Source: Polyangiaceae bacterium
GTDB taxonomy: Bacteria > Myxococcota_A > Polyangia > Polyangiales > Polyangiaceae
NCBI GenBank assembly: GCA_020849655.1
Contig: JADLFU010000120.1
Location: 1 to 47,665 of the forward strand
Reading direction: 5' to 3'
Length of the DNA stretch: 47,665 bases
The notes below the pieces were generated by a model that did not search any database, was not told the DNA's origin, and saw only the letters and a list, made by a program, of their open reading frames with translations. The translations under genes were made by a program, and so were the position numbers. This document shows, piece after piece, positions 1 to 47,665 of this stretch. Each line of letters begins with the position of its first letter. The stretch's first letter is position 1.

Positions 1-81
1 CGCGGCTCGCTGCGCCTCGCCTCCAAGCCGGTGCCCACCGTCACACACGACGCCAAGCCCCAGGTGAAGGAGGCCGCGTGA
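1..81 (+). CDS. C-terminal end of an unidentified protein (cut by window start)
   Basis: Frame 1 is open from the first base to a TGA at 79-81 and gives 26 residues ending in KEAA. The peptide is too short for family assignment. The downstream frame could begin at a GTG overlapping this stop (GTGA at 78-81), which suggests translational coupling. Because the next segment looks like transposase remains, this may be the end of an element ORF, but that is a guess. Confidence 0.35.
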   Translation, partial: RGSLRLASKPVPTVTHDAKPQVKEAA

Positions 82-281
82 CCCAGGCGCGACCAGGCGC
101 GGCCTGTTGGCGGCGGTCGCTTTGCGGCGGTGGAGGTGAGGAAGTGTGTGGAAATGTAGGATCTGCACCCTTCGACGACTACTGGAAGTTCCACGCGGCT
201 CAGGTGTACGCGCGCACCCACGCCGAGAAGTACAGGGGCAGGGTGCCGAACACCCGCCCCGCGCTGAAAGTGGTAAAATGA
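78..281 (+). pseudogene. Probable transposase C-terminal remnant
   Basis: The frame encodes 67 residues. The second half, with the segment DDYWKFHAAQVYARTHAEKY and ending in LKVVK, resembles from memory the C-terminal tail of ISKra4-type transposases, where an aromatic/His-rich segment closes the protein. The first half (WRRSLCGGGG) reads like out-of-frame sequence, so the piece is probably a truncated or shifted leftover rather than a functional gene. No intact partner ORF or terminal inverted repeat is visible. The family assignment is tentative and a small unrelated gene is possible. Confidence 0.35.
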
Positions 282-296
282 GGGGGCTTCGGTCCG

Positions 297-617
297 TCAC
301 AGAAGAGCGGCTCCCATCTCGGATCCAGCCATTGCCTCCTTCTCGTACGGTGGCGCGAGCATCTCCAGTGGCTGCGAGTCCGGAAGACGCCCCAGGAAGA
401 TGAGCTCCTCGTCCACGGTGGGTGGTGCCGGCTCCACCGCCGCCGATCGAGAGGCGGGATCAGGTGCTTGCGCGTCCTGGCCCCCCCAGATGCCGACGCC
501 CAGCAACATGCAGGCCCCAAGCAGTGACCAACATTGCCCTAGACAACGAACGGTGACGGGTGACGGGTGACGGGTGACATCTGATGGTGCCTCCGCTGGC
601 AGGCTGTGGATCTTCAT
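297..617 (-). CDS. Small membrane-anchored protein, possibly truncated
   Basis: Reading from the ATG at 617 gives 106 residues. A hydrophobic segment (CWSLLGACMLLGVGIWGG) around residues 29-46 is followed by a polar Pro/Glu-rich region, which fits an exported or single-TM protein. The region has noticeably lower GC and more varied third positions than the genes from 1321 on. Its C-terminus abuts the transposase remnant at 78-281, so the 3' part may have been lost. The N-terminal segment covers the GGGTGAC heptamer repeats, so the true start may lie downstream. Function unknown. Confidence 0.35.
   Translation of the reverse strand: MKIHSLPAEAPSDVTRHPSPVTVRCLGQCWSLLGACMLLGVGIWGGQDAQAPDPASRSAAVEPAPPTVDEELIFLGRLPDSQPLEMLAPPYEKEAMAGSEMGAALL
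552..578. repeat. GGGTGAC heptamer tandem repeat
   Basis: Three perfect copies of GGGTGAC (558-578) are preceded by one copy lacking the first G (552-557). The array lies inside the 5' part of the minus-strand ORF 297-617 and encodes a repetitive HPSPV-like stretch. It is probably a slippage tract near element junctions. Confidence 0.7.
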
Positions 618-779
618 CGTCGGATCCTGGGGTGGTCGTGGCAAGCGCAACAGGTGCGTGTGTGCGGCACCCCATCTCTCAGCGCCGCGACGGGTGTCAG
701 CGAGATCTCTCCCTGCGGGAGATCGACGTGGATTCGAAACGGCTCGACGATGGCTCGCGACCGGCGAGGCTCGCCCAGC

Positions 780-1221
780 CGGTGCGTCGTCGCCGAGGAG
801 CGCCGCGAGAGCGCCGCGAAAGTCACCCGTCGACAGGCCGCGCAGGTACAGCGCCGGCAGCAGCTCCGCGATCGACCGCGATTTCCGCAGGTACTGCGGC
901 AGAAATTTCGCTCGTGAACTTCTGTCGATCGCCCTCGACGACGCGCTTGTCGTTCACGCGCGGAGCGTGCACCCCAGCGCCCCCAGCGCCCCCAGCGCCC
1001 CCAGCGCCCACGACGACCGAGCGCGATCGAGCTCGCCCGTTGCGCACGACGAGCGCGCGCCCGTCCTCATCCCGGGCGTCACGGTGGCGCTCGATGTGCT
1101 CGACCTCCGCCTCCAGCGCATGCTCCAGCATCCGCCGCGCGCCCTCACGCGCCAGGCGATCGAGCGCAGACACCTCGCGCTCGGTCTCGTCCTCCGGCTG
1201 CTTCTCGACTACCTTCCACAT
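780..1221 (-). pseudogene. IS256-family (Mutator-type) transposase, N-terminal fragment with frameshift
   Basis: From ATG 1221 the minus strand encodes residues typical of the start of IS256/Mutator transposases: ARRMLEHALEAEVEHIERHR, then DEDGRALVVRNG and APRVNDKRV. Near 900-915 the family reading jumps frame: after QKFTSE the conserved continuation (LPQYLRKSRSIAELLPALYL, then RGLSTGDFRGALAALLGDDA) is found in another frame, down to about 780. The DDE catalytic domain is absent, so this is a dead, truncated copy. The segment between the two conserved blocks carries a 9-nt microsatellite. Confidence 0.75.
972..1007. repeat. 9-nt microsatellite (CCCCAGCGC x4) inside the IS256 remnant
   Basis: Four perfect consecutive copies of CCCCAGCGC are present. 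On the minus strand they encode an Ala/Gly run where the IS256 family normally has a short non-repetitive strand before APRV. This is consistent with slippage expansion in an unselected gene. Confidence 0.75.
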
Positions 1222-1320
1222 CGGCGTGCCTTTCCCCGCCCTGCCAGGGGCGGCTTGGTGGTTGCTGCTACCGGGAAGGGTACGCCGCTTCTTCAGCTCG
1301 GGCCGATCCACAACTTCTGG

Positions 1321-1902
1321 TCATATCTCCGCCGCGACCCGCGCGACGAACGCGCGGATCGCCTCGAGCACGCGCCGATCGGCGTCGGCCTGCGGACCGT
1401 CTCGGCGGCGGATCTCGAGCGAGTGATCGCCGCCCTCGACGATGAGCAGCTCCGCGGGCGCGCGCATCCGCGCGATCGTCTGCTCCAGCAGCGCGAGCGG
1501 CGCGAGCGCGTCGCGGGTGCCCTGGACGAACAGGACCGGCGTCGTCAGCGCGAGCAGCACCTCGTCGCGCAGCGGGCGAGCCGCGCCCTGCCCCACGAGC
1601 GGATACCCGAGGCAGACGAGCCCCGCGACGGGCTCGGTCAGGGACAGGTGGCACCCGACGCGACCGCCCATCGACTTGCCGACGAGCACGGCCGGCTCAC
1701 CGTCGCGCCGCGTCGCCTCGAGCGCCGCGCGGTGCGCGTCGACGAGAGCCGGGAGCCGGTCGGGGCGCTTGTTGCCCGCGCGCTGGTACGCGTAGTCGAA
1801 GCGGACGACGCGGCCCACCTGCCCGAGCCGCTCCGCCCACGCGGTCATCCACGGCGACGACGACGGAGCGCCCGCGCCCGGAGCGAACAGGAGAAGGCTC
1901 AT
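1321..1902 (-). CDS. Alpha/beta hydrolase, KANL3/Tex30-like small family
   Basis: A 193-residue cytoplasmic hydrolase-fold protein with no signal peptide. It starts with the strand LLLFAPGAGAPSSSPW, has the nucleophile elbow GKSMGG, an acid in GTRDAL after the strand VLFVQ, and the catalytic His in GGDHSL. This is the arrangement of the short KANL3/Tex30 (dienelactone-hydrolase-related) group, whose substrates are mostly unknown. It is the last gene of a minus-strand operon; its ATG overlaps the stop of the TPR lipoprotein gene by 4 bp (ATGA). An esterase or thioesterase role is inferred from the fold only. Confidence 0.85.
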   Translation of the reverse strand: MSLLLFAPGAGAPSSSPWMTAWAERLGQVGRVVRFDYAYQRAGNKRPDRLPALVDAHRAALEATRRDGEPAVLVGKSMGGRVGCHLSLTEPVAGLVCLGYPLVGQGAARPLRDEVLLALTTPVLFVQGTRDALAPLALLEQTIARMRAPAELLIVEGGDHSLEIRRRDGPQADADRRVLEAIRAFVARVAAEI

Positions 1903-2813
1903 CGTCGCAGCTCGAGCGCGCGCACGAGCGCGTCGTCGGACGTGGGCGCCGGCAGAAGCGCCGCGGCGTCGCCGAGCCCACGCCTGCGGAGCGTGTCGCG
2001 CAAGAGGGCCAGCGCGAGCGGCGACGCGCCGTCGATCGACGTCGTCGGCGCCGCCGCCTCATCGACCGCGTAGGCCACGATGCGCGCGTCGGGCGCGTCC
2101 GGGGTGAGCGCCGCCAGCTCCCGCGCGACCGCGAGCCGGCCGAGCGCCGCGGCGCGGACGGCGAGCGCGGTGAGGGACAGGTGCGCCTGGATCGCCGCGG
2201 CGCGCGCGTCGTCGTCTCGTCCCCGCAGGAGCGCGGTGTCGACCTCGGGCAGGCCGGCGCGTCGACGCACGTCGCGCCGGGCGACGGACGGCGAGAGCGC
2301 GCGCAGGCCGCGCGCGAGCCGGTCGGCCTCCGCGCCGTCCCCGCGGCGCCTGGCGACCTCGATCGAGAGCTCGCTCACGTCGGGTGACGTGGGCTCGGCG
2401 GCGAAGGCGCGCGCCGCGGACCGGGCCGCCGCGACCAGATCACCGCGCGACAGCGCGCACCTTCCGCGGCGAACCCACGCGGGCGCGTACCGTGGCTCGA
2501 CGCGCGCGGCGTGATCGAACGCGTCGTCGACGGCCGCCTGCGCGACGCCGCGCCTGCACCGCGCGGACCCGAGGCGCGACCACGCGTCGGCGCTCTGGCC
2601 GTCGAGGCGCGTGAGCAGCAGGTACCGCCCCTCGGCCGCCTCGAGGCGCCCGGCCTCGTCGTCGAGCGCGGCGGTGAGCGAGACCTCGTATGCTGTCTCG
2701 CCGATGAACCTGCCGGGCGTCGTCCGCCCGAGCACGCGCCTGTCGACGACGCCCGGATCTCCTATCGACGCGCACCCCGACGCCAGCAGCGAGAGCGCGA
2801 TCAGCCGCCGCAT
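1899..2813 (-). CDS. TPR-like lipoprotein
   Basis: The chosen ATG at 2813 gives 304 residues opening with a lipoprotein signal (MRRLIALSLLASGC), so the product should be membrane-anchored in the envelope. Residues about 45-230 form degenerate helical repeats rich in Ala/Arg/Asp of the TPR kind (for example the segments around LGSARCRRG and WVRRGRCALSRGD). No catalytic motif is seen; a scaffold role is likely. The start overlaps the end of hisC by 13 bp and its stop overlaps the hydrolase start, so it is embedded in one polycistronic unit. Confidence 0.8.
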   Translation of the reverse strand: MRRLIALSLLASGCASIGDPGVVDRRVLGRTTPGRFIGETAYEVSLTAALDDEAGRLEAAEGRYLLLTRLDGQSADAWSRLGSARCRRGVAQAAVDDAFDHAARVEPRYAPAWVRRGRCALSRGDLVAAARSAARAFAAEPTSPDVSELSIEVARRRGDGAEADRLARGLRALSPSVARRDVRRRAGLPEVDTALLRGRDDDARAAAIQAHLSLTALAVRAAALGRLAVARELAALTPDAPDARIVAYAVDEAAAPTTSIDGASPLALALLRDTLRRRGLGDAAALLPAPTSDDALVRALELRR

Positions 2814-3895
2814 CTCGCCATCGCGGCCAGCAATCGGTCGTTCTCGCCGGGCGTCCCGACGGTGATCCGCAGCTGCGCTGCGACCCTGCCGCCGCGCTGG
2901 GGGAACGCGCGCACGAGCACGCCTCGCTCCGCGAGCGCCGCGAACACCTCCGTCGCCGGGCGCGCCGGCTTCACCCACAGAAAGTTCGCCGCGCTCGGCG
3001 TCACCGCGTGCCCCATCCGCTCGAGCTCGAGGGAGAGGCGGGCGCGCTCCTCCCGGACGACCCGGACCACCGCGTCGAGCTCCGCCGAGAGCTCGGTGAG
3101 GGCCACCGTCGCCATCCGCTGCGTGACCGCCGGCACGTTGTAGGGCTGCCGCACCTTGTCGAGCTCGGCGATGAGCTCCGGGTGCGCGCGCAGCCAGCCG
3201 ACGCGCAGCGCCGCGAGCCCGATCTTCGACAGCGTCCCCAAGAACGCGAGGTTCGGCGCCGCGCCGAAGAGATCGCCGAGCGACGCGCCCGCGAACGGCG
3301 CGTACGCCTCGTCGATCACGACGAGCGCGCCCTTCGCCGCGCGCGCGAGCGCGAGCACGTCGTCGCGCGCCATCGTCGTGCCGGTCGGGTTGTTGGGCGA
3401 CGCGACGAACACGAGGTTCGGGTCGACCATCTCGACCGCGTGGAGCAGCGACGGCAGGCTCGGGCGCCACGCGGCGTCGAGCGGCACCTCGACGACGACG
3501 TACCCGCGCACCTTGGCCGAGACGCGGTACATCACGAACGTCGGCGTGCACGTGACGATCGCGGGCGGCTGGCCCTTCTTGCGCGGGCGATCGAGCGCCG
3601 AGAGCAGGAGCGCTATCACCTCGTCGCTGCCGACGCCGACCAGCAGCTCGTCGGGGCGCGCGCCCGCTCGCCGCGCGAGGGCGTCCTTCAGCGCTCGCGC
3701 GCGCGCGTCGGGGTACCTCGCCATGCCGTGCTCGACGGCGGCGCTGGCGAGGCGCGCGCGCGCGTCGCGGGAGAGCAGATCGGGGGCCTCGTTCGCGTCG
3801 AGGCGCACCTCGAAGCTGCCCTCGTGCGGCGCGTACGCCTCCACCTCCGCGAGCTCGTCCCGGACGAGGGCGCGGAGCGCCGGCGGCAGGCTCAT
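2801..3895 (-). CDS. hisC: Histidinol-phosphate aminotransferase (class I/II PLP aminotransferase)
   Basis: A 364-residue PLP enzyme close to the usual HisC length. Visible motifs are LDANEAP near residue 32, SPNNPTG (166-172), VIDEAY (193-198), the PLP lysine in TLSK (Lys224) and a C-terminal RITVGTPGEN. HisC converts imidazole-acetol phosphate plus glutamate to histidinol phosphate; paralogues also act on aromatic or other amino acids. No other his gene is adjacent. Instead it overlaps a glycosyltransferase gene by 4 bp upstream and a TPR lipoprotein gene downstream, so a dedicated role in another pathway cannot be excluded. Confidence 0.88.
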   Translation of the reverse strand: MSLPPALRALVRDELAEVEAYAPHEGSFEVRLDANEAPDLLSRDARARLASAAVEHGMARYPDARARALKDALARRAGARPDELLVGVGSDEVIALLLSALDRPRKKGQPPAIVTCTPTFVMYRVSAKVRGYVVVEVPLDAAWRPSLPSLLHAVEMVDPNLVFVASPNNPTGTTMARDDVLALARAAKGALVVIDEAYAPFAGASLGDLFGAAPNLAFLGTLSKIGLAALRVGWLRAHPELIAELDKVRQPYNVPAVTQRMATVALTELSAELDAVVRVVREERARLSLELERMGHAVTPSAANFLWVKPARPATEVFAALAERGVLVRAFPQRGGRVAAQLRITVGTPGENDRLLAAMARCGG

Positions 3896-4962
3896 CGGCG
3901 CGCCCCGAGCTCGGCGAGCATCGCGTCGAGCGCGCCGAAGAGCAGCGAGTTTCCGTCCTGGTGGTGCCGCGCGACGTTGCCGGCGAACTTGTCTCGCTCG
4001 CGCAGGAAGGCCTCCACGACGTCGCCGTCGAAGCGGGGCGCGCCGATGCCGTAGCCGAGCTTCTCGACGTACCGCGCGTTCATCTCCTGCTCGAACTGGT
4101 GGCGCACGGGCACGCTCAGGATCGGCTTGCCGAGGTACACGGCCTCGTTGATGAGCGACTGCCCGCCGTTCGCGATCACCGCGCGCGCCGACGCGAGATC
4201 GCGGATGAACCCGTCCTCGCTGAAGTCGCGCAGGGTGACGTTGCCGAGCTCGGCGTCGCGCCGCAGCCCGTAGACGACGAAGCGGTGGTCGCGGAGGCGC
4301 TGCAGCGTCGGCACGAGCGTGTCGTCCGACAGGCTCGTCTGGTAGACGAGCACGTGGTCGCCCGCCGCGCGCGGCGCCTCGAGCACCGCCCGGCGCAGGA
4401 TGGGCGGCACGAGCGTCGTGACGGCCGCGTACTTCGCCCGCACCTCGGGGAAGAAGAACGTCGTCGCGAAGTAGTGGTGGCAACCCGGCAGCTTCGCCTT
4501 GATGAACGCGCGGGTCGCCTCGAAGTCCGCGCGCACGCCCGCGACGACGTCGTCGTCGTGGTCGCACTTGTGGATGATCTGCTGGTTGTCGATGCTGATG
4601 ACGGGCACGCCGTGGTGCTTGCCGTACAGCCACGAGTACGACTCGAAGTCGGAGATCACCACCTCCGGCGCGAACGCGTCGACCTCGCTGAAGTAGCTCC
4701 TCGCGTTCTCGAGCAGCATCGAGGGCGACAAGACGACGTTCTTCAGCACCGACAGATCGCGGTCCATCGCGCCGTCGCGGTAGTGGATCGTGAGGCCCTT
4801 GATCTCGACGCAGTCCGGGAAGTGCCTCGAGAGGAACCCATGCGCGCGCCCCGAGACGACGATCTTCGGCTGGTGCCCTCGCGCGACCAGGTGCTCGAGG
4901 ACGACCTTGCTGCGGGTCGCGTGTCCCATGCCCTCGCCGACGACCCCGTAGAGGATGCGCAT
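3892..4962 (-). CDS. MJ1255/VC2487-type glycosyltransferase
   Basis: A 356-residue GT-B-fold glycosyltransferase. The N-terminus has GVVGEGMGHATR, a glycine-rich loop typical of this group; the C-terminal nucleotide-sugar site is represented by NGGQSLINEAVYLGKPILSV followed by QFEQEMNARY. There is no signal or membrane segment, so it should act at the cytoplasmic face. The family occurs in archaea and bacteria and lacks a well-defined substrate. It is the first gene of the overlapped run glycosyltransferase-hisC-TPR-hydrolase; the ferredoxin gene lies 30 bp upstream on the same strand. Confidence 0.85.
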   Translation of the reverse strand: MRILYGVVGEGMGHATRSKVVLEHLVARGHQPKIVVSGRAHGFLSRHFPDCVEIKGLTIHYRDGAMDRDLSVLKNVVLSPSMLLENARSYFSEVDAFAPEVVISDFESYSWLYGKHHGVPVISIDNQQIIHKCDHDDDVVAGVRADFEATRAFIKAKLPGCHHYFATTFFFPEVRAKYAAVTTLVPPILRRAVLEAPRAAGDHVLVYQTSLSDDTLVPTLQRLRDHRFVVYGLRRDAELGNVTLRDFSEDGFIRDLASARAVIANGGQSLINEAVYLGKPILSVPVRHQFEQEMNARYVEKLGYGIGAPRFDGDVVEAFLRERDKFAGNVARHHQDGNSLLFGALDAMLAELGARR

Positions 4963-4992
4963 GCGCGCGAGGGTAGCGCAGTTCGGGCGCCG

Positions 4993-5202
4993 TCAGCCCG
5001 CGTCGGCGTCGTCGTCGACCAGCGAGAGCGCGTGGCGCGGGCACCGGGCCACCGCGACCTTCACGCGCTCCAGCAGCTCGCCCTCCGGGCGCTCGACGAG
5101 CACGTGCATCATGTCGCTCTCGTCGACGCGGAACGCCTCGCGCGCGACCCGCACGCAGACGGCGTTCCCCTCGCACCTGTCCCAGTCGACCTTGATCTTC
5201 AT
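4993..5202 (-). CDS. Small [3Fe-4S]-type ferredoxin
   Basis: ATG 5202 gives a 69-residue acidic protein, typical in length for single-cluster ferredoxins. Three cysteines are placed as Cys10-x5-Cys16 and Cys54-Pro, the pattern of 3Fe-4S ferredoxins that often serve cytochromes P450 in actinobacteria and myxobacteria. No P450 or reductase is in the window, so the partner is unknown. It is probably cotranscribed with the glycosyltransferase operon. The 142 bp to the divergent gene at 5345 should hold both promoters, but I see no clear hexamer pair. Confidence 0.85.
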   Translation of the reverse strand: MKIKVDWDRCEGNAVCVRVAREAFRVDESDMMHVLVERPEGELLERVKVAVARCPRHALSLVDDDADAG

Positions 5203-5344
5203 CGCGTCACCCGCCCGATCGATACCACCCCCGCCCGGCCGAGTGAAACACGTTCCAAAAATTCCATGACGCGGCGCATTCTTTTCGCCTGGCGGCCCGT
5301 TCGCGGTTCCATTCTGCGCGATCCTTCCGATACCGTCCCCGGTC

Positions 5345-6550
5345 GTGCGGCGCGCAAACTGGAGACGCCTGGTGGTCGGAGCCTCGACGATCGCCCTGCT
5401 CGCGGGCTCGACGCTCTTGCCGTCGTGCGTCGAGGACGAGGTGCTGAAGGGCGCCTCGAGGTGCGGCGACGGCGTGCGGCAGCCAGAGGAGGAGTGCGAC
5501 GTCGTCGCGTCGGCCTCGGGGGCGTCGAAGGAGAACGGCTGCGTGGCGTGCAGGGAGGCGCCCGGCTGGCGCTGCCGGGACAACGTCTGCACGGAGCACT
5601 GCGGCGACGGCAAGGTGGTCGGCGAGGAGCAGTGCGATCCGCCGAACGGCGCCGACTGCAACACCTCGTGCCGCTTGTCGGGCATCAAGAAGGACGCCTG
5701 CAACCTCACGGGGCACTGGATCCTGCGGCAGACCGACTTCTCGGTCGCCAACATCGGCACGAAGGGCGTCCAGACCTCGAGCAACTGGTTCTACTGGAAG
5801 ATCGAGCAGACGGGCGACGACTGGAAGGTCACGAGCGGCCTCTTCTGCGGCATCGTCGTCAGCGGCAACGCGAACGTGAAGCTCGCCGACATCGGCGTGC
5901 GCGGGCTGATGCACCGCAACCGCCAGGACCCGACGAACCCCCGCGGCGGCCGGACGGGCGTGATGCGCGTCGACGGAGACGGCTGCTACCTGAAGAGCTC
6001 GCGCCACTACTTCGTCCGCGGGGGCAAGGACGATCTGTTGCCGACCTCGTTCGCCGCCGAGCCCGAGCTGGAGACGCTCGGCCCGCTCCCCGTGTCGAAC
6101 GACGTCTACGATCCGTCGAAGGGCGGGATGCTCGAGCTCGCCGACGACCCCGACGGCGACGGCCTGCTCGGCGTGCCCTTCGACGTCTCGGGCCTCGTCA
6201 ACGGCAGGCGCAGCGCCGTGCAGCGCGACTGGAGCGCGTACGAGTCGGACGACGCCCACCCGGTCGCGCAGTTCTCGTCCGAGTTCGTCGCGCGCTCGGA
6301 CTTCAAGAACCAGGAGAAGATCCTGCACCTCGCGTGCGCGTCCGGGGGACAGTGCCCGCTGCTCGAGGCGGGCTCGACGCCGTCGCTCGACCGGCCGGGG
6401 CGCGTGCTGTTCCGCTACCTCGGCGACGATCTCGAGGCCGCGGACGTCCGCGCGATCGTGGTCGGGACGCCGGGCCCGAGCGACGACGACGACCTCGCGA
6501 CGTGCTCGCGCATCCGCGCGGCGCTGCCCCACGACTCCGCATCGCAATGA
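5345..6550 (+). CDS. Secreted lipoprotein with Myxococcus-type Cys-rich repeats
   Basis: The GTG at 5345 gives 401 residues. The N-terminus has Arg residues, a hydrophobic core and LLPSC, a likely lipobox. Residues about 38-110 contain two Cys-rich units of the DUF4215/Myxococcus type (CGDGVRQPEEECD and CGDGKVVGEEQCD), usually found in surface proteins. The remaining ~290 residues are a beta-rich domain with few cysteines that I do not recognise. The stop overlaps the start of the next gene by 4 bp (ATGA), so it is cotranslated with the outer-membrane barrel. Confidence 0.8.
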   Translation: MRRANWRRLVVGASTIALLAGSTLLPSCVEDEVLKGASRCGDGVRQPEEECDVVASASGASKENGCVACREAPGWRCRDNVCTEHCGDGKVVGEEQCDPPNGADCNTSCRLSGIKKDACNLTGHWILRQTDFSVANIGTKGVQTSSNWFYWKIEQTGDDWKVTSGLFCGIVVSGNANVKLADIGVRGLMHRNRQDPTNPRGGRTGVMRVDGDGCYLKSSRHYFVRGGKDDLLPTSFAAEPELETLGPLPVSNDVYDPSKGGMLELADDPDGDGLLGVPFDVSGLVNGRRSAVQRDWSAYESDDAHPVAQFSSEFVARSDFKNQEKILHLACASGGQCPLLEAGSTPSLDRPGRVLFRYLGDDLEAADVRAIVVGTPGPSDDDDLATCSRIRAALPHDSASQ

Positions 6551-8043
6551 GCGCCCGCACCTCCCTCGCCCTCACGTTGTTCGCCGCGGCCACGCTGTGG
6601 ACGGCGCGCGCGGCCGCGTCCCCGCTGTTCGAGCTCGCGGGCGGCACGTCCGACGGCGGCGGGCTCGCCCCCCGCGTGACGGGCGCGGGCGCGCCGTCGA
6701 CCTACTTCAACCCGGCGCTGTTGCCGCACGCGAAGCAGGGGTTCTCGCTGGGCGTGCTCGTGCTCTCCGACCACATCGGCATCACGCTCGACGGGCGCGG
6801 CCGCGGCGACGTCCCCGACATCGTCGGTGATCGCGAGCTGGTCGACCAGGCCGGCACGCCCATCTCGAACCAGACCGTGCCGACGCGGTGGCTCGTGCGC
6901 GGCTGCCCCGGGGACGAGTGCAAGGGCGGCGGCTTCGGGGCGCGCCCGCGGCAGGCGGCGGGCTCGAGCGGCAACACGCGCGCGTACCAGATCATCGGGC
7001 TCGTCAACCACCTCGCCGGCGACCGGGTGGTGCTCGGGTTCTACGCGCTCGTCCCGCTCGGCACCTTCACGACGGCGCACGCGTTCTACAACGACGAGCG
7101 CGAGCAGTTCTTCTCGAACAGCCTGCACCCCGAGCTCTACTCCGACCGGATGACGGCGACCTCCGTGTCGTTCGGCGGGGCGTCGAAGCTCTCGAAGCAG
7201 CTGTCGATCGGGCTCTCGTTCACGCTCAACCTCAAGAACTCCGCGGACGCCGGCACCTACGTGCGCGACGCCAACGACTACAACCAGCTGCTCCTGTCGA
7301 CCAAGGTGAACGTCGACGCGTCGGTGTCACCACACTTCGCGATCAACTGGCGCCCGTCCGATGTCCTGTCATTGTCAGCGACGGTGCACTCGAAGCAGCA
7401 GCTGATCATCGACACCACGTTCAGCGCGCTCCTGCCCTCCGGGCTCGAGTCGAAGACGACGCGCCGCGCCGTGCATGACTTCGTACCGTGGACGTTCGGC
7501 GGCGGCGGCGAGCTCGAGCTGTCGCGCACCGCCAACACGCGCCTCTCGGCCGTCGCGTCGGCCTCGTATGCGCTGTGGTCGTACTACCTGGACCGCCACG
7601 GCGAGTCGCCCGCTACCTACGGGTCCTTCTTGAAGTGGAAGAACACGCTCTCCGGCGCCGCCGGCGCGCGCTACGAGGTCGGCGCCACCCGGCTGCTCGG
7701 CGATCTCAGCTTCACCCCCACGCCGGTGCCCCCGCAGACGGGCCGGTCCAACTACGTCGACAACGACAAGGCCGGCGTCGCGCTCGGCGTCGACCACACG
7801 TTCGCCGTCGCCGGCATCAAGCTGCGCGCGGGCGTGATGGGCCAGGTGCAGACGCTGTTCCGGCGCGACCAGAAGAAGGTCGACGGGCAGATCCAGGACG
7901 AGCTGCCCGACGACGCCCGCACCCGCACCGGGCAGGCCGTGCCGGGCCGCGCGGGCCTGCAGACCAACAACCCGGGCTGGCCCGGGTTCTCCAGCCAAGG
8001 GACCATCCTCGGAGGCGCGATCACCCTCGCGATACTGTACTGA
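6547..8043 (+). CDS. FadL/OmpP1/TodX-like outer membrane protein
   Basis: Starting at ATG 6547, the 498-residue protein has a cleavable signal (ending near RAAASP) and an early segment STYFNPALLPHAKQGFSLGV, the 'NPA' hallmark near the N-terminus of FadL-like hydrophobic-uptake porins. The rest alternates short amphipathic strands, with repeated phrases such as LSIGLSFTLNL and LSLSATVHSK, and ends in a strand with an aromatic terminus (ILY), as in many beta-barrels. It overlaps the upstream lipoprotein and the downstream gene (TGATG). A lipid or hydrocarbon cargo is an inference. Confidence 0.8.
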   Translation: MSARTSLALTLFAAATLWTARAAASPLFELAGGTSDGGGLAPRVTGAGAPSTYFNPALLPHAKQGFSLGVLVLSDHIGITLDGRGRGDVPDIVGDRELVDQAGTPISNQTVPTRWLVRGCPGDECKGGGFGARPRQAAGSSGNTRAYQIIGLVNHLAGDRVVLGFYALVPLGTFTTAHAFYNDEREQFFSNSLHPELYSDRMTATSVSFGGASKLSKQLSIGLSFTLNLKNSADAGTYVRDANDYNQLLLSTKVNVDASVSPHFAINWRPSDVLSLSATVHSKQQLIIDTTFSALLPSGLESKTTRRAVHDFVPWTFGGGGELELSRTANTRLSAVASASYALWSYYLDRHGESPATYGSFLKWKNTLSGAAGARYEVGATRLLGDLSFTPTPVPPQTGRSNYVDNDKAGVALGVDHTFAVAGIKLRAGVMGQVQTLFRRDQKKVDGQIQDELPDDARTRTGQAVPGRAGLQTNNPGWPGFSSQGTILGGAITLAILY

Positions 8044-8768
8044 TGAACCACTCTATCTGGATCCCCCTCCTGCTGCTCTCGGTCGCGGCGTGCGAGCCCG
8101 AGCTCCCCGAGGCCACCAACGCGCCTCACAACGTGAAGGAGCCGCTCCCCGGCGCGGGCGGGGGCGCCCCGGTGGGCGGCGCGCCGGCCACCTCTGGCGC
8201 GGCAGGCGCAGCGACCGCGGGCGCGTCGAGCGCCGGCGCCGCGGGGGCGGGCGGCTCCACCGTCACGATGGCGACGGGCACGGTCGGCAAGGCGTGCAAG
8301 CAGGACGCGGAGTGCACCGGGTACGGCAACGGCGCCTGCGTCACCTCGATCGCCCCGCTGAAGGGCAAGATCACCGATCCGACGCACCCGCAGGCTGCGA
8401 AGTTCGAGAACGAGCTCGTGATGCCGTTCCCCAACGGGTACTGCGCGACGACGATCGATCACCCGTGCCCGAACGACGCGGCGTGCGGGCCGGGCGCCGG
8501 GTGCTTCCGCGGGCTCGACGGGGTCGACAAGGCGGTGCTCGCCGACCTCGACAAGGAGAAGACGGCCGACGGCATGCACCCGTTCCTGCCGTTCAGCACC
8601 GTCGCGTTCGCCGACGTGGGCATCTGCATGAAGCCCTGCACCGCGGACGCCGAGTGTCGCCAGGCCGAGGGCTACACGTGCGCCGTCCCGATGGGGACGC
8701 TCATCGGCGTCATCAACCCGGCGTACACGCGCAAGTTCTGTGTCGGACCGTTCACCTTTTCACTGTGA
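8043..8768 (+). CDS. Cys-containing secreted lipoprotein of unknown function
   Basis: ATG 8043 shares one base with the previous stop. The 241-residue product has a lipoprotein signal (LLLLSVAAC), then a Gly/Ala/Ser-rich linker to about residue 78, then a C-terminal domain with about ten cysteines grouped in phrases such as CKQDAECTGYGNGACV and CTADAECRQAEGYTC. Such paired-Cys motifs are typical of disulfide-stabilised modules of myxobacterial surface proteins. It belongs to the 5345-10353 export cluster. No enzymatic motif is seen. Confidence 0.75.
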   Translation: MNHSIWIPLLLLSVAACEPELPEATNAPHNVKEPLPGAGGGAPVGGAPATSGAAGAATAGASSAGAAGAGGSTVTMATGTVGKACKQDAECTGYGNGACVTSIAPLKGKITDPTHPQAAKFENELVMPFPNGYCATTIDHPCPNDAACGPGAGCFRGLDGVDKAVLADLDKEKTADGMHPFLPFSTVAFADVGICMKPCTADAECRQAEGYTCAVPMGTLIGVINPAYTRKFCVGPFTFSL

Positions 8769-8796
8769 TCCGCGCCACTTACCTCGAGGAGAGAGC

Positions 8797-10353
8797 ATGA
8801 CGAACCACAGTCTTCGTACCCCCACCGTTCGGATGGCCGGCGCCCTGGTGCTGGCGGGCTCGGCGCTCTTCGTCGCTTGCTCCAACACTGGCGAGACGCC
8901 GCCCAGCGACGACCTCGACACCGGCAGCGCCGGCGCGACCGGCGGCGCTGGCAAGAGCGGGTCGGCGGGTCAGGCCGGCGGCGCCGCGGCGGGCAAGGCT
9001 GGCGCTGGCGGGAAGGCTGGATCGCCCGCGGGCGGCGCGTCGTCGGGCGGCACCTCGGCGGGTGGCACCTCGGCGGGCGGCACGTCCGCGGGCGGCACCT
9101 CGTCGGGGGGCGGCACCGCGGGGACGTGCCCGCCGTCGAAGTTCTTCGGGTTGCCGGAGTGCGCGTCCCCCGGGAAGCACCCCTGCCTCACGTGCGCCTG
9201 CAACGATCTCTCCTCGACGCTCTGCTCCGCGAAGTACGGCGCGTGCAAGGGGGACGAGGGGTGCTCGAAGACCGTCGAGTGCGTGCTCAGCGGCTGCGCG
9301 GTGTCGTCGTGTGAGCAGTTCGTCGGCAGCAGCCTCCAGAAGCTCCTCGACCTCGAGCCCTGCCTCCAGACCACCTGCAAGGCGGAGTGCGCGGATCTCT
9401 TCGGCGGCGCGGGAGGGGCGGGCGGCGCGGCGGGCTCGTCGTCCTCCGGCGCGGGCGGGACGACCTCCTCCGGCGGCGGCGGGTCGACGGCGGGCGGCGC
9501 GAGCGGCGCAGGCGGCGCGGCGCAGGCGTGCACACCCAACAGCTTCCGGTGCACCGGCTCGAAGCTCGAGAAGTGCGACGCCGCGGGCGCCGGCTACACA
9601 CTCTCCCAGGACTGCGGCACGATGGTGTGCGACGCAGGCGCCGGCAAGTGCACCGCGGGCGGCTGCGGCGACGGGTGGACGATCACGTACGCCATCACGG
9701 GCGGGTTCAGCATCACGGAGACCACCCTCGGCGCCGGCGACAAGAGCAACCTCCCCATCGGCCCCGGCGAGCTGCAGATCAGGTTCGACGACCAGGGCGG
9801 CGCGCCCGGCGGCACCGCGCGCCTTCTCTCGTACAAGATGCCGATGAAGTTCGACGTCACCACCTCGGGCCTGACGGTGGCGACCAACGTCGTGACCTCC
9901 GCGCCGTTCACGGACTGCGGCGTCGCGAAGGGCTCGCTCGCGAGCGCCGTCCTCTCGTGGGACACGTGCAAGTACGGCCCCACGTGGAACGTCGACAAGA
10001 ACTCCTGGAAGCCCGCGCCCGACGCGGCCACGGGCCCCGGCTGCGTCAACGGCTACTCGAGCGTCGGAAACGTCAAGTGCACCGACAACTCGTTGTTTGC
10101 CAAGTGCAGCGACGGCAACCTGAAGGACGGCGACAACCCGCAGAACTCCACCTGGAACCAGCCGCTCAATTCCTTCGAGTTCTCGGCGGATCTCAAGAGC
10201 TTCTCGATGGTCAAGCTCGGCCAGCCGTCGCCGGGCGGGGGCGGCGACAAGGGCGTCGAGACGCCGAACACCTCGCCGAGCCGGACGTGGTTCACGGTGA
10301 AGGGCACCGAGACGGGGCGCGTGAAGGCCCCGAAGCCATGCTCCTGCAACTAG
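8797..10353 (+). CDS. Surface lipoprotein with tandem Gly-rich linkers
   Basis: The ATG at 8797 is preceded by a purine-rich ribosome binding site (GAGGAGAGAG) and starts a lipoprotein signal with lipobox FVAC, giving 518 residues. Residues about 35-110 are low-complexity Gly/Ser/Ala/Thr (tandem SAGGT units). A Cys-rich domain follows to about residue 205, then a second Gly/Ser/Ala linker and a short Cys module (FRCTGSKLEKCD). The rest is a beta-rich domain with spaced cysteines ending CSCN. The architecture suggests a cell-surface protein on a flexible stalk; no catalytic residues are recognisable. Confidence 0.75.
   Translation: MTNHSLRTPTVRMAGALVLAGSALFVACSNTGETPPSDDLDTGSAGATGGAGKSGSAGQAGGAAAGKAGAGGKAGSPAGGASSGGTSAGGTSAGGTSAGGTSSGGGTAGTCPPSKFFGLPECASPGKHPCLTCACNDLSSTLCSAKYGACKGDEGCSKTVECVLSGCAVSSCEQFVGSSLQKLLDLEPCLQTTCKAECADLFGGAGGAGGAAGSSSSGAGGTTSSGGGGSTAGGASGAGGAAQACTPNSFRCTGSKLEKCDAAGAGYTLSQDCGTMVCDAGAGKCTAGGCGDGWTITYAITGGFSITETTLGAGDKSNLPIGPGELQIRFDDQGGAPGGTARLLSYKMPMKFDVTTSGLTVATNVVTSAPFTDCGVAKGSLASAVLSWDTCKYGPTWNVDKNSWKPAPDAATGPGCVNGYSSVGNVKCTDNSLFAKCSDGNLKDGDNPQNSTWNQPLNSFEFSADLKSFSMVKLGQPSPGGGGDKGVETPNTSPSRTWFTVKGTETGRVKAPKPCSCN
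9041..9117 (+). repeat. 15-nt tandem repeat encoding SAGGT units
   Basis: About five imperfect 15-nt units encode SSGGT/SAGGT in the linker of the lipoprotein gene 8797-10353. Differences between copies are mainly third-position changes (tcg/tcc, ggc/ggt), so the protein repeat is preserved while the DNA diverges. Confidence 0.7.
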
Positions 10354-10355
10354 AC

Positions 10356-10361
10356 TAGACT
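10356..10361 (+). promoter_or_regulatory. Candidate -10 element TAGACT for a leaderless transcript
   Basis: TAGACT (second of two overlapping copies) ends 6 bp before the ATG at 10368, so initiation 7 bp after the hexamer would start the transcript at the start codon itself. No Shine-Dalgarno fits between. No good -35 is visible, which keeps this tentative. Confidence 0.3.
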
Positions 10362-10367
10362 GGCGCG

Positions 10368-11756
10368 ATGGAACGCCTGTCGGGCCTCGACGCGAGCTTT
10401 CTCTACCTCGAGACGGCGCGCATGCACATGCACGTCTCGCTCGTCGCCGTGCTCGATCCGACCGAGGCGCCGGGCGGCTACTCGTTCGACAGGATCCAGG
10501 AGCTGATCGCCGACCGCATCCACCTGTTGCCGCCGTTTCGCCGGCGCCTCGTGCGCGTGCCGTTCGATCTGCACCACCCGGTGTGGGTCGAGGACCCCGA
10601 GTTCGACATCATCCACCACGTCCGGCGCGTCTCCGCGCCCGCGCCGGGCGGGAGGCGCGAGCTCGCGAGCCTCGTCGGCCGCATCACCTCGAGCCCGCTC
10701 GACCGCGGCCGGCCGCTCTGGGAGGTCTGGGTCATCGAGGGGCTGAAGCGCGGGCGGTACGCGCTCGTCACCAAGGTGCACCACGCGGCGGTGGACGGCG
10801 TCACGGGCGCCAGCCTGCTCGCGCACCTGTTCGATCTCGGGCGCGACGCGGTGGCCGCGCCGAAGCCCCCTCCCGCCCCGCCCGACCCCATCCCGACCGA
10901 TCGCGAGCTCGTGCAGCACGCGCTCCTCTCTCGCGCGCGCCAGCCCGTCGGGATGTGGAAGCTCGCGAGGCAGACGGTGAAGGCCGCGCGGGACGTGGTG
11001 CGCGTGCGGCGCGACCCGGAGACGCCCGTCGGCGCGACGCCGCTCACGGCCCCGCGCACCCGGTTCAACGGCTCGATCGGCGCGCAGCGCGCCGTCGCCT
11101 TCTCGCGGGTGCCGCTGCCGGCCATCAAGGAGCTGAAGAAGCGCGCCGGCACCACGGTCAACGACGTCGTGCTGGCCGTGTGCGCGGGCGCGCTCCGGAG
11201 GTACCTCGAAGCCCACGAGGAGCTGCCCGACGCGCCGCTCATCGCGACGTGCCCGATCTCCGTGCACGGCGCCTCGCGCGGCCCGTCGAGCAACAAGGTC
11301 TCCGCGATGTTCACCTCGCTCGCGACCCACGTCGACGATCCGAGAGCGCGGCTGCTCGCGATCGCCGCCACGACGCGCGGCGCGAAGGAGGAGCACAACG
11401 CGGTCGGCGCCGACATGCTGCAGAACTGGGCGGAGTTCGCGGCGCCGACGACCTTCAACCTGGCGTCGAGGTTCTACAGCGCGATGAACCTCGCGGACAA
11501 GCACCGCCCCATCCACAACCTCGTCATCTCCAACGTGCCGGGCCCCCCCTTCCCGCTGTACCTCGCGGGCGCGGACCTCGTCGCCATCTACCCGATGGGC
11601 CCCGTGATGGAGGGCGCGGGCCTCAACGTCACCGTGCTCAGCTACCGCGGCGCGGTCGACTTCGGGTTCAACGCCAGCCAGTCGATGGCGCCGGATCTGT
11701 GGGCGCTCGCCGAGGCCGTGCCGCCCGCGTTCGACGAGCTCGCCGGCGCGTTCTGA
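10368..11756 (+). CDS. Wax ester synthase / acyl-CoA:diacylglycerol acyltransferase (WS/DGAT)
   Basis: A 462-residue protein of usual family length. It has the family start LSGLDASFLYLE, the PLWE motif near residue 117, the catalytic HHxxxDG motif (His138-His139, Asp143-Gly144), and the C-terminal markers NVPGP and YPMGP. WS/DGAT enzymes esterify fatty alcohols or diacylglycerol with acyl-CoA to make wax esters or triacylglycerol at the inner membrane. It begins 14 bp after the preceding lipoprotein gene and faces the capA-like gene. Confidence 0.92.
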   Translation: MERLSGLDASFLYLETARMHMHVSLVAVLDPTEAPGGYSFDRIQELIADRIHLLPPFRRRLVRVPFDLHHPVWVEDPEFDIIHHVRRVSAPAPGGRRELASLVGRITSSPLDRGRPLWEVWVIEGLKRGRYALVTKVHHAAVDGVTGASLLAHLFDLGRDAVAAPKPPPAPPDPIPTDRELVQHALLSRARQPVGMWKLARQTVKAARDVVRVRRDPETPVGATPLTAPRTRFNGSIGAQRAVAFSRVPLPAIKELKKRAGTTVNDVVLAVCAGALRRYLEAHEELPDAPLIATCPISVHGASRGPSSNKVSAMFTSLATHVDDPRARLLAIAATTRGAKEEHNAVGADMLQNWAEFAAPTTFNLASRFYSAMNLADKHRPIHNLVISNVPGPPFPLYLAGADLVAIYPMGPVMEGAGLNVTVLSYRGAVDFGFNASQSMAPDLWALAEAVPPAFDELAGAF

Positions 11757-11762
11757 TAGATC

Positions 11763-12905
11763 TCACCGCGCGGGCTCCAGGCGAAAGCACCCGTCCGGCG
11801 TCTCCTCGAGCGCGAGCGGCGCGGGAGAGGTCATCGTCAACCTCCGCCTCGCCATGGCGAGCGCCGCCCCCGTGACCGGCTCCGGCTCGGCGAGCACGAC
11901 GCGGTGGGGACACGCCTCGACGCGCGAGGCCCCGCCGCGGCCCACCGTCACGCGCGCCAGCAAGCCGAGCTCGGTCGCGGGGTGCTCGCGGTGCATCTGC
12001 ATCACGAGGTTGCCGAGCCCCTCGAACACCGGCGTGTCACCGACGAACGACACGCCGTGGAACACGTGCGCGTGGTGGCCGACCACCACGTGCGCGCCCG
12101 CGCGCGCCGCCGCGTGGAGCAGCGCGCGCAGCGACGGCGTGGTCGAGGCGCCGTACTCCTCGCCGCCGTGCACCGAGACGACGACGACGTCCGCCGCGCC
12201 CGACGCGACGAGCGCGCGCGTGCCCGCCTCGACGGCGTCGCGCGTCGCCTCGGCCACGTGCCTGCGCGCGGGGTGCGTCGACAGCGGGCCTTGGTTCCAG
12301 ATCGCGGTGAACGCGAGGAAGCCGATCTTGACGCCGGCGCGCTCGACGACGACCGGGCGCGCCTGATCGCCGGCTTCGCGCGACGTGCCCACGTGCGCGA
12401 CGCCGACCCTGTCGAGGTTGTCGAGCGTCTCCCGGAGCGCGCGCTCGCCGTAGTCCCACGCGTGGTTGTTCGCCGTCGACACGACGTCGATACCCGCGCG
12501 CGCGAGCACGTCTGCGCCGCCGGGAGGCCCGGTGAACACGAGCGAGCTCCACGACCGCACGACCTCCCCGCCCTGCTCGGAGAGCTGGCTCTCCAGATTC
12601 ACGAAGCTCACGTCTGCCTGATCGAGGCGGCCGCGGATGCGTCGCAGCGGATCGTACGAGGGGTCGGCGAGGATCCTCTTGCCGGTCGCGCGCGCGAGCT
12701 CGACGTCCCCGCCCAAGAGGAGCACGGCGCGCGCTGGCAGAGGAGGCGGCGACGCGCTCGACGCCGGGGGTGACGGGAGCGCGGGAGGTGACGACGAGGT
12801 CGCGGCAGAGGACGCGGGGCCGCTCGGCGCGCTCCTGTCGCAGCCGAGCGCGACCGAGAGCGCCACGAGCGCCCCACACGGCAGGCGACGCGAGAGGCTC
12901 GTCAT
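11763..12905 (-). CDS. CapA-family metallophosphatase-like lipoprotein
   Basis: A 380-residue protein with lipoprotein signal (VALGC), a Ser/Pro/Ala-rich linker to about residue 58, then the CapA/PgsA domain. Conserved metal-site motifs are all present: LGGDVELAR, NLESQL, TANNHAWDYG, VHGGEEY and GHHAHV. Family members take part in poly-gamma-glutamate or capsule export and some are metallophosphoesterases. It is the last gene of the truD-exb operon, 21 bp after the tonB-like gene, and converges on WS/DGAT with only 6 bp between stops; no terminator hairpin is seen there. Confidence 0.88.
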   Translation of the reverse strand: MTSLSRRLPCGALVALSVALGCDRSAPSGPASSAATSSSPPALPSPPASSASPPPLPARAVLLLGGDVELARATGKRILADPSYDPLRRIRGRLDQADVSFVNLESQLSEQGGEVVRSWSSLVFTGPPGGADVLARAGIDVVSTANNHAWDYGERALRETLDNLDRVGVAHVGTSREAGDQARPVVVERAGVKIGFLAFTAIWNQGPLSTHPARRHVAEATRDAVEAGTRALVASGAADVVVVSVHGGEEYGASTTPSLRALLHAAARAGAHVVVGHHAHVFHGVSFVGDTPVFEGLGNLVMQMHREHPATELGLLARVTVGRGGASRVEACPHRVVLAEPEPVTGAALAMARRRLTMTSPAPLALEETPDGCFRLEPAR

Positions 12906-12926
12906 CGCGCCGGCGTCGCGCCTCGC

Positions 12927-13733
12927 TCAGCGGGAGAACCGGATGTTGAACGGGGTCGTCTGCCCCTGGGTGGGCTGCCCCGCCTTGTCGAGCGACGGCG
13001 AGAAGCGCTCGCGCAGGGCGCACGTCCGCGCCGCGCGGCCGAACCCGAACCCGGGATCGTTCAGCACGCGCACCGACGCGGGCGAGCCGTCGGGCCGCAC
13101 CGTGACGATGACCTGGACGACCGCGCTGTTCTTGTCCTCCGCGTCGGCCTCCTCGGGGAAAGGGCAGCGCCAGTCGCTGTTGCGCGGCCTCGCGGGCGCG
13201 GAGAGATCGGGCCCGGGCGGAGGAGGCGGAGGCGCCGGCCGCCCGGATCCGCCGGGCTCGACGCCGCCCTGCGCGTGTCGATCGTCGACGGCGGTCTTCG
13301 ACTTGCCGTCGGCCGCGGTGACGCCGCCGCGGTAGATGCAGTCGCCCTGGACGAGCCCCGGATCGGTGAAGTCGACGGGCGCGTCGGGCGGCGCCGTGAG
13401 CGTGCGCCCCGCCTCGGCGGCCGCGGGCGGCGGATCGGCCTTCGTGGGCTGAGGATCAGCCTTCGCGACGGGCCGAGGAGGCTGGAGGATCGGCGCGGGC
13501 TCGTCCTTCGGCTTCTCCTCCTCCTTCGGCTTCTCCTCCTTCGGCTTCTCCTCCTTCGGGAGCTCGATGTCGTACTGCCGCCAGAGGAACTCGTGCACGA
13601 GCGCGGACGACGCCTTCACCCCCGCGCGCAGGTCGGACAGCGACGTCGCCGCGTCGACGATCGGCGGCGCGTGCGCGCTCGCCGACACGAGGATCGCGCC
13701 GAGCAGCGCGGGGGAGAGGAGCTCGCCCTTCAT
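12927..13733 (-). CDS. TonB/energy-transducer-like protein with cleavable-type signal
   Basis: 268 residues. After the N-terminal export signal comes a Lys/Glu/Pro-rich spacer (several KPKEE units, residues about 60-76), Pro-rich linkers, and a C-terminal domain with the TonB hallmark V-x-VRPDGSPASVRVLNDPG and a terminal FNIRFSR strand. The gene follows exbB-exbD directly, as expected for a TonB/TolA-type force transducer. Oddly, the N-terminus reads as a signal peptide ending SASAHA rather than a basic-flanked anchor, so membrane tethering is uncertain. Confidence 0.75.
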   Translation of the reverse strand: MKGELLSPALLGAILVSASAHAPPIVDAATSLSDLRAGVKASSALVHEFLWRQYDIELPKEEKPKEEKPKEEEKPKDEPAPILQPPRPVAKADPQPTKADPPPAAAEAGRTLTAPPDAPVDFTDPGLVQGDCIYRGGVTAADGKSKTAVDDRHAQGGVEPGGSGRPAPPPPPPGPDLSAPARPRNSDWRCPFPEEADAEDKNSAVVQVIVTVRPDGSPASVRVLNDPGFGFGRAARTCALRERFSPSLDKAGQPTQGQTTPFNIRFSR

Positions 13734-13746
13734 CGTGGAGGCTTCG

Positions 13747-14187
13747 TCACTTCGACGCGGCCGGCGCCGCGCCGGTCTCCGCGGGGACGGGTGAGACGCC
13801 GAACGCCACCTTCGCGACGCCGGCCTGCTTCAGCAGGTCCATCACCCGGATGACGCGGCCGTGCGGCACCGCGCTGTCAGCCTTGATGACGGCGCGCAGC
13901 TCGGTGTTCTTCGCGTGGGCCTCGCGCGCGAGCGGCAGGATCGCGTCCTCGCCCGGCACCTTCTTCGAGTCGACGACCGTCTCGCCCGCCGCGGAGAGCT
14001 CGACCGAGAAGATCGTCTGCTGCTCCGAGCCCGTCGCGGCCTTCGGGAGATCCATCGGCAGGCTCTGCGTCACGATGATCTTCGCCGTCACGATGAAGAT
14101 GATCAGCAGCACGAGGGTCACGTCGACGAGCGGCGTGACGTTGATGCCGCTGATGAGCTCGTCGTCTTGCTGGGGACCGCCGCCCAC
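13747..14187 (-). CDS. exbD: ExbD/TolR biopolymer transport protein
   Basis: The GTG at 14187 lies directly next to the exbB stop (14188-14190), giving 146 residues. One TM helix (residues about 18-38) contains the proton-responsive Asp22 in the motif INVTPLVDVTLVLLIIF, diagnostic of ExbD/TolR. The C-terminal part is the periplasmic domain. With ExbB it forms the proton channel that powers a TonB- or TolA-like partner, here encoded next. Confidence 0.92.
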   Translation of the reverse strand: MGGGPQQDDELISGINVTPLVDVTLVLLIIFIVTAKIIVTQSLPMDLPKAATGSEQQTIFSVELSAAGETVVDSKKVPGEDAILPLAREAHAKNTELRAVIKADSAVPHGRVIRVMDLLKQAGVAKVAFGVSPVPAETGAAPAASK

Positions 14188-14883
14188 TCAGGCCTCCTGC
14201 TTCTCGACGCCCTTGTCGCTGTGGAGGTAGGCGAGCAGCTCGTGCGAGAGCACGTCGGCCCCGGCGAGCGCGGCCTTCGTCTGGCGCTGGAACGTGTTGA
14301 ACGCGAAGACCGCGGGGATGGCGACGCCGATGCCGACGGCGGTCGCGACGAGCGCCTCCGCGAGGCTCGACATCACGGCCTGGGGCGCGGCGGCGCTCGC
14401 TGCGGCCGCGGTGGCCGCGCCGGGAGCGGCCTTCGCGGCCTTGCCGAGCTCGTCGAACGACTGGAGGATGCCGATGACGGTGCCGAACAGGCCGATGAAC
14501 GGCGCGTTCGAGCCGAGCGTCCCGAGGAACGACAGGCGGCTCTCGAGCAGGCCCTTCTGCACCGTGACCTCGGCCGCCATCACCTCGCTCGCCTCCTCGG
14601 GCGACGTCTCTTCCGCGTCGCGCCGCATGCCCCGGAGGACGACGGCCGCGCCCGGGTGGCGCGAGCGCTTCATCGCGGCGCGCGCGTCGTCGAAGCCGCC
14701 TGAGCGCAGCCCCTTCGCGAGCGCGTCGCGGAGCGAATCGAGGTCGTCGCGACGTGACCAGAACACGTACGCGCGCTCGAGGATGATCGCGATGGAGAAG
14801 ACAGAGAGACCGATCAACAGCCACAAGACCCAGCCGGCGCCCGTGCCGACCATCAGGTGTTTCGCGTTCTCGACGAGGTTCAT
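14188..14883 (-). CDS. exbB: ExbB/TolQ/MotA-type proton channel subunit
   Basis: 231 residues with an N-terminal TM helix (residues about 16-36), a cytoplasmic segment, and two further TM helices around residues 120-150 and 165-190 that carry the family phrase LGTLGSNAPFIGLFGTVIGI. A run of about 20 mostly Ala residues separates the last two helices, longer than usual. The ATG overlaps the truD stop by 4 bp (ATGA) and exbD follows without gap, so all are cotranslated. Confidence 0.92.
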   Translation of the reverse strand: MNLVENAKHLMVGTGAGWVLWLLIGLSVFSIAIILERAYVFWSRRDDLDSLRDALAKGLRSGGFDDARAAMKRSRHPGAAVVLRGMRRDAEETSPEEASEVMAAEVTVQKGLLESRLSFLGTLGSNAPFIGLFGTVIGILQSFDELGKAAKAAPGAATAAAASAAAPQAVMSSLAEALVATAVGIGVAIPAVFAFNTFQRQTKAALAGADVLSHELLAYLHSDKGVEKQEA

Positions 14884-15929
14884 GGTTCGCGGGGTTCCTC
14901 TTCGGCCGTCTCGGCCAGGCTTCTACGCGGCTCTTGCGCGTCGCACACGGCGTCCAGCACCGACGTCGCGTACGCCCCCCTCGCTAGCACGAACTCGACG
15001 CGTACGCAGTCCGGTCGCGCGAGCGACGCCGAGAGCTGCGCGGGGCGGAGCACGAGCGCCCTGCGCGCGCCCTCCCCGAGCGAGGCCCACCGCGCAAGGA
15101 GCGCCTCGCCGTCGGGGAGCGTGGAGAGCGCGGCGCGCTCCAGCTCGGCCGGGCGCCCCGAGGGCCAGGGCATCTTCGCGCCGAACAGCGGGCCCGTCGG
15201 CCACACCTCGCCCGCCGCGAGCCGCGCGGCCTCTCGGGCGGGATCGTCGCACGTGAACACCTTCGGGCCCCCGGCGGTGCCGACGAGGTCGCCCGGCAAG
15301 AGGTGGCTCCACGTGCCGTCGGCGACGCGCGCGTCGAGGACCTCGTGGAACAGCCGCGACTGCAGCGCCGAGAACAGCAGGCGGCGCACCTTCGGGTCGC
15401 GCGGCGCAGGCTCGGCGCCGGTCATGAACGCGAGCGCGCGGTCCGCGTTGTCGCCGTGGCGCCCGAACCGCTGGCGGCCGAACCGGTTGGGGAGCCCCTC
15501 GACGCCGATCCGGGTGAGCGCCTCGACGAGCGCCGGGCCCGCCTCGACCGGGACGTCGCGGAGCGCGAGCGCGAAGCGGTTGCCGCGGAGGTGCCCGGTC
15601 TTCAGCTTGTTGCCGTGGCGCGCGAGCTCGAGGACCTCGATGCCCTCGCCGGACAGCGCGTCGGGCGACGGCAAGGGCGCGCGCTCCGGCAGCGGCAAGG
15701 AGGCCCACTGGGTCGTGACGGCGTGGCGATCCTTCAGCCCGGCGGTGCCCGCGTCGCGCGGCGAGACGCCGAGGCGCCTGGCGAGCATCCGCACGGCGAC
15801 GAGCGTGTCGAGCTCGCGCTTGCGAAACCTGACGAACAGGTGCGGCCCCGCGCCCGACGGCGCGTACGCGGGCAGCTCCTCGACCTCGAAGTCCTCCGGC
15901 GTGGCTCGGATCGTGACGGTGGGCCGCAT
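14880..15929 (-). CDS. truD: tRNA pseudouridine(13) synthase TruD
   Basis: Starting from ATG 15929 (MRPTVTIRATPEDFEVEE), the 349-residue protein shows the TruD-type catalytic motif AGLKDRHAVTTQW with the nucleophile Asp67, and the later signature PNRFGRQRFGRHGDN. TruD isomerises U13 in the D-arm of tRNA-Glu and others in the cytoplasm. The in-frame extension upstream to 16136 overlaps the divergent gene and lacks family similarity, so it was not used. It heads a five-gene run with exbB, exbD, tonB-like and capA-like genes, an unusual partnership. Confidence 0.93.
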   Translation of the reverse strand: MRPTVTIRATPEDFEVEELPAYAPSGAGPHLFVRFRKRELDTLVAVRMLARRLGVSPRDAGTAGLKDRHAVTTQWASLPLPERAPLPSPDALSGEGIEVLELARHGNKLKTGHLRGNRFALALRDVPVEAGPALVEALTRIGVEGLPNRFGRQRFGRHGDNADRALAFMTGAEPAPRDPKVRRLLFSALQSRLFHEVLDARVADGTWSHLLPGDLVGTAGGPKVFTCDDPAREAARLAAGEVWPTGPLFGAKMPWPSGRPAELERAALSTLPDGEALLARWASLGEGARRALVLRPAQLSASLARPDCVRVEFVLARGAYATSVLDAVCDAQEPRRSLAETAEEEPREP

Positions 15930-15984
15930 CCACCGCCCTCTACCAACGCCGCGGCGAAGGGTGGTACATCGTCGCGCGCCCCCG

Positions 15985-16404
15985 ATGAACAAGCGAGAGT
16001 TCGAGCAGCGGCTCGCGGAGCTCGTCCGCGCCCAGGGCGCCGCCCGCGACAACACCGGCTGCGTCTCGTGCACCGGCTGCGAGGGGTGCCGCGACGCCAC
16101 GTTCTGCCGCGACTCGAAGCGCCTCTCGCGCTGCAACTACTGCGTGCGCTGCGAGGACTGCAGCGAGTCGTCGCACTGCCACGGCAGCAGGCACCTGACG
16201 AGCTGCGTGCACTGCGTCGACTGCGAGCGCTGCACCGCGAGCGCGTACCTCGTCCGCTCCTCCGGCCTCTCGGGCTGCACCTACTGCTTCGGCTGCGTGG
16301 GCCTCGTGAAGAAGGATTTTCACATTCTCAACGAGCCCTACGACCGCAAGACCTACTTCGAGACGGTGGCGCGGCTGAAGCGCGAGCTCGGCTACCCCGG
16401 GTGA
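15985..16404 (+). CDS. Cys-rich repeat protein (CaiB/BaiF-labelled myxobacterial type)
   Basis: ATG 15985 gives 139 residues without signal peptide. Residues about 26-105 contain 17 cysteines in about three and a half repeats of ~24 residues, each built from C-x2-C-x2-C-x2-C followed by a looser half, for example RCNYCVRCEDC and SCVHCVDCERC. The regular period suggests a stacked coil (beta-helix-like) or metal-binding fold. The tail (FHILNEPYDRKTYFETV) is conserved-looking and Cys-free. The stop shares a base with the dtd start, so the two are coupled. Some relatives carry a misleading CaiB/BaiF name; no CoA-transferase domain is present. Confidence 0.75.
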   Translation: MNKREFEQRLAELVRAQGAARDNTGCVSCTGCEGCRDATFCRDSKRLSRCNYCVRCEDCSESSHCHGSRHLTSCVHCVDCERCTASAYLVRSSGLSGCTYCFGCVGLVKKDFHILNEPYDRKTYFETVARLKRELGYPG

Positions 16405-16853
16405 TGCGCGTCGTCGCGCAGCGGTGCACGGCGGCGCGCGTCGTCGTCGACGGCGAGGTGACGGGGGAGATCGGGCGCGGCCTCGTCGCGTTCGTGGGCT
16501 GCGGGCGCGGCGACGACGACGCGACGGTCGCCGCGATGCTCGACAAGGTGCTCGGGCTGCGCGTGTTCGCCGACGACGCGGGCAAGATGGCCCGGTGTCT
16601 GACGGACCTCGGCCTCGGCCTGCTCGTCGTCAGCCAGTTCACGCTCTACGGAGACGTCCGCCGCGGGCGGCGCCCGAGCTTCGACGCCGCGCTCCCGCCC
16701 GACGCCGCGCGGAGGCTCCTCGCGCGGTTCGCCGACGGCGCGCGAGCGCGCGGGGTCGAGGTGGGCGAGGGCCGCTTCGGCGCCGACATGCGCGTGCTCG
16801 TCGAGAACGACGGCCCGGTCACCGTGCTCATCGACTCGCAGCGGGCGTTCTGA
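16404..16853 (+). CDS. dtd: D-aminoacyl-tRNA deacylase
   Basis: 149 residues, normal length. Active-site motifs are SQFTLYGD (77-84) and the C-terminal FGADMRVLVENDGPVTVLI, whose Gly-Pro is the cross-subunit chiral-selectivity motif. The enzyme hydrolyses D-amino acids (and Gly from tRNA-Ala) mischarged on tRNA in the cytoplasm. It is translationally coupled to the preceding Cys-rich protein gene (TGATG). Confidence 0.94.
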   Translation: MRVVAQRCTAARVVVDGEVTGEIGRGLVAFVGCGRGDDDATVAAMLDKVLGLRVFADDAGKMARCLTDLGLGLLVVSQFTLYGDVRRGRRPSFDAALPPDAARRLLARFADGARARGVEVGEGRFGADMRVLVENDGPVTVLIDSQRAF

Positions 16854-16874
16854 TTGGCTACGCTGCCGCTCGCG

Positions 16875-17225
16875 ATGGCGACGGACGACGCGAAGCGGGC
16901 GCTCGCCGAGCTGTGGGAGCAGGTGCTCGCGCGCTGGGACGAGGCCGCGCTGCACGACGCGGCGCTCGAGCTCGCGCGCGCGAGCGCCCAGCTGCCCGAG
17001 CTCGCCGCGCGCTACCGGGCCGTGAAGGACGACGCCGGCGCGCCCGAGTCCCGGCGTGAGCTCGCGACGAAGCGCCTCGCCGCCATCGCGCTCGTCGCGA
17101 TGAACACCCTCGACGCGAGCCGCTCGACCCCGCGCGCGGGGCCGCCGCGGTGGCTCACGATCGTCGTCGCGGTCGCGTCGGTGCTCGTGTCGCTGTGGGC
17201 GGCGAAGCAGGTGCTCCGCCCATGA
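16875..17225 (+). CDS. Small single-TM protein, unknown function
   Basis: ATG 16875 gives 116 residues; a TTG seven codons upstream (16854) directly after the dtd stop is an alternative start. The N-terminal ~85 residues are Ala/Glu/Arg-rich and helical, and one TM helix (WLTIVVAVASVLVSLWAA) lies at the C-terminus, so it is probably a tail-anchored protein facing the cytoplasm. It overlaps the next membrane protein gene by 4 bp (ATGA), which suggests the two products work together. Confidence 0.65.
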   Translation: MATDDAKRALAELWEQVLARWDEAALHDAALELARASAQLPELAARYRAVKDDAGAPESRRELATKRLAAIALVAMNTLDASRSTPRAGPPRWLTIVVAVASVLVSLWAAKQVLRP

Positions 17226-17884
17226 CGAGCGCCGCCAGGGGGCGCGAGGCGCTCGTCGCGCTCTGCCGCGCGAGGCTGTCTGCGACCTGGCCGCGGCTCG
17301 GGCTCGCGCTCGCGGCGGTGCTCGTCGCGCTGCAGGCGGCCGGGGCCCTCGTGCTGCGGGCGGCGGACGGCCCGCGGTTCTTCGCGGAGGGCATCGTGGC
17401 GAAGGCGCTCGGGATCCACCTCCTGCTCGTCGCGGTGCCGCTGTCGCTGCGCGCCGCCGCGGGGCCCGCGCGCCTCCGCGTGGAGCCGGCGCTCGTCGCG
17501 ATGGCGCGCCAGCGCGGGCTGCAGGCGCACCTCGGGCAGGCGCTCCTGCGCGCGTCGATCTCCGTGACGCTCCGGCGCACGCTGACGGCGCCGCTCGTGC
17601 TCGCGCTCGCGCTCGCGCCGCTCACGCTCCCGGACGCGCACGCGCTCGGGCGGCGGCTCGCGGTGCTCGCGGGCGTGCTCTCGGCCGGCGCGCTCGCCGC
17701 CGCGGCGCTGACGTCGGCCGCCTTCCTCCTCGGCAAGCTCGCGCCGCGAGCGCCGCGGGGCGCGCTCGTGGTCGCGCTCGCGCTGTCCGCGGCGCTCGCG
17801 CTCTCCGACACGACGCGCCCGGCGAGCCCGATCGGCGCGTATCTCTCGCTCGTCGACGCCATCGTAGCGCACGCGCCGGAGTGA
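17222..17884 (+). CDS. Multi-pass membrane protein, unknown function
   Basis: 220 residues dominated by Ala/Leu/Val. Four to five hydrophobic stretches are visible (around residues 25-48, 62-78, 122-136, 143-170 and 180-195), separated by Arg-rich loops. No transporter signature is seen; ABC-2-type or other permease-like membrane subunits are possible but unproven. Overlap with the preceding tail-anchored protein gene argues for a shared complex. Confidence 0.65.
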   Translation: MTSAARGREALVALCRARLSATWPRLGLALAAVLVALQAAGALVLRAADGPRFFAEGIVAKALGIHLLLVAVPLSLRAAAGPARLRVEPALVAMARQRGLQAHLGQALLRASISVTLRRTLTAPLVLALALAPLTLPDAHALGRRLAVLAGVLSAGALAAAALTSAAFLLGKLAPRAPRGALVVALALSAALALSDTTRPASPIGAYLSLVDAIVAHAPE

Positions 17885-17954
17885 CCCCTTGTGACGTCGA
17901 GCCAGGCTCGCTAACGCGCAGCTCGATCGCGCCCTCGAGGACGCGACCCCGCTG

Positions 17955-18545
17955 ATGCCCGATCCCTGCGCCCCCGTCGCCTTCCGCGCGCTGCTCGGCG
18001 CGCTCGCCACCGATCCCGACGCGGCGGCGGCCGTGAGCGAGGCGTACGCGTCGCTCGACGCCGCGGGGCGCGACGCGTGGCTGGACGCGCTCGCCGAAGA
18101 TCTGCGCCACGTCGAGGTGGCGCCGGTCGCGGCGTACGCGCCCCTCGCGTCGGTCGAGCGCGACGAGGCCCGACGAGCGCGCATCCTCCAGGCGCTCGGC
18201 GCGTCGGGCGACGCGCTGCCCTCCCGCGAGATCACCTCGGCGCTCGCGGGCGGCGTGGACGGCGACCGCGTGATGGCGCTCACCGTGCCCCTGTACGGCG
18301 CGTTCGTGGAGCAGGTGTCGTGCAGGTTCCACGCTCGCGATGGCGTGCGGTGGGCGCGCCACGCGCCGCTCTGCCGGGCCGCCGACGCTCCTCGGCCGGG
18401 CGCGCGGCTCGACGGCGCGACGCTCGAGCGGCTGCCGCCCGCGGTCGCGCTCGACGAGCTCGCCCACGCGGTGCTCGCGACCCGTCGAAGCGGCGCGCCG
18501 CTCCCGGACGCTCTCGGCGCGCTCTCCGACCTGTGGCTCCGCTGA
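17955..18545 (+). CDS. Conserved-looking protein of unknown function
   Basis: 196 residues, acidic and Ala-rich, with no signal or TM segment. Codon use matches neighbouring genes, which supports coding. A segment with two cysteines (VSCRFHARDGVRWARHAPLC, residues about 119-138) might bind metal. It is separated by 70 bp from the membrane-protein pair. I do not recognise the family. Confidence 0.6.
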   Translation: MPDPCAPVAFRALLGALATDPDAAAAVSEAYASLDAAGRDAWLDALAEDLRHVEVAPVAAYAPLASVERDEARRARILQALGASGDALPSREITSALAGGVDGDRVMALTVPLYGAFVEQVSCRFHARDGVRWARHAPLCRAADAPRPGARLDGATLERLPPAVALDELAHAVLATRRSGAPLPDALGALSDLWLR

Positions 18546-18617
18546 TCGGCGACGGGCGGATCTTTCCGCGTCGACGAATTGTCGACAACGCCGCGTGACT
18601 TTGGGAATAGTCAGGCC

Positions 18618-18636
18618 ACGCTCCGCCGTGGAGCGT
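18618..18636 (+). promoter_or_regulatory. Hairpin in the 5' leader of the first MopE-like gene
   Basis: Perfect 7-bp arms ACGCTCC/GGAGCGT flank the loop GCCGT, ending about 7 bp before the GAGGAG ribosome binding site of the gene at 18654. The placement suggests an mRNA stability or translation-control element. It lacks a T-run, so it is not a classical terminator. Confidence 0.45.
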
Positions 18637-18653
18637 CCCCCGAGGAGTCTCTT

Positions 18654-20093
18654 ATGAAGAAGGTCTGGATCGCGCTGGGTGTGCTTGGACTGTCGGCGAG
18701 CGCCGTCGTCGCGTGCGGCGACAGCAAGGTCGACACGAACCAGTTCGACAACACGGTGCCCGGCGGCGGCGGCGGCCCCGGCGCGGGGGGCTTCCCGACG
18801 TCGAACGGCGGCGGGACGGCGACCACCGGCGGCACGACCGGGGGCGGCGGGTTCGCCACCGGCAACGGCGGCTCCCCGCAGCAGCCGGGCTCGTGCGCCG
18901 ACACGCCCGGCGTCGACGACGATCTCGACGGCTGGACGGAGGCCGAGGGCGACTGCAACGACTGCAACCCTGGGATGAACCCCGGCGCCATCGAGACCAT
19001 CAACTGCGAGATGAACGACTGCACGAAGGGCAACCCGCTGCCCGACGCCGACCAGGTCGACGAGGACTGCGACGGCGCCGTCCTGAAGGCCGGCGAGCAG
19101 CTGCCCGCGTGCGACGACGATCTCCAGTCGAAGCCTTCCATCGACAGCGCGTTCGACGCCGCGAGGGCGATCGGCCTCTGCAAGGTGAAGGTCGAGGCGA
19201 CCCCCGCCGACAAGAAGGCGCGCACGTGGGGCGTGCTCGAGGCGAAGTTCGTTCGCCTCGGCGCGAGCGTCCTCTCCGGCCAGGACACGCCGTACGTGAA
19301 GACCGAGTTCGGCATCCTGCCGTCGTTCGGCGGGGGGACGAAGGCGCAGGAGGGCAAGATGCTCCTCGCCCTCTCGTCCGGCATGGCGCGCGCGCCCGGC
19401 CAGCCCGACTACAAGGCCTTCCAGTGCAACATCGGCGGGTCCGTGACGAAGGGGACCAACGACAAGGTCCCCGCGGGTCAGTGGCCGAAGGCGGGCACCT
19501 GCCCCGGCGCCGGCGACCCGAAGGACGCCGCCGCGCTCGACCTCAAGGTCCGCGTCCCGACGAACGCCAAGTCGATGGGCTTCCGCATGCGCTTCTTCTC
19601 GTGCGAGTACCCCGACTTCACGTGCTCGTCGTACAACGACGTGTTCGCGGTGCTCGTCGCGCCGCTCGGCGGCGACGCGTCCAACACGATCCTCGAGAAC
19701 GGCGCGCGCAAGGGCGCAGCGCCCGTGCTCGACCAGGGCGATCCGATGTACCCGAACGTCGCGTTCGAGGTCGCGGGCACCAAGAAGAACGTCATCGGCG
19801 TCAACAACCAGTCGTTCTTCACCGTCTGCAAGCCCGCCGCGCAGGCGGCCGGCTACACGAAGTGCACCGGCAACGACGGCGATCTGAAGGGCACGAACTT
19901 CGAGGGGCACGCGGCGTCGGCCTGGCTGGAGACGCGCTACCCGGTCACCGGCGGCGGCCTGTACGCGATGCGCATCGCCATCTGGGACTCGAGCGACTCC
20001 CTGCTCGACTCGACGGCCGTGATGGACGCCGTCACCTTCTACGCCGACGGCGGCACCAAGGTCGAGACGGTCATCGTCCCCGACCCGGAGTGA
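18654..20093 (+). CDS. MopE-like / choice-of-anchor-L lipoprotein, copy 1
   Basis: The ATG at 18654, with GAGGAG upstream, gives 479 residues with lipobox VVAC. A Gly/Thr linker (to ~82) is followed by a MopE-type putative metal-binding segment (residues about 89-145: DDDLDGWTEAEGDCNDCNPG, later DQVDEDCDG), then a choice-of-anchor-L-like domain with the hallmark GTNFEGHAASAWLETRYPV and IWDSSDSLLDSTAVMDAV. MopE of methanotrophs is a surface copper-binding protein; metal binding here is inferred. The next gene is a close tandem copy. Confidence 0.85.
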   Translation: MKKVWIALGVLGLSASAVVACGDSKVDTNQFDNTVPGGGGGPGAGGFPTSNGGGTATTGGTTGGGGFATGNGGSPQQPGSCADTPGVDDDLDGWTEAEGDCNDCNPGMNPGAIETINCEMNDCTKGNPLPDADQVDEDCDGAVLKAGEQLPACDDDLQSKPSIDSAFDAARAIGLCKVKVEATPADKKARTWGVLEAKFVRLGASVLSGQDTPYVKTEFGILPSFGGGTKAQEGKMLLALSSGMARAPGQPDYKAFQCNIGGSVTKGTNDKVPAGQWPKAGTCPGAGDPKDAAALDLKVRVPTNAKSMGFRMRFFSCEYPDFTCSSYNDVFAVLVAPLGGDASNTILENGARKGAAPVLDQGDPMYPNVAFEVAGTKKNVIGVNNQSFFTVCKPAAQAAGYTKCTGNDGDLKGTNFEGHAASAWLETRYPVTGGGLYAMRIAIWDSSDSLLDSTAVMDAVTFYADGGTKVETVIVPDPE

Positions 20094-20124
20094 CACGTTC
20101 GCGCGCCGCGAGATCGACCGTGCT

Positions 20125-20141
20125 CGCGCCGAGAGGGCGCG
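20125..20141 (+). promoter_or_regulatory. Hairpin in the leader of the second MopE-like gene
   Basis: Arms CGCGCC/GGCGCG flank loop GAGAG in the 61-bp spacer between the tandem genes, just before the GGAGAGGAG ribosome binding site. Its position parallels the hairpin before copy 1, although the sequence differs. Functional role unknown. Confidence 0.35.
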
Positions 20142-20154
20142 GAGAGGAGACACC

Positions 20155-21585
20155 GTGAACAACATCCTGATCGCGCTCGGCGGCGTCTGCTTGCTGGGCG
20201 GCCTCGCCGCGGCGTGCGGCGACAGCAAGGTCGACACGAACCAGTTCGAGAACACGCCCCCCGGCGGCGGAGGCGGCCCCGGCGCGGGCGGCTTCGCGAC
20301 CTCGCCGGGCGGCGCGACGAGCGGCGGCGGGACCACCGGCAGCGGCGGCTTCGTCAGCGGCGGCGGCGGCACCTCGCAGGGCGCGTGCGTCGACGCGCCC
20401 GGCGTCGACGACGATCTCGACGGGTGGACGGAGGCGGAGGGCGACTGCAACGACTGCAACCCCGGGATGAACCCTGGCGCCATCGAGACCCTCAACTGCG
20501 AGCAGAACGACTGCACGAAGGGCAACCCGCTGCCCGACGCCGACCAGGTCGACGAGGACTGCGACGGCGCCGTCTTGAAGGCTGGCGAGAAGCTGCCCGC
20601 GTGCGACGACGATCTGCTGTCGAAGCCGTCGATCGACAGCGCGTTCGACGCGGCGCGGGCGATCGGCCTCTGCAACGTGAAGGTCGAGGCGACCCCCGCC
20701 GACAAGAAGGCGCGCACGTGGGGCGTGCTCGAGGCGAAGTTCGTCCGCCTCGGCGCGAGCGTCCTCTCCGGACAGGACACCCCGTACCAGAAGACCGAGT
20801 TCGGCATCCTGCCGTCGTTCGGCGGCGGCTCGAAGGCGCAGGAGGGCAAGATGTTCCTCGCGCTGTCGTCGGGCGTCGCGCGCGCGCCCGGCCAGCCTGA
20901 TTTTCTCCCGTTCGCGTGCGAGATCGACGAGTCGATCTCGAAGGGCACGAACGACAAGTTCCCCGCGGGTCAGTGGCCGAAGCAGGGCACCTGCCCCGGC
21001 GCCGGCGATCCGAAGGACGCCGCCGCGCTCGACCTCAAGGTCCGCGTCCCGACGAACGCGAAATCGATGGGGTTTCGCATGAGGTTCTTCTCGTGCGAGT
21101 ACCCGATCTACACGTGCTCGTCGTTCAACGACGTGTTCGCCGTGCTGGTCGCGCCGCTCGGCGGCGACGCCTCCAACACGATCCTCGAGGGCGGCGCGCG
21201 CAAGCCCGCGGCGCACGTGCTCGACCAGGGCGATCCGATGTACCCGAACGTCGCGTTCGAGATCGCGGGCACCAAGAAGAACGTCATCGGCGTGAACAAC
21301 CAGTCGTTCTTCACCGTCTGCAAGCCGAACGCGCTGGCCCCCGGCTACACCAAGTGCACCGGCAACGACGGCGATCTCGGGGGCACGAACTTCGAGGGCC
21401 ACGCGGCGTCTGCCTGGCTCGAGACGCGCTACCCGGTCACCGGCGGCGGCCTGTACGCGATGCGCATCGCCATCTGGGACTCGAGCGACAGCGAGCTCGA
21501 CTCGACGGCGCTGATGGACGCGGTCACGTTCTACGCCGACGGCGGCACCAAGGTCGAGACGGTCATCGTCCCCGACCCTGAGTGA
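20155..21585 (+). CDS. MopE-like / choice-of-anchor-L lipoprotein, copy 2
   Basis: The GTG at 20155 gives 476 residues (lipobox AAAC). By eye the product is close to nine-tenths identical to copy 1 from the metal-binding segment to the last residue (both end ETVIVPDPE). Divergence concentrates in the Gly-rich linker and in one surface patch around residues 255-265 (FLPFACEIDESISKG against YKAFQCNIGGSVTKG). It is probably cotranscribed with copy 1. The same metal-binding and anchor-domain interpretation applies. Confidence 0.85.
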   Translation: MNNILIALGGVCLLGGLAAACGDSKVDTNQFENTPPGGGGGPGAGGFATSPGGATSGGGTTGSGGFVSGGGGTSQGACVDAPGVDDDLDGWTEAEGDCNDCNPGMNPGAIETLNCEQNDCTKGNPLPDADQVDEDCDGAVLKAGEKLPACDDDLLSKPSIDSAFDAARAIGLCNVKVEATPADKKARTWGVLEAKFVRLGASVLSGQDTPYQKTEFGILPSFGGGSKAQEGKMFLALSSGVARAPGQPDFLPFACEIDESISKGTNDKFPAGQWPKQGTCPGAGDPKDAAALDLKVRVPTNAKSMGFRMRFFSCEYPIYTCSSFNDVFAVLVAPLGGDASNTILEGGARKPAAHVLDQGDPMYPNVAFEIAGTKKNVIGVNNQSFFTVCKPNALAPGYTKCTGNDGDLGGTNFEGHAASAWLETRYPVTGGGLYAMRIAIWDSSDSELDSTALMDAVTFYADGGTKVETVIVPDPE

Positions 21586-21595
21586 CGCGCGGCGC

Positions 21596-22399
21596 TCACT
21601 TGCTCTTGCCGAGCAGCCAGAGCAGGGGCTTCCGGTAGAAGGTGCGCATCCTGTCCTCGGGCACCTCGTGGCCGATGTCGTCCGGGGTCCAGATGCGCGC
21701 CTTGACGCGCTCCTTCTCGAGCGACGCGAACACGCGCCGCGTGTTGTCGACGACGCCGTCCTTCTCGCCGGTCAGCAGGTACACGCGCTTGATGAGCTTC
21801 TTGTTGCGCGCGAGCTCGCTCACGCCGTCGCCGCCCCAGTAGACGTCGTTCGCCGCGAGGATGAGCCACCGGGGGAAGAGCTCGGGCTCGCGCACGCCGA
21901 CGTTCATCGCGACGAGCGCCCCCTCGCTGAAGCCGATGAGCACGTTCGAGCCGGGCTTCACCCGCTTCCTGTGCTTCTCGAGGAAGGCCGCGACGGCCGC
22001 GTCGACGCTGCGCTTCGACGAGGCCCAGTTGTTGTGCCAGCCGCGCGCGCCGCCGCCGCGCGCCTCGGGACCCGACACGCAGAGGAGCCAGCCGAGCTCG
22101 ACGGTGACCTTCGACCACTTCTCGCAGTCCGCGCGCGGGTCCCCGCCGCGGCCGTGCAGCCACACGATGAGCGGGCGCTGGCCCTTGCCCGAGGGCGGCA
22201 CGACGTAGCTCGGCGCCTCGCCGTGCACCTCGAGCGCGGAGGGCTCGGGCGGGCGCCGCGCGGCGGACTCGGCCGGGCTGGCGAGCGCGGTGACCGCGGC
22301 GATCGCGGCGACGACGTGGCGAGCGAGCAAGCCGGGCCCATAGCACGCGGCGCGAGGCCGCGCAGGCGTCGAGGCGATCGCGCCCTTCTGGCTACCCAT
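21596..22399 (-). CDS. Exported alpha/beta hydrolase (esterase/depolymerase-like)
   Basis: 267 residues. A hydrophobic segment around residues 28-45 ending SPAESAA suggests export, with an unusually long n-region; a GTG around codon 30 could be the true start. The core has the oxyanion strand LIVWLHGRGG, nucleophile GFSEGA, acid in GEKDGVV and catalytic His in GHEV, as in PHB-depolymerase-like esterases. It is divergent from the HD-GYP gene (42 bp apart) and convergent with the MopE-like copy 2 (10 bp between stops). Substrate unknown. Confidence 0.8.
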   Translation of the reverse strand: MGSQKGAIASTPARPRAACYGPGLLARHVVAAIAAVTALASPAESAARRPPEPSALEVHGEAPSYVVPPSGKGQRPLIVWLHGRGGDPRADCEKWSKVTVELGWLLCVSGPEARGGGARGWHNNWASSKRSVDAAVAAFLEKHRKRVKPGSNVLIGFSEGALVAMNVGVREPELFPRWLILAANDVYWGGDGVSELARNKKLIKRVYLLTGEKDGVVDNTRRVFASLEKERVKARIWTPDDIGHEVPEDRMRTFYRKPLLWLLGKSK

Positions 22400-22441
22400 C
22401 GGGAGGGCGGCGCCCTATGCTCCCTCACCCGCTCCGACGCC

Positions 22442-24406
22442 ATGCCGCCCCCCAGGAACGCCACCGTCACGTCCGGCTTCGCGAAGCTCGCCGAGCGCCT
22501 GCTCGAGGCCGGCAAGATCGACAACGCGCAGTATGAAGCGGCCGTCACACAGCACAATTCCTTCGGCGGCCGCATCGAGGAGGCCCTGCTCGAGGTGCAG
22601 GCGATCTCGGAGCCGGAGCTCTTGAAGTTCCTCGCGGCGCACTACCGCACGCGCTTCGTCTCGACCGAGAAGCTCTCGAAGGCCGACATCGACCGGCTCA
22701 CGCTCGACAAGGTGCCGCGAAAGTTCGCCGAGCAGCACCAGATCATGCCGGTCCTCTACGACCCTGACTCGCAGGTGCTCAGCGTCGTCACGCCCGATCC
22801 CGACAACGTGGAGCCGATGCGGGAGCTGCAGCTCGTCTCGCAGGTGAAGGAGATCCGGGCCTTCGTCGCGCGGCCCGCCGCGGTGAAGGCGGCGCTCGCG
22901 AAGGGCTACGGCGGCGACATCCACGCGTTCGGCGTGCTCGACCGCAGCGCGCACGAGCAGTTCAAGTCGATGCTGAACGTCTACGAGCGCAACCTGATCT
23001 CCGACGAGGAGATGGCGCGCTCGCTCGCCGACACGAACACCCGCGAGCGCAACCTCTCGGGCGACGCCCTCGCGAAGGCGCCCGCGTCGAAGGCGGCGGC
23101 GTCGACCGCGGCCTCGGCGGAGAGCTACCTCGAGGTGCTCAACGTGCTCGTCAGCCTGCTCGAGAACAGCCGCAACGAGCTGCGCGGGCACTCGGGGCAC
23201 GTCGCGCGCATCGCGAAGAAGCTGTGCGAGCGCGTCGGCATCGCGAAGGTCGAGGTCGCCGCGATCACGGCGGCCGCGTACCTGCACGACATCGGCAAGA
23301 TGGGCGCGTACCACCTCACGTCGCTCAACGTCGCCGAGTACGAGGGGCACCGCGTCGCCGCCGAGAAGGCGTACCAGACCCCGAAGCGCCTGCTCGAGAG
23401 CTGCGGCCTCGCCGACGCGACGCTCGCGGCGATGGAGTCGATGTACGAGCGCTACGACGGCAAGGGGTTCCCCGGCGCGGCCTCGGGCAAGGACATCCCG
23501 CTCGGGGGGCGCGTGCTCGCGCTCGCCGACACCTACGCGGACCTCACCCAGAACCCTCGCAACCCCTTCCGCAAGACGCTGCGGCCGCTCGAGGCGTGCG
23601 AGGTGCTGGCGAAGCACAAGGGCACCATCTTCGACCCGAACCTCGTCGATCTCTTCCGCCTCGCGATGACGGGCGACGACGTGCGCGGCCGCCTCCTCGG
23701 CGACCGGCACACCGCGCTGCTCGTCGATCCCGACCCGGAGGAGACGACGGTGCTCGAGCTGCGCCTCATCCAGCAGGGCTTCATCGTGAAGATCTGCCGC
23801 AGCGCGGAGCAGGCGGCGAAGCTGCTGGAGAGCGAGGGCGCCGACGTCGTCGTCAGCGAGATCAACCTCGGCGGCCAGGACGGCTTCGCGCTGCTCGCCG
23901 AGGCGCGCAAGCACGAGTGGGGCAAGGAGCTCCCGTGGATCGTGCTGACGGCGCGGCAGGGGCGCGACGACGCGCTGCGCGCCTACTCGCTCGGCGTCAC
24001 CGACTACATCTCGAAGCCCGTGAACCCCGACGTGCTCGGCCCGAAGCTGAAGCAGATCGTCGAGCAGCGGCTGACCAAGTCGGGGCCGCGCGGGGTCTCC
24101 GGCAACCTCTCGGAGATGGCCCTGCCCGACATCGTCCAGGTGCTGTGGCACGGCAGGAAGACGGGCTCCCTGCGCATCCGCACGAAGAACGACACCGGCG
24201 AGATCCACTTCGTGGACGGCAACATCTGGAACGCCCTCTGGGGGCGCCTGCGCGGCGAGGAGGCGTTCTACGTGATGCTGACGATCGCGGAGGGCGACTT
24301 CGCGCTGTCGCCCGCCTTCCGCGCGCCGACGCGGGTCGTCGAGCCGTCGCCCGAGCAGCTGCTGCTGGAGGGGATGCGGAGGATGGACGAGGGCCAGAAG
24401 GGCTGA
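22442..24406 (+). CDS. MshEN - HD-GYP - receiver - PATAN (DUF4388) signalling protein
   Basis: 654 residues from ATG 22442. In order: a type II secretion ATPase-like N-terminal (MshEN) domain, about 1-165, a family known to bind c-di-GMP; an HD-GYP domain, about 226-400, with His282-Asp283 in LHDIGK; a receiver domain, about 423-545; and a PATAN domain, about 553-645, common in myxobacteria. Two sites are degenerate: the HHE metal-ligand motif is Met334-Tyr335-Glu336 before RYDGKGFP, and the receiver's phospho-acceptor Asp is Glu473. The protein may sense c-di-GMP without full phosphodiesterase or phosphorelay activity. Confidence 0.88.
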   Translation: MPPPRNATVTSGFAKLAERLLEAGKIDNAQYEAAVTQHNSFGGRIEEALLEVQAISEPELLKFLAAHYRTRFVSTEKLSKADIDRLTLDKVPRKFAEQHQIMPVLYDPDSQVLSVVTPDPDNVEPMRELQLVSQVKEIRAFVARPAAVKAALAKGYGGDIHAFGVLDRSAHEQFKSMLNVYERNLISDEEMARSLADTNTRERNLSGDALAKAPASKAAASTAASAESYLEVLNVLVSLLENSRNELRGHSGHVARIAKKLCERVGIAKVEVAAITAAAYLHDIGKMGAYHLTSLNVAEYEGHRVAAEKAYQTPKRLLESCGLADATLAAMESMYERYDGKGFPGAASGKDIPLGGRVLALADTYADLTQNPRNPFRKTLRPLEACEVLAKHKGTIFDPNLVDLFRLAMTGDDVRGRLLGDRHTALLVDPDPEETTVLELRLIQQGFIVKICRSAEQAAKLLESEGADVVVSEINLGGQDGFALLAEARKHEWGKELPWIVLTARQGRDDALRAYSLGVTDYISKPVNPDVLGPKLKQIVEQRLTKSGPRGVSGNLSEMALPDIVQVLWHGRKTGSLRIRTKNDTGEIHFVDGNIWNALWGRLRGEEAFYVMLTIAEGDFALSPAFRAPTRVVEPSPEQLLLEGMRRMDEGQKG

Positions 24407-24484
24407 CCGCGCGCCTCGGCGCCCCGGGGCCGCGCCCCGCGGGGGTCGTGAGCGCCTGTCGGGGCGCTGCAGCCACAAAAGCCG

Positions 24485-24515
24485 CGAGGCCCCGGGCAGC
24501 GCGCCCGAGGCCTCG
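24485..24515 (-). terminator. Strong hairpin with U-tract for the minus-strand lectin gene
   Basis: 13-bp arms (24485-24497 and 24503-24515, one mismatch) flank a 5-nt loop. Read on the minus strand, the stem is followed within a few bases by TTTT, as in an intrinsic terminator. It lies 18 bp after a TAG at 24535-24533, which supports the native end of the minus-strand lectin gene there. It may also end the plus-strand gene stopping at 24406. Confidence 0.65.
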
Positions 24516-24532
24516 TCGGTGCCATCCAGTCG

Positions 24533-27275
24533 CTAACTGCTGCGACAGGTACAGCGCGCGCGCGTCGGCGGACGACATCGCGTAGCCGTAGATGGCGGCC
24601 TCGTCGAGCGTCCCGTCGAAGCCGTTCGCGCTGTAGCGGCAGTTACCAGACGACCCGAGCCAGTAGTTGAGCGCCCAGTTGAACCCGCTGCCGCCGACGC
24701 CGTAGTTGCTCGTCGCGCCGCCGGGCTGGTCGAGGTCGAGCAGGCCGTCGACGTAGCTGCGGAACCCGTAGCTGTGGTCGAGCACGTAGACGACGTGGTG
24801 CCAGTTGCCGTCGTTGAGCACCGTGGCGCCCGAGTAGTTGACCTCGCTCCACGCGTTGTACCGCACCGTGCCGTTCACGTTGCTGTCGCCGATGACGCGG
24901 TCGCAGCCCGAGCCCTCGACGAGCTGCAGCCCGCCGATGGCGCCGCCCTGCGCGGTCTTCTTCATCCAGAACGCGAAGGTGACGTTGCTCTGCGGGATGA
25001 GCAGGCCGGCCGCGCCGCCGCTCGAGCAGCCGCTGACGCAGCGCGGGAAGGTGGCGCGCCCAAAGCCGCCGCCCGCCGTCTCGAGGCCGCCGCCGTGGTG
25101 CCCGGTCGAGACGAACTGCGCGACCTGTCCCCCACCTGCGGCGGGCGTCATCGTGATGCCGTTGCCGGTGCCGTCGGTGCCGTCGAGGTCGAACGTCCAC
25201 GAGGCGAGCGCGCCCTCGCCGACCACGAGCTCACGCGCCCACATCGTCAGGTCGCCGATGGCCTCGTGGTTGTTGCAGGTGGCGCCCGCGTTGACGCAGC
25301 GATCGGGGCCAGCCGACGGGTAGCACGACGGGCCGTTCGTGTTGTAGTCGGTGAAGAAGCGGTCGCAGTCGTTCGCCGCGATCCCGAGGGAGAACGAGTC
25401 GACGCCCGTCGCCGAGTTCGTCGGCACCGACGCGACGAGCGCGCAGGGCGCGCCGTCCGCCGCCTCGCACGTCGCGAGGAAGGAGCCCTGCGGTCCGACG
25501 AGGCCCCAGTGCTTCTTCACGTCGCTGAACGCGTACGGCGAGATGAACTCGAACCGCTTCGTGGTCTTGTTGCCCTTCAGCATGAAGCGCTTCGAGCCCG
25601 CGCCGCCGAGCGCGTTGATGTTCGCGTCCGAGAGCTTCGCGAAGCCGCCCACGCCCGCGGTCGAGATGTCGCCGGCGCCCGAGGCCGTCGGCGTGTAGCC
25701 CGTGTCCTTGTACTGGAGGATCTTGGTCCAGCCGCCGCCGTCGGTCGTCATGTCGCAGTAGACGTCGATCGGCGCCGCGCCGCCGGGGCCGTCGAGGTCG
25801 ACGCCGTACGTCCCGTCGCCGAGCCACGGCTTCGCCATGTGGAGCGCGAGGCAGCTGCGCTCGGGCGCGGCGCAGGTCTTCGTCCCGCCGGCGTCGGCGG
25901 TGCACGAGCCCGTGTCGCAGTCGGCGCTCACGCTGCAGCCCTGCGCGAGCGTGCACTTCGCGCAGGTGCCGCCGCCGCAGTCGACGTCCGTCTCGGCGCC
26001 GTTCTTCGCGCCGTCCTCGCACTCCGTCGAGACGCAGAGGCCGGTGACGCCGTTGCAATTGCCGGTCGCGCAGTCGGCGCCCGAGGCGCACGCCTTGCCG
26101 ACGATGCACGGCGTGCAGCTGCCGCCGCAGTCGACGTCCGACTCGTTGCCGCTCTTGATCAGATCCTCACACGAGGTCGCGACGCACTTGGTGCCGTCGC
26201 AGAACGTGCTCGCGCAGTCCGCCCCCGTCGCGCACCCGAGCCCCGTCGCGCACGCGGCGCAGCTGCCGCCGCAGTCCGTGTCGGTCTCGCTGCCGTCCTT
26301 CGTCTTGTTCTCGCACTGGGTGGCGACGCACACGGAGCCGTCGCAGAAGCCGCTCGCGCAGTCCGCCGCGCTGCCGCAGGCCTGGCCCGTGGCGCAGCCC
26401 GTCGGGCAGCCGGCGCCGCAGTCGATCGCGGGCTCGCTGCTGTTCAGCACGCCGTCCTCGCAGTGCGTGGCGACGCACTTGTTCGCGGTGCTGCAGAAGG
26501 TGCTGGCGCAGTCGGTGGTCGCGGTGCAGTTCTTCCCGTCGGCGCACGCCGTGGGACAGTTGCCGCCACAGTCGACGTCCGCCTCGCCCGGGTCGAGCGT
26601 GCCGTTCGCGCAGACCGCCGGGGGCGCGCCGCCCGCCCCGCCGCCGCCGCCCATCCCGGCGCCCGCGCCCGCCCCGGCGCCGCCGCCCATCCCGGCGCTG
26701 CCCGCCTGGCTGCCGCCGCTGCCAGCCGTCGAGCCGCCGCTGCCGGCGGTGCTGCCGCCCGCGCCCGCGACCGAGCCGCCCGCGCCCGCGGTCGAGCCGC
26801 CGCTGCCAGCCGTCGAGCCGCCGGCGCCTGCCTTGCTGCCGCCGGAGCCGCCGGTCGAGCCGCCGGCGCCTGCCTTGCTCCCGCCGGAGCCGCCGGTCGA
26901 GCCGCCGGCGCCGGCCGGGCTGCCGCCGGAGCCGCCGGGCGAGCCGCCGCTGCCGGCCTTGCTGCCGCCGCTGCCAGCCGTCGAGCCGCCGCTGCCGGCC
27001 TTGCTGCCGCCGCTGCCAGCCGTCGAGCCGCCGCTGCCGGCCTTGCTGCCGCCGCCGCCAGCCGTCGAGCCGCCGCTGCCGGCCTTGCTGCCGCCGCTGC
27101 CAGCCGTCGAGCCGCCGCTGCCGGCCTTGCCGCCGGCGGCGGAGCCGGCCTTGCCCCCGCCCGAGCCGGCCGTGGCGGCCGGGGTGTCGGAGGCGTCATC
27201 GCCTCCCCCGCACGCGACGACGAGGACGGACAGGCCAATGAACGATGTGGTGGTCAGGATGGAGAGAGAGCGCAT
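24533..27275 (-). CDS. Large lipoprotein with Cys repeats, fibrinogen-like and LamG domains (3' frameshift)
   Basis: ATG 27275 opens a lipoprotein signal (lipobox VVAC); a TTG 14 codons upstream coincides with a -35-like box and was rejected. About 170 residues of Gly/Ser heptapeptide repeats follow, then five Cys-rich repeats (each with DCGG-type and DCASxFC-type motifs), a fibrinogen-like segment (VYCDMTTDGGGWTKI), and a LamG/concanavalin-like domain (LDEAAIYGYAMSSADARALY). It is probably a carbohydrate-binding surface adhesin. As read, the frame passes the expected end and stays open to 23997, inside the opposite gene; deleting one G of 24548-24549 would give ALYCRSS and a TAG at 24535-24533. 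Confidence 0.8.
26685..27145 (-). repeat. 21-nt tandem repeats encoding Gly/Ser-rich heptapeptides
   Basis: More than 20 units of 21 nt encode [AG]-G-[SAG]-G-G-S-[TKPVQ]. Alternate units (STAGSGG and SKAGSGG) form a 42-nt higher-order repeat in the part nearest the N-terminus. The array lies inside the lectin-like lipoprotein gene and makes a long flexible stalk. It is contiguous and coding, without spacers. Confidence 0.85.
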
Positions 27276-27289
27276 CGCTCGATGCGAAC

Positions 27290-27317
27290 ATCCCGCGGGC
27301 GTCTTGGCAATCGTCAA
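27290..27317 (-). promoter_or_regulatory. Candidate promoter of the lectin-like lipoprotein gene
   Basis: On the minus strand TTGACG (27317-27312) is followed at about 18 bp by GGATGT, a weak -10, shortly before the ATG at 27275. The -35 box coincides with an alternative TTG start, which favours the downstream ATG. Placement would leave a very short leader. Confidence 0.4.
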
Positions 27318-27397
27318 GTTCGGGCGCGACGCCGCGGCGCGCCCTCGCCGCGGGCTGTCATCGCCGCGATCCGTGTGATAGGCGGCCGGCGCTCGCG

Positions 27398-29068
27398 ATG
27401 ATCACGCTCAACAAGCTCACGAAGCGGTACGGCCCGAAGGTGCTGTTCGAGAACGTCACGCTGACGTTCGACCCGGCGAAGCGCTACGTCCTCGTCGGCG
27501 CGAACGGCGCCGGGAAATCGACCCTGCTCCGCATCGTCTCCGGCGAGGAGGACAGCGATCAGGGCAGCGTCGAGATCCCGTCGAAGCTCAAGGTCGGCGT
27601 GCTGAAGCAGGACCACTCGATGTTCGACGGCGAGCGCATCCTCGACACCGTGCTCATGGGCAACCGCGTGCTCTGGGACGCGATGCAGGAGAAGGAGCGC
27701 ATCCTCGCGAAGGGCGAGGCGATGACGGACGACGACGGCATGCGCCTCGCGGAGCTCGAGGGCGTCGTCGCGGAGGAGGACGGCTACACCGCCGAGTCGC
27801 GCGCGGGCGAGGTGCTCGACGGCCTCGGCATCCCGGGCGCGCTGCACGAGCAGAGGATGAGCTCGCTCGCGGCGGGCTACAAGCCGCGCGCCTTGCTCGC
27901 GCAGACGCTGTTCGGCGGCGCCGACGTGCTCCTGCTCGACGAGCCGACGAACCACCTCGACCTCGACGCCATCCGCTGGCTCGAGGGGTTCTTGACGAAC
28001 GACTTCAAGGGCACGCTGCTCGTCGTCAGCCACGACCGGCACTTCATGAACGCGATCGCGACGCACGTCGCCGACGTCGACTACCAGACGGTCACCTTCT
28101 ACACGGGCGACTACGACGACTTCGTCGAGCAGAAGACGACGGGCCGGCGGCAGGCCGAGAGCGACGTCTCGAACAAGAAGAAGAAGATCGCCGAGCTGAA
28201 GGAATTCGTCGCAAAATTCGGCGCGAGCGCGAACCGCTCGAGCCAGGCGCAGTCGCGCGTGAAGGAGATCGAGCGGCTCGAGGGCGGCCTCGAGCTGAAG
28301 CGATCCAGCGTGGTGCGCCCCTACGTGAAGTTCCTCTTCGACAAGCCGTCCGGGCGCGACGTGCTGCGCGTCGAGGGCCTCGGCAAGGCGTTCGGCGACA
28401 AGCAGATCCTCCGCGACTTCTCGATGAACCTCACGCGCGGCGAGCGCCTCGCGGTCATCGGCCCGAGCGGCGCGGGCAAGTCGACCCTGCTGAAGATGCT
28501 GGTGAAGGCAGCGCTCGTCGGGCTCTCCTACGACGCCGAGCGGCTGCACGGCGTGAAGGCGCTCGCCGACTACGCGCCCGACGCCGGCCAGATCGTCTGG
28601 GGCCACGACACGAACGTCGGCTACTTCGCGCAGGAGCACCACGAGGCGCTCGAGGCGGGGCTGACGGCGTACGCGTGGCTGCACAGGTTCGACACGCGCC
28701 GCGAGGTCGAGGAGGTGCGCGCGACGCTCGGGCGGCTGCTCTTCTCCGGCGAGGCGGGGCTGAAGAAGACCGACAGCCTCTCCGGCGGAGAGGCCGCGCG
28801 CCTCCTGCTCGCGAAGCTCATCCTGCTGAAGAACAACGTGCTCGTGATGGACGAGCCGACCACCCACCTCGACGTCGAGAGCATCGCCGCGCTCGTCGAG
28901 GCGCTCTCGGAGTTCAAGGGCACGGTGATCGTGACGAGCCACGATCGCTACTTCGTCTCGACGATCGCGACGAAGGTGCTCGAGCTGTCGTCGGCCGGGC
29001 CGAACCTGTGGAACGGCACGTACGAGGAGTTCCTCGAGAAGCACGGCACCGAGTACCTGCGTCGCTGA
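27398..29068 (+). CDS. ABC-F family ATPase (YbiT-like)
   Basis: 556 residues with two ABC domains and no membrane segment. The first Walker A is GANGAGKST (34-42), with the Walker B region LLLDEPTNHLDLD; the second domain has GPSGAGKST, LSGGEAARLLLAK and VMDEPTTHLDVE. The first signature motif is degenerate (SLAAGYKPRALLAQ instead of LSGG), as in YbiT-type proteins, and the second domain has an insertion of about 20 residues after Walker A. ABC-F proteins bind the ribosomal E site and tune translation or relieve stalling. The linker between domains contains a Lys-rich region (KKKKIAELK). Confidence 0.9.
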   Translation: MITLNKLTKRYGPKVLFENVTLTFDPAKRYVLVGANGAGKSTLLRIVSGEEDSDQGSVEIPSKLKVGVLKQDHSMFDGERILDTVLMGNRVLWDAMQEKERILAKGEAMTDDDGMRLAELEGVVAEEDGYTAESRAGEVLDGLGIPGALHEQRMSSLAAGYKPRALLAQTLFGGADVLLLDEPTNHLDLDAIRWLEGFLTNDFKGTLLVVSHDRHFMNAIATHVADVDYQTVTFYTGDYDDFVEQKTTGRRQAESDVSNKKKKIAELKEFVAKFGASANRSSQAQSRVKEIERLEGGLELKRSSVVRPYVKFLFDKPSGRDVLRVEGLGKAFGDKQILRDFSMNLTRGERLAVIGPSGAGKSTLLKMLVKAALVGLSYDAERLHGVKALADYAPDAGQIVWGHDTNVGYFAQEHHEALEAGLTAYAWLHRFDTRREVEEVRATLGRLLFSGEAGLKKTDSLSGGEAARLLLAKLILLKNNVLVMDEPTTHLDVESIAALVEALSEFKGTVIVTSHDRYFVSTIATKVLELSSAGPNLWNGTYEEFLEKHGTEYLRR

Positions 29069-29099
29069 CCCGCGCGGGCGTGCTAGGGTCACCGCCCCC

Positions 29100-29900
29100 T
29101 TGGCGCCCGTCGACCCCCTGAAGCGCAACACGCTGTCGAACGCGCCCGCGAGCGAGGGCTTCGTGCTGCGCGACAACCCGAGAGACAGCGCGCTCTCGCT
29201 CGCGTCGATCGTCGAGCCGAAGGATCTGTCCGTCGTGTTCCAGCCGATCGTGGATCTCGGCGCGGGCGGGCGCGTGTTCGCGCACGAGGTGCTGACCCGC
29301 TGCTCGAAGCCCGAGTTCAAGAACCCCACGGCCCTCTTCGAGCGCGTGGTGCAGGGCCGCTGCTGCGGCCGCCTCGGGCGGATGATCCGCGAGATCGCGG
29401 TGCCGCTGTGCTCGGGCGTGCCGCTGTTCGTCAACGTGCACCCGATCGAGCTCGTGGACGGCTGGGTCGTGCGCGCGGACGACCCCGTCCTGTCGCACGA
29501 TCACGACATCTACCTGGAGATCACCGAGTCGGTGAGCTTCTCGCACTTCCAGCTGTGCATGGACGTGCTGCGGGAGCTGCGCTCGCGCGGCGGCGTGCAC
29601 CTCGTCGTCGACGATCTCGGCGCGGGCCACTCGAACCTGAAGCGCATCGCCGATCTCCAGCCCGCCGTGGTCAAGATCGACATCCAGCTCGTGAAGGACA
29701 TCCACCTGCACCCGCGGCAGCAGCGGCTCGTGCGCGGCATCGTCCGGCTGTGCGTCGACCTCGGCGCGAAGGTCGTCGCGGAGGGCATCGAGACGACGGA
29801 CGAGCTCGCGGCCGTCGTCGACACCGGCGTGCACTACGGGCAGGGCTACCTGTTCGCGCGGCCGGCGTTCCCGATCCCCACCGTGTACTGGCCGGGGTGA
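29100..29900 (+). CDS. EAL-domain c-di-GMP phosphodiesterase (stand-alone)
   Basis: A TTG at 29100 gives 266 residues. After a ~38-residue leader the EAL domain fills the protein. Metal and catalytic residues look intact: Glu63 in HEVLTR, Asn112 in NVHP, Glu140 in EITES, Asp171-Asp172 in VDDLGAG, Lys192 in VKID, Glu228 in AEGIET and a late YGQGYLF. It is therefore probably an active cytoplasmic c-di-GMP phosphodiesterase without its own sensor domain. The downstream priA gene begins 3 bp after its stop. Confidence 0.88.
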   Translation: MAPVDPLKRNTLSNAPASEGFVLRDNPRDSALSLASIVEPKDLSVVFQPIVDLGAGGRVFAHEVLTRCSKPEFKNPTALFERVVQGRCCGRLGRMIREIAVPLCSGVPLFVNVHPIELVDGWVVRADDPVLSHDHDIYLEITESVSFSHFQLCMDVLRELRSRGGVHLVVDDLGAGHSNLKRIADLQPAVVKIDIQLVKDIHLHPRQQRLVRGIVRLCVDLGAKVVAEGIETTDELAAVVDTGVHYGQGYLFARPAFPIPTVYWPG

Positions 29901-29903
29901 GGC

Positions 29904-32156
29904 GTGTCGCCCCGCGACAGGCTCGTCGCGGTCGCGGTGCCCGCGCCGTTCGCGGACGCGCTGACCTACGTCGTGCCCGACACGATGCCGACGCCGAGGC
30001 CGGGCGCGCGCGTGGCCGTGGAGGTGGCGCGGCGGCGCACGGTCGGCGTCGCGCTCTCTCTGGTCGACGAGGCGCCGCGGGGCGTCGAGCTGAAGCCGGT
30101 GCTCGCGCTCCTCGACGAGCAGCCGCTCGTGCCGCCGGAGCTGCTGCGGTTCCTCTGCGAGCTCGGCGCGTACTACCTCGCGCCGCTCGGCGAGGTGCTG
30201 CGGGCGGCGCTGCCGCCGATGAGCCGCGAGACGGCGAGGCGCGCCGCCGAGTTCGTGCCGGCGCGCGAGCGACGCGCGACAGGCAAGGTGTCGCAGCGCG
30301 TGCGGCTGACCGGCGCGCCGCTGCCCGCCACCCGCGCGAAGGCGGCGGCGCTCCTCCACGCGCACCTGCGGGTCCACGGCGAGGCGCGCGTGGCGGATCT
30401 CGAGCGCGCGCTGCCGGGGGCGCGCGCCGCCGCGGCGAGACTCGTCGCGCTCGGCGTCGCGGAGCTCGTCGTGCGCGAGGACGAGGCGCGCGTGACCTTC
30501 GACGACGCCGTGGCCCGCGACGCGCCGCCGCCGCTCACCGATCCGCAGCGCGCCGCGGTGGACGCGCTCACGTCGGCGCTCGACGCGCGCGAGGGCAGCA
30601 CGCACCTCGTCTTCGGCGTGACGGGCTCGGGCAAGACGGAGGTCTACCTGCGCGCGATCGCGCACGCGCTCTCGCAGGGCCGCGGCGCGCTCGTGCTCGT
30701 GCCCGAGATCGCGCTGACGCCGCAGCTGGTCGCAAGGTACCGCGCGAGGTTCGGCGACGACGTCTCGGTGCTGCACTCGGGGCTCGGGGACGCCGAGCGC
30801 CACGCGATGTGGACGCGGCTGCGGAGCGGGGCGGTGCGCGCCGCCGTGGGCGCGCGCTCTGCGCTCTTCGCGCCGGTGCCCGAGCTCGGGATCCTCGTCG
30901 TCGACGAGGAGCACGAGGGATCGTTCAAGCAGGAGGAGGGTGTCCGGTACCACGCGCGCGACATGGCCATCCTGCGCGCGCACCGCGCGGGCGCCGTGTG
31001 CGTGCTCGGCTCGGCGACGCCGTCGGTCGAGTCGCTGGAGCTGACGCGCACCGGGCGGGCGACGCTGCACGTGCTGCCGGGCCGCGCGGTCTCGAGCTCG
31101 ATGCTCCCCGAGGTGCAGATCGTCGACGTGAGCCGGACGCGCCCGATGCCCGGCGGCCACCCGAGGATCTCGTCGGTGCTCCACAAGGCGCTCGTGGCGA
31201 CGCTCGCGCGCGGCGAGCAGGCCATCGTGTTCCTGAACCGCCGCGGCTTCGCGCCGACGGTCGTCTGCGAGTCGTGCGGCGACGTGGCGTCGTGCCCGTC
31301 GTGCAGCGTCGCGCTCACCTTTCATCGACGTCGCGGCGCGCTCCTCTGCCACTACTGCGATCACCAGGAGCCCATGCGCGACGGGTGCGCGAAGTGCGGC
31401 GGCCCGTCGCTCGCGCAGGAGGGCATCGGCACGGAGCGCCTCGAGGCGGCGCTCGTCGAGGCGCTGCCGGGGGCGCGCGTCGCGCGGCTCGACCGCGACA
31501 CCGGCGGCGGGGCGCGCTCCGAGAAGATCCTGGCGCGGCTGCGGCGCGGAGAGATCGACGTGCTCGTCGGCACGCAGATGGTGGCGAAGGGGCACGACGT
31601 CCCGACGGTCACCCTGGTGGGCGTGATCGACGCCGACGGCGGCCTCTCGATGCCCGATTTTCGCGCGGGCGAGCGCACGTTCCAGCTGCTCGTGCAGGTC
31701 GCCGGGCGCGCGGGGCGAGGCAGCGCGCGGGGCTCGGTCGTGCTGCAGACCCGGACGCCGCGGCACCCCGCGATCGCGCTCGCCGCCTCGCAGGACGTCA
31801 CGGCCTTCCTCGACGTCGAGCGGCGCCTCCGCGCGGAGCTCCGCTACCCGCCCTTCTCCCGGCTCGCGATGGTGCGCGTCGACGGCCCGGACGAGGCCGA
31901 GGCGCGCGAGGTGGCGGGCGCGGTGGCGGCCTGCCTGCGCGCGTCGAGGCCCGCGCGCGGGGGCGCGGCGTCGGTGCTCGGTCCGGCGGCGGCGCCGCTC
32001 GCGAGGCTCCGCGGGCGGTATCGGTTCCAGGTGCTCGTGAAGGCGACGTCGCGGGCGGCCCTGCGGGAGGCGCTCCTCGCCACGTCGGCCGAGCGCCGCG
32101 CGGCGCCGCGCCGCGTGCGCGTCGTGGTGGACGTGGATCCCGTCTCGATGCTGTGA
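29904..32156 (+). CDS. priA: Primosomal protein N' (replication restart helicase PriA)
   Basis: The GTG at 29904 gives 750 residues. Visible are the N-terminal 3'-end-binding domain (LPPEL-type region near 75-100), Walker A GVTGSGKTE (about 235-243), the DEEH helicase motif (about 333), two zinc-binding modules of paired cysteines (residues about 455-500: CESCGD, CPSC, CHYC, CAKC) and helicase motifs V/VI (GTQMVAKGHD, QVAGRAGR). PriA reloads the replicative helicase at stalled forks. It is packed between the EAL gene and an outer-membrane protein gene. Confidence 0.93.
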   Translation: MSPRDRLVAVAVPAPFADALTYVVPDTMPTPRPGARVAVEVARRRTVGVALSLVDEAPRGVELKPVLALLDEQPLVPPELLRFLCELGAYYLAPLGEVLRAALPPMSRETARRAAEFVPARERRATGKVSQRVRLTGAPLPATRAKAAALLHAHLRVHGEARVADLERALPGARAAAARLVALGVAELVVREDEARVTFDDAVARDAPPPLTDPQRAAVDALTSALDAREGSTHLVFGVTGSGKTEVYLRAIAHALSQGRGALVLVPEIALTPQLVARYRARFGDDVSVLHSGLGDAERHAMWTRLRSGAVRAAVGARSALFAPVPELGILVVDEEHEGSFKQEEGVRYHARDMAILRAHRAGAVCVLGSATPSVESLELTRTGRATLHVLPGRAVSSSMLPEVQIVDVSRTRPMPGGHPRISSVLHKALVATLARGEQAIVFLNRRGFAPTVVCESCGDVASCPSCSVALTFHRRRGALLCHYCDHQEPMRDGCAKCGGPSLAQEGIGTERLEAALVEALPGARVARLDRDTGGGARSEKILARLRRGEIDVLVGTQMVAKGHDVPTVTLVGVIDADGGLSMPDFRAGERTFQLLVQVAGRAGRGSARGSVVLQTRTPRHPAIALAASQDVTAFLDVERRLRAELRYPPFSRLAMVRVDGPDEAEAREVAGAVAACLRASRPARGGAASVLGPAAAPLARLRGRYRFQVLVKATSRAALREALLATSAERRAAPRRVRVVVDVDPVSML

Positions 32157-32743
32157 CAAGAGGCCGCCGCGTGAAGCTCGCCGCGCACCTCGCCGCCCTC
32201 GCGTTCGTCAGCCTGTCGGCGGCGGACGCGCACGCGGTCGAGCGACAGTGGCAGGCGGGCGCGGGCCTCGGCTGGGCGCGGATCGCGCGGGGCGACTTCA
32301 CCGGCTCATCGGTCGGTCCGACGCTCCACCTCTCGTACGGCCTCACCGACATGTTCAACGTCATCGCGGAGACGAGCCACGTCCCCGTCGTGCTCCGCGG
32401 CCCGCTGCCCTCCGGCGAGCGCGGAGAGCTCCCGCGCACGTTCGCGCTGCAGACGGCCGCGGCGGGCGTCGCCTACACGCTCGACGTCGTCCGGCTCGTG
32501 CCGTACGCGGGCCTGCTCGTGGGCGGCGCGAGGATGTCCGCCGGGCAGAAGACGATCGGCGCGCTCCGCGGCACCGAGGGCGTCGACACCCGCCTCGATC
32601 TGGTGCTCGCGCTCGGCGCCGACTACCACGTCACGCGCGACCTCGCCGTCGGCGCCGCCGTGCGCCTGCACGAGATGCCCGGATCGACGTCGCAATCGGC
32701 CGCGCACGTGCTCCTGCGCGCCGGGTACGTCTGGGGCTGGTGA
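32153..32743 (+). CDS. Small outer-membrane beta-barrel protein
   Basis: The GTG at 32153 overlaps the priA stop (GTGA) and gives 196 residues starting MTRGRRVKLAAHLAALAF, a good signal peptide with cleavage near ADAHA; GTG 32171 is an alternative. The mature part alternates short amphipathic strands (GPTLHLSYGLTDMFNVIAET, VPYAGLLVGGARM) and ends in an aromatic residue (YVWGW), as in 8-stranded OmpA/OmpW-like barrels. Function unknown. Confidence 0.7.
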   Translation: MTRGRRVKLAAHLAALAFVSLSAADAHAVERQWQAGAGLGWARIARGDFTGSSVGPTLHLSYGLTDMFNVIAETSHVPVVLRGPLPSGERGELPRTFALQTAAAGVAYTLDVVRLVPYAGLLVGGARMSAGQKTIGALRGTEGVDTRLDLVLALGADYHVTRDLAVGAAVRLHEMPGSTSQSAAHVLLRAGYVWGW

Positions 32744-32745
32744 AA

Positions 32746-32761
32746 CACGCGGCGCCGCGTG
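32746..32761. terminator. 16-bp perfect palindrome after the barrel gene
   Basis: CACGCGGCGCCGCGTG, a perfect inverted repeat, lies 3 bp after the stop at 32743. It could fold as a 6-bp GC stem with a 4-nt loop and act as a terminator, but no T-run follows. A binding site for a dimeric regulator of the next gene is the alternative. Confidence 0.4.
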
Positions 32762-32821
32762 CTAAGAGGCGCGCCCCCTCAACCGCGCGGGTCATCCCGC
32801 GCACCCTCGAAGGAGACCACC

Positions 32822-33211
32822 ATGGCCAAATCCCCCATCGCGATCGTCAAGGAGAAGTTCGGTGACAAGGCGAAGCTCGTCGCCGCCGTGACGGCGTTCA
32901 CCACCGACGACCTCTGGGTCGCGAGGACCAACACCGACAAGGGCCTCGCCCGCGTGTCGAACGCGAAGCTGCTCCGCCTGCACGCGACGTTCACGACCGT
33001 GAAGGAGAAGTTCGGCACCCGCGCGAAGCTCATCGACGCCATCCTCGAGGGCGAGAAGCGCGCGAAGGACGACGGCTACAAGGCGCGCCTCTCGAGGTAC
33101 CCGGTGCCGCGGCTCTACGATCACTACCTCTCGCTGACCAAGCGCAACAAGGCCGACGCGAAGAAGCCCGCGAAGCAGCCGGCGGAGAAGAAGCCCGCGA
33201 AGAAGGGCTGA
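32822..33211 (+). CDS. Basic Lys-rich protein with internal duplication
   Basis: The ATG at 32822, with a GAAGGAGA ribosome binding site 4 bp upstream, gives 129 residues. Two helical segments of related sequence appear (VKEKFGDKAKLVAAV near residue 9 and VKEKFGTRAKLIDAI near residue 60), and the tail is a low-complexity KKPAK-type stretch resembling histone H1-like tails. This suggests nucleic-acid binding, for example a nucleoid or RNA-associated protein, but no known domain is recognised. The strong ribosome binding site suggests high expression. Confidence 0.7.
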   Translation: MAKSPIAIVKEKFGDKAKLVAAVTAFTTDDLWVARTNTDKGLARVSNAKLLRLHATFTTVKEKFGTRAKLIDAILEGEKRAKDDGYKARLSRYPVPRLYDHYLSLTKRNKADAKKPAKQPAEKKPAKKG

Positions 33212-33218
33212 CCGGCCG

Positions 33219-34187
33219 ATGACGCGAGGGGCCTGGGCGCTCGCGCCCCTCGCGCTCGTCGCGCTCACGGCGGGCTGCGGTCCGGCGAGGCCCGCGGCCG
33301 CGCCCCCGACGGGCGGGCCGTGGCAGGCGTCGGTCGACGCGGGGCACCCGCTCGTCGGCCGCATCTGGGAGCCGGCGACGGCCTCCTTCACGTCGAGCGA
33401 AGATCTCATCACGCGCGCGGGCGCGGCCAGCTACGTGGTGCTCGGCGAGAAGCACGATCACGCCGACCACCACCGCCTCCAGGCGCGCGTGCTGAAGGGC
33501 GTCCTGCGGGCGCGGCGCACGCCGGTGCTCGCGCTCGAGATGATCGACGTCGACGAGCAGGAGCGCCTCGACCACGCGCCCGCCGAGCCGGGGGCGTTCG
33601 CGGCGGCCGTGGGCTGGGACGAGCGGGGCTTCGCGCCGTTCTCGTCGTACCGGCCGGTGCTCGAGGTCGCGCTCGGCGCGGAGCTGCGGATCGTCGGCGC
33701 GAACCTCCCGCGCGCGCAGGCGAGGGCCGTGGCGAAGGGCGGCCTGTCCGCGCTCGACGCCCCGACGCGCGCGCGCCTCGGCCTCGACGCGCCCCAGGCC
33801 CCCGGAGAGGCCCAGGCGATGGCGGAGGAGATCCGCGTCGCGCACTGTGACGTGCTGCCCCCGAGCGCGTTGCCGTCGATGGCGGCGGCGCAGCGCGCGC
33901 GCGACGCCACGCTCGCCGCCACGCTCGCCGCCGTGCCTCCGGCGCAGGGCGCGGTGCTGATCACGGGGGCGGGCCACGCGCGGCGCGATCGTGGCGTCCC
34001 CGCGCACCTCGCGCGGCGGGCGCCGGGCGCGGTCGTCGTGTCAATAGCGTTCGTCGAGGTCGAGCACGACAAGGACGATCCCGCCGCGTATGGAGCGCTG
34101 CCGTACGACGCCGTGTGGTTCACGCCGCGCCTCGACGATCTCGACCCCTGCCGCGCCTTCCGCAAGCGCGGCGCGCCCTCGCCGTAG
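33219..34187 (+). CDS. ChaN family lipoprotein (haem/iron-related)
   Basis: 322 residues with lipobox LTAGC. The ChaN domain shows LGEKHDHADHH, a long helical middle, AEEIRVAHC and the late GAGHARRDRGVP. ChaN of Campylobacter binds stacked haems and some family members are linked to iron uptake or metalloprotease-like folds. The conserved Glu/His residues are present; the cysteine following RVAH may be additional. It lies 7 bp after the Lys-rich protein gene, so they are probably cotranscribed. Confidence 0.82.
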   Translation: MTRGAWALAPLALVALTAGCGPARPAAAPPTGGPWQASVDAGHPLVGRIWEPATASFTSSEDLITRAGAASYVVLGEKHDHADHHRLQARVLKGVLRARRTPVLALEMIDVDEQERLDHAPAEPGAFAAAVGWDERGFAPFSSYRPVLEVALGAELRIVGANLPRAQARAVAKGGLSALDAPTRARLGLDAPQAPGEAQAMAEEIRVAHCDVLPPSALPSMAAAQRARDATLAATLAAVPPAQGAVLITGAGHARRDRGVPAHLARRAPGAVVVSIAFVEVEHDKDDPAAYGALPYDAVWFTPRLDDLDPCRAFRKRGAPSP

Positions 34188-34245
34188 ACGCGGGTCCACC
34201 GCCGATCTTGGCCCGTCGAGGCAGGCCGGGGGACGATCGGCTCAG

Positions 34246-34827
34246 GTGGACAAGGGGTCGAAGCTCTTCTGGCTGCTGATCTCCGCGCTGATGGCGGCCT
34301 CCGTGCTGTTCGGGATCGGCGCCGAGCGGGGGCGCCGCGCCGTGCAGCGGGCGGCGGGCGCGACGCTCTCCACCGGCGATCTCGTGCGGCTGGTGACGGT
34401 CGTCGACGGCGACACGGTCGTGGTCGCGAAGGGCGACGACAAGGCGACGGTGCGCATCGTCGGCATCAAGAGCTTCCCGACCGACGCGGGCCGCGACGCC
34501 GCCGGGGGCTTCGGTCAGGCCGCGGTCGACGCGCTCCGCCGCGTCCTCGGCGACAAGCCCGCGCGGGTGCTGATGCACGACACGAAGAAGGACGCGAACG
34601 GGCGCCACCTCGCGACGCTCTTCGTCGACGGCGAGGACGTGGCCCTGCGGCTCGTCGGCGAGGGCGCGGTGCTCGTCTACACGGTCTATCCGTTCCCCAG
34701 CATGCCCACGTACTCGGCCGCGCAGGACCGCGCCCGGGCCGCGAGCCGAGGGATCTGGTCGAACCCGGCTGCGGCGGCGAGGGCCGACATGCTCACCAGG
34801 GAGTGGCTCACCGAGGCGTCGCCATGA
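34246..34827 (+). CDS. Membrane-anchored SNase-like protein, catalytic residues altered
   Basis: The GTG at 34246 gives 193 residues with one N-terminal TM helix (FWLLISALMAASVLFGIG) and a staphylococcal-nuclease-like domain from about residue 45 (VDGDTVVV, later NGRHLATLFVDGEDVALRLV and ASRGIW). Arg70 is kept, but the Asp and Glu of the R-x4-D-x2-E catalytic set appear as Lys75 and Thr79 (VRIVGIKSFPT), so nuclease activity is doubtful. The stop overlaps the start of the K+ channel gene by 4 bp, suggesting a joint role at the inner membrane. Confidence 0.8.
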   Translation: MDKGSKLFWLLISALMAASVLFGIGAERGRRAVQRAAGATLSTGDLVRLVTVVDGDTVVVAKGDDKATVRIVGIKSFPTDAGRDAAGGFGQAAVDALRRVLGDKPARVLMHDTKKDANGRHLATLFVDGEDVALRLVGEGAVLVYTVYPFPSMPTYSAAQDRARAASRGIWSNPAAAARADMLTREWLTEASP

Positions 34828-35876
34828 TGGCCGTGCTCGCGACCCTGAAGTCCGCGCTCGCGCGGCCGAAGCCGCCCGTCCGCGTCGCCGTCTCGCTGAT
34901 CGCGCTCCTCTCCTACGGCACGACGGGCTTCTTGTACTTCGAGCTCCCCGCGAAGCCCGAGCTCGGCTGGGGCGACGCGCTCTGGTGGTGCGTGGTGACG
35001 CTGACGACCGTGGGGTACGGAGATTTCTTCCCGTCCTCCGCGGGGGGGCGCTTCTTCGTCGCCGTGCCGTTCATGTGCACAGGGATAGGTTTGTTGGGTT
35101 ATATGTTGTCCTTCGCCGCGACGAAGATGGCGGAGACGAAGACCAGGGAGGCGAGAGGCATGGCCACGCTGTCGTTGACTGAGCACGTCGTCATCCTCAA
35201 CTACCCGAGCGAGGGTCGCGTGGCGTCGGTGATCGAGGAGCTCACCCACGCGGCGTCCTTCGGCGCGGACGTCACAGTGGTCGTCGTCGACGACGAGCTC
35301 GACGAGCTCCCGGCGCCGCTCGCGGCGAGGGGCGTGAGGTTCGTGCGCGGCAACCCGTCGAGCGACGAGACGCTCACCCGCGCGAGCATCGACGGCGCGC
35401 GCCTCGCGCTCGTCCTCGCGAAGGACCGCGCCGACGTGAGCAGCGACCACCGCAACCTCGCCATCACGGTCGCCATCGAGGCCAGGCAGAAGAAGGTCCA
35501 CAGCGTCGTGCAGTGCGTCGACCCGGGCACCGCGCCCCTGTTGCGCAAGGCAGGCTGCGACAGCGTCGTCTGCACGACGCAGCTGGACGCGAGCTTCATG
35601 AGCAGCGAGGCGGTGAGCCCCGGCTTGAAGGCGGTCGTCGACGATCTCGTGACCTCGCACGGAGGCCAGCAGCTGTACGTGACCCCGATCGAGGTGGCGT
35701 CAGCGTCGACCTACGGCGCGGTCGTCGCGGCGGCGGCGGCGCGGGGGCACCTGGCGGTCGGCGTGATGAGCGCGGGAGACTCTCGAATGAACCCCCCACC
35801 CTCGCATCAGGTCAAGCCGGGCGACAGGGTGGTCACCATCGGCCCGGCCAAGCTCGGCGCGCTGAAGCTGGGGTGA
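34824..35876 (+). CDS. Two-TM K+ channel with C-terminal TrkA-N/RCK domain
   Basis: 350 residues. TM1 (about 20-40) and TM2 (about 76-98) flank a pore helix and the selectivity filter TTVGYGDFFP (filter at residues 62-67). From about residue 118 a TrkA-N/RCK-type Rossmann domain follows (HVVILNYPSEG, VVVVDDELDELP, VRGNPSSDETL), with a TrkA-C-like end (HLAVGV, VKPGDRVVTIG). The nucleotide-binding glycine motif is degenerate, as in several Ca2+- or ligand-gated RCK channels. It lies upstream of the DUF350/ATP-grasp genes, which may encode a modulating system. Confidence 0.88.
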   Translation: MMAVLATLKSALARPKPPVRVAVSLIALLSYGTTGFLYFELPAKPELGWGDALWWCVVTLTTVGYGDFFPSSAGGRFFVAVPFMCTGIGLLGYMLSFAATKMAETKTREARGMATLSLTEHVVILNYPSEGRVASVIEELTHAASFGADVTVVVVDDELDELPAPLAARGVRFVRGNPSSDETLTRASIDGARLALVLAKDRADVSSDHRNLAITVAIEARQKKVHSVVQCVDPGTAPLLRKAGCDSVVCTTQLDASFMSSEAVSPGLKAVVDDLVTSHGGQQLYVTPIEVASASTYGAVVAAAAARGHLAVGVMSAGDSRMNPPPSHQVKPGDRVVTIGPAKLGALKLG

Positions 35877-35941
35877 CGCGGGTGCGCTGCCACGCGTCGC
35901 AGGGGACTCGCGGCGTGCGGTGCGTGACCAGGAGGACGTCG

Positions 35942-36484
35942 ATGAACCCTCGTGGATCCAGGGTTGGTTGGTTGCTCATGTGCTCGATGCTCGGCGCGGC
36001 GTGCGGCGGTGGCGCCCCCGAGCCCGAGATCCCGAGGTCCACGGCCCCCGCGGTGCCGCTCACGTCCGCGAGCGCAGAGGCGCCCAGCAAGGCCTCGGTC
36101 GACCGGGCGCCCGCCGCGAGCGCCGCGGCGCGGGCAGCGGAACCTCCCGACGACGCACCGGAGCGCAGACAGCAAGAGCAAGGCGCCCCGGGGACCGCGC
36201 CAGCGGGTGGCGCGATCGACTGCAAGCTGGAGACTCCGTCGATCTCGTTCGGGCTGCGGATCGAGCGGGGCGGGGTCGTCGGTGGATCCTGGGCCAAGGC
36301 CGCCACTCGCGAGTACGGCGAACCCAGGTACGGCGGCCGCGTGATCGAGAACAGCTGGTTCGACCTGGAGATCGTCGGAGACGATGTCCGCAAGGGGACC
36401 CGTCTGCGGGTCCGCTGGCTGGGCAAGACGCTGGAGATCCGCGGGGAGAAGCAGCTCGCCGGGTGCGAACCAGAGTCACCGTGA
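35942..36484 (+). CDS. Lipoprotein of unknown function
   Basis: The ATG at 35942 has a strong AGGAGG ribosome binding site 6 bp upstream and gives 180 residues with lipobox LGAAC. A Pro/Ala/Ser/Glu-rich linker extends to about residue 90; the last ~90 residues form a small beta-rich domain containing two Cys (IDCKLE and AGCEP) likely to form a disulfide. I do not recognise it. Position between the channel and the DUF350 operon makes it a possible periplasmic partner. Confidence 0.7.
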   Translation: MNPRGSRVGWLLMCSMLGAACGGGAPEPEIPRSTAPAVPLTSASAEAPSKASVDRAPAASAAARAAEPPDDAPERRQQEQGAPGTAPAGGAIDCKLETPSISFGLRIERGGVVGGSWAKAATREYGEPRYGGRVIENSWFDLEIVGDDVRKGTRLRVRWLGKTLEIRGEKQLAGCEPESP

Positions 36485-36526
36485 CTCCCGGGCGGGCCTG
36501 TCGCCCGGCGCGAGGCCCACGCCGGC

Positions 36527-36549
36527 TTTGCCACGATCGGAGCGTTGCG
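36527..36549 (+). promoter_or_regulatory. Candidate promoter of the DUF350/ATP-grasp/Tat operon
   Basis: TTGCCA followed after about 18 bp by a CAGAAT-type -10 lies upstream of the ATG at 36566, with no Shine-Dalgarno between, so the transcript would be nearly leaderless. The consensus match is moderate; end positions are approximate to a base or two. Confidence 0.3.
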
Positions 36550-36565
36550 TGCAGAATGGCGCGCC

Positions 36566-37414
36566 ATGCCCATGCGCGTCTACGTCCCCGTGTTCGGCGT
36601 CGCGACGACGCTGGTGCTCCTCCTGGTCCACCAGCTCGCGCAGCGCGCGCTGTCCCCGTCGCCGCTGCGCGAGGACGTCGCGAAGGGCAACCTCGCGCGG
36701 GCGCTGCTCCAGGTGGGGCACGTGTTCGGCGTGTTCCTCGTGTCGGCGTCCACCGTGGCGAACTGCGTGGAGGGCGCGGACGTCGTGCGCGACGTCGTGT
36801 GGGCGGCCGCGTTCGGCGGCATGGCGCTCGCGCTGCTCTCGCTGACGGGCCACCTCGGCGTCCGGATGCTGCTGAAGCACGAGCTGCCCGCCGAGATCGA
36901 GCGCGGGAACGTCGCCGCAGGGCTCGCGGCCGGGGGGCACTACGTCGCCACGGGGATCATCACGTCGCGCGCGATCGCGGGCAACGATCTCGAGAGCCTC
37001 GGGCTGTCGCTCGCGTTCTTCGGGATCGCGCAGCTCACGCTCCACGTCTTCATCGCGCTCTTCCGCGCGCTCACCACCTACGACGACGCGGCCGAGATCC
37101 GCGGAGAGAACGTGGCGGCGGCGCTGTCGTACGCGGGGCTCTCGGTCGCGGTCGCGCTCATCGTCGGGCGCGCCGTCGAGGGCAACTTCGCGGGCTGGTG
37201 GCCGTCGCTGCGCTCGTACGGCGCGGCGCTACAGTACGTCGGCGCGCTCTACCTCGTGCGGCAGATCATCGTACAGCTCATCCTGCTCCGCGGGGGCTTC
37301 TCGCTGCGGGGCGGCGCGCTCGACGCCGGCATCCAGAAGGACAAGAGCCTCTCGATGGGCGTGCTCGAGGCGTCCGCGTACCTCGCCGCGGCGCTCGCGG
37401 CGACGCGGCTGTGA
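36566..37414 (+). CDS. DUF350 (YjfL-like) integral membrane protein
   Basis: ATG 36566 (a second ATG is two codons later) gives 282 residues with about eight TM segments. The DUF350 motif, acidic residue plus [KR]GN-x-A-x2-L then a Gly-containing helix, recurs: DVAKGNLARALLQVG, EIERGNVAAGLAAGG, EIRGENVAAALSYAG and a weaker GIQKDKSLSMGVLEASAY. E. coli YjfL is in this family and its gene neighbours the ATP-grasp gene yjfC. The stop overlaps the start of the ligase gene here (GTGA), supporting a physical partnership at the inner membrane. Confidence 0.85.
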   Translation: MPMRVYVPVFGVATTLVLLLVHQLAQRALSPSPLREDVAKGNLARALLQVGHVFGVFLVSASTVANCVEGADVVRDVVWAAAFGGMALALLSLTGHLGVRMLLKHELPAEIERGNVAAGLAAGGHYVATGIITSRAIAGNDLESLGLSLAFFGIAQLTLHVFIALFRALTTYDDAAEIRGENVAAALSYAGLSVAVALIVGRAVEGNFAGWWPSLRSYGAALQYVGALYLVRQIIVQLILLRGGFSLRGGALDAGIQKDKSLSMGVLEASAYLAAALAATRL

Positions 37415-38655
37415 GCGACGCCGCGTACGACGCCTTCGCCGCGCGCGTCGTCGACGGCGGCCTGTTGCTGGATCCGTGGCTCGCGGGCCGCCCGCGCCTG
37501 CGAGATGCGCCGGTGTTCGTCACGCGCGCCGACGCGGACGAGATGGCCCGCGTCGCCGAGGGCGTGGCGGCGCTGCACCAGGAGCTGGCCGCGCTGTGCG
37601 AGCGCGAGCCCGACCTGCGGCGGGATTTCCTCGGGCTCTCTCCCTACCAGGAGCTCCTGTGGCAGGCGGAGGGGCCGCGGTGGCACGCGGTCGCGCGCGC
37701 CGACGTGTTCCGCACCGACCGCGGGCTGCAGATCACGGAGCTCAACAGCGACACCCCGACGGGGAGCCCCGAGGCCGTCGCCCTGAACTCGCTCGCGCGC
37801 GAGGCGCACCCCGCGACGATCGATCCTTCGAGCGAGCTCGAGGCGCGTGTGATGGACGCGTTCGAGGCCGTCGCGCGCGCGCGGCTCGCGCCGGGGTCCC
37901 CGAGGGTCGCGGGGATCGTGTACCCGACCGAGCTGACGGAGGATCTGTCGCTCGTGCGCCTGTACCGAAGGTGGCTCCTGCGGCGGGGCTGGCGGGTGGT
38001 CCTCGGCGCGCCGGCGAACCTGTCGCGCGCGCCCGGTGATCACGTCACCCTCTTCGGCGAGCCTGTGTCGCTGCTCGTGCGCCACTACAAGACCGACTGG
38101 TGGACCGAGCGAGAGAGCGCGTGGACCGACGTGCGCATCCCGAGCGCGGCGCCGCTCGTCGAGCCGGTGACCGCGATGGTGCGCGCGGTGGTCGCGGGGA
38201 ACGTCGCCGTCGTGAACCCGCTCGGCGCCGTCGTGACGCAGAACAAGCGCCTCCTCGCGCTCGCGTGGGAGCGTCGCGGGGAGCTCTCCGGGCCCGCGCG
38301 CGCGGTGCTCGACCGGCACGTGCCCGAGTCGGCGCGCCTCGAGGCGATGGAGCCCGCGCGCCTCGAGGCCGAGCAGCGAGGCTGGGTGCTGAAGTCGGAC
38401 TACGGCGCGGAGGGCGACGAGGTGATCGTCGGCGCCGCGGTGACGGACGCCGTGTGGCGCGCGACGCTCAGAGCGGCGCGCCCGCGGCGCTGGATCGCGC
38501 AGCGCTACTTCCACGCCGAGGCGTACGATGACGGCGGCGTCGTGAACTACGGCGTGTTCGTCGCGGGCGGACGCGCCTCGGGGATGTACGCTCGCGTGCA
38601 GCGCGGGCCGACCGATCTCGAGGCGGTGAGCGCCCCGCTCCTGGTGACACCATGA
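37411..38655 (+). CDS. Glutathionylspermidine-synthase-like ATP-grasp ligase (YjfC/YgiC type)
   Basis: 414 residues, no signal peptide, cytoplasmic. The pre-ATP-grasp signature ELNSDTPTG (110-118) follows the upstream RADVFRTDRGLQ, as in the YgiC/YjfC group, and the ATP-grasp core is recognisable in LKSDYGAEGDEVIVG and QRYFHAEAYDDGGVVNYGVF. GspS joins the Gly carboxylate of glutathione to spermidine; stand-alone homologues are predicted acid-amine or peptide ligases of unknown substrate. There is no fused amidase domain. It overlaps both the DUF350 gene and the Tat-protein gene by 4 bp, so the three are made together. Confidence 0.87.
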   Translation: MSDAAYDAFAARVVDGGLLLDPWLAGRPRLRDAPVFVTRADADEMARVAEGVAALHQELAALCEREPDLRRDFLGLSPYQELLWQAEGPRWHAVARADVFRTDRGLQITELNSDTPTGSPEAVALNSLAREAHPATIDPSSELEARVMDAFEAVARARLAPGSPRVAGIVYPTELTEDLSLVRLYRRWLLRRGWRVVLGAPANLSRAPGDHVTLFGEPVSLLVRHYKTDWWTERESAWTDVRIPSAAPLVEPVTAMVRAVVAGNVAVVNPLGAVVTQNKRLLALAWERRGELSGPARAVLDRHVPESARLEAMEPARLEAEQRGWVLKSDYGAEGDEVIVGAAVTDAVWRATLRAARPRRWIAQRYFHAEAYDDGGVVNYGVFVAGGRASGMYARVQRGPTDLEAVSAPLLVTP

Positions 38656-39824
38656 AGAAACCAGCTCCCCCGACATCCCCTCCTCCCCCGTCCGCGTCCT
38701 GGTGGGACGAGAGCTGCCTCTCCCGCCCGGACCTCGCGCGCCGCGATCTGCTGAAGGGCCTGCTCGGCGCCAGCGCCGGCGCGGCCACCGCGGCGGGCCT
38801 GTACGCGGGCACCCAGATCGCGGTCACGCGCGACGCGCTCGAGGTGCAGCGCGAGCTCGGGTGGAGCTTCGGCGCCGCGCGGGAGCCGCTCGTGTTCGAC
38901 GGCGAGACCGAGGCGCCGTTCGACCGCGCGGCGCTCGCCACCCTCGTCGCGTCGCTGCGCCCCACGAGCCCCGCGCATCGCCCGTTCTATGTCCCGACGC
39001 TGCTCGAGGCCCCGACCGCGCCGCCGCCGATCGCCCACGACGACGGCGCGCCGACGCTCGCCGAGCAGCTCCTGCCGCTCTGCACCGGCAAGATGGCGGC
39101 GGCGTACCGCCGAGGCGAGGCCCAGGCGACGCGGCTCGCGGACGCTCGGAGCACCCTGGTGATCGTCGACCTGCTCGGGCCCGAGAGCGTCGCCTTCGCG
39201 GCCGGGATGGCGCGGGGGTTCGACGTGGTGCTCGGCTTCGACAACTGGCCGCACCCGCGCGGGGTCGTGGCGTCGCACCTGACGCTGGCCGCCGCTGTCT
39301 ACTACCAGCCGCGCTTTCTCCGCGCGGCCGCCGATCGCCCCGCCGACGCCCCCGCCGTGCTCGCGCTCGACCGCGCCCGGCTCGGCCCTCGAGGCGACAA
39401 GTCCTCCCGCTTCGACAACCGCTACCTCGCGTCCGTCCCCACGGTGGAGGCGCTCCGTGAGCTCGGCGTCACGCGCGTCGTGTACGTGGTGCCGGGGGAC
39501 GACACGACGCTCGAGCTCGACGATCTGAACGCCGATTTCGTCGCGTGGGCGGCGGCGGGCGTCGAGGTGCGCCGGCAGCCCGCGGACGCGCTCGACGCGC
39601 CGGAGTCGACCGACGTCACGCACGCGCCGGTCGCGCGGGAGACGATCTTCTCGCGGTCCGACGGCGCGACAGAGAGGCCGGAGGGCTTCGGCGCGGTGGC
39701 GGTGCTCGTCGCCGCGTCGACGGGGCAGGCCCAGGGGCTCCTCTTCGGGATGAGCCAGCTCGGGTGCTGCGCGGGCGGGGACGACGACGACGGGTGGGGG
39801 CGCGGCTCGAGCACGGGAGGCTGA
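38652..39824 (+). CDS. Twin-arginine exported protein, DUF350/ATP-grasp partner, Gly-Gly tail
   Basis: 390 residues. The N-terminus has ARRDLLKGLLGASAGAATAA, a twin-arginine-like signal. The folded part contains the conserved-looking phrases TLVIVDLLGPESVAFAAGMA, FDVVLGFDNWPHPRGVV, FDNRYLA and VTRVVYVVPGDD. The tail is low-complexity and acidic (CCAGGDDDD, then GWGRGSSTGG), ending in Gly-Gly. I recall relatives beside DUF350 and GspS-like genes in other Myxococcota. The start overlaps the ligase stop (ATGA). The folded substrate of Tat could carry a cofactor; none can be named. Confidence 0.75.
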   Translation: MKKPAPPTSPPPPSASWWDESCLSRPDLARRDLLKGLLGASAGAATAAGLYAGTQIAVTRDALEVQRELGWSFGAAREPLVFDGETEAPFDRAALATLVASLRPTSPAHRPFYVPTLLEAPTAPPPIAHDDGAPTLAEQLLPLCTGKMAAAYRRGEAQATRLADARSTLVIVDLLGPESVAFAAGMARGFDVVLGFDNWPHPRGVVASHLTLAAAVYYQPRFLRAAADRPADAPAVLALDRARLGPRGDKSSRFDNRYLASVPTVEALRELGVTRVVYVVPGDDTTLELDDLNADFVAWAAAGVEVRRQPADALDAPESTDVTHAPVARETIFSRSDGATERPEGFGAVAVLVAASTGQAQGLLFGMSQLGCCAGGDDDDGWGRGSSTGG

Positions 39825-39832
39825 CAGCGGGC

Positions 39833-39850
39833 GGAGTCGTGCGAGACTCC
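39833..39850 (+). promoter_or_regulatory. Hairpin upstream of lipoprotein gene 39855
   Basis: Perfect 6-bp arms GGAGTC/GACTCC flank the loop GTGCGA, 4 bp before the ATG at 39855 and 8 bp after the previous stop. It could limit readthrough from the Tat-protein gene, or GAGACT inside it may be a -10 element for a leaderless transcript. Confidence 0.35.
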
Positions 39851-39854
39851 GCGC

Positions 39855-40988
<1,134 letters not shown>

Positions 40989-41023
40989 TCACCGAGGGCG
41001 AGGGTGTTGGGCGTGCTCCTTGG

Positions 41024-41051
41024 TTGACGGTGCGCGCGCAGGCTGTAACGT
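41024..41051 (+). promoter_or_regulatory. Candidate promoter TTGACG-N16-TAACGT of the esterase gene
   Basis: TTGACG at 41024-41029 and TAACGT at 41046-41051, preceded by TG, are spaced by 16 bp. A start about 7 bp downstream is within 2 bp of the ATG at 41060, so the mRNA would be essentially leaderless; no ribosome binding site precedes the ATG. Confidence 0.45.
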
Positions 41052-41059
41052 CGCCAGCG

Positions 41060-42610
41060 ATGACTTCCTTCCCCACCATCGCCAGGCGATCCTTCTTCTC
41101 TCTCCTCACGCTCGCGTGCGTGGCCTGCTCGGACGGCGACGCCGCGACGGGAGCCACGCCCGCCGCCGCCGGGGGGTCCACGGGCGGCGCGGGAGGTCCG
41201 GGTGCCGGGGGGCTGTCCGGCAGCGGGGGCGGCGCGGGGGTCGCGGGGAGCGCTGGCACCGGCGGCGCCGGATCACCCAGCCAGGGCGGCTCGAGCGGCG
41301 GCGCGGGCTCGAGCGGCGGCGCGGGCTCGAGCGGCAGCGCGGGGAGCTCGGCGGGGTCGGCCGGGACCGCTGGCAGCGCGAGCGGTGGCGCCGGCGCGGG
41401 AGGATCCTCCGGCGGTGCGGGCGGCGGCGCCTGCTCCGTCCCCCCCGCGATCGCCGACACGACGACGCCCGCGCAGGCCTGGGAGTTTCACCGCCTCGAT
41501 CCCAAGGAGTACGCGACCGCGCTGTGCAACGACGGCAGCCCCGGCGCCTACTACCTGCGGCCCAACACTGACAGCAAGCGATGGCTCATCTTCCTCGAGG
41601 GCGGGGGGGCGTGCCAGGACGGGAAGAGCTGTCAGAAGCGCTGGGCCTCCGTCGCGGGAGATCCCGACGCTGGCAACCATGACAAGATGACGACCGACGA
41701 CGACGCCGCCGACTGGAAGAACCGGACCCCGGCCGAGGGGGTGTTCAGCGCCGTCGCGCCGCTGGGCGAGCTGTGGCGCAACGCCAACATCGTGCGCGTC
41801 GCCTACTGCTCGAGCGATCTCTGGTCGGGCGACGCGGCAGCAGTCCCGACGGCGCCGGAGAGCGACGCGCGTCACTGGCATTTTCGCGGGCGGTCAATCG
41901 CCACCTCCGTCGTCGACGAGCTCATGAAGAAGCGCGGACTCGCCTCGGCCGCCGACGTCGTGCTCGCGGGCGGATCTGCGGGGGGTGGGGGCGTGTACAG
42001 CCTGGTGGACGACATCGCGGCGCTCGTCCCGCCCGCTGCCAGGTACCTCGGGATGTCCGACGCCGGGTTCTCGGTCGACTTCCCGGAGATGGGCGCGGCC
42101 CCGGGCGACCCCACGCCGCTGCAATCGATGGGCCTCGACGGCGAGAAGACCTGGGGAGGGAGGGGCGACGCGAGCTGCTTCGCGGGGGCGGGCTCCGATC
42201 TGCTCGCCCGCGCCCGCTGTCGCTCGGGCGTCGACCTGCTCCAGCAGCGCCAGATCGCGACGCCGATCCTCACCATCGTCAGCCAGCTCGATCAGGTGCA
42301 GCTCAACCGACTGAAGGTCGGCGTGCGGGACTCGAAGAAGTGCGTGGCGCCGACCCAGCAGGAGCGCACCTATGCGCTGAAGTTCCTGGACGAGGGCATG
42401 GTGCCCGCGTTGTCCCTGGCCGCCACTGAGCCGCGCTATTCGCACTTCGCCACCTACGGCTGCGCGCATGTGCTCATCAACGGCCCCGACGACCGCGAGG
42501 ACGAGTGGGTCGCGGACGGAGTGAAGCTGGCCGACGCCATCAAGGCGTTTCACAGTGATCCGTGCGCGCCGGGACGCCACGTCGAGCCGAAGAACGCTTC
42601 CATGCCGTAG
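41060..42610 (+). CDS. Pectin acetylesterase/Notum-like secreted lipoprotein
   Basis: ATG 41060 gives 516 residues; lipobox CVAC; Gly/Ser/Ala-rich linker to about residue 127 with three near-identical GSSGGA units. The catalytic domain starts near AQAWEFHRLDP and shows WLIFLEGGGAC (oxyanion strand), the nucleophile in LAGGSAGGGGV, and a late FATYGCAHVLING with the likely catalytic His. This matches the pectin acetylesterase/Notum family of carboxyl-ester hydrolases, which remove acyl groups from polysaccharides or proteins. The upstream in-frame extension lacks a signal and was rejected. Confidence 0.85.
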   Translation: MTSFPTIARRSFFSLLTLACVACSDGDAATGATPAAAGGSTGGAGGPGAGGLSGSGGGAGVAGSAGTGGAGSPSQGGSSGGAGSSGGAGSSGSAGSSAGSAGTAGSASGGAGAGGSSGGAGGGACSVPPAIADTTTPAQAWEFHRLDPKEYATALCNDGSPGAYYLRPNTDSKRWLIFLEGGGACQDGKSCQKRWASVAGDPDAGNHDKMTTDDDAADWKNRTPAEGVFSAVAPLGELWRNANIVRVAYCSSDLWSGDAAAVPTAPESDARHWHFRGRSIATSVVDELMKKRGLASAADVVLAGGSAGGGGVYSLVDDIAALVPPAARYLGMSDAGFSVDFPEMGAAPGDPTPLQSMGLDGEKTWGGRGDASCFAGAGSDLLARARCRSGVDLLQQRQIATPILTIVSQLDQVQLNRLKVGVRDSKKCVAPTQQERTYALKFLDEGMVPALSLAATEPRYSHFATYGCAHVLINGPDDREDEWVADGVKLADAIKAFHSDPCAPGRHVEPKNASMP

Positions 42611-42792
42611 CAGCCGCAGCGGCCCACGATCCGGGCCCCTCGGCGCGCCTCGGAGCGCACCCGTCGGGCGCGCCATCCTCAGCCGACACCTCGACGTCCC
42701 AACGCGCAAGAGACAAGCCGAAGCGACGGGCTGTGCACCCGACGTCAGCGCGGCTGGCGGCGCCGGCTGGATGTCCCTAGGCTGCGCCACCC

Positions 42793-43629
42793 ATGATCCC
42801 CCTCTCGTCCCGCCTCGCCGACGCGCAGGCCCACATCTCGAAGACCTGGCGCGGCGCCCCCCGCGTCGGCGTCGTGCTCGGCTCCGGCCTCGGCGCGTTC
42901 GGCGACACGCTGGCGGGGCTCACCAAGATTTCTTACTCAGACATTCCTCACATGCCGCGCTCGGCGGTCGTCGGCCACGCGGGCAACCTGTGCCTCGGGG
43001 AGATCGACGGCGTCGCCGTCGCGTGCCTGCAGGGCCGGGTGCACGCGTACGAGGGGCACGACGCCGACACGGTCACCTTCGGCGTGCGGCTGCTCGCGCG
43101 GCTCGGGGTCGGCGCGGTGCTCCTCACGAACGCGGCCGGCGGGATCGACGCGTCGTTCGCCGCGGGCGATCTGATGCTCCTCTGCGACCACCTGAACCTC
43201 ACCGGGCACAACCCGCTGATCGGCCCGAACGACGACGCGCTCGGCCCGAGGTTCCCCGACAGGTCCGCGGCGTACGATCCCGCGCTGCGCGCCGCCGCGC
43301 ACAGGGCGGCGCGGCGCGCCGGCGTCACGCTCCGCGAGGGCGTGTACGCCGGGCTGATGGGGCCGACGTACGAGACGCCCGCCGAGGTCCGCATGCTGCG
43401 CGCGCTCGGCGCCGACGCCGTCGGGATGAGCACGGTGCCCGAGGTGATAGCGCTGCGGCACCTCGGCGTGCGCGCGGGCGCGATCAGCTGCGTCACGAAC
43501 CTCGCCGCGGGGATCTCGCCCGCGCCGCTCGATCACAAGGAGGTCGAGGAGACGGCGCGACGCACGCGCGACGCCTTCGTCGCGCTGCTGTCCGGGTGGA
43601 TCGTCGAGACCGCGGGGGTGATCGGGTGA
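42793..43629 (+). CDS. punA: Purine nucleoside phosphorylase (trimeric, inosine/guanosine type)
   Basis: 278 residues, usual length. Motifs include VVLGSGLG (about 27-34), the phosphate-site phrase YEGHDADTVTF, LLTNAAGG, GLMGPTYETPAEVRMLR and VGMSTVPEVIALRHLG. The enzyme splits purine nucleosides with phosphate to base and ribose-1-phosphate. It begins a coupled run: its stop overlaps the cytidine deaminase GTG (GTGA). The 182 bp upstream (42611-42792) show no ORF; a TAGGCT hexamer shortly before the ATG is a possible -10. Confidence 0.92.
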   Translation: MIPLSSRLADAQAHISKTWRGAPRVGVVLGSGLGAFGDTLAGLTKISYSDIPHMPRSAVVGHAGNLCLGEIDGVAVACLQGRVHAYEGHDADTVTFGVRLLARLGVGAVLLTNAAGGIDASFAAGDLMLLCDHLNLTGHNPLIGPNDDALGPRFPDRSAAYDPALRAAAHRAARRAGVTLREGVYAGLMGPTYETPAEVRMLRALGADAVGMSTVPEVIALRHLGVRAGAISCVTNLAAGISPAPLDHKEVEETARRTRDAFVALLSGWIVETAGVIG

Positions 43630-44048
43630 CCTCGATCGACTGGAGCTCGCTCGAGGCGGCCGCGCTCGCGGCGCGCGGGCGCGCGTACGCGCCGTACTCC
43701 CGCTACCACGTCGGCGCCGCGCTGCTCGACGACGCCGGGCGGGTGCACGCGGGCTGCAACGTCGAGAACGCCTCGTACGGCCTCACGATCTGCGCCGAGC
43801 GCGGCGCGGTGATGAAGATGGTCAGCGAGGGCGGCAGGCGCGTCGTCGCCGTCGTCGTCGTGACCGGCGGCGACGAGGCGGGGTCGCCGTGCGGCGCGTG
43901 CAGGCAGGTGCTGGCCGAGCTCGCGGGAGACGCGCCCGTGCGGATGCTCGCGGTCGACCCGGCGGGCCAGGAGACCCAGCGCGTCGACTCGAGCGTGGAC
44001 GCGCTCTTGCCGCGGGCGTTTCGCGGATCACTGGTGACGGGCGCATGA
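43626..44048 (+). CDS. cdd: Cytidine deaminase
   Basis: 140 residues, homotetramer type. The zinc site is complete: Cys56-Ala-Glu58 in TICAERGAV and Cys89/Cys92 in SPCGACRQ, with the substrate-contact NVENASYG before it. It converts cytidine and deoxycytidine to uridine forms in pyrimidine salvage. The GTG start overlaps the phosphorylase stop and its TGA overlaps the next ATG, so three salvage enzymes are cotranslated. Confidence 0.93.
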   Translation: MTSIDWSSLEAAALAARGRAYAPYSRYHVGAALLDDAGRVHAGCNVENASYGLTICAERGAVMKMVSEGGRRVVAVVVVTGGDEAGSPCGACRQVLAELAGDAPVRMLAVDPAGQETQRVDSSVDALLPRAFRGSLVTGA

Positions 44049-45379
44049 GCCAGCTGCTGGTAGAGGGCGGCGCGATCGTGACGGTCGACGCCGAGGATCG
44101 CGTGCTCGACGGCGACGTCGCGGTGCGAGACGGCGTGATCGTCGGCGTCGGCCCCGACGCGCGCGCGGCGCTCGACGGCCCGCGCGAGGTGCTGCGCGCC
44201 GACGGGTGCGCGGTGCTGCCGGGGTTCGTGCAGGCGCACGTTCACCTCGTGCAGGCGCTGTTCCGCGGGATGGCCGACGATCTGCCGCTGCTCGAGTGGC
44301 TGAAGCAACGCATCTGGCCGCTCGAGGCCGCGCACGACGAGCGGAGCCTGAGGGCGAGCGCCGAGCTCGGGATCGCCGAGCTCCTGCGCGCGGGGACGAC
44401 GACCGTGCTCGACATGGGCACGACGCACGGCCACGACGTCGTCTTCGACGCGCTCTCGCGGCTCGGCCTGCGCGCCCGGTCGGGCAAGGCCATGATGGAC
44501 GTCGGCGACGGCGTGCCCGCGGGGCTGCGCGAGTCGACGGCCGACAGCCTGCGCGAGAGCGAGCGGCTGGCGCGCGCGTGGGCGGGCGCGGGAGAGGGTC
44601 GGCTCGGCTACGCGTACGCGCCGAGGTTCATCCTGTCGTGCACCGAGGAGCTCATCCGCGGCGCCGTGGCCCAGGCCGCGGCCGACGGCTCGCTCCTGCA
44701 CACGCACGCCGCCGAGCACGCGGACGAGCGCGACGCCGTGCGCGCGCTCCACGGCGCCGACGACGTCACGCTCCTCGCGCGGTGGGGCGTCACCGGGCCA
44801 TCGGCGGTGCTCGCCCACGGCGTGCAGCTCGACGACGCGGAGCTCGACGCGCTCGCCCTCGCGGGCACGCGCCTCGTCCACTGCCCGAGCGCGAACCTGA
44901 AGCTCGGCTCGGGCGTCGCGCGCGTCGCCGTCGCCCGCGCGCGCGGCGTCGTGATGGCGCTCGGCGCGGACGGGGCGCCCTGCAACAACAACCTCGATCC
45001 GTGGGTCGAGATGCGGCACGCGGCGCTGCTCGCGAAGGCTCGCACCGGCACGACGTCGCTCCCCGCGCGCGACGTGCTGCGGATGGCCACGATCGACGGC
45101 GCGCGCGCGCTCGGGCTCGACCAGCTCACCGGCAGCCTCGAGCTCGGCAAGCGCGCGGATCTGCAGGTCGTGCGGCTCGACGATCTGCACGTGGCGCCCG
45201 CGGTCGACGCCTCGTCGACGCTCGTCTACGCGTGTCAGGCTCGTGATGTTCGACACGTCGTCGTCGACGGCGAGGTGCGCGTGCGCGGGGGCGAGCTCGT
45301 CGGCCTCGACGCGGCCCGGGTCGCCGCCACGGCGCGCGACGAGGCTCGGCGGGTGGGGCTGCGCGCGGGCGTGCTGTAG
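44045..45379 (+). CDS. Atz/Trz-family amidohydrolase, probable 5'-deoxyadenosine/SAH-type deaminase
   Basis: 444 residues of the cytosolic amidohydrolase superfamily. Metal ligands are visible: His65 and His67 in QAHVHLVQ, the later His in LLHTHAAEH and VLAHGVQ, and Asp in LGADGAPCNNN. The segment LFRGMADDLPLLEWLKQRIW fits the MTA/SAH/5'-deoxyadenosine deaminase branch, which turns adenosine derivatives into inosine forms. Location beside purine nucleoside phosphorylase supports nucleoside salvage. Guanine or 8-oxoguanine deaminase is a less likely alternative. Confidence 0.85.
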   Translation: MSQLLVEGGAIVTVDAEDRVLDGDVAVRDGVIVGVGPDARAALDGPREVLRADGCAVLPGFVQAHVHLVQALFRGMADDLPLLEWLKQRIWPLEAAHDERSLRASAELGIAELLRAGTTTVLDMGTTHGHDVVFDALSRLGLRARSGKAMMDVGDGVPAGLRESTADSLRESERLARAWAGAGEGRLGYAYAPRFILSCTEELIRGAVAQAAADGSLLHTHAAEHADERDAVRALHGADDVTLLARWGVTGPSAVLAHGVQLDDAELDALALAGTRLVHCPSANLKLGSGVARVAVARARGVVMALGADGAPCNNNLDPWVEMRHAALLAKARTGTTSLPARDVLRMATIDGARALGLDQLTGSLELGKRADLQVVRLDDLHVAPAVDASSTLVYACQARDVRHVVVDGEVRVRGGELVGLDAARVAATARDEARRVGLRAGVL

Positions 45380-45405
45380 CGACGCCGCGCGGCGCCACGC
45401 CCGGC

Positions 45406-45435
45406 TTGACCTCGAGGGGCCACCCTTGCAAGCCT
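45406..45435 (+). promoter_or_regulatory. Candidate promoter TTGACC-N18-AAGCCT, leaderless
   Basis: TTGACC (45406-45411) and AAGCCT (45430-45435) precede the GTG at 45443 by 7 bp, so the transcript could begin at the start codon. No ribosome binding site is visible. It separates the PhnD-like gene from the salvage operon upstream. Confidence 0.4.
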
Positions 45436-45442
45436 GTCCCGC

Positions 45443-46282
45443 GTGTCCGAGGGCGGCGTGCTCCGGTTTGGCCTCGCGCCCGCGACCTGGGACGCGCGGA
45501 TCGACGCGCGCCTGTCGGCGTTCTCCCGCGCGCTCGCGGCGCAGATCGGCGTCAGCGTCCTGCCGGTCGCGAGCTCCGACTACCGCGGCATCGTCGGCGC
45601 CGTCGCGCGCGGCGAGGTCGACGTCGCGTGGCTCCCGCCGCTCGTCGCGCTGCGGGGCGTCGTCGAGGGGACGCTCCTGCCGCTCGCGCTGCCGGTCCGT
45701 GGCGGCGTCTCGTCCTTCTCTGCGGTGCTGTTCACCCGCAGGGGCTCGGGCGTGCGCGCCGTCGAGGAGCTGCGCGGGCGGCGCGTCGCCTGGGTCGATC
45801 GGCAGAGCGCGTCGGGCTACCTCGTCGTGCGCGCGCACCTCGAGGAGCTCGGCGTCGACCCGGACACGCTCTTCTCGAGCGAGGTGTTCTGCGGGACGCA
45901 CCCGCGCGTCGTGTACGCGGTGGCGACGGGCGACGCCGACGTCGGCGCGACCTACGCGCGGATCGACGCGGAGGGGCGGCTGCGGAGCGCGGCGTGGATC
46001 GAGTGCGATCTGCCGCTCGACGCCGAGATCGTGCTGGCGACGTCCCACGTCCCCGCGGACGTGGTCGCGATGGGGCGGCGGACCCCAGCCGAGGAGGGGC
46101 GCCGCGTGCAGGACGCGCTCCTCGGCGCGCGCCCTGGCTCTCCGCTCGCGCGCGCGGCCTCCGAGCTGTTCCACGCGGAGGGGTTCGAGCGGCCGACGTC
46201 GCAGCACTTCGCGCCGCTCGCGCGGGTGCTGCACGCGATGGGGGACCCGCGCCGGTTCCCCTCGATCCCGCCGCCGAGGTGA
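45443..46282 (+). CDS. PhnD-like periplasmic-binding-fold protein without signal peptide
   Basis: 279 residues from GTG 45443. The fold is recognisable from LRFGLAPATWD, ASSDYRGIVGAVARGEVDVA, RRVAWVDRQSASGYLVVRA, DTLFSSEVFCGTHPRVVYAV and GDADVGATYARID, all typical of phosphonate/phosphate ABC-transporter binding proteins (PhnD). It lacks any export signal and no permease or ATPase gene is adjacent, so it may be a cytoplasmic ligand sensor or enzyme using the fold, as in menaquinone-futalosine pathway proteins. Ligand unknown. Confidence 0.8.
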   Translation: MSEGGVLRFGLAPATWDARIDARLSAFSRALAAQIGVSVLPVASSDYRGIVGAVARGEVDVAWLPPLVALRGVVEGTLLPLALPVRGGVSSFSAVLFTRRGSGVRAVEELRGRRVAWVDRQSASGYLVVRAHLEELGVDPDTLFSSEVFCGTHPRVVYAVATGDADVGATYARIDAEGRLRSAAWIECDLPLDAEIVLATSHVPADVVAMGRRTPAEEGRRVQDALLGARPGSPLARAASELFHAEGFERPTSQHFAPLARVLHAMGDPRRFPSIPPPR

Positions 46283-46290
46283 CGGTCCTC

Positions 46291-46671
46291 TCACATCAGG
46301 ACGAGCGCGACCCGCTGCGTGATCGGCTCATCGCAGCGATCCTTCGTGACGGTGACGGCCCGCTCGGCGGACCGCTGGCCATCGGCGCTGACCGCCCGGA
46401 CGACGTACGCTCCCGCCTGTCCCCAAACTTCACACACCCGGGCGCTCGGATCGCAGTCCCGGAGGGGCGGCTGGACGAAGGCGCCCCCGTCCCGCGAGTA
46501 GGTCACCGTCGCGTCCACGGCGGCGCTCCCGTCTGGGTTCTGCACCGTGACATTGACGGCGGCGTAGGCGACGTCGAGGCACACGGCCTCCCCGTCGTCC
46601 GCGCACCCTGGCAGGGACGCGGCGCACGCGAGCGCGCCAGAGAACAGCCAGGCGAGTCGCCGCGCGCTCAC
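46291..46671 (-). CDS. Small lipoprotein with carboxypeptidase-regulatory-like beta domain
   Basis: GTG 46671 (sharing GTGA with the preceding stop) gives 126 residues; signal and lipobox in LACAASLPGC. The mature part is a beta-sandwich-like domain (VNVTVQNPDGSAAVDATVTY, later GAYVVRAVSADGQRSAERAV) with several Cys. Such domains act as adhesive or structural modules on the envelope. It is convergent with the PhnD-like gene (8 bp). Confidence 0.65.
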   Translation of the reverse strand: MSARRLAWLFSGALACAASLPGCADDGEAVCLDVAYAAVNVTVQNPDGSAAVDATVTYSRDGGAFVQPPLRDCDPSARVCEVWGQAGAYVVRAVSADGQRSAERAVTVTKDRCDEPITQRVALVLM

Positions 46672-46826
46672 GGCAGCCCTCCGGGGGGCAAGGACGAGAG
46701 CCTCACGCGCAGCACCTGGTTGGCGTAAGAGTAGTAGGCGTGCTCGCAGCTGACACCGATCGGATCGATGGGATGCGGATGCGTCGTCGGGACGAGCTTC
46801 CACCAGGCGCCGTCGGACAACCTCAC
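46668..46826 (-). CDS. Short ORF, possible remnant of a larger gene
   Basis: A GTG at 46826 that overlaps the previous stop (GTGA) would give 52 residues containing WWKLVPTTHPHPIDPIGVSC, EHAYYSYANQVLRVRLSSLP and little else. The segment looks like real protein (non-repetitive, mixed aromatic and aliphatic), but the frame is also open upstream to 46973, and the boundary with the upstream gene might be frameshifted. It could be a decayed piece of a larger myxobacterial lipoprotein. Function unknown. Confidence 0.35.
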   Translation of the reverse strand: MRLSDGAWWKLVPTTHPHPIDPIGVSCEHAYYSYANQVLRVRLSSLPPGGLP

Positions 46827-47380
46827 GATCGCCACACCATATGTAGATCGGGTCCTGCGGGCCTTCGCCCTCCGCCGTCTTGCGCCGCCTGCCATGCGGT
46901 CGCGAACGAGCACGAGGACTTCCGCGCGATGTCCGCGATCGACAGGTCGGGCGCGTGCTCGAGCGCGGTCCACACGTCGGCGCGAAACGACGGGCCCATC
47001 AGCACGCGGTTTCGGTAGCCCGCGTGACGTCGAACCAAGACCTCCGGCGAGAGCACGTCCTCGCGTCGATCGCGCAGCGTGCCACTCGGCACTCGCAGTT
47101 TGGATCCGGAGAAGCGCTCATCCTCGCCGCGTCGCTTCATCTGGAGCTCGGTCCCCGTCGGCAGCAGATCGATCGGCGCGCCCCTGTAGGCCCTGTACGC
47201 ACCCACGAGTCGCGCGAGACGGCGATCCCTCTTCAGCCATGTCGCGATGGCGCCCCAGTACGCGCGAACGCGGTCGGACAACCACCATCGGTCAAGCGGT
47301 GACCTGCCTTGGCGGCTCAGGTGCCGCGGACACAGCGTCACCAAGCTGGGCAGATTCAACGACGAGTTGAGCAGCGGCAT
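46823..47380 (-). CDS. Putative helix-turn-helix regulatory protein
   Basis: ATG 47380 (MPLLNSSLNL) gives 185 residues. The C-terminal part, RADVWTALEHAPDLSIADIA followed by RKSSCSFATAWQAAQD, has the spacing of a winged helix-turn-helix (helix, acidic turn, recognition helix). The last ~20 residues (GGGRRPAGPDLHMVW) look unlike structured protein and may follow a frameshift. The N-terminal ~120 residues are basic and aromatic-rich. GC3 bias is weaker than in genes to the left. It is divergent from the recombinase at 47546; a role in regulating it is only a guess. Confidence 0.55.
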   Translation of the reverse strand: MPLLNSSLNLPSLVTLCPRHLSRQGRSPLDRWWLSDRVRAYWGAIATWLKRDRRLARLVGAYRAYRGAPIDLLPTGTELQMKRRGEDERFSGSKLRVPSGTLRDRREDVLSPEVLVRRHAGYRNRVLMGPSFRADVWTALEHAPDLSIADIARKSSCSFATAWQAAQDGGGRRPAGPDLHMVWRS

Positions 47381-47545
47381 CTGGGGAAACCTGCTGGCTC
47401 GACGCCTCGGAAAGCGCCGTCGAGGGGTGATGCACACGTGCGCGCCGCGGCCGGAGGAATCGCCTCCCCCGGCCCCCGACAGAGAGCGTTCATCGGCGTC
47501 CCCTCGCGGCCCTCACGCCGCTTTGCCTCAGAGGTGATCGCGCCG

Positions 47546-47665
47546 ATGTACATCCTCGCGCTACATTCCCGCGCCGCCGCTTGCCCGGTTCGCTGCGCGA
47601 TCCACGCGCGCCAGTCCGTCGCGCGTCCCGGGGGTGATCCCGAGACCTCCTCCTGCGCGCTGCAG
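47546..47665 (+). CDS. Serine recombinase (large serine integrase/resolvase), N-terminus, cut by window end
   Basis: From ATG 47546, with AGAGG upstream, 40 codons are visible before the window ends. The core CPVRCAIHARQSVARPGG matches the start of the serine-recombinase catalytic domain (usual form R-C-A-I-Y-x-R-x-S), with the nucleophilic Ser24 in RQS and the following phrase ETSSCALQ matching the usual S-[CL]-x-x-Q. Such enzymes integrate phages or conjugative elements or excise cargo. The rest of the gene and any attachment site lie beyond or near the edge. GTG 47534 is an alternative start. Confidence 0.7.
   Translation, partial: MYILALHSRAAACPVRCAIHARQSVARPGGDPETSSCALQ

Follow-up and report, generated by a model that had tools for sequence, protein, structure and literature searches.

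The window, a stretch of 47,665 nucleotides from a Polyangiaceae bacterium (contig JADLFU010000120.1), carries five neighbouring genes on its forward strand. The gene calls were checked by frame-specific GC, start-codon inspection and Pfam (the Pfam scan at the locus covering eight proteins, from 33219 to 40988), and the five genes described in an earlier note on this DNA were confirmed. The features of the locus were as follows.

34824..35876, + strand: K+ channel with two transmembrane segments, an RCK/TrkA_N domain and a TVGYGD filter (Pfam Ion_trans_2 3.7e-16, TrkA_N 9.6e-10)
about 35942..36484, + strand: orphan lipoprotein, probably outside the module (no Pfam or NCBIfam match)
36566..37414, + strand: tandem DUF350 (YjfL-type) membrane protein (PF03994, two stretches, 110 bits)
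37411..38655, + strand, GTG start: GSP_synth-family ATP-grasp ligase, YgiC/YjfC-like (PF03738)
38652..39824, + strand: Tat-signal protein with an alpha/beta core and a conserved C-terminal tail, the proposed ligase substrate (no Pfam match)
38739..38744, + strand: twin arginines of the Tat signal (ARRDLLKG; RR pattern in homologues)
39684..39692, + strand: GFG motif opening the C-terminal region (PEGFGAV; G347 nearly invariant, GFG also in DUF1190-type partners)
39792..39821, + strand: tail end GWGRGSSTGG, its last Gly being the proposed ligation site (by membership of the tail family)

By sequence inspection, the 4-bp overlaps of the DUF350 and ligase genes (GTGA at 37411) and of the ligase and Tat genes (ATGA at 38652) were real, and the chain of three genes described earlier stood. 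The upstream SNase gene and the channel gene were also joined by a 4-bp overlap (ATGA at 34824), which is absent from the earlier note. The lipoprotein gene stood apart from its two neighbours, by 65 and 82 bp, so that the tight unit was DUF350-ligase-Tat. The overlaps had been taken as an argument for a stoichiometric complex; what they show is translational coupling, not a complex of that kind.

The ligase and the Tat protein recurred together across several phyla, in 45 loci or more, and DUF350 usually accompanied them. Homologues of the Tat protein were present in 24 of 282 Myxococcota genomes. Sorangium cellulosum and Archangium (loci L084, L092, L094 and L095) are examples of cultured relatives that have the module. 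Among 188 matched Myxococcota genomes, 13 had the Tat protein and 20 a GSP_synth ligase, and all 13 were among the 20; co-occurrence of the two exceeds chance, and the Tat homologues adjoined the ligase in nearly all loci fetched. When genome contigs were searched with the ligase alignment, 80 loci came up; they belong to Myxococcota and to records with the names Chloracidobacterium, Ignavibacteria, Chlorobiota, Planctomycetota, Entotheonella and Bacteroidetes. Most of them contained the pairs DUF350-ligase and Tat protein-protein Y, in a single run or divergently arranged. In homologous loci, 4-bp overlaps were found in 30 of 45 codirectional DUF350/ligase pairs and in 13 of 31 codirectional ligase/Tat pairs. 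Protein Y (L041 7612-8169 and homologues) is an uncharacterised protein of about 190 aa, encoded directly 3′ of the Tat gene in most loci; it had no Pfam match and was not seen at the window locus.

The neighbourhood survey proposed in the earlier note thus bore out part of its module: DUF350, ligase and Tat protein co-occur widely rather than rarely, and the channel was conserved only in the sister species. The sister-species locus L068 had the order channel, DUF350 (14 bp), ligase (-4) and Tat (-4), with 72-88% identity to the window; its channel, directly before DUF350, was 76% identical to that of the window, and the lipoprotein was absent. Across 96 genomes of the order, the lipoprotein had only weak partial matches. 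Other genomes had homologues of the channel at about 48% identity, and in one of them (G102) the channel and Tat genes lay on different contigs. The absence of the lipoprotein from L068, its want of relatives and the separate contigs of G102 together indicated that the module was DUF350-ligase-Tat and that the channel was a genus-level addition. The orphan lipoprotein, counted in the module before, was therefore rejected as a member, and the channel, lacking from most ligase/Tat loci, was rejected as a core member and kept as a genus-level association. Unrelated pairings of a channel with a ligase are also seen in Rhizobium and in two phages, LAh_9 and DSS3_VP1; orthology of the window channel with that of the Rhizobium operon was rejected at only 24% identity, and independent recruitment may apply. 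A stoichiometric complex of all five proteins with the channel as the ligase's target, as had been proposed, could draw on the adjoining channel in the sister species and on these other pairings, but with most ligase/Tat loci lacking a channel and the lipoprotein an orphan, we regard it as very improbable; the ligase probably targets the Tat protein's C-terminal tail instead.

The ligase scored 50.7 bits against PF03738 (curated cut-off 29.3), placing it in the GSP_synth family. Residues R96, D98, E110, N112, D114, K279, K328, Q364 and R395 were the same in all 12 diverse ligases compared, YgiC and YjfC among them, and the active-site pattern RxD...ExN, K, K, Q, R was intact in the window ligase; a loss of ATP-binding residues, which the earlier note had named as evidence against its reading, does not apply. 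The AF2 model of the ligase (pLDDT 90.8) gave Foldseek matches of E 1.6e-18 to 2io8 and TMq 0.71 to 7uk6, its best PDB matches being GspSA 2io8/3o98 (with Mg-ADP), YjfC 7uk6 and YgiC, and it models as the glutathionylspermidine-synthetase/YgiC/YjfC fold. Identity to YgiC and YjfC was only 16%, so the amine specificity was not readable from sequence. The ligase resembles E. coli GspSA (2io8, 3o98) in its ATP-grasp synthetase fold and active-site residues, and differs from it in having no amidase domain and in its proposed acceptor, a protein C-terminus instead of glutathione. In glutathione, GspS ligates at the terminal Gly. RefSeq gives E. coli YgiC and YjfC the name peptide--spermidine ligase, and a peptide-spermidine ligase activity in vitro has been published for them (Pederick 2023, as cited in PMC12270671, PMC10948618 and PMC12568646), so the former statement that yjfC-type ATP-grasp proteins have no settled biochemical role has been overtaken. 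In GSPS-like enzymes the C-terminal carboxylate is phosphorylated and then attacked by an amine (PMC10979984). We favour the window ligase as a candidate peptide-polyamine ligase, an activity assigned by family likeness.

Near its N-terminus, the Tat protein carries twin arginines followed by a hydrophobic stretch (ARRDLLKGLLGASAGAATAAG). This arrangement was detected by pattern in 48 of 52 complete homologues, and by eye in a 49th (L134, DRRTFSKG...LNGC); the window genome has a TatC gene, and the protein is a predicted Tat substrate. In the AF2 model the alpha/beta core was confident and residues 368-390 had pLDDT below 50, suggesting that the tail is disordered. No known fold was assigned to the core (best Foldseek E 0.026, VIA-align Z below 5), a weak result and no proof of a new fold.

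The C-terminus of the Tat protein was kept across phyla behind a variable linker (RSGSWTRTGGSSFG, RSGSFGRSTGSGSG and RNGSLFRGGSTGG among the examples). A strict motif, R[SN]GS[WFLY]xR just before a Gly/Ser C-terminus, was present in 36 of 52 complete homologues, as against a mean of 0.03 after composition-preserving shuffling and 0 of 485 other genes (unrelated genes from the same loci, used as background). A looser motif was found in 51 of the 52, against a shuffled mean of 3.3. The motif usually lay 5-12 residues from the C-terminal end, and the last residue was G, S or A in 96% of Tat homologues and in 24% of other genes. Remote members of the family without an evident signal peptide still had GGFG and a Gly/Ser tail. 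The window tail, PEGFGAV...GDDDDGWGRGSSTGG, was divergent, having lost RSGS and carrying an acidic DDDD stretch ahead of WGRGSSTGG; the sister-species tail of L068, which ends AWGRGSSTGG, also had an acidic run. An apparent ligase-Tat fusion in L064, with a long low-complexity N-terminus in the reading frame on a MAG contig, was not trusted.

A similar tail was found on other partners of the ligase family. E. coli YgiB has the C-terminus RGGFGESVAK...SSRSMGG and YjfM has RGGYGRSSSARGHWGG. All 20 DUF1190-type or unclassified lipoproteins examined beside the ligase family had ends resembling (R)GG[FYW]G...GG, as against 1 of 485 background genes, by the criterion of G[FYW]G within the last 60 residues and at least 6 Gly/Ser in the last 15. 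These 20 spanned E. coli, other Pseudomonadota, actinomycetes and five phages, some of the phage and actinomycete ones having been picked by inspection; the genera included Rhizobium, Vibrio, Pseudomonas, Loktanella, Azospirillum, Methylobacterium, Acinetobacter, Arthrobacter and Nonomuraea. A profile of the Tat family gave no significant match to YgiB (E 0.21) and likewise none to the Arthrobacter partner, and DUF1190 had no match in 188 Myxococcota genomes. Two seemingly unrelated families thus have the same tail, with the ligase as the common factor, and the tail is therefore probably what the ligase modifies. Of 219 immediate neighbours of the ligase 53 bore a tail, as did 4 of the 371 genes at a distance of at least four positions, in raw counts over loci that are not phylogenetically independent; three of these four were Tat-family members with other called genes between them and the ligase. 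In 38 of 117 ligase loci a strict test detected no tail protein up to three genes away. Some of these 38, not all, are explained by contig ends, by gene calling or by the strictness of the test, and several loci (e.g. L074, L079, L087, L113 and L121) were truly tail-less.

Short conserved C-terminal tails of exported proteins are often sorting signals. The tail might then be read for sorting, anchoring or assembly by DUF350 or another membrane factor while the ligase acts on another molecule, which would fit the usual presence of DUF350. We think this fairly unlikely, because the tail tracks the ligase family over unrelated partners and into phages, including loci L181, L201 and L202, where tail and ligase occur and no annotated DUF350 was shown in the fetched stretch; divergent members that lack an evident signal peptide retain the tail, and no hydrophobic helix trails after it. 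The ligase might instead make a small peptidyl-polyamine resembling glutathionylspermidine, with the Tat protein serving independently as an enzyme or sensor. Among the closest structures is GspSA, which uses free glutathione as its acceptor, and the core of the Tat protein, modelled as a Rossmann-like alpha/beta domain, could be catalytic. But this would leave the common tails of two unrelated partner families unexplained, and the amidase half of GspSA is missing here; we hold it to be unlikely.

Our preferred reading, to which we give slightly better than even chances, is that DUF350-ligase-Tat, preceded at this locus by a K+ channel, forms a peptide-polyamine ligase module whose substrate is the tail. 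We infer the role of the tail from sequence, and a polyamine as the amine and modification before export are proposed in the same spirit. The earlier note had let the ligase attach a polyamine, amino acid or peptide to a small molecule or a protein; polyamine to protein is the combination now favoured. In the cytoplasm, the ligase would recognise the disordered tail at the C-terminus of the Tat protein, phosphorylate the C-terminal carboxylate and join the activated C-terminus, a small residue, to an amine, of which spermidine or a related compound is the likeliest. The tagged protein, already folded, would then leave through the Tat pathway and stay held at the membrane; modification in the cytoplasm before export agrees with the export of a folded protein by Tat. 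There the cationic tail may act with the DUF350 protein and, in the window genus, with the channel; envelope lipids or a K+ channel could be what the membrane-tethered polyamine acts on. Every step after ligation is speculation.

The window genome encodes AdoMet decarboxylase and aminopropyltransferases as well as TatC. The nucleophile joined to the tail might nevertheless be an amino acid or an amine other than a polyamine, given that the ATP-grasp fold takes many amines, that the ligase is so distant from YgiC and YjfC, and that oxygenases added to some Myxococcota modules could mean another substrate. Against this, polyamine genes recur near related modules (homospermidine synthase in phage Motura; AdoMet decarboxylase and aminopropyltransferase with DUF350 in the window genome), and the PSP survey describes a polyamine operon (PMC11237479); we consider the proposal improbable.

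The window locus is a variant of the YjfL/YjfM/YjfC-type module with a Tat-type protein in place of DUF1190. As in E. coli YjfL-YjfM-YjfC and YgiB-YgiC, a ligase of the same family, fold and catalytic residues has the gene of an exported partner adjoining it; as in the yjf genes, DUF350 is also part of the unit. The partner tails of the E. coli systems have GFG/GYG and GG ends. The window partner shares the module trait of an exported protein with a GFG-containing Gly/Ser tail, in the divergent form PEGFGAV...GWGRGSSTGG. Unlike the E. coli systems, however, it is a Tat-type alpha/beta protein and not a DUF1190 lipoprotein (no Pfam match), DUF350 is duplicated, the ligase precedes the partner, and there is no yjfI/J/K at the locus.

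The third group of the PSP survey, the PspA-CesT/Tir polyamine operon, is described as containing a K+ channel, DUF350, a DUF1190 lipoprotein, DUF2491 and a GSP-synthetase-like ATP-grasp protein (PMC11237479). The window matches this description in its K+ channel, DUF350, GSP-synthetase-like ATP-grasp protein and exported protein, and departs from it in having no DUF1190 among the genes examined and no PspA, CesT/Tir (DUF2170) or DUF2491 match (Pfam) among the eight proteins of 33219-40988. No mention of the tail similarity was found in the passages of the survey searched, nor of the shared tail in the literature searched, which did not extend to Iyer et al. 2009 (PMC3268129) and Pederick 2023 themselves, so that its novelty is provisional. 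With that proviso, the conserved tail of the Tat protein and its likeness to the tails of DUF1190-type partners appear to be new here.

No paper naming a natural substrate of E. coli YgiC or YjfC was found in the literature searched. The shared tail nominates YgiB, YjfM and the partners of the whole family, including the phage copies, as C-terminally modified proteins. If true, this would give YgiC and YjfC a natural target, add polyamine modification of proteins in bacteria, and provide a biochemical setting for DUF350 and DUF1190. More tentatively, and with somewhat less than even confidence, we propose that one ligase family, in bacteria and phages, puts polyamines on a convergent GFG...Gly/Ser tail of exported proteins that are unrelated to one another; the polyamines would thereby be tethered to the membrane and act on K+ channels or the envelope.

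Several further arrangements were observed. Aeromonas phage LAh_9 (L202 1549-3682) has a mini-operon of a K+ channel, a lipoprotein ending RGGFGSIGGRSGGGFSSGS and a YgiC-like ligase. Within 4 kb, Achromobacter phage Motura (L198 803-4396) has a homospermidine synthase, a lipoprotein ending RGGFGSTGSSFSAGG, a ligase and DUF350. On contig C142 of the window's own genome (L008 17-1697), a 70-aa DUF350 protein lies beside a protein of 488 aa that likewise has a Gly/Ser tail, ending GGGSSTGGGTWGSSGSSRGGK. A second DUF350/polyamine context was found on contig C183 of the same genome (L009 5317-7420), where 4-bp overlaps join three genes, encoding AdoMet decarboxylase, a DUF350 protein of half length and an aminopropyltransferase of 505 aa; a tail-bearing neighbour was sought for this operon and none was seen.

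Many Myxococcota loci also carry protein X, of about 272 aa and without a Pfam match, in which an HxD...H...R pattern suggests a 2-oxoglutarate/Fe(II) oxygenase; the window genome has a second locus, of the protein X-bearing kind, on contig C134. Near the ligase, a second copy of protein X lies beside a Rieske ring-hydroxylase-type oxygenase (Pfam) at L042 2168-5374, and beside an unclassified gene of 353-393 aa at L007 6849-8761 and similar Myxococcota loci. The extra oxygenase-type genes at such loci may possibly serve further modification of the tail or the amine.
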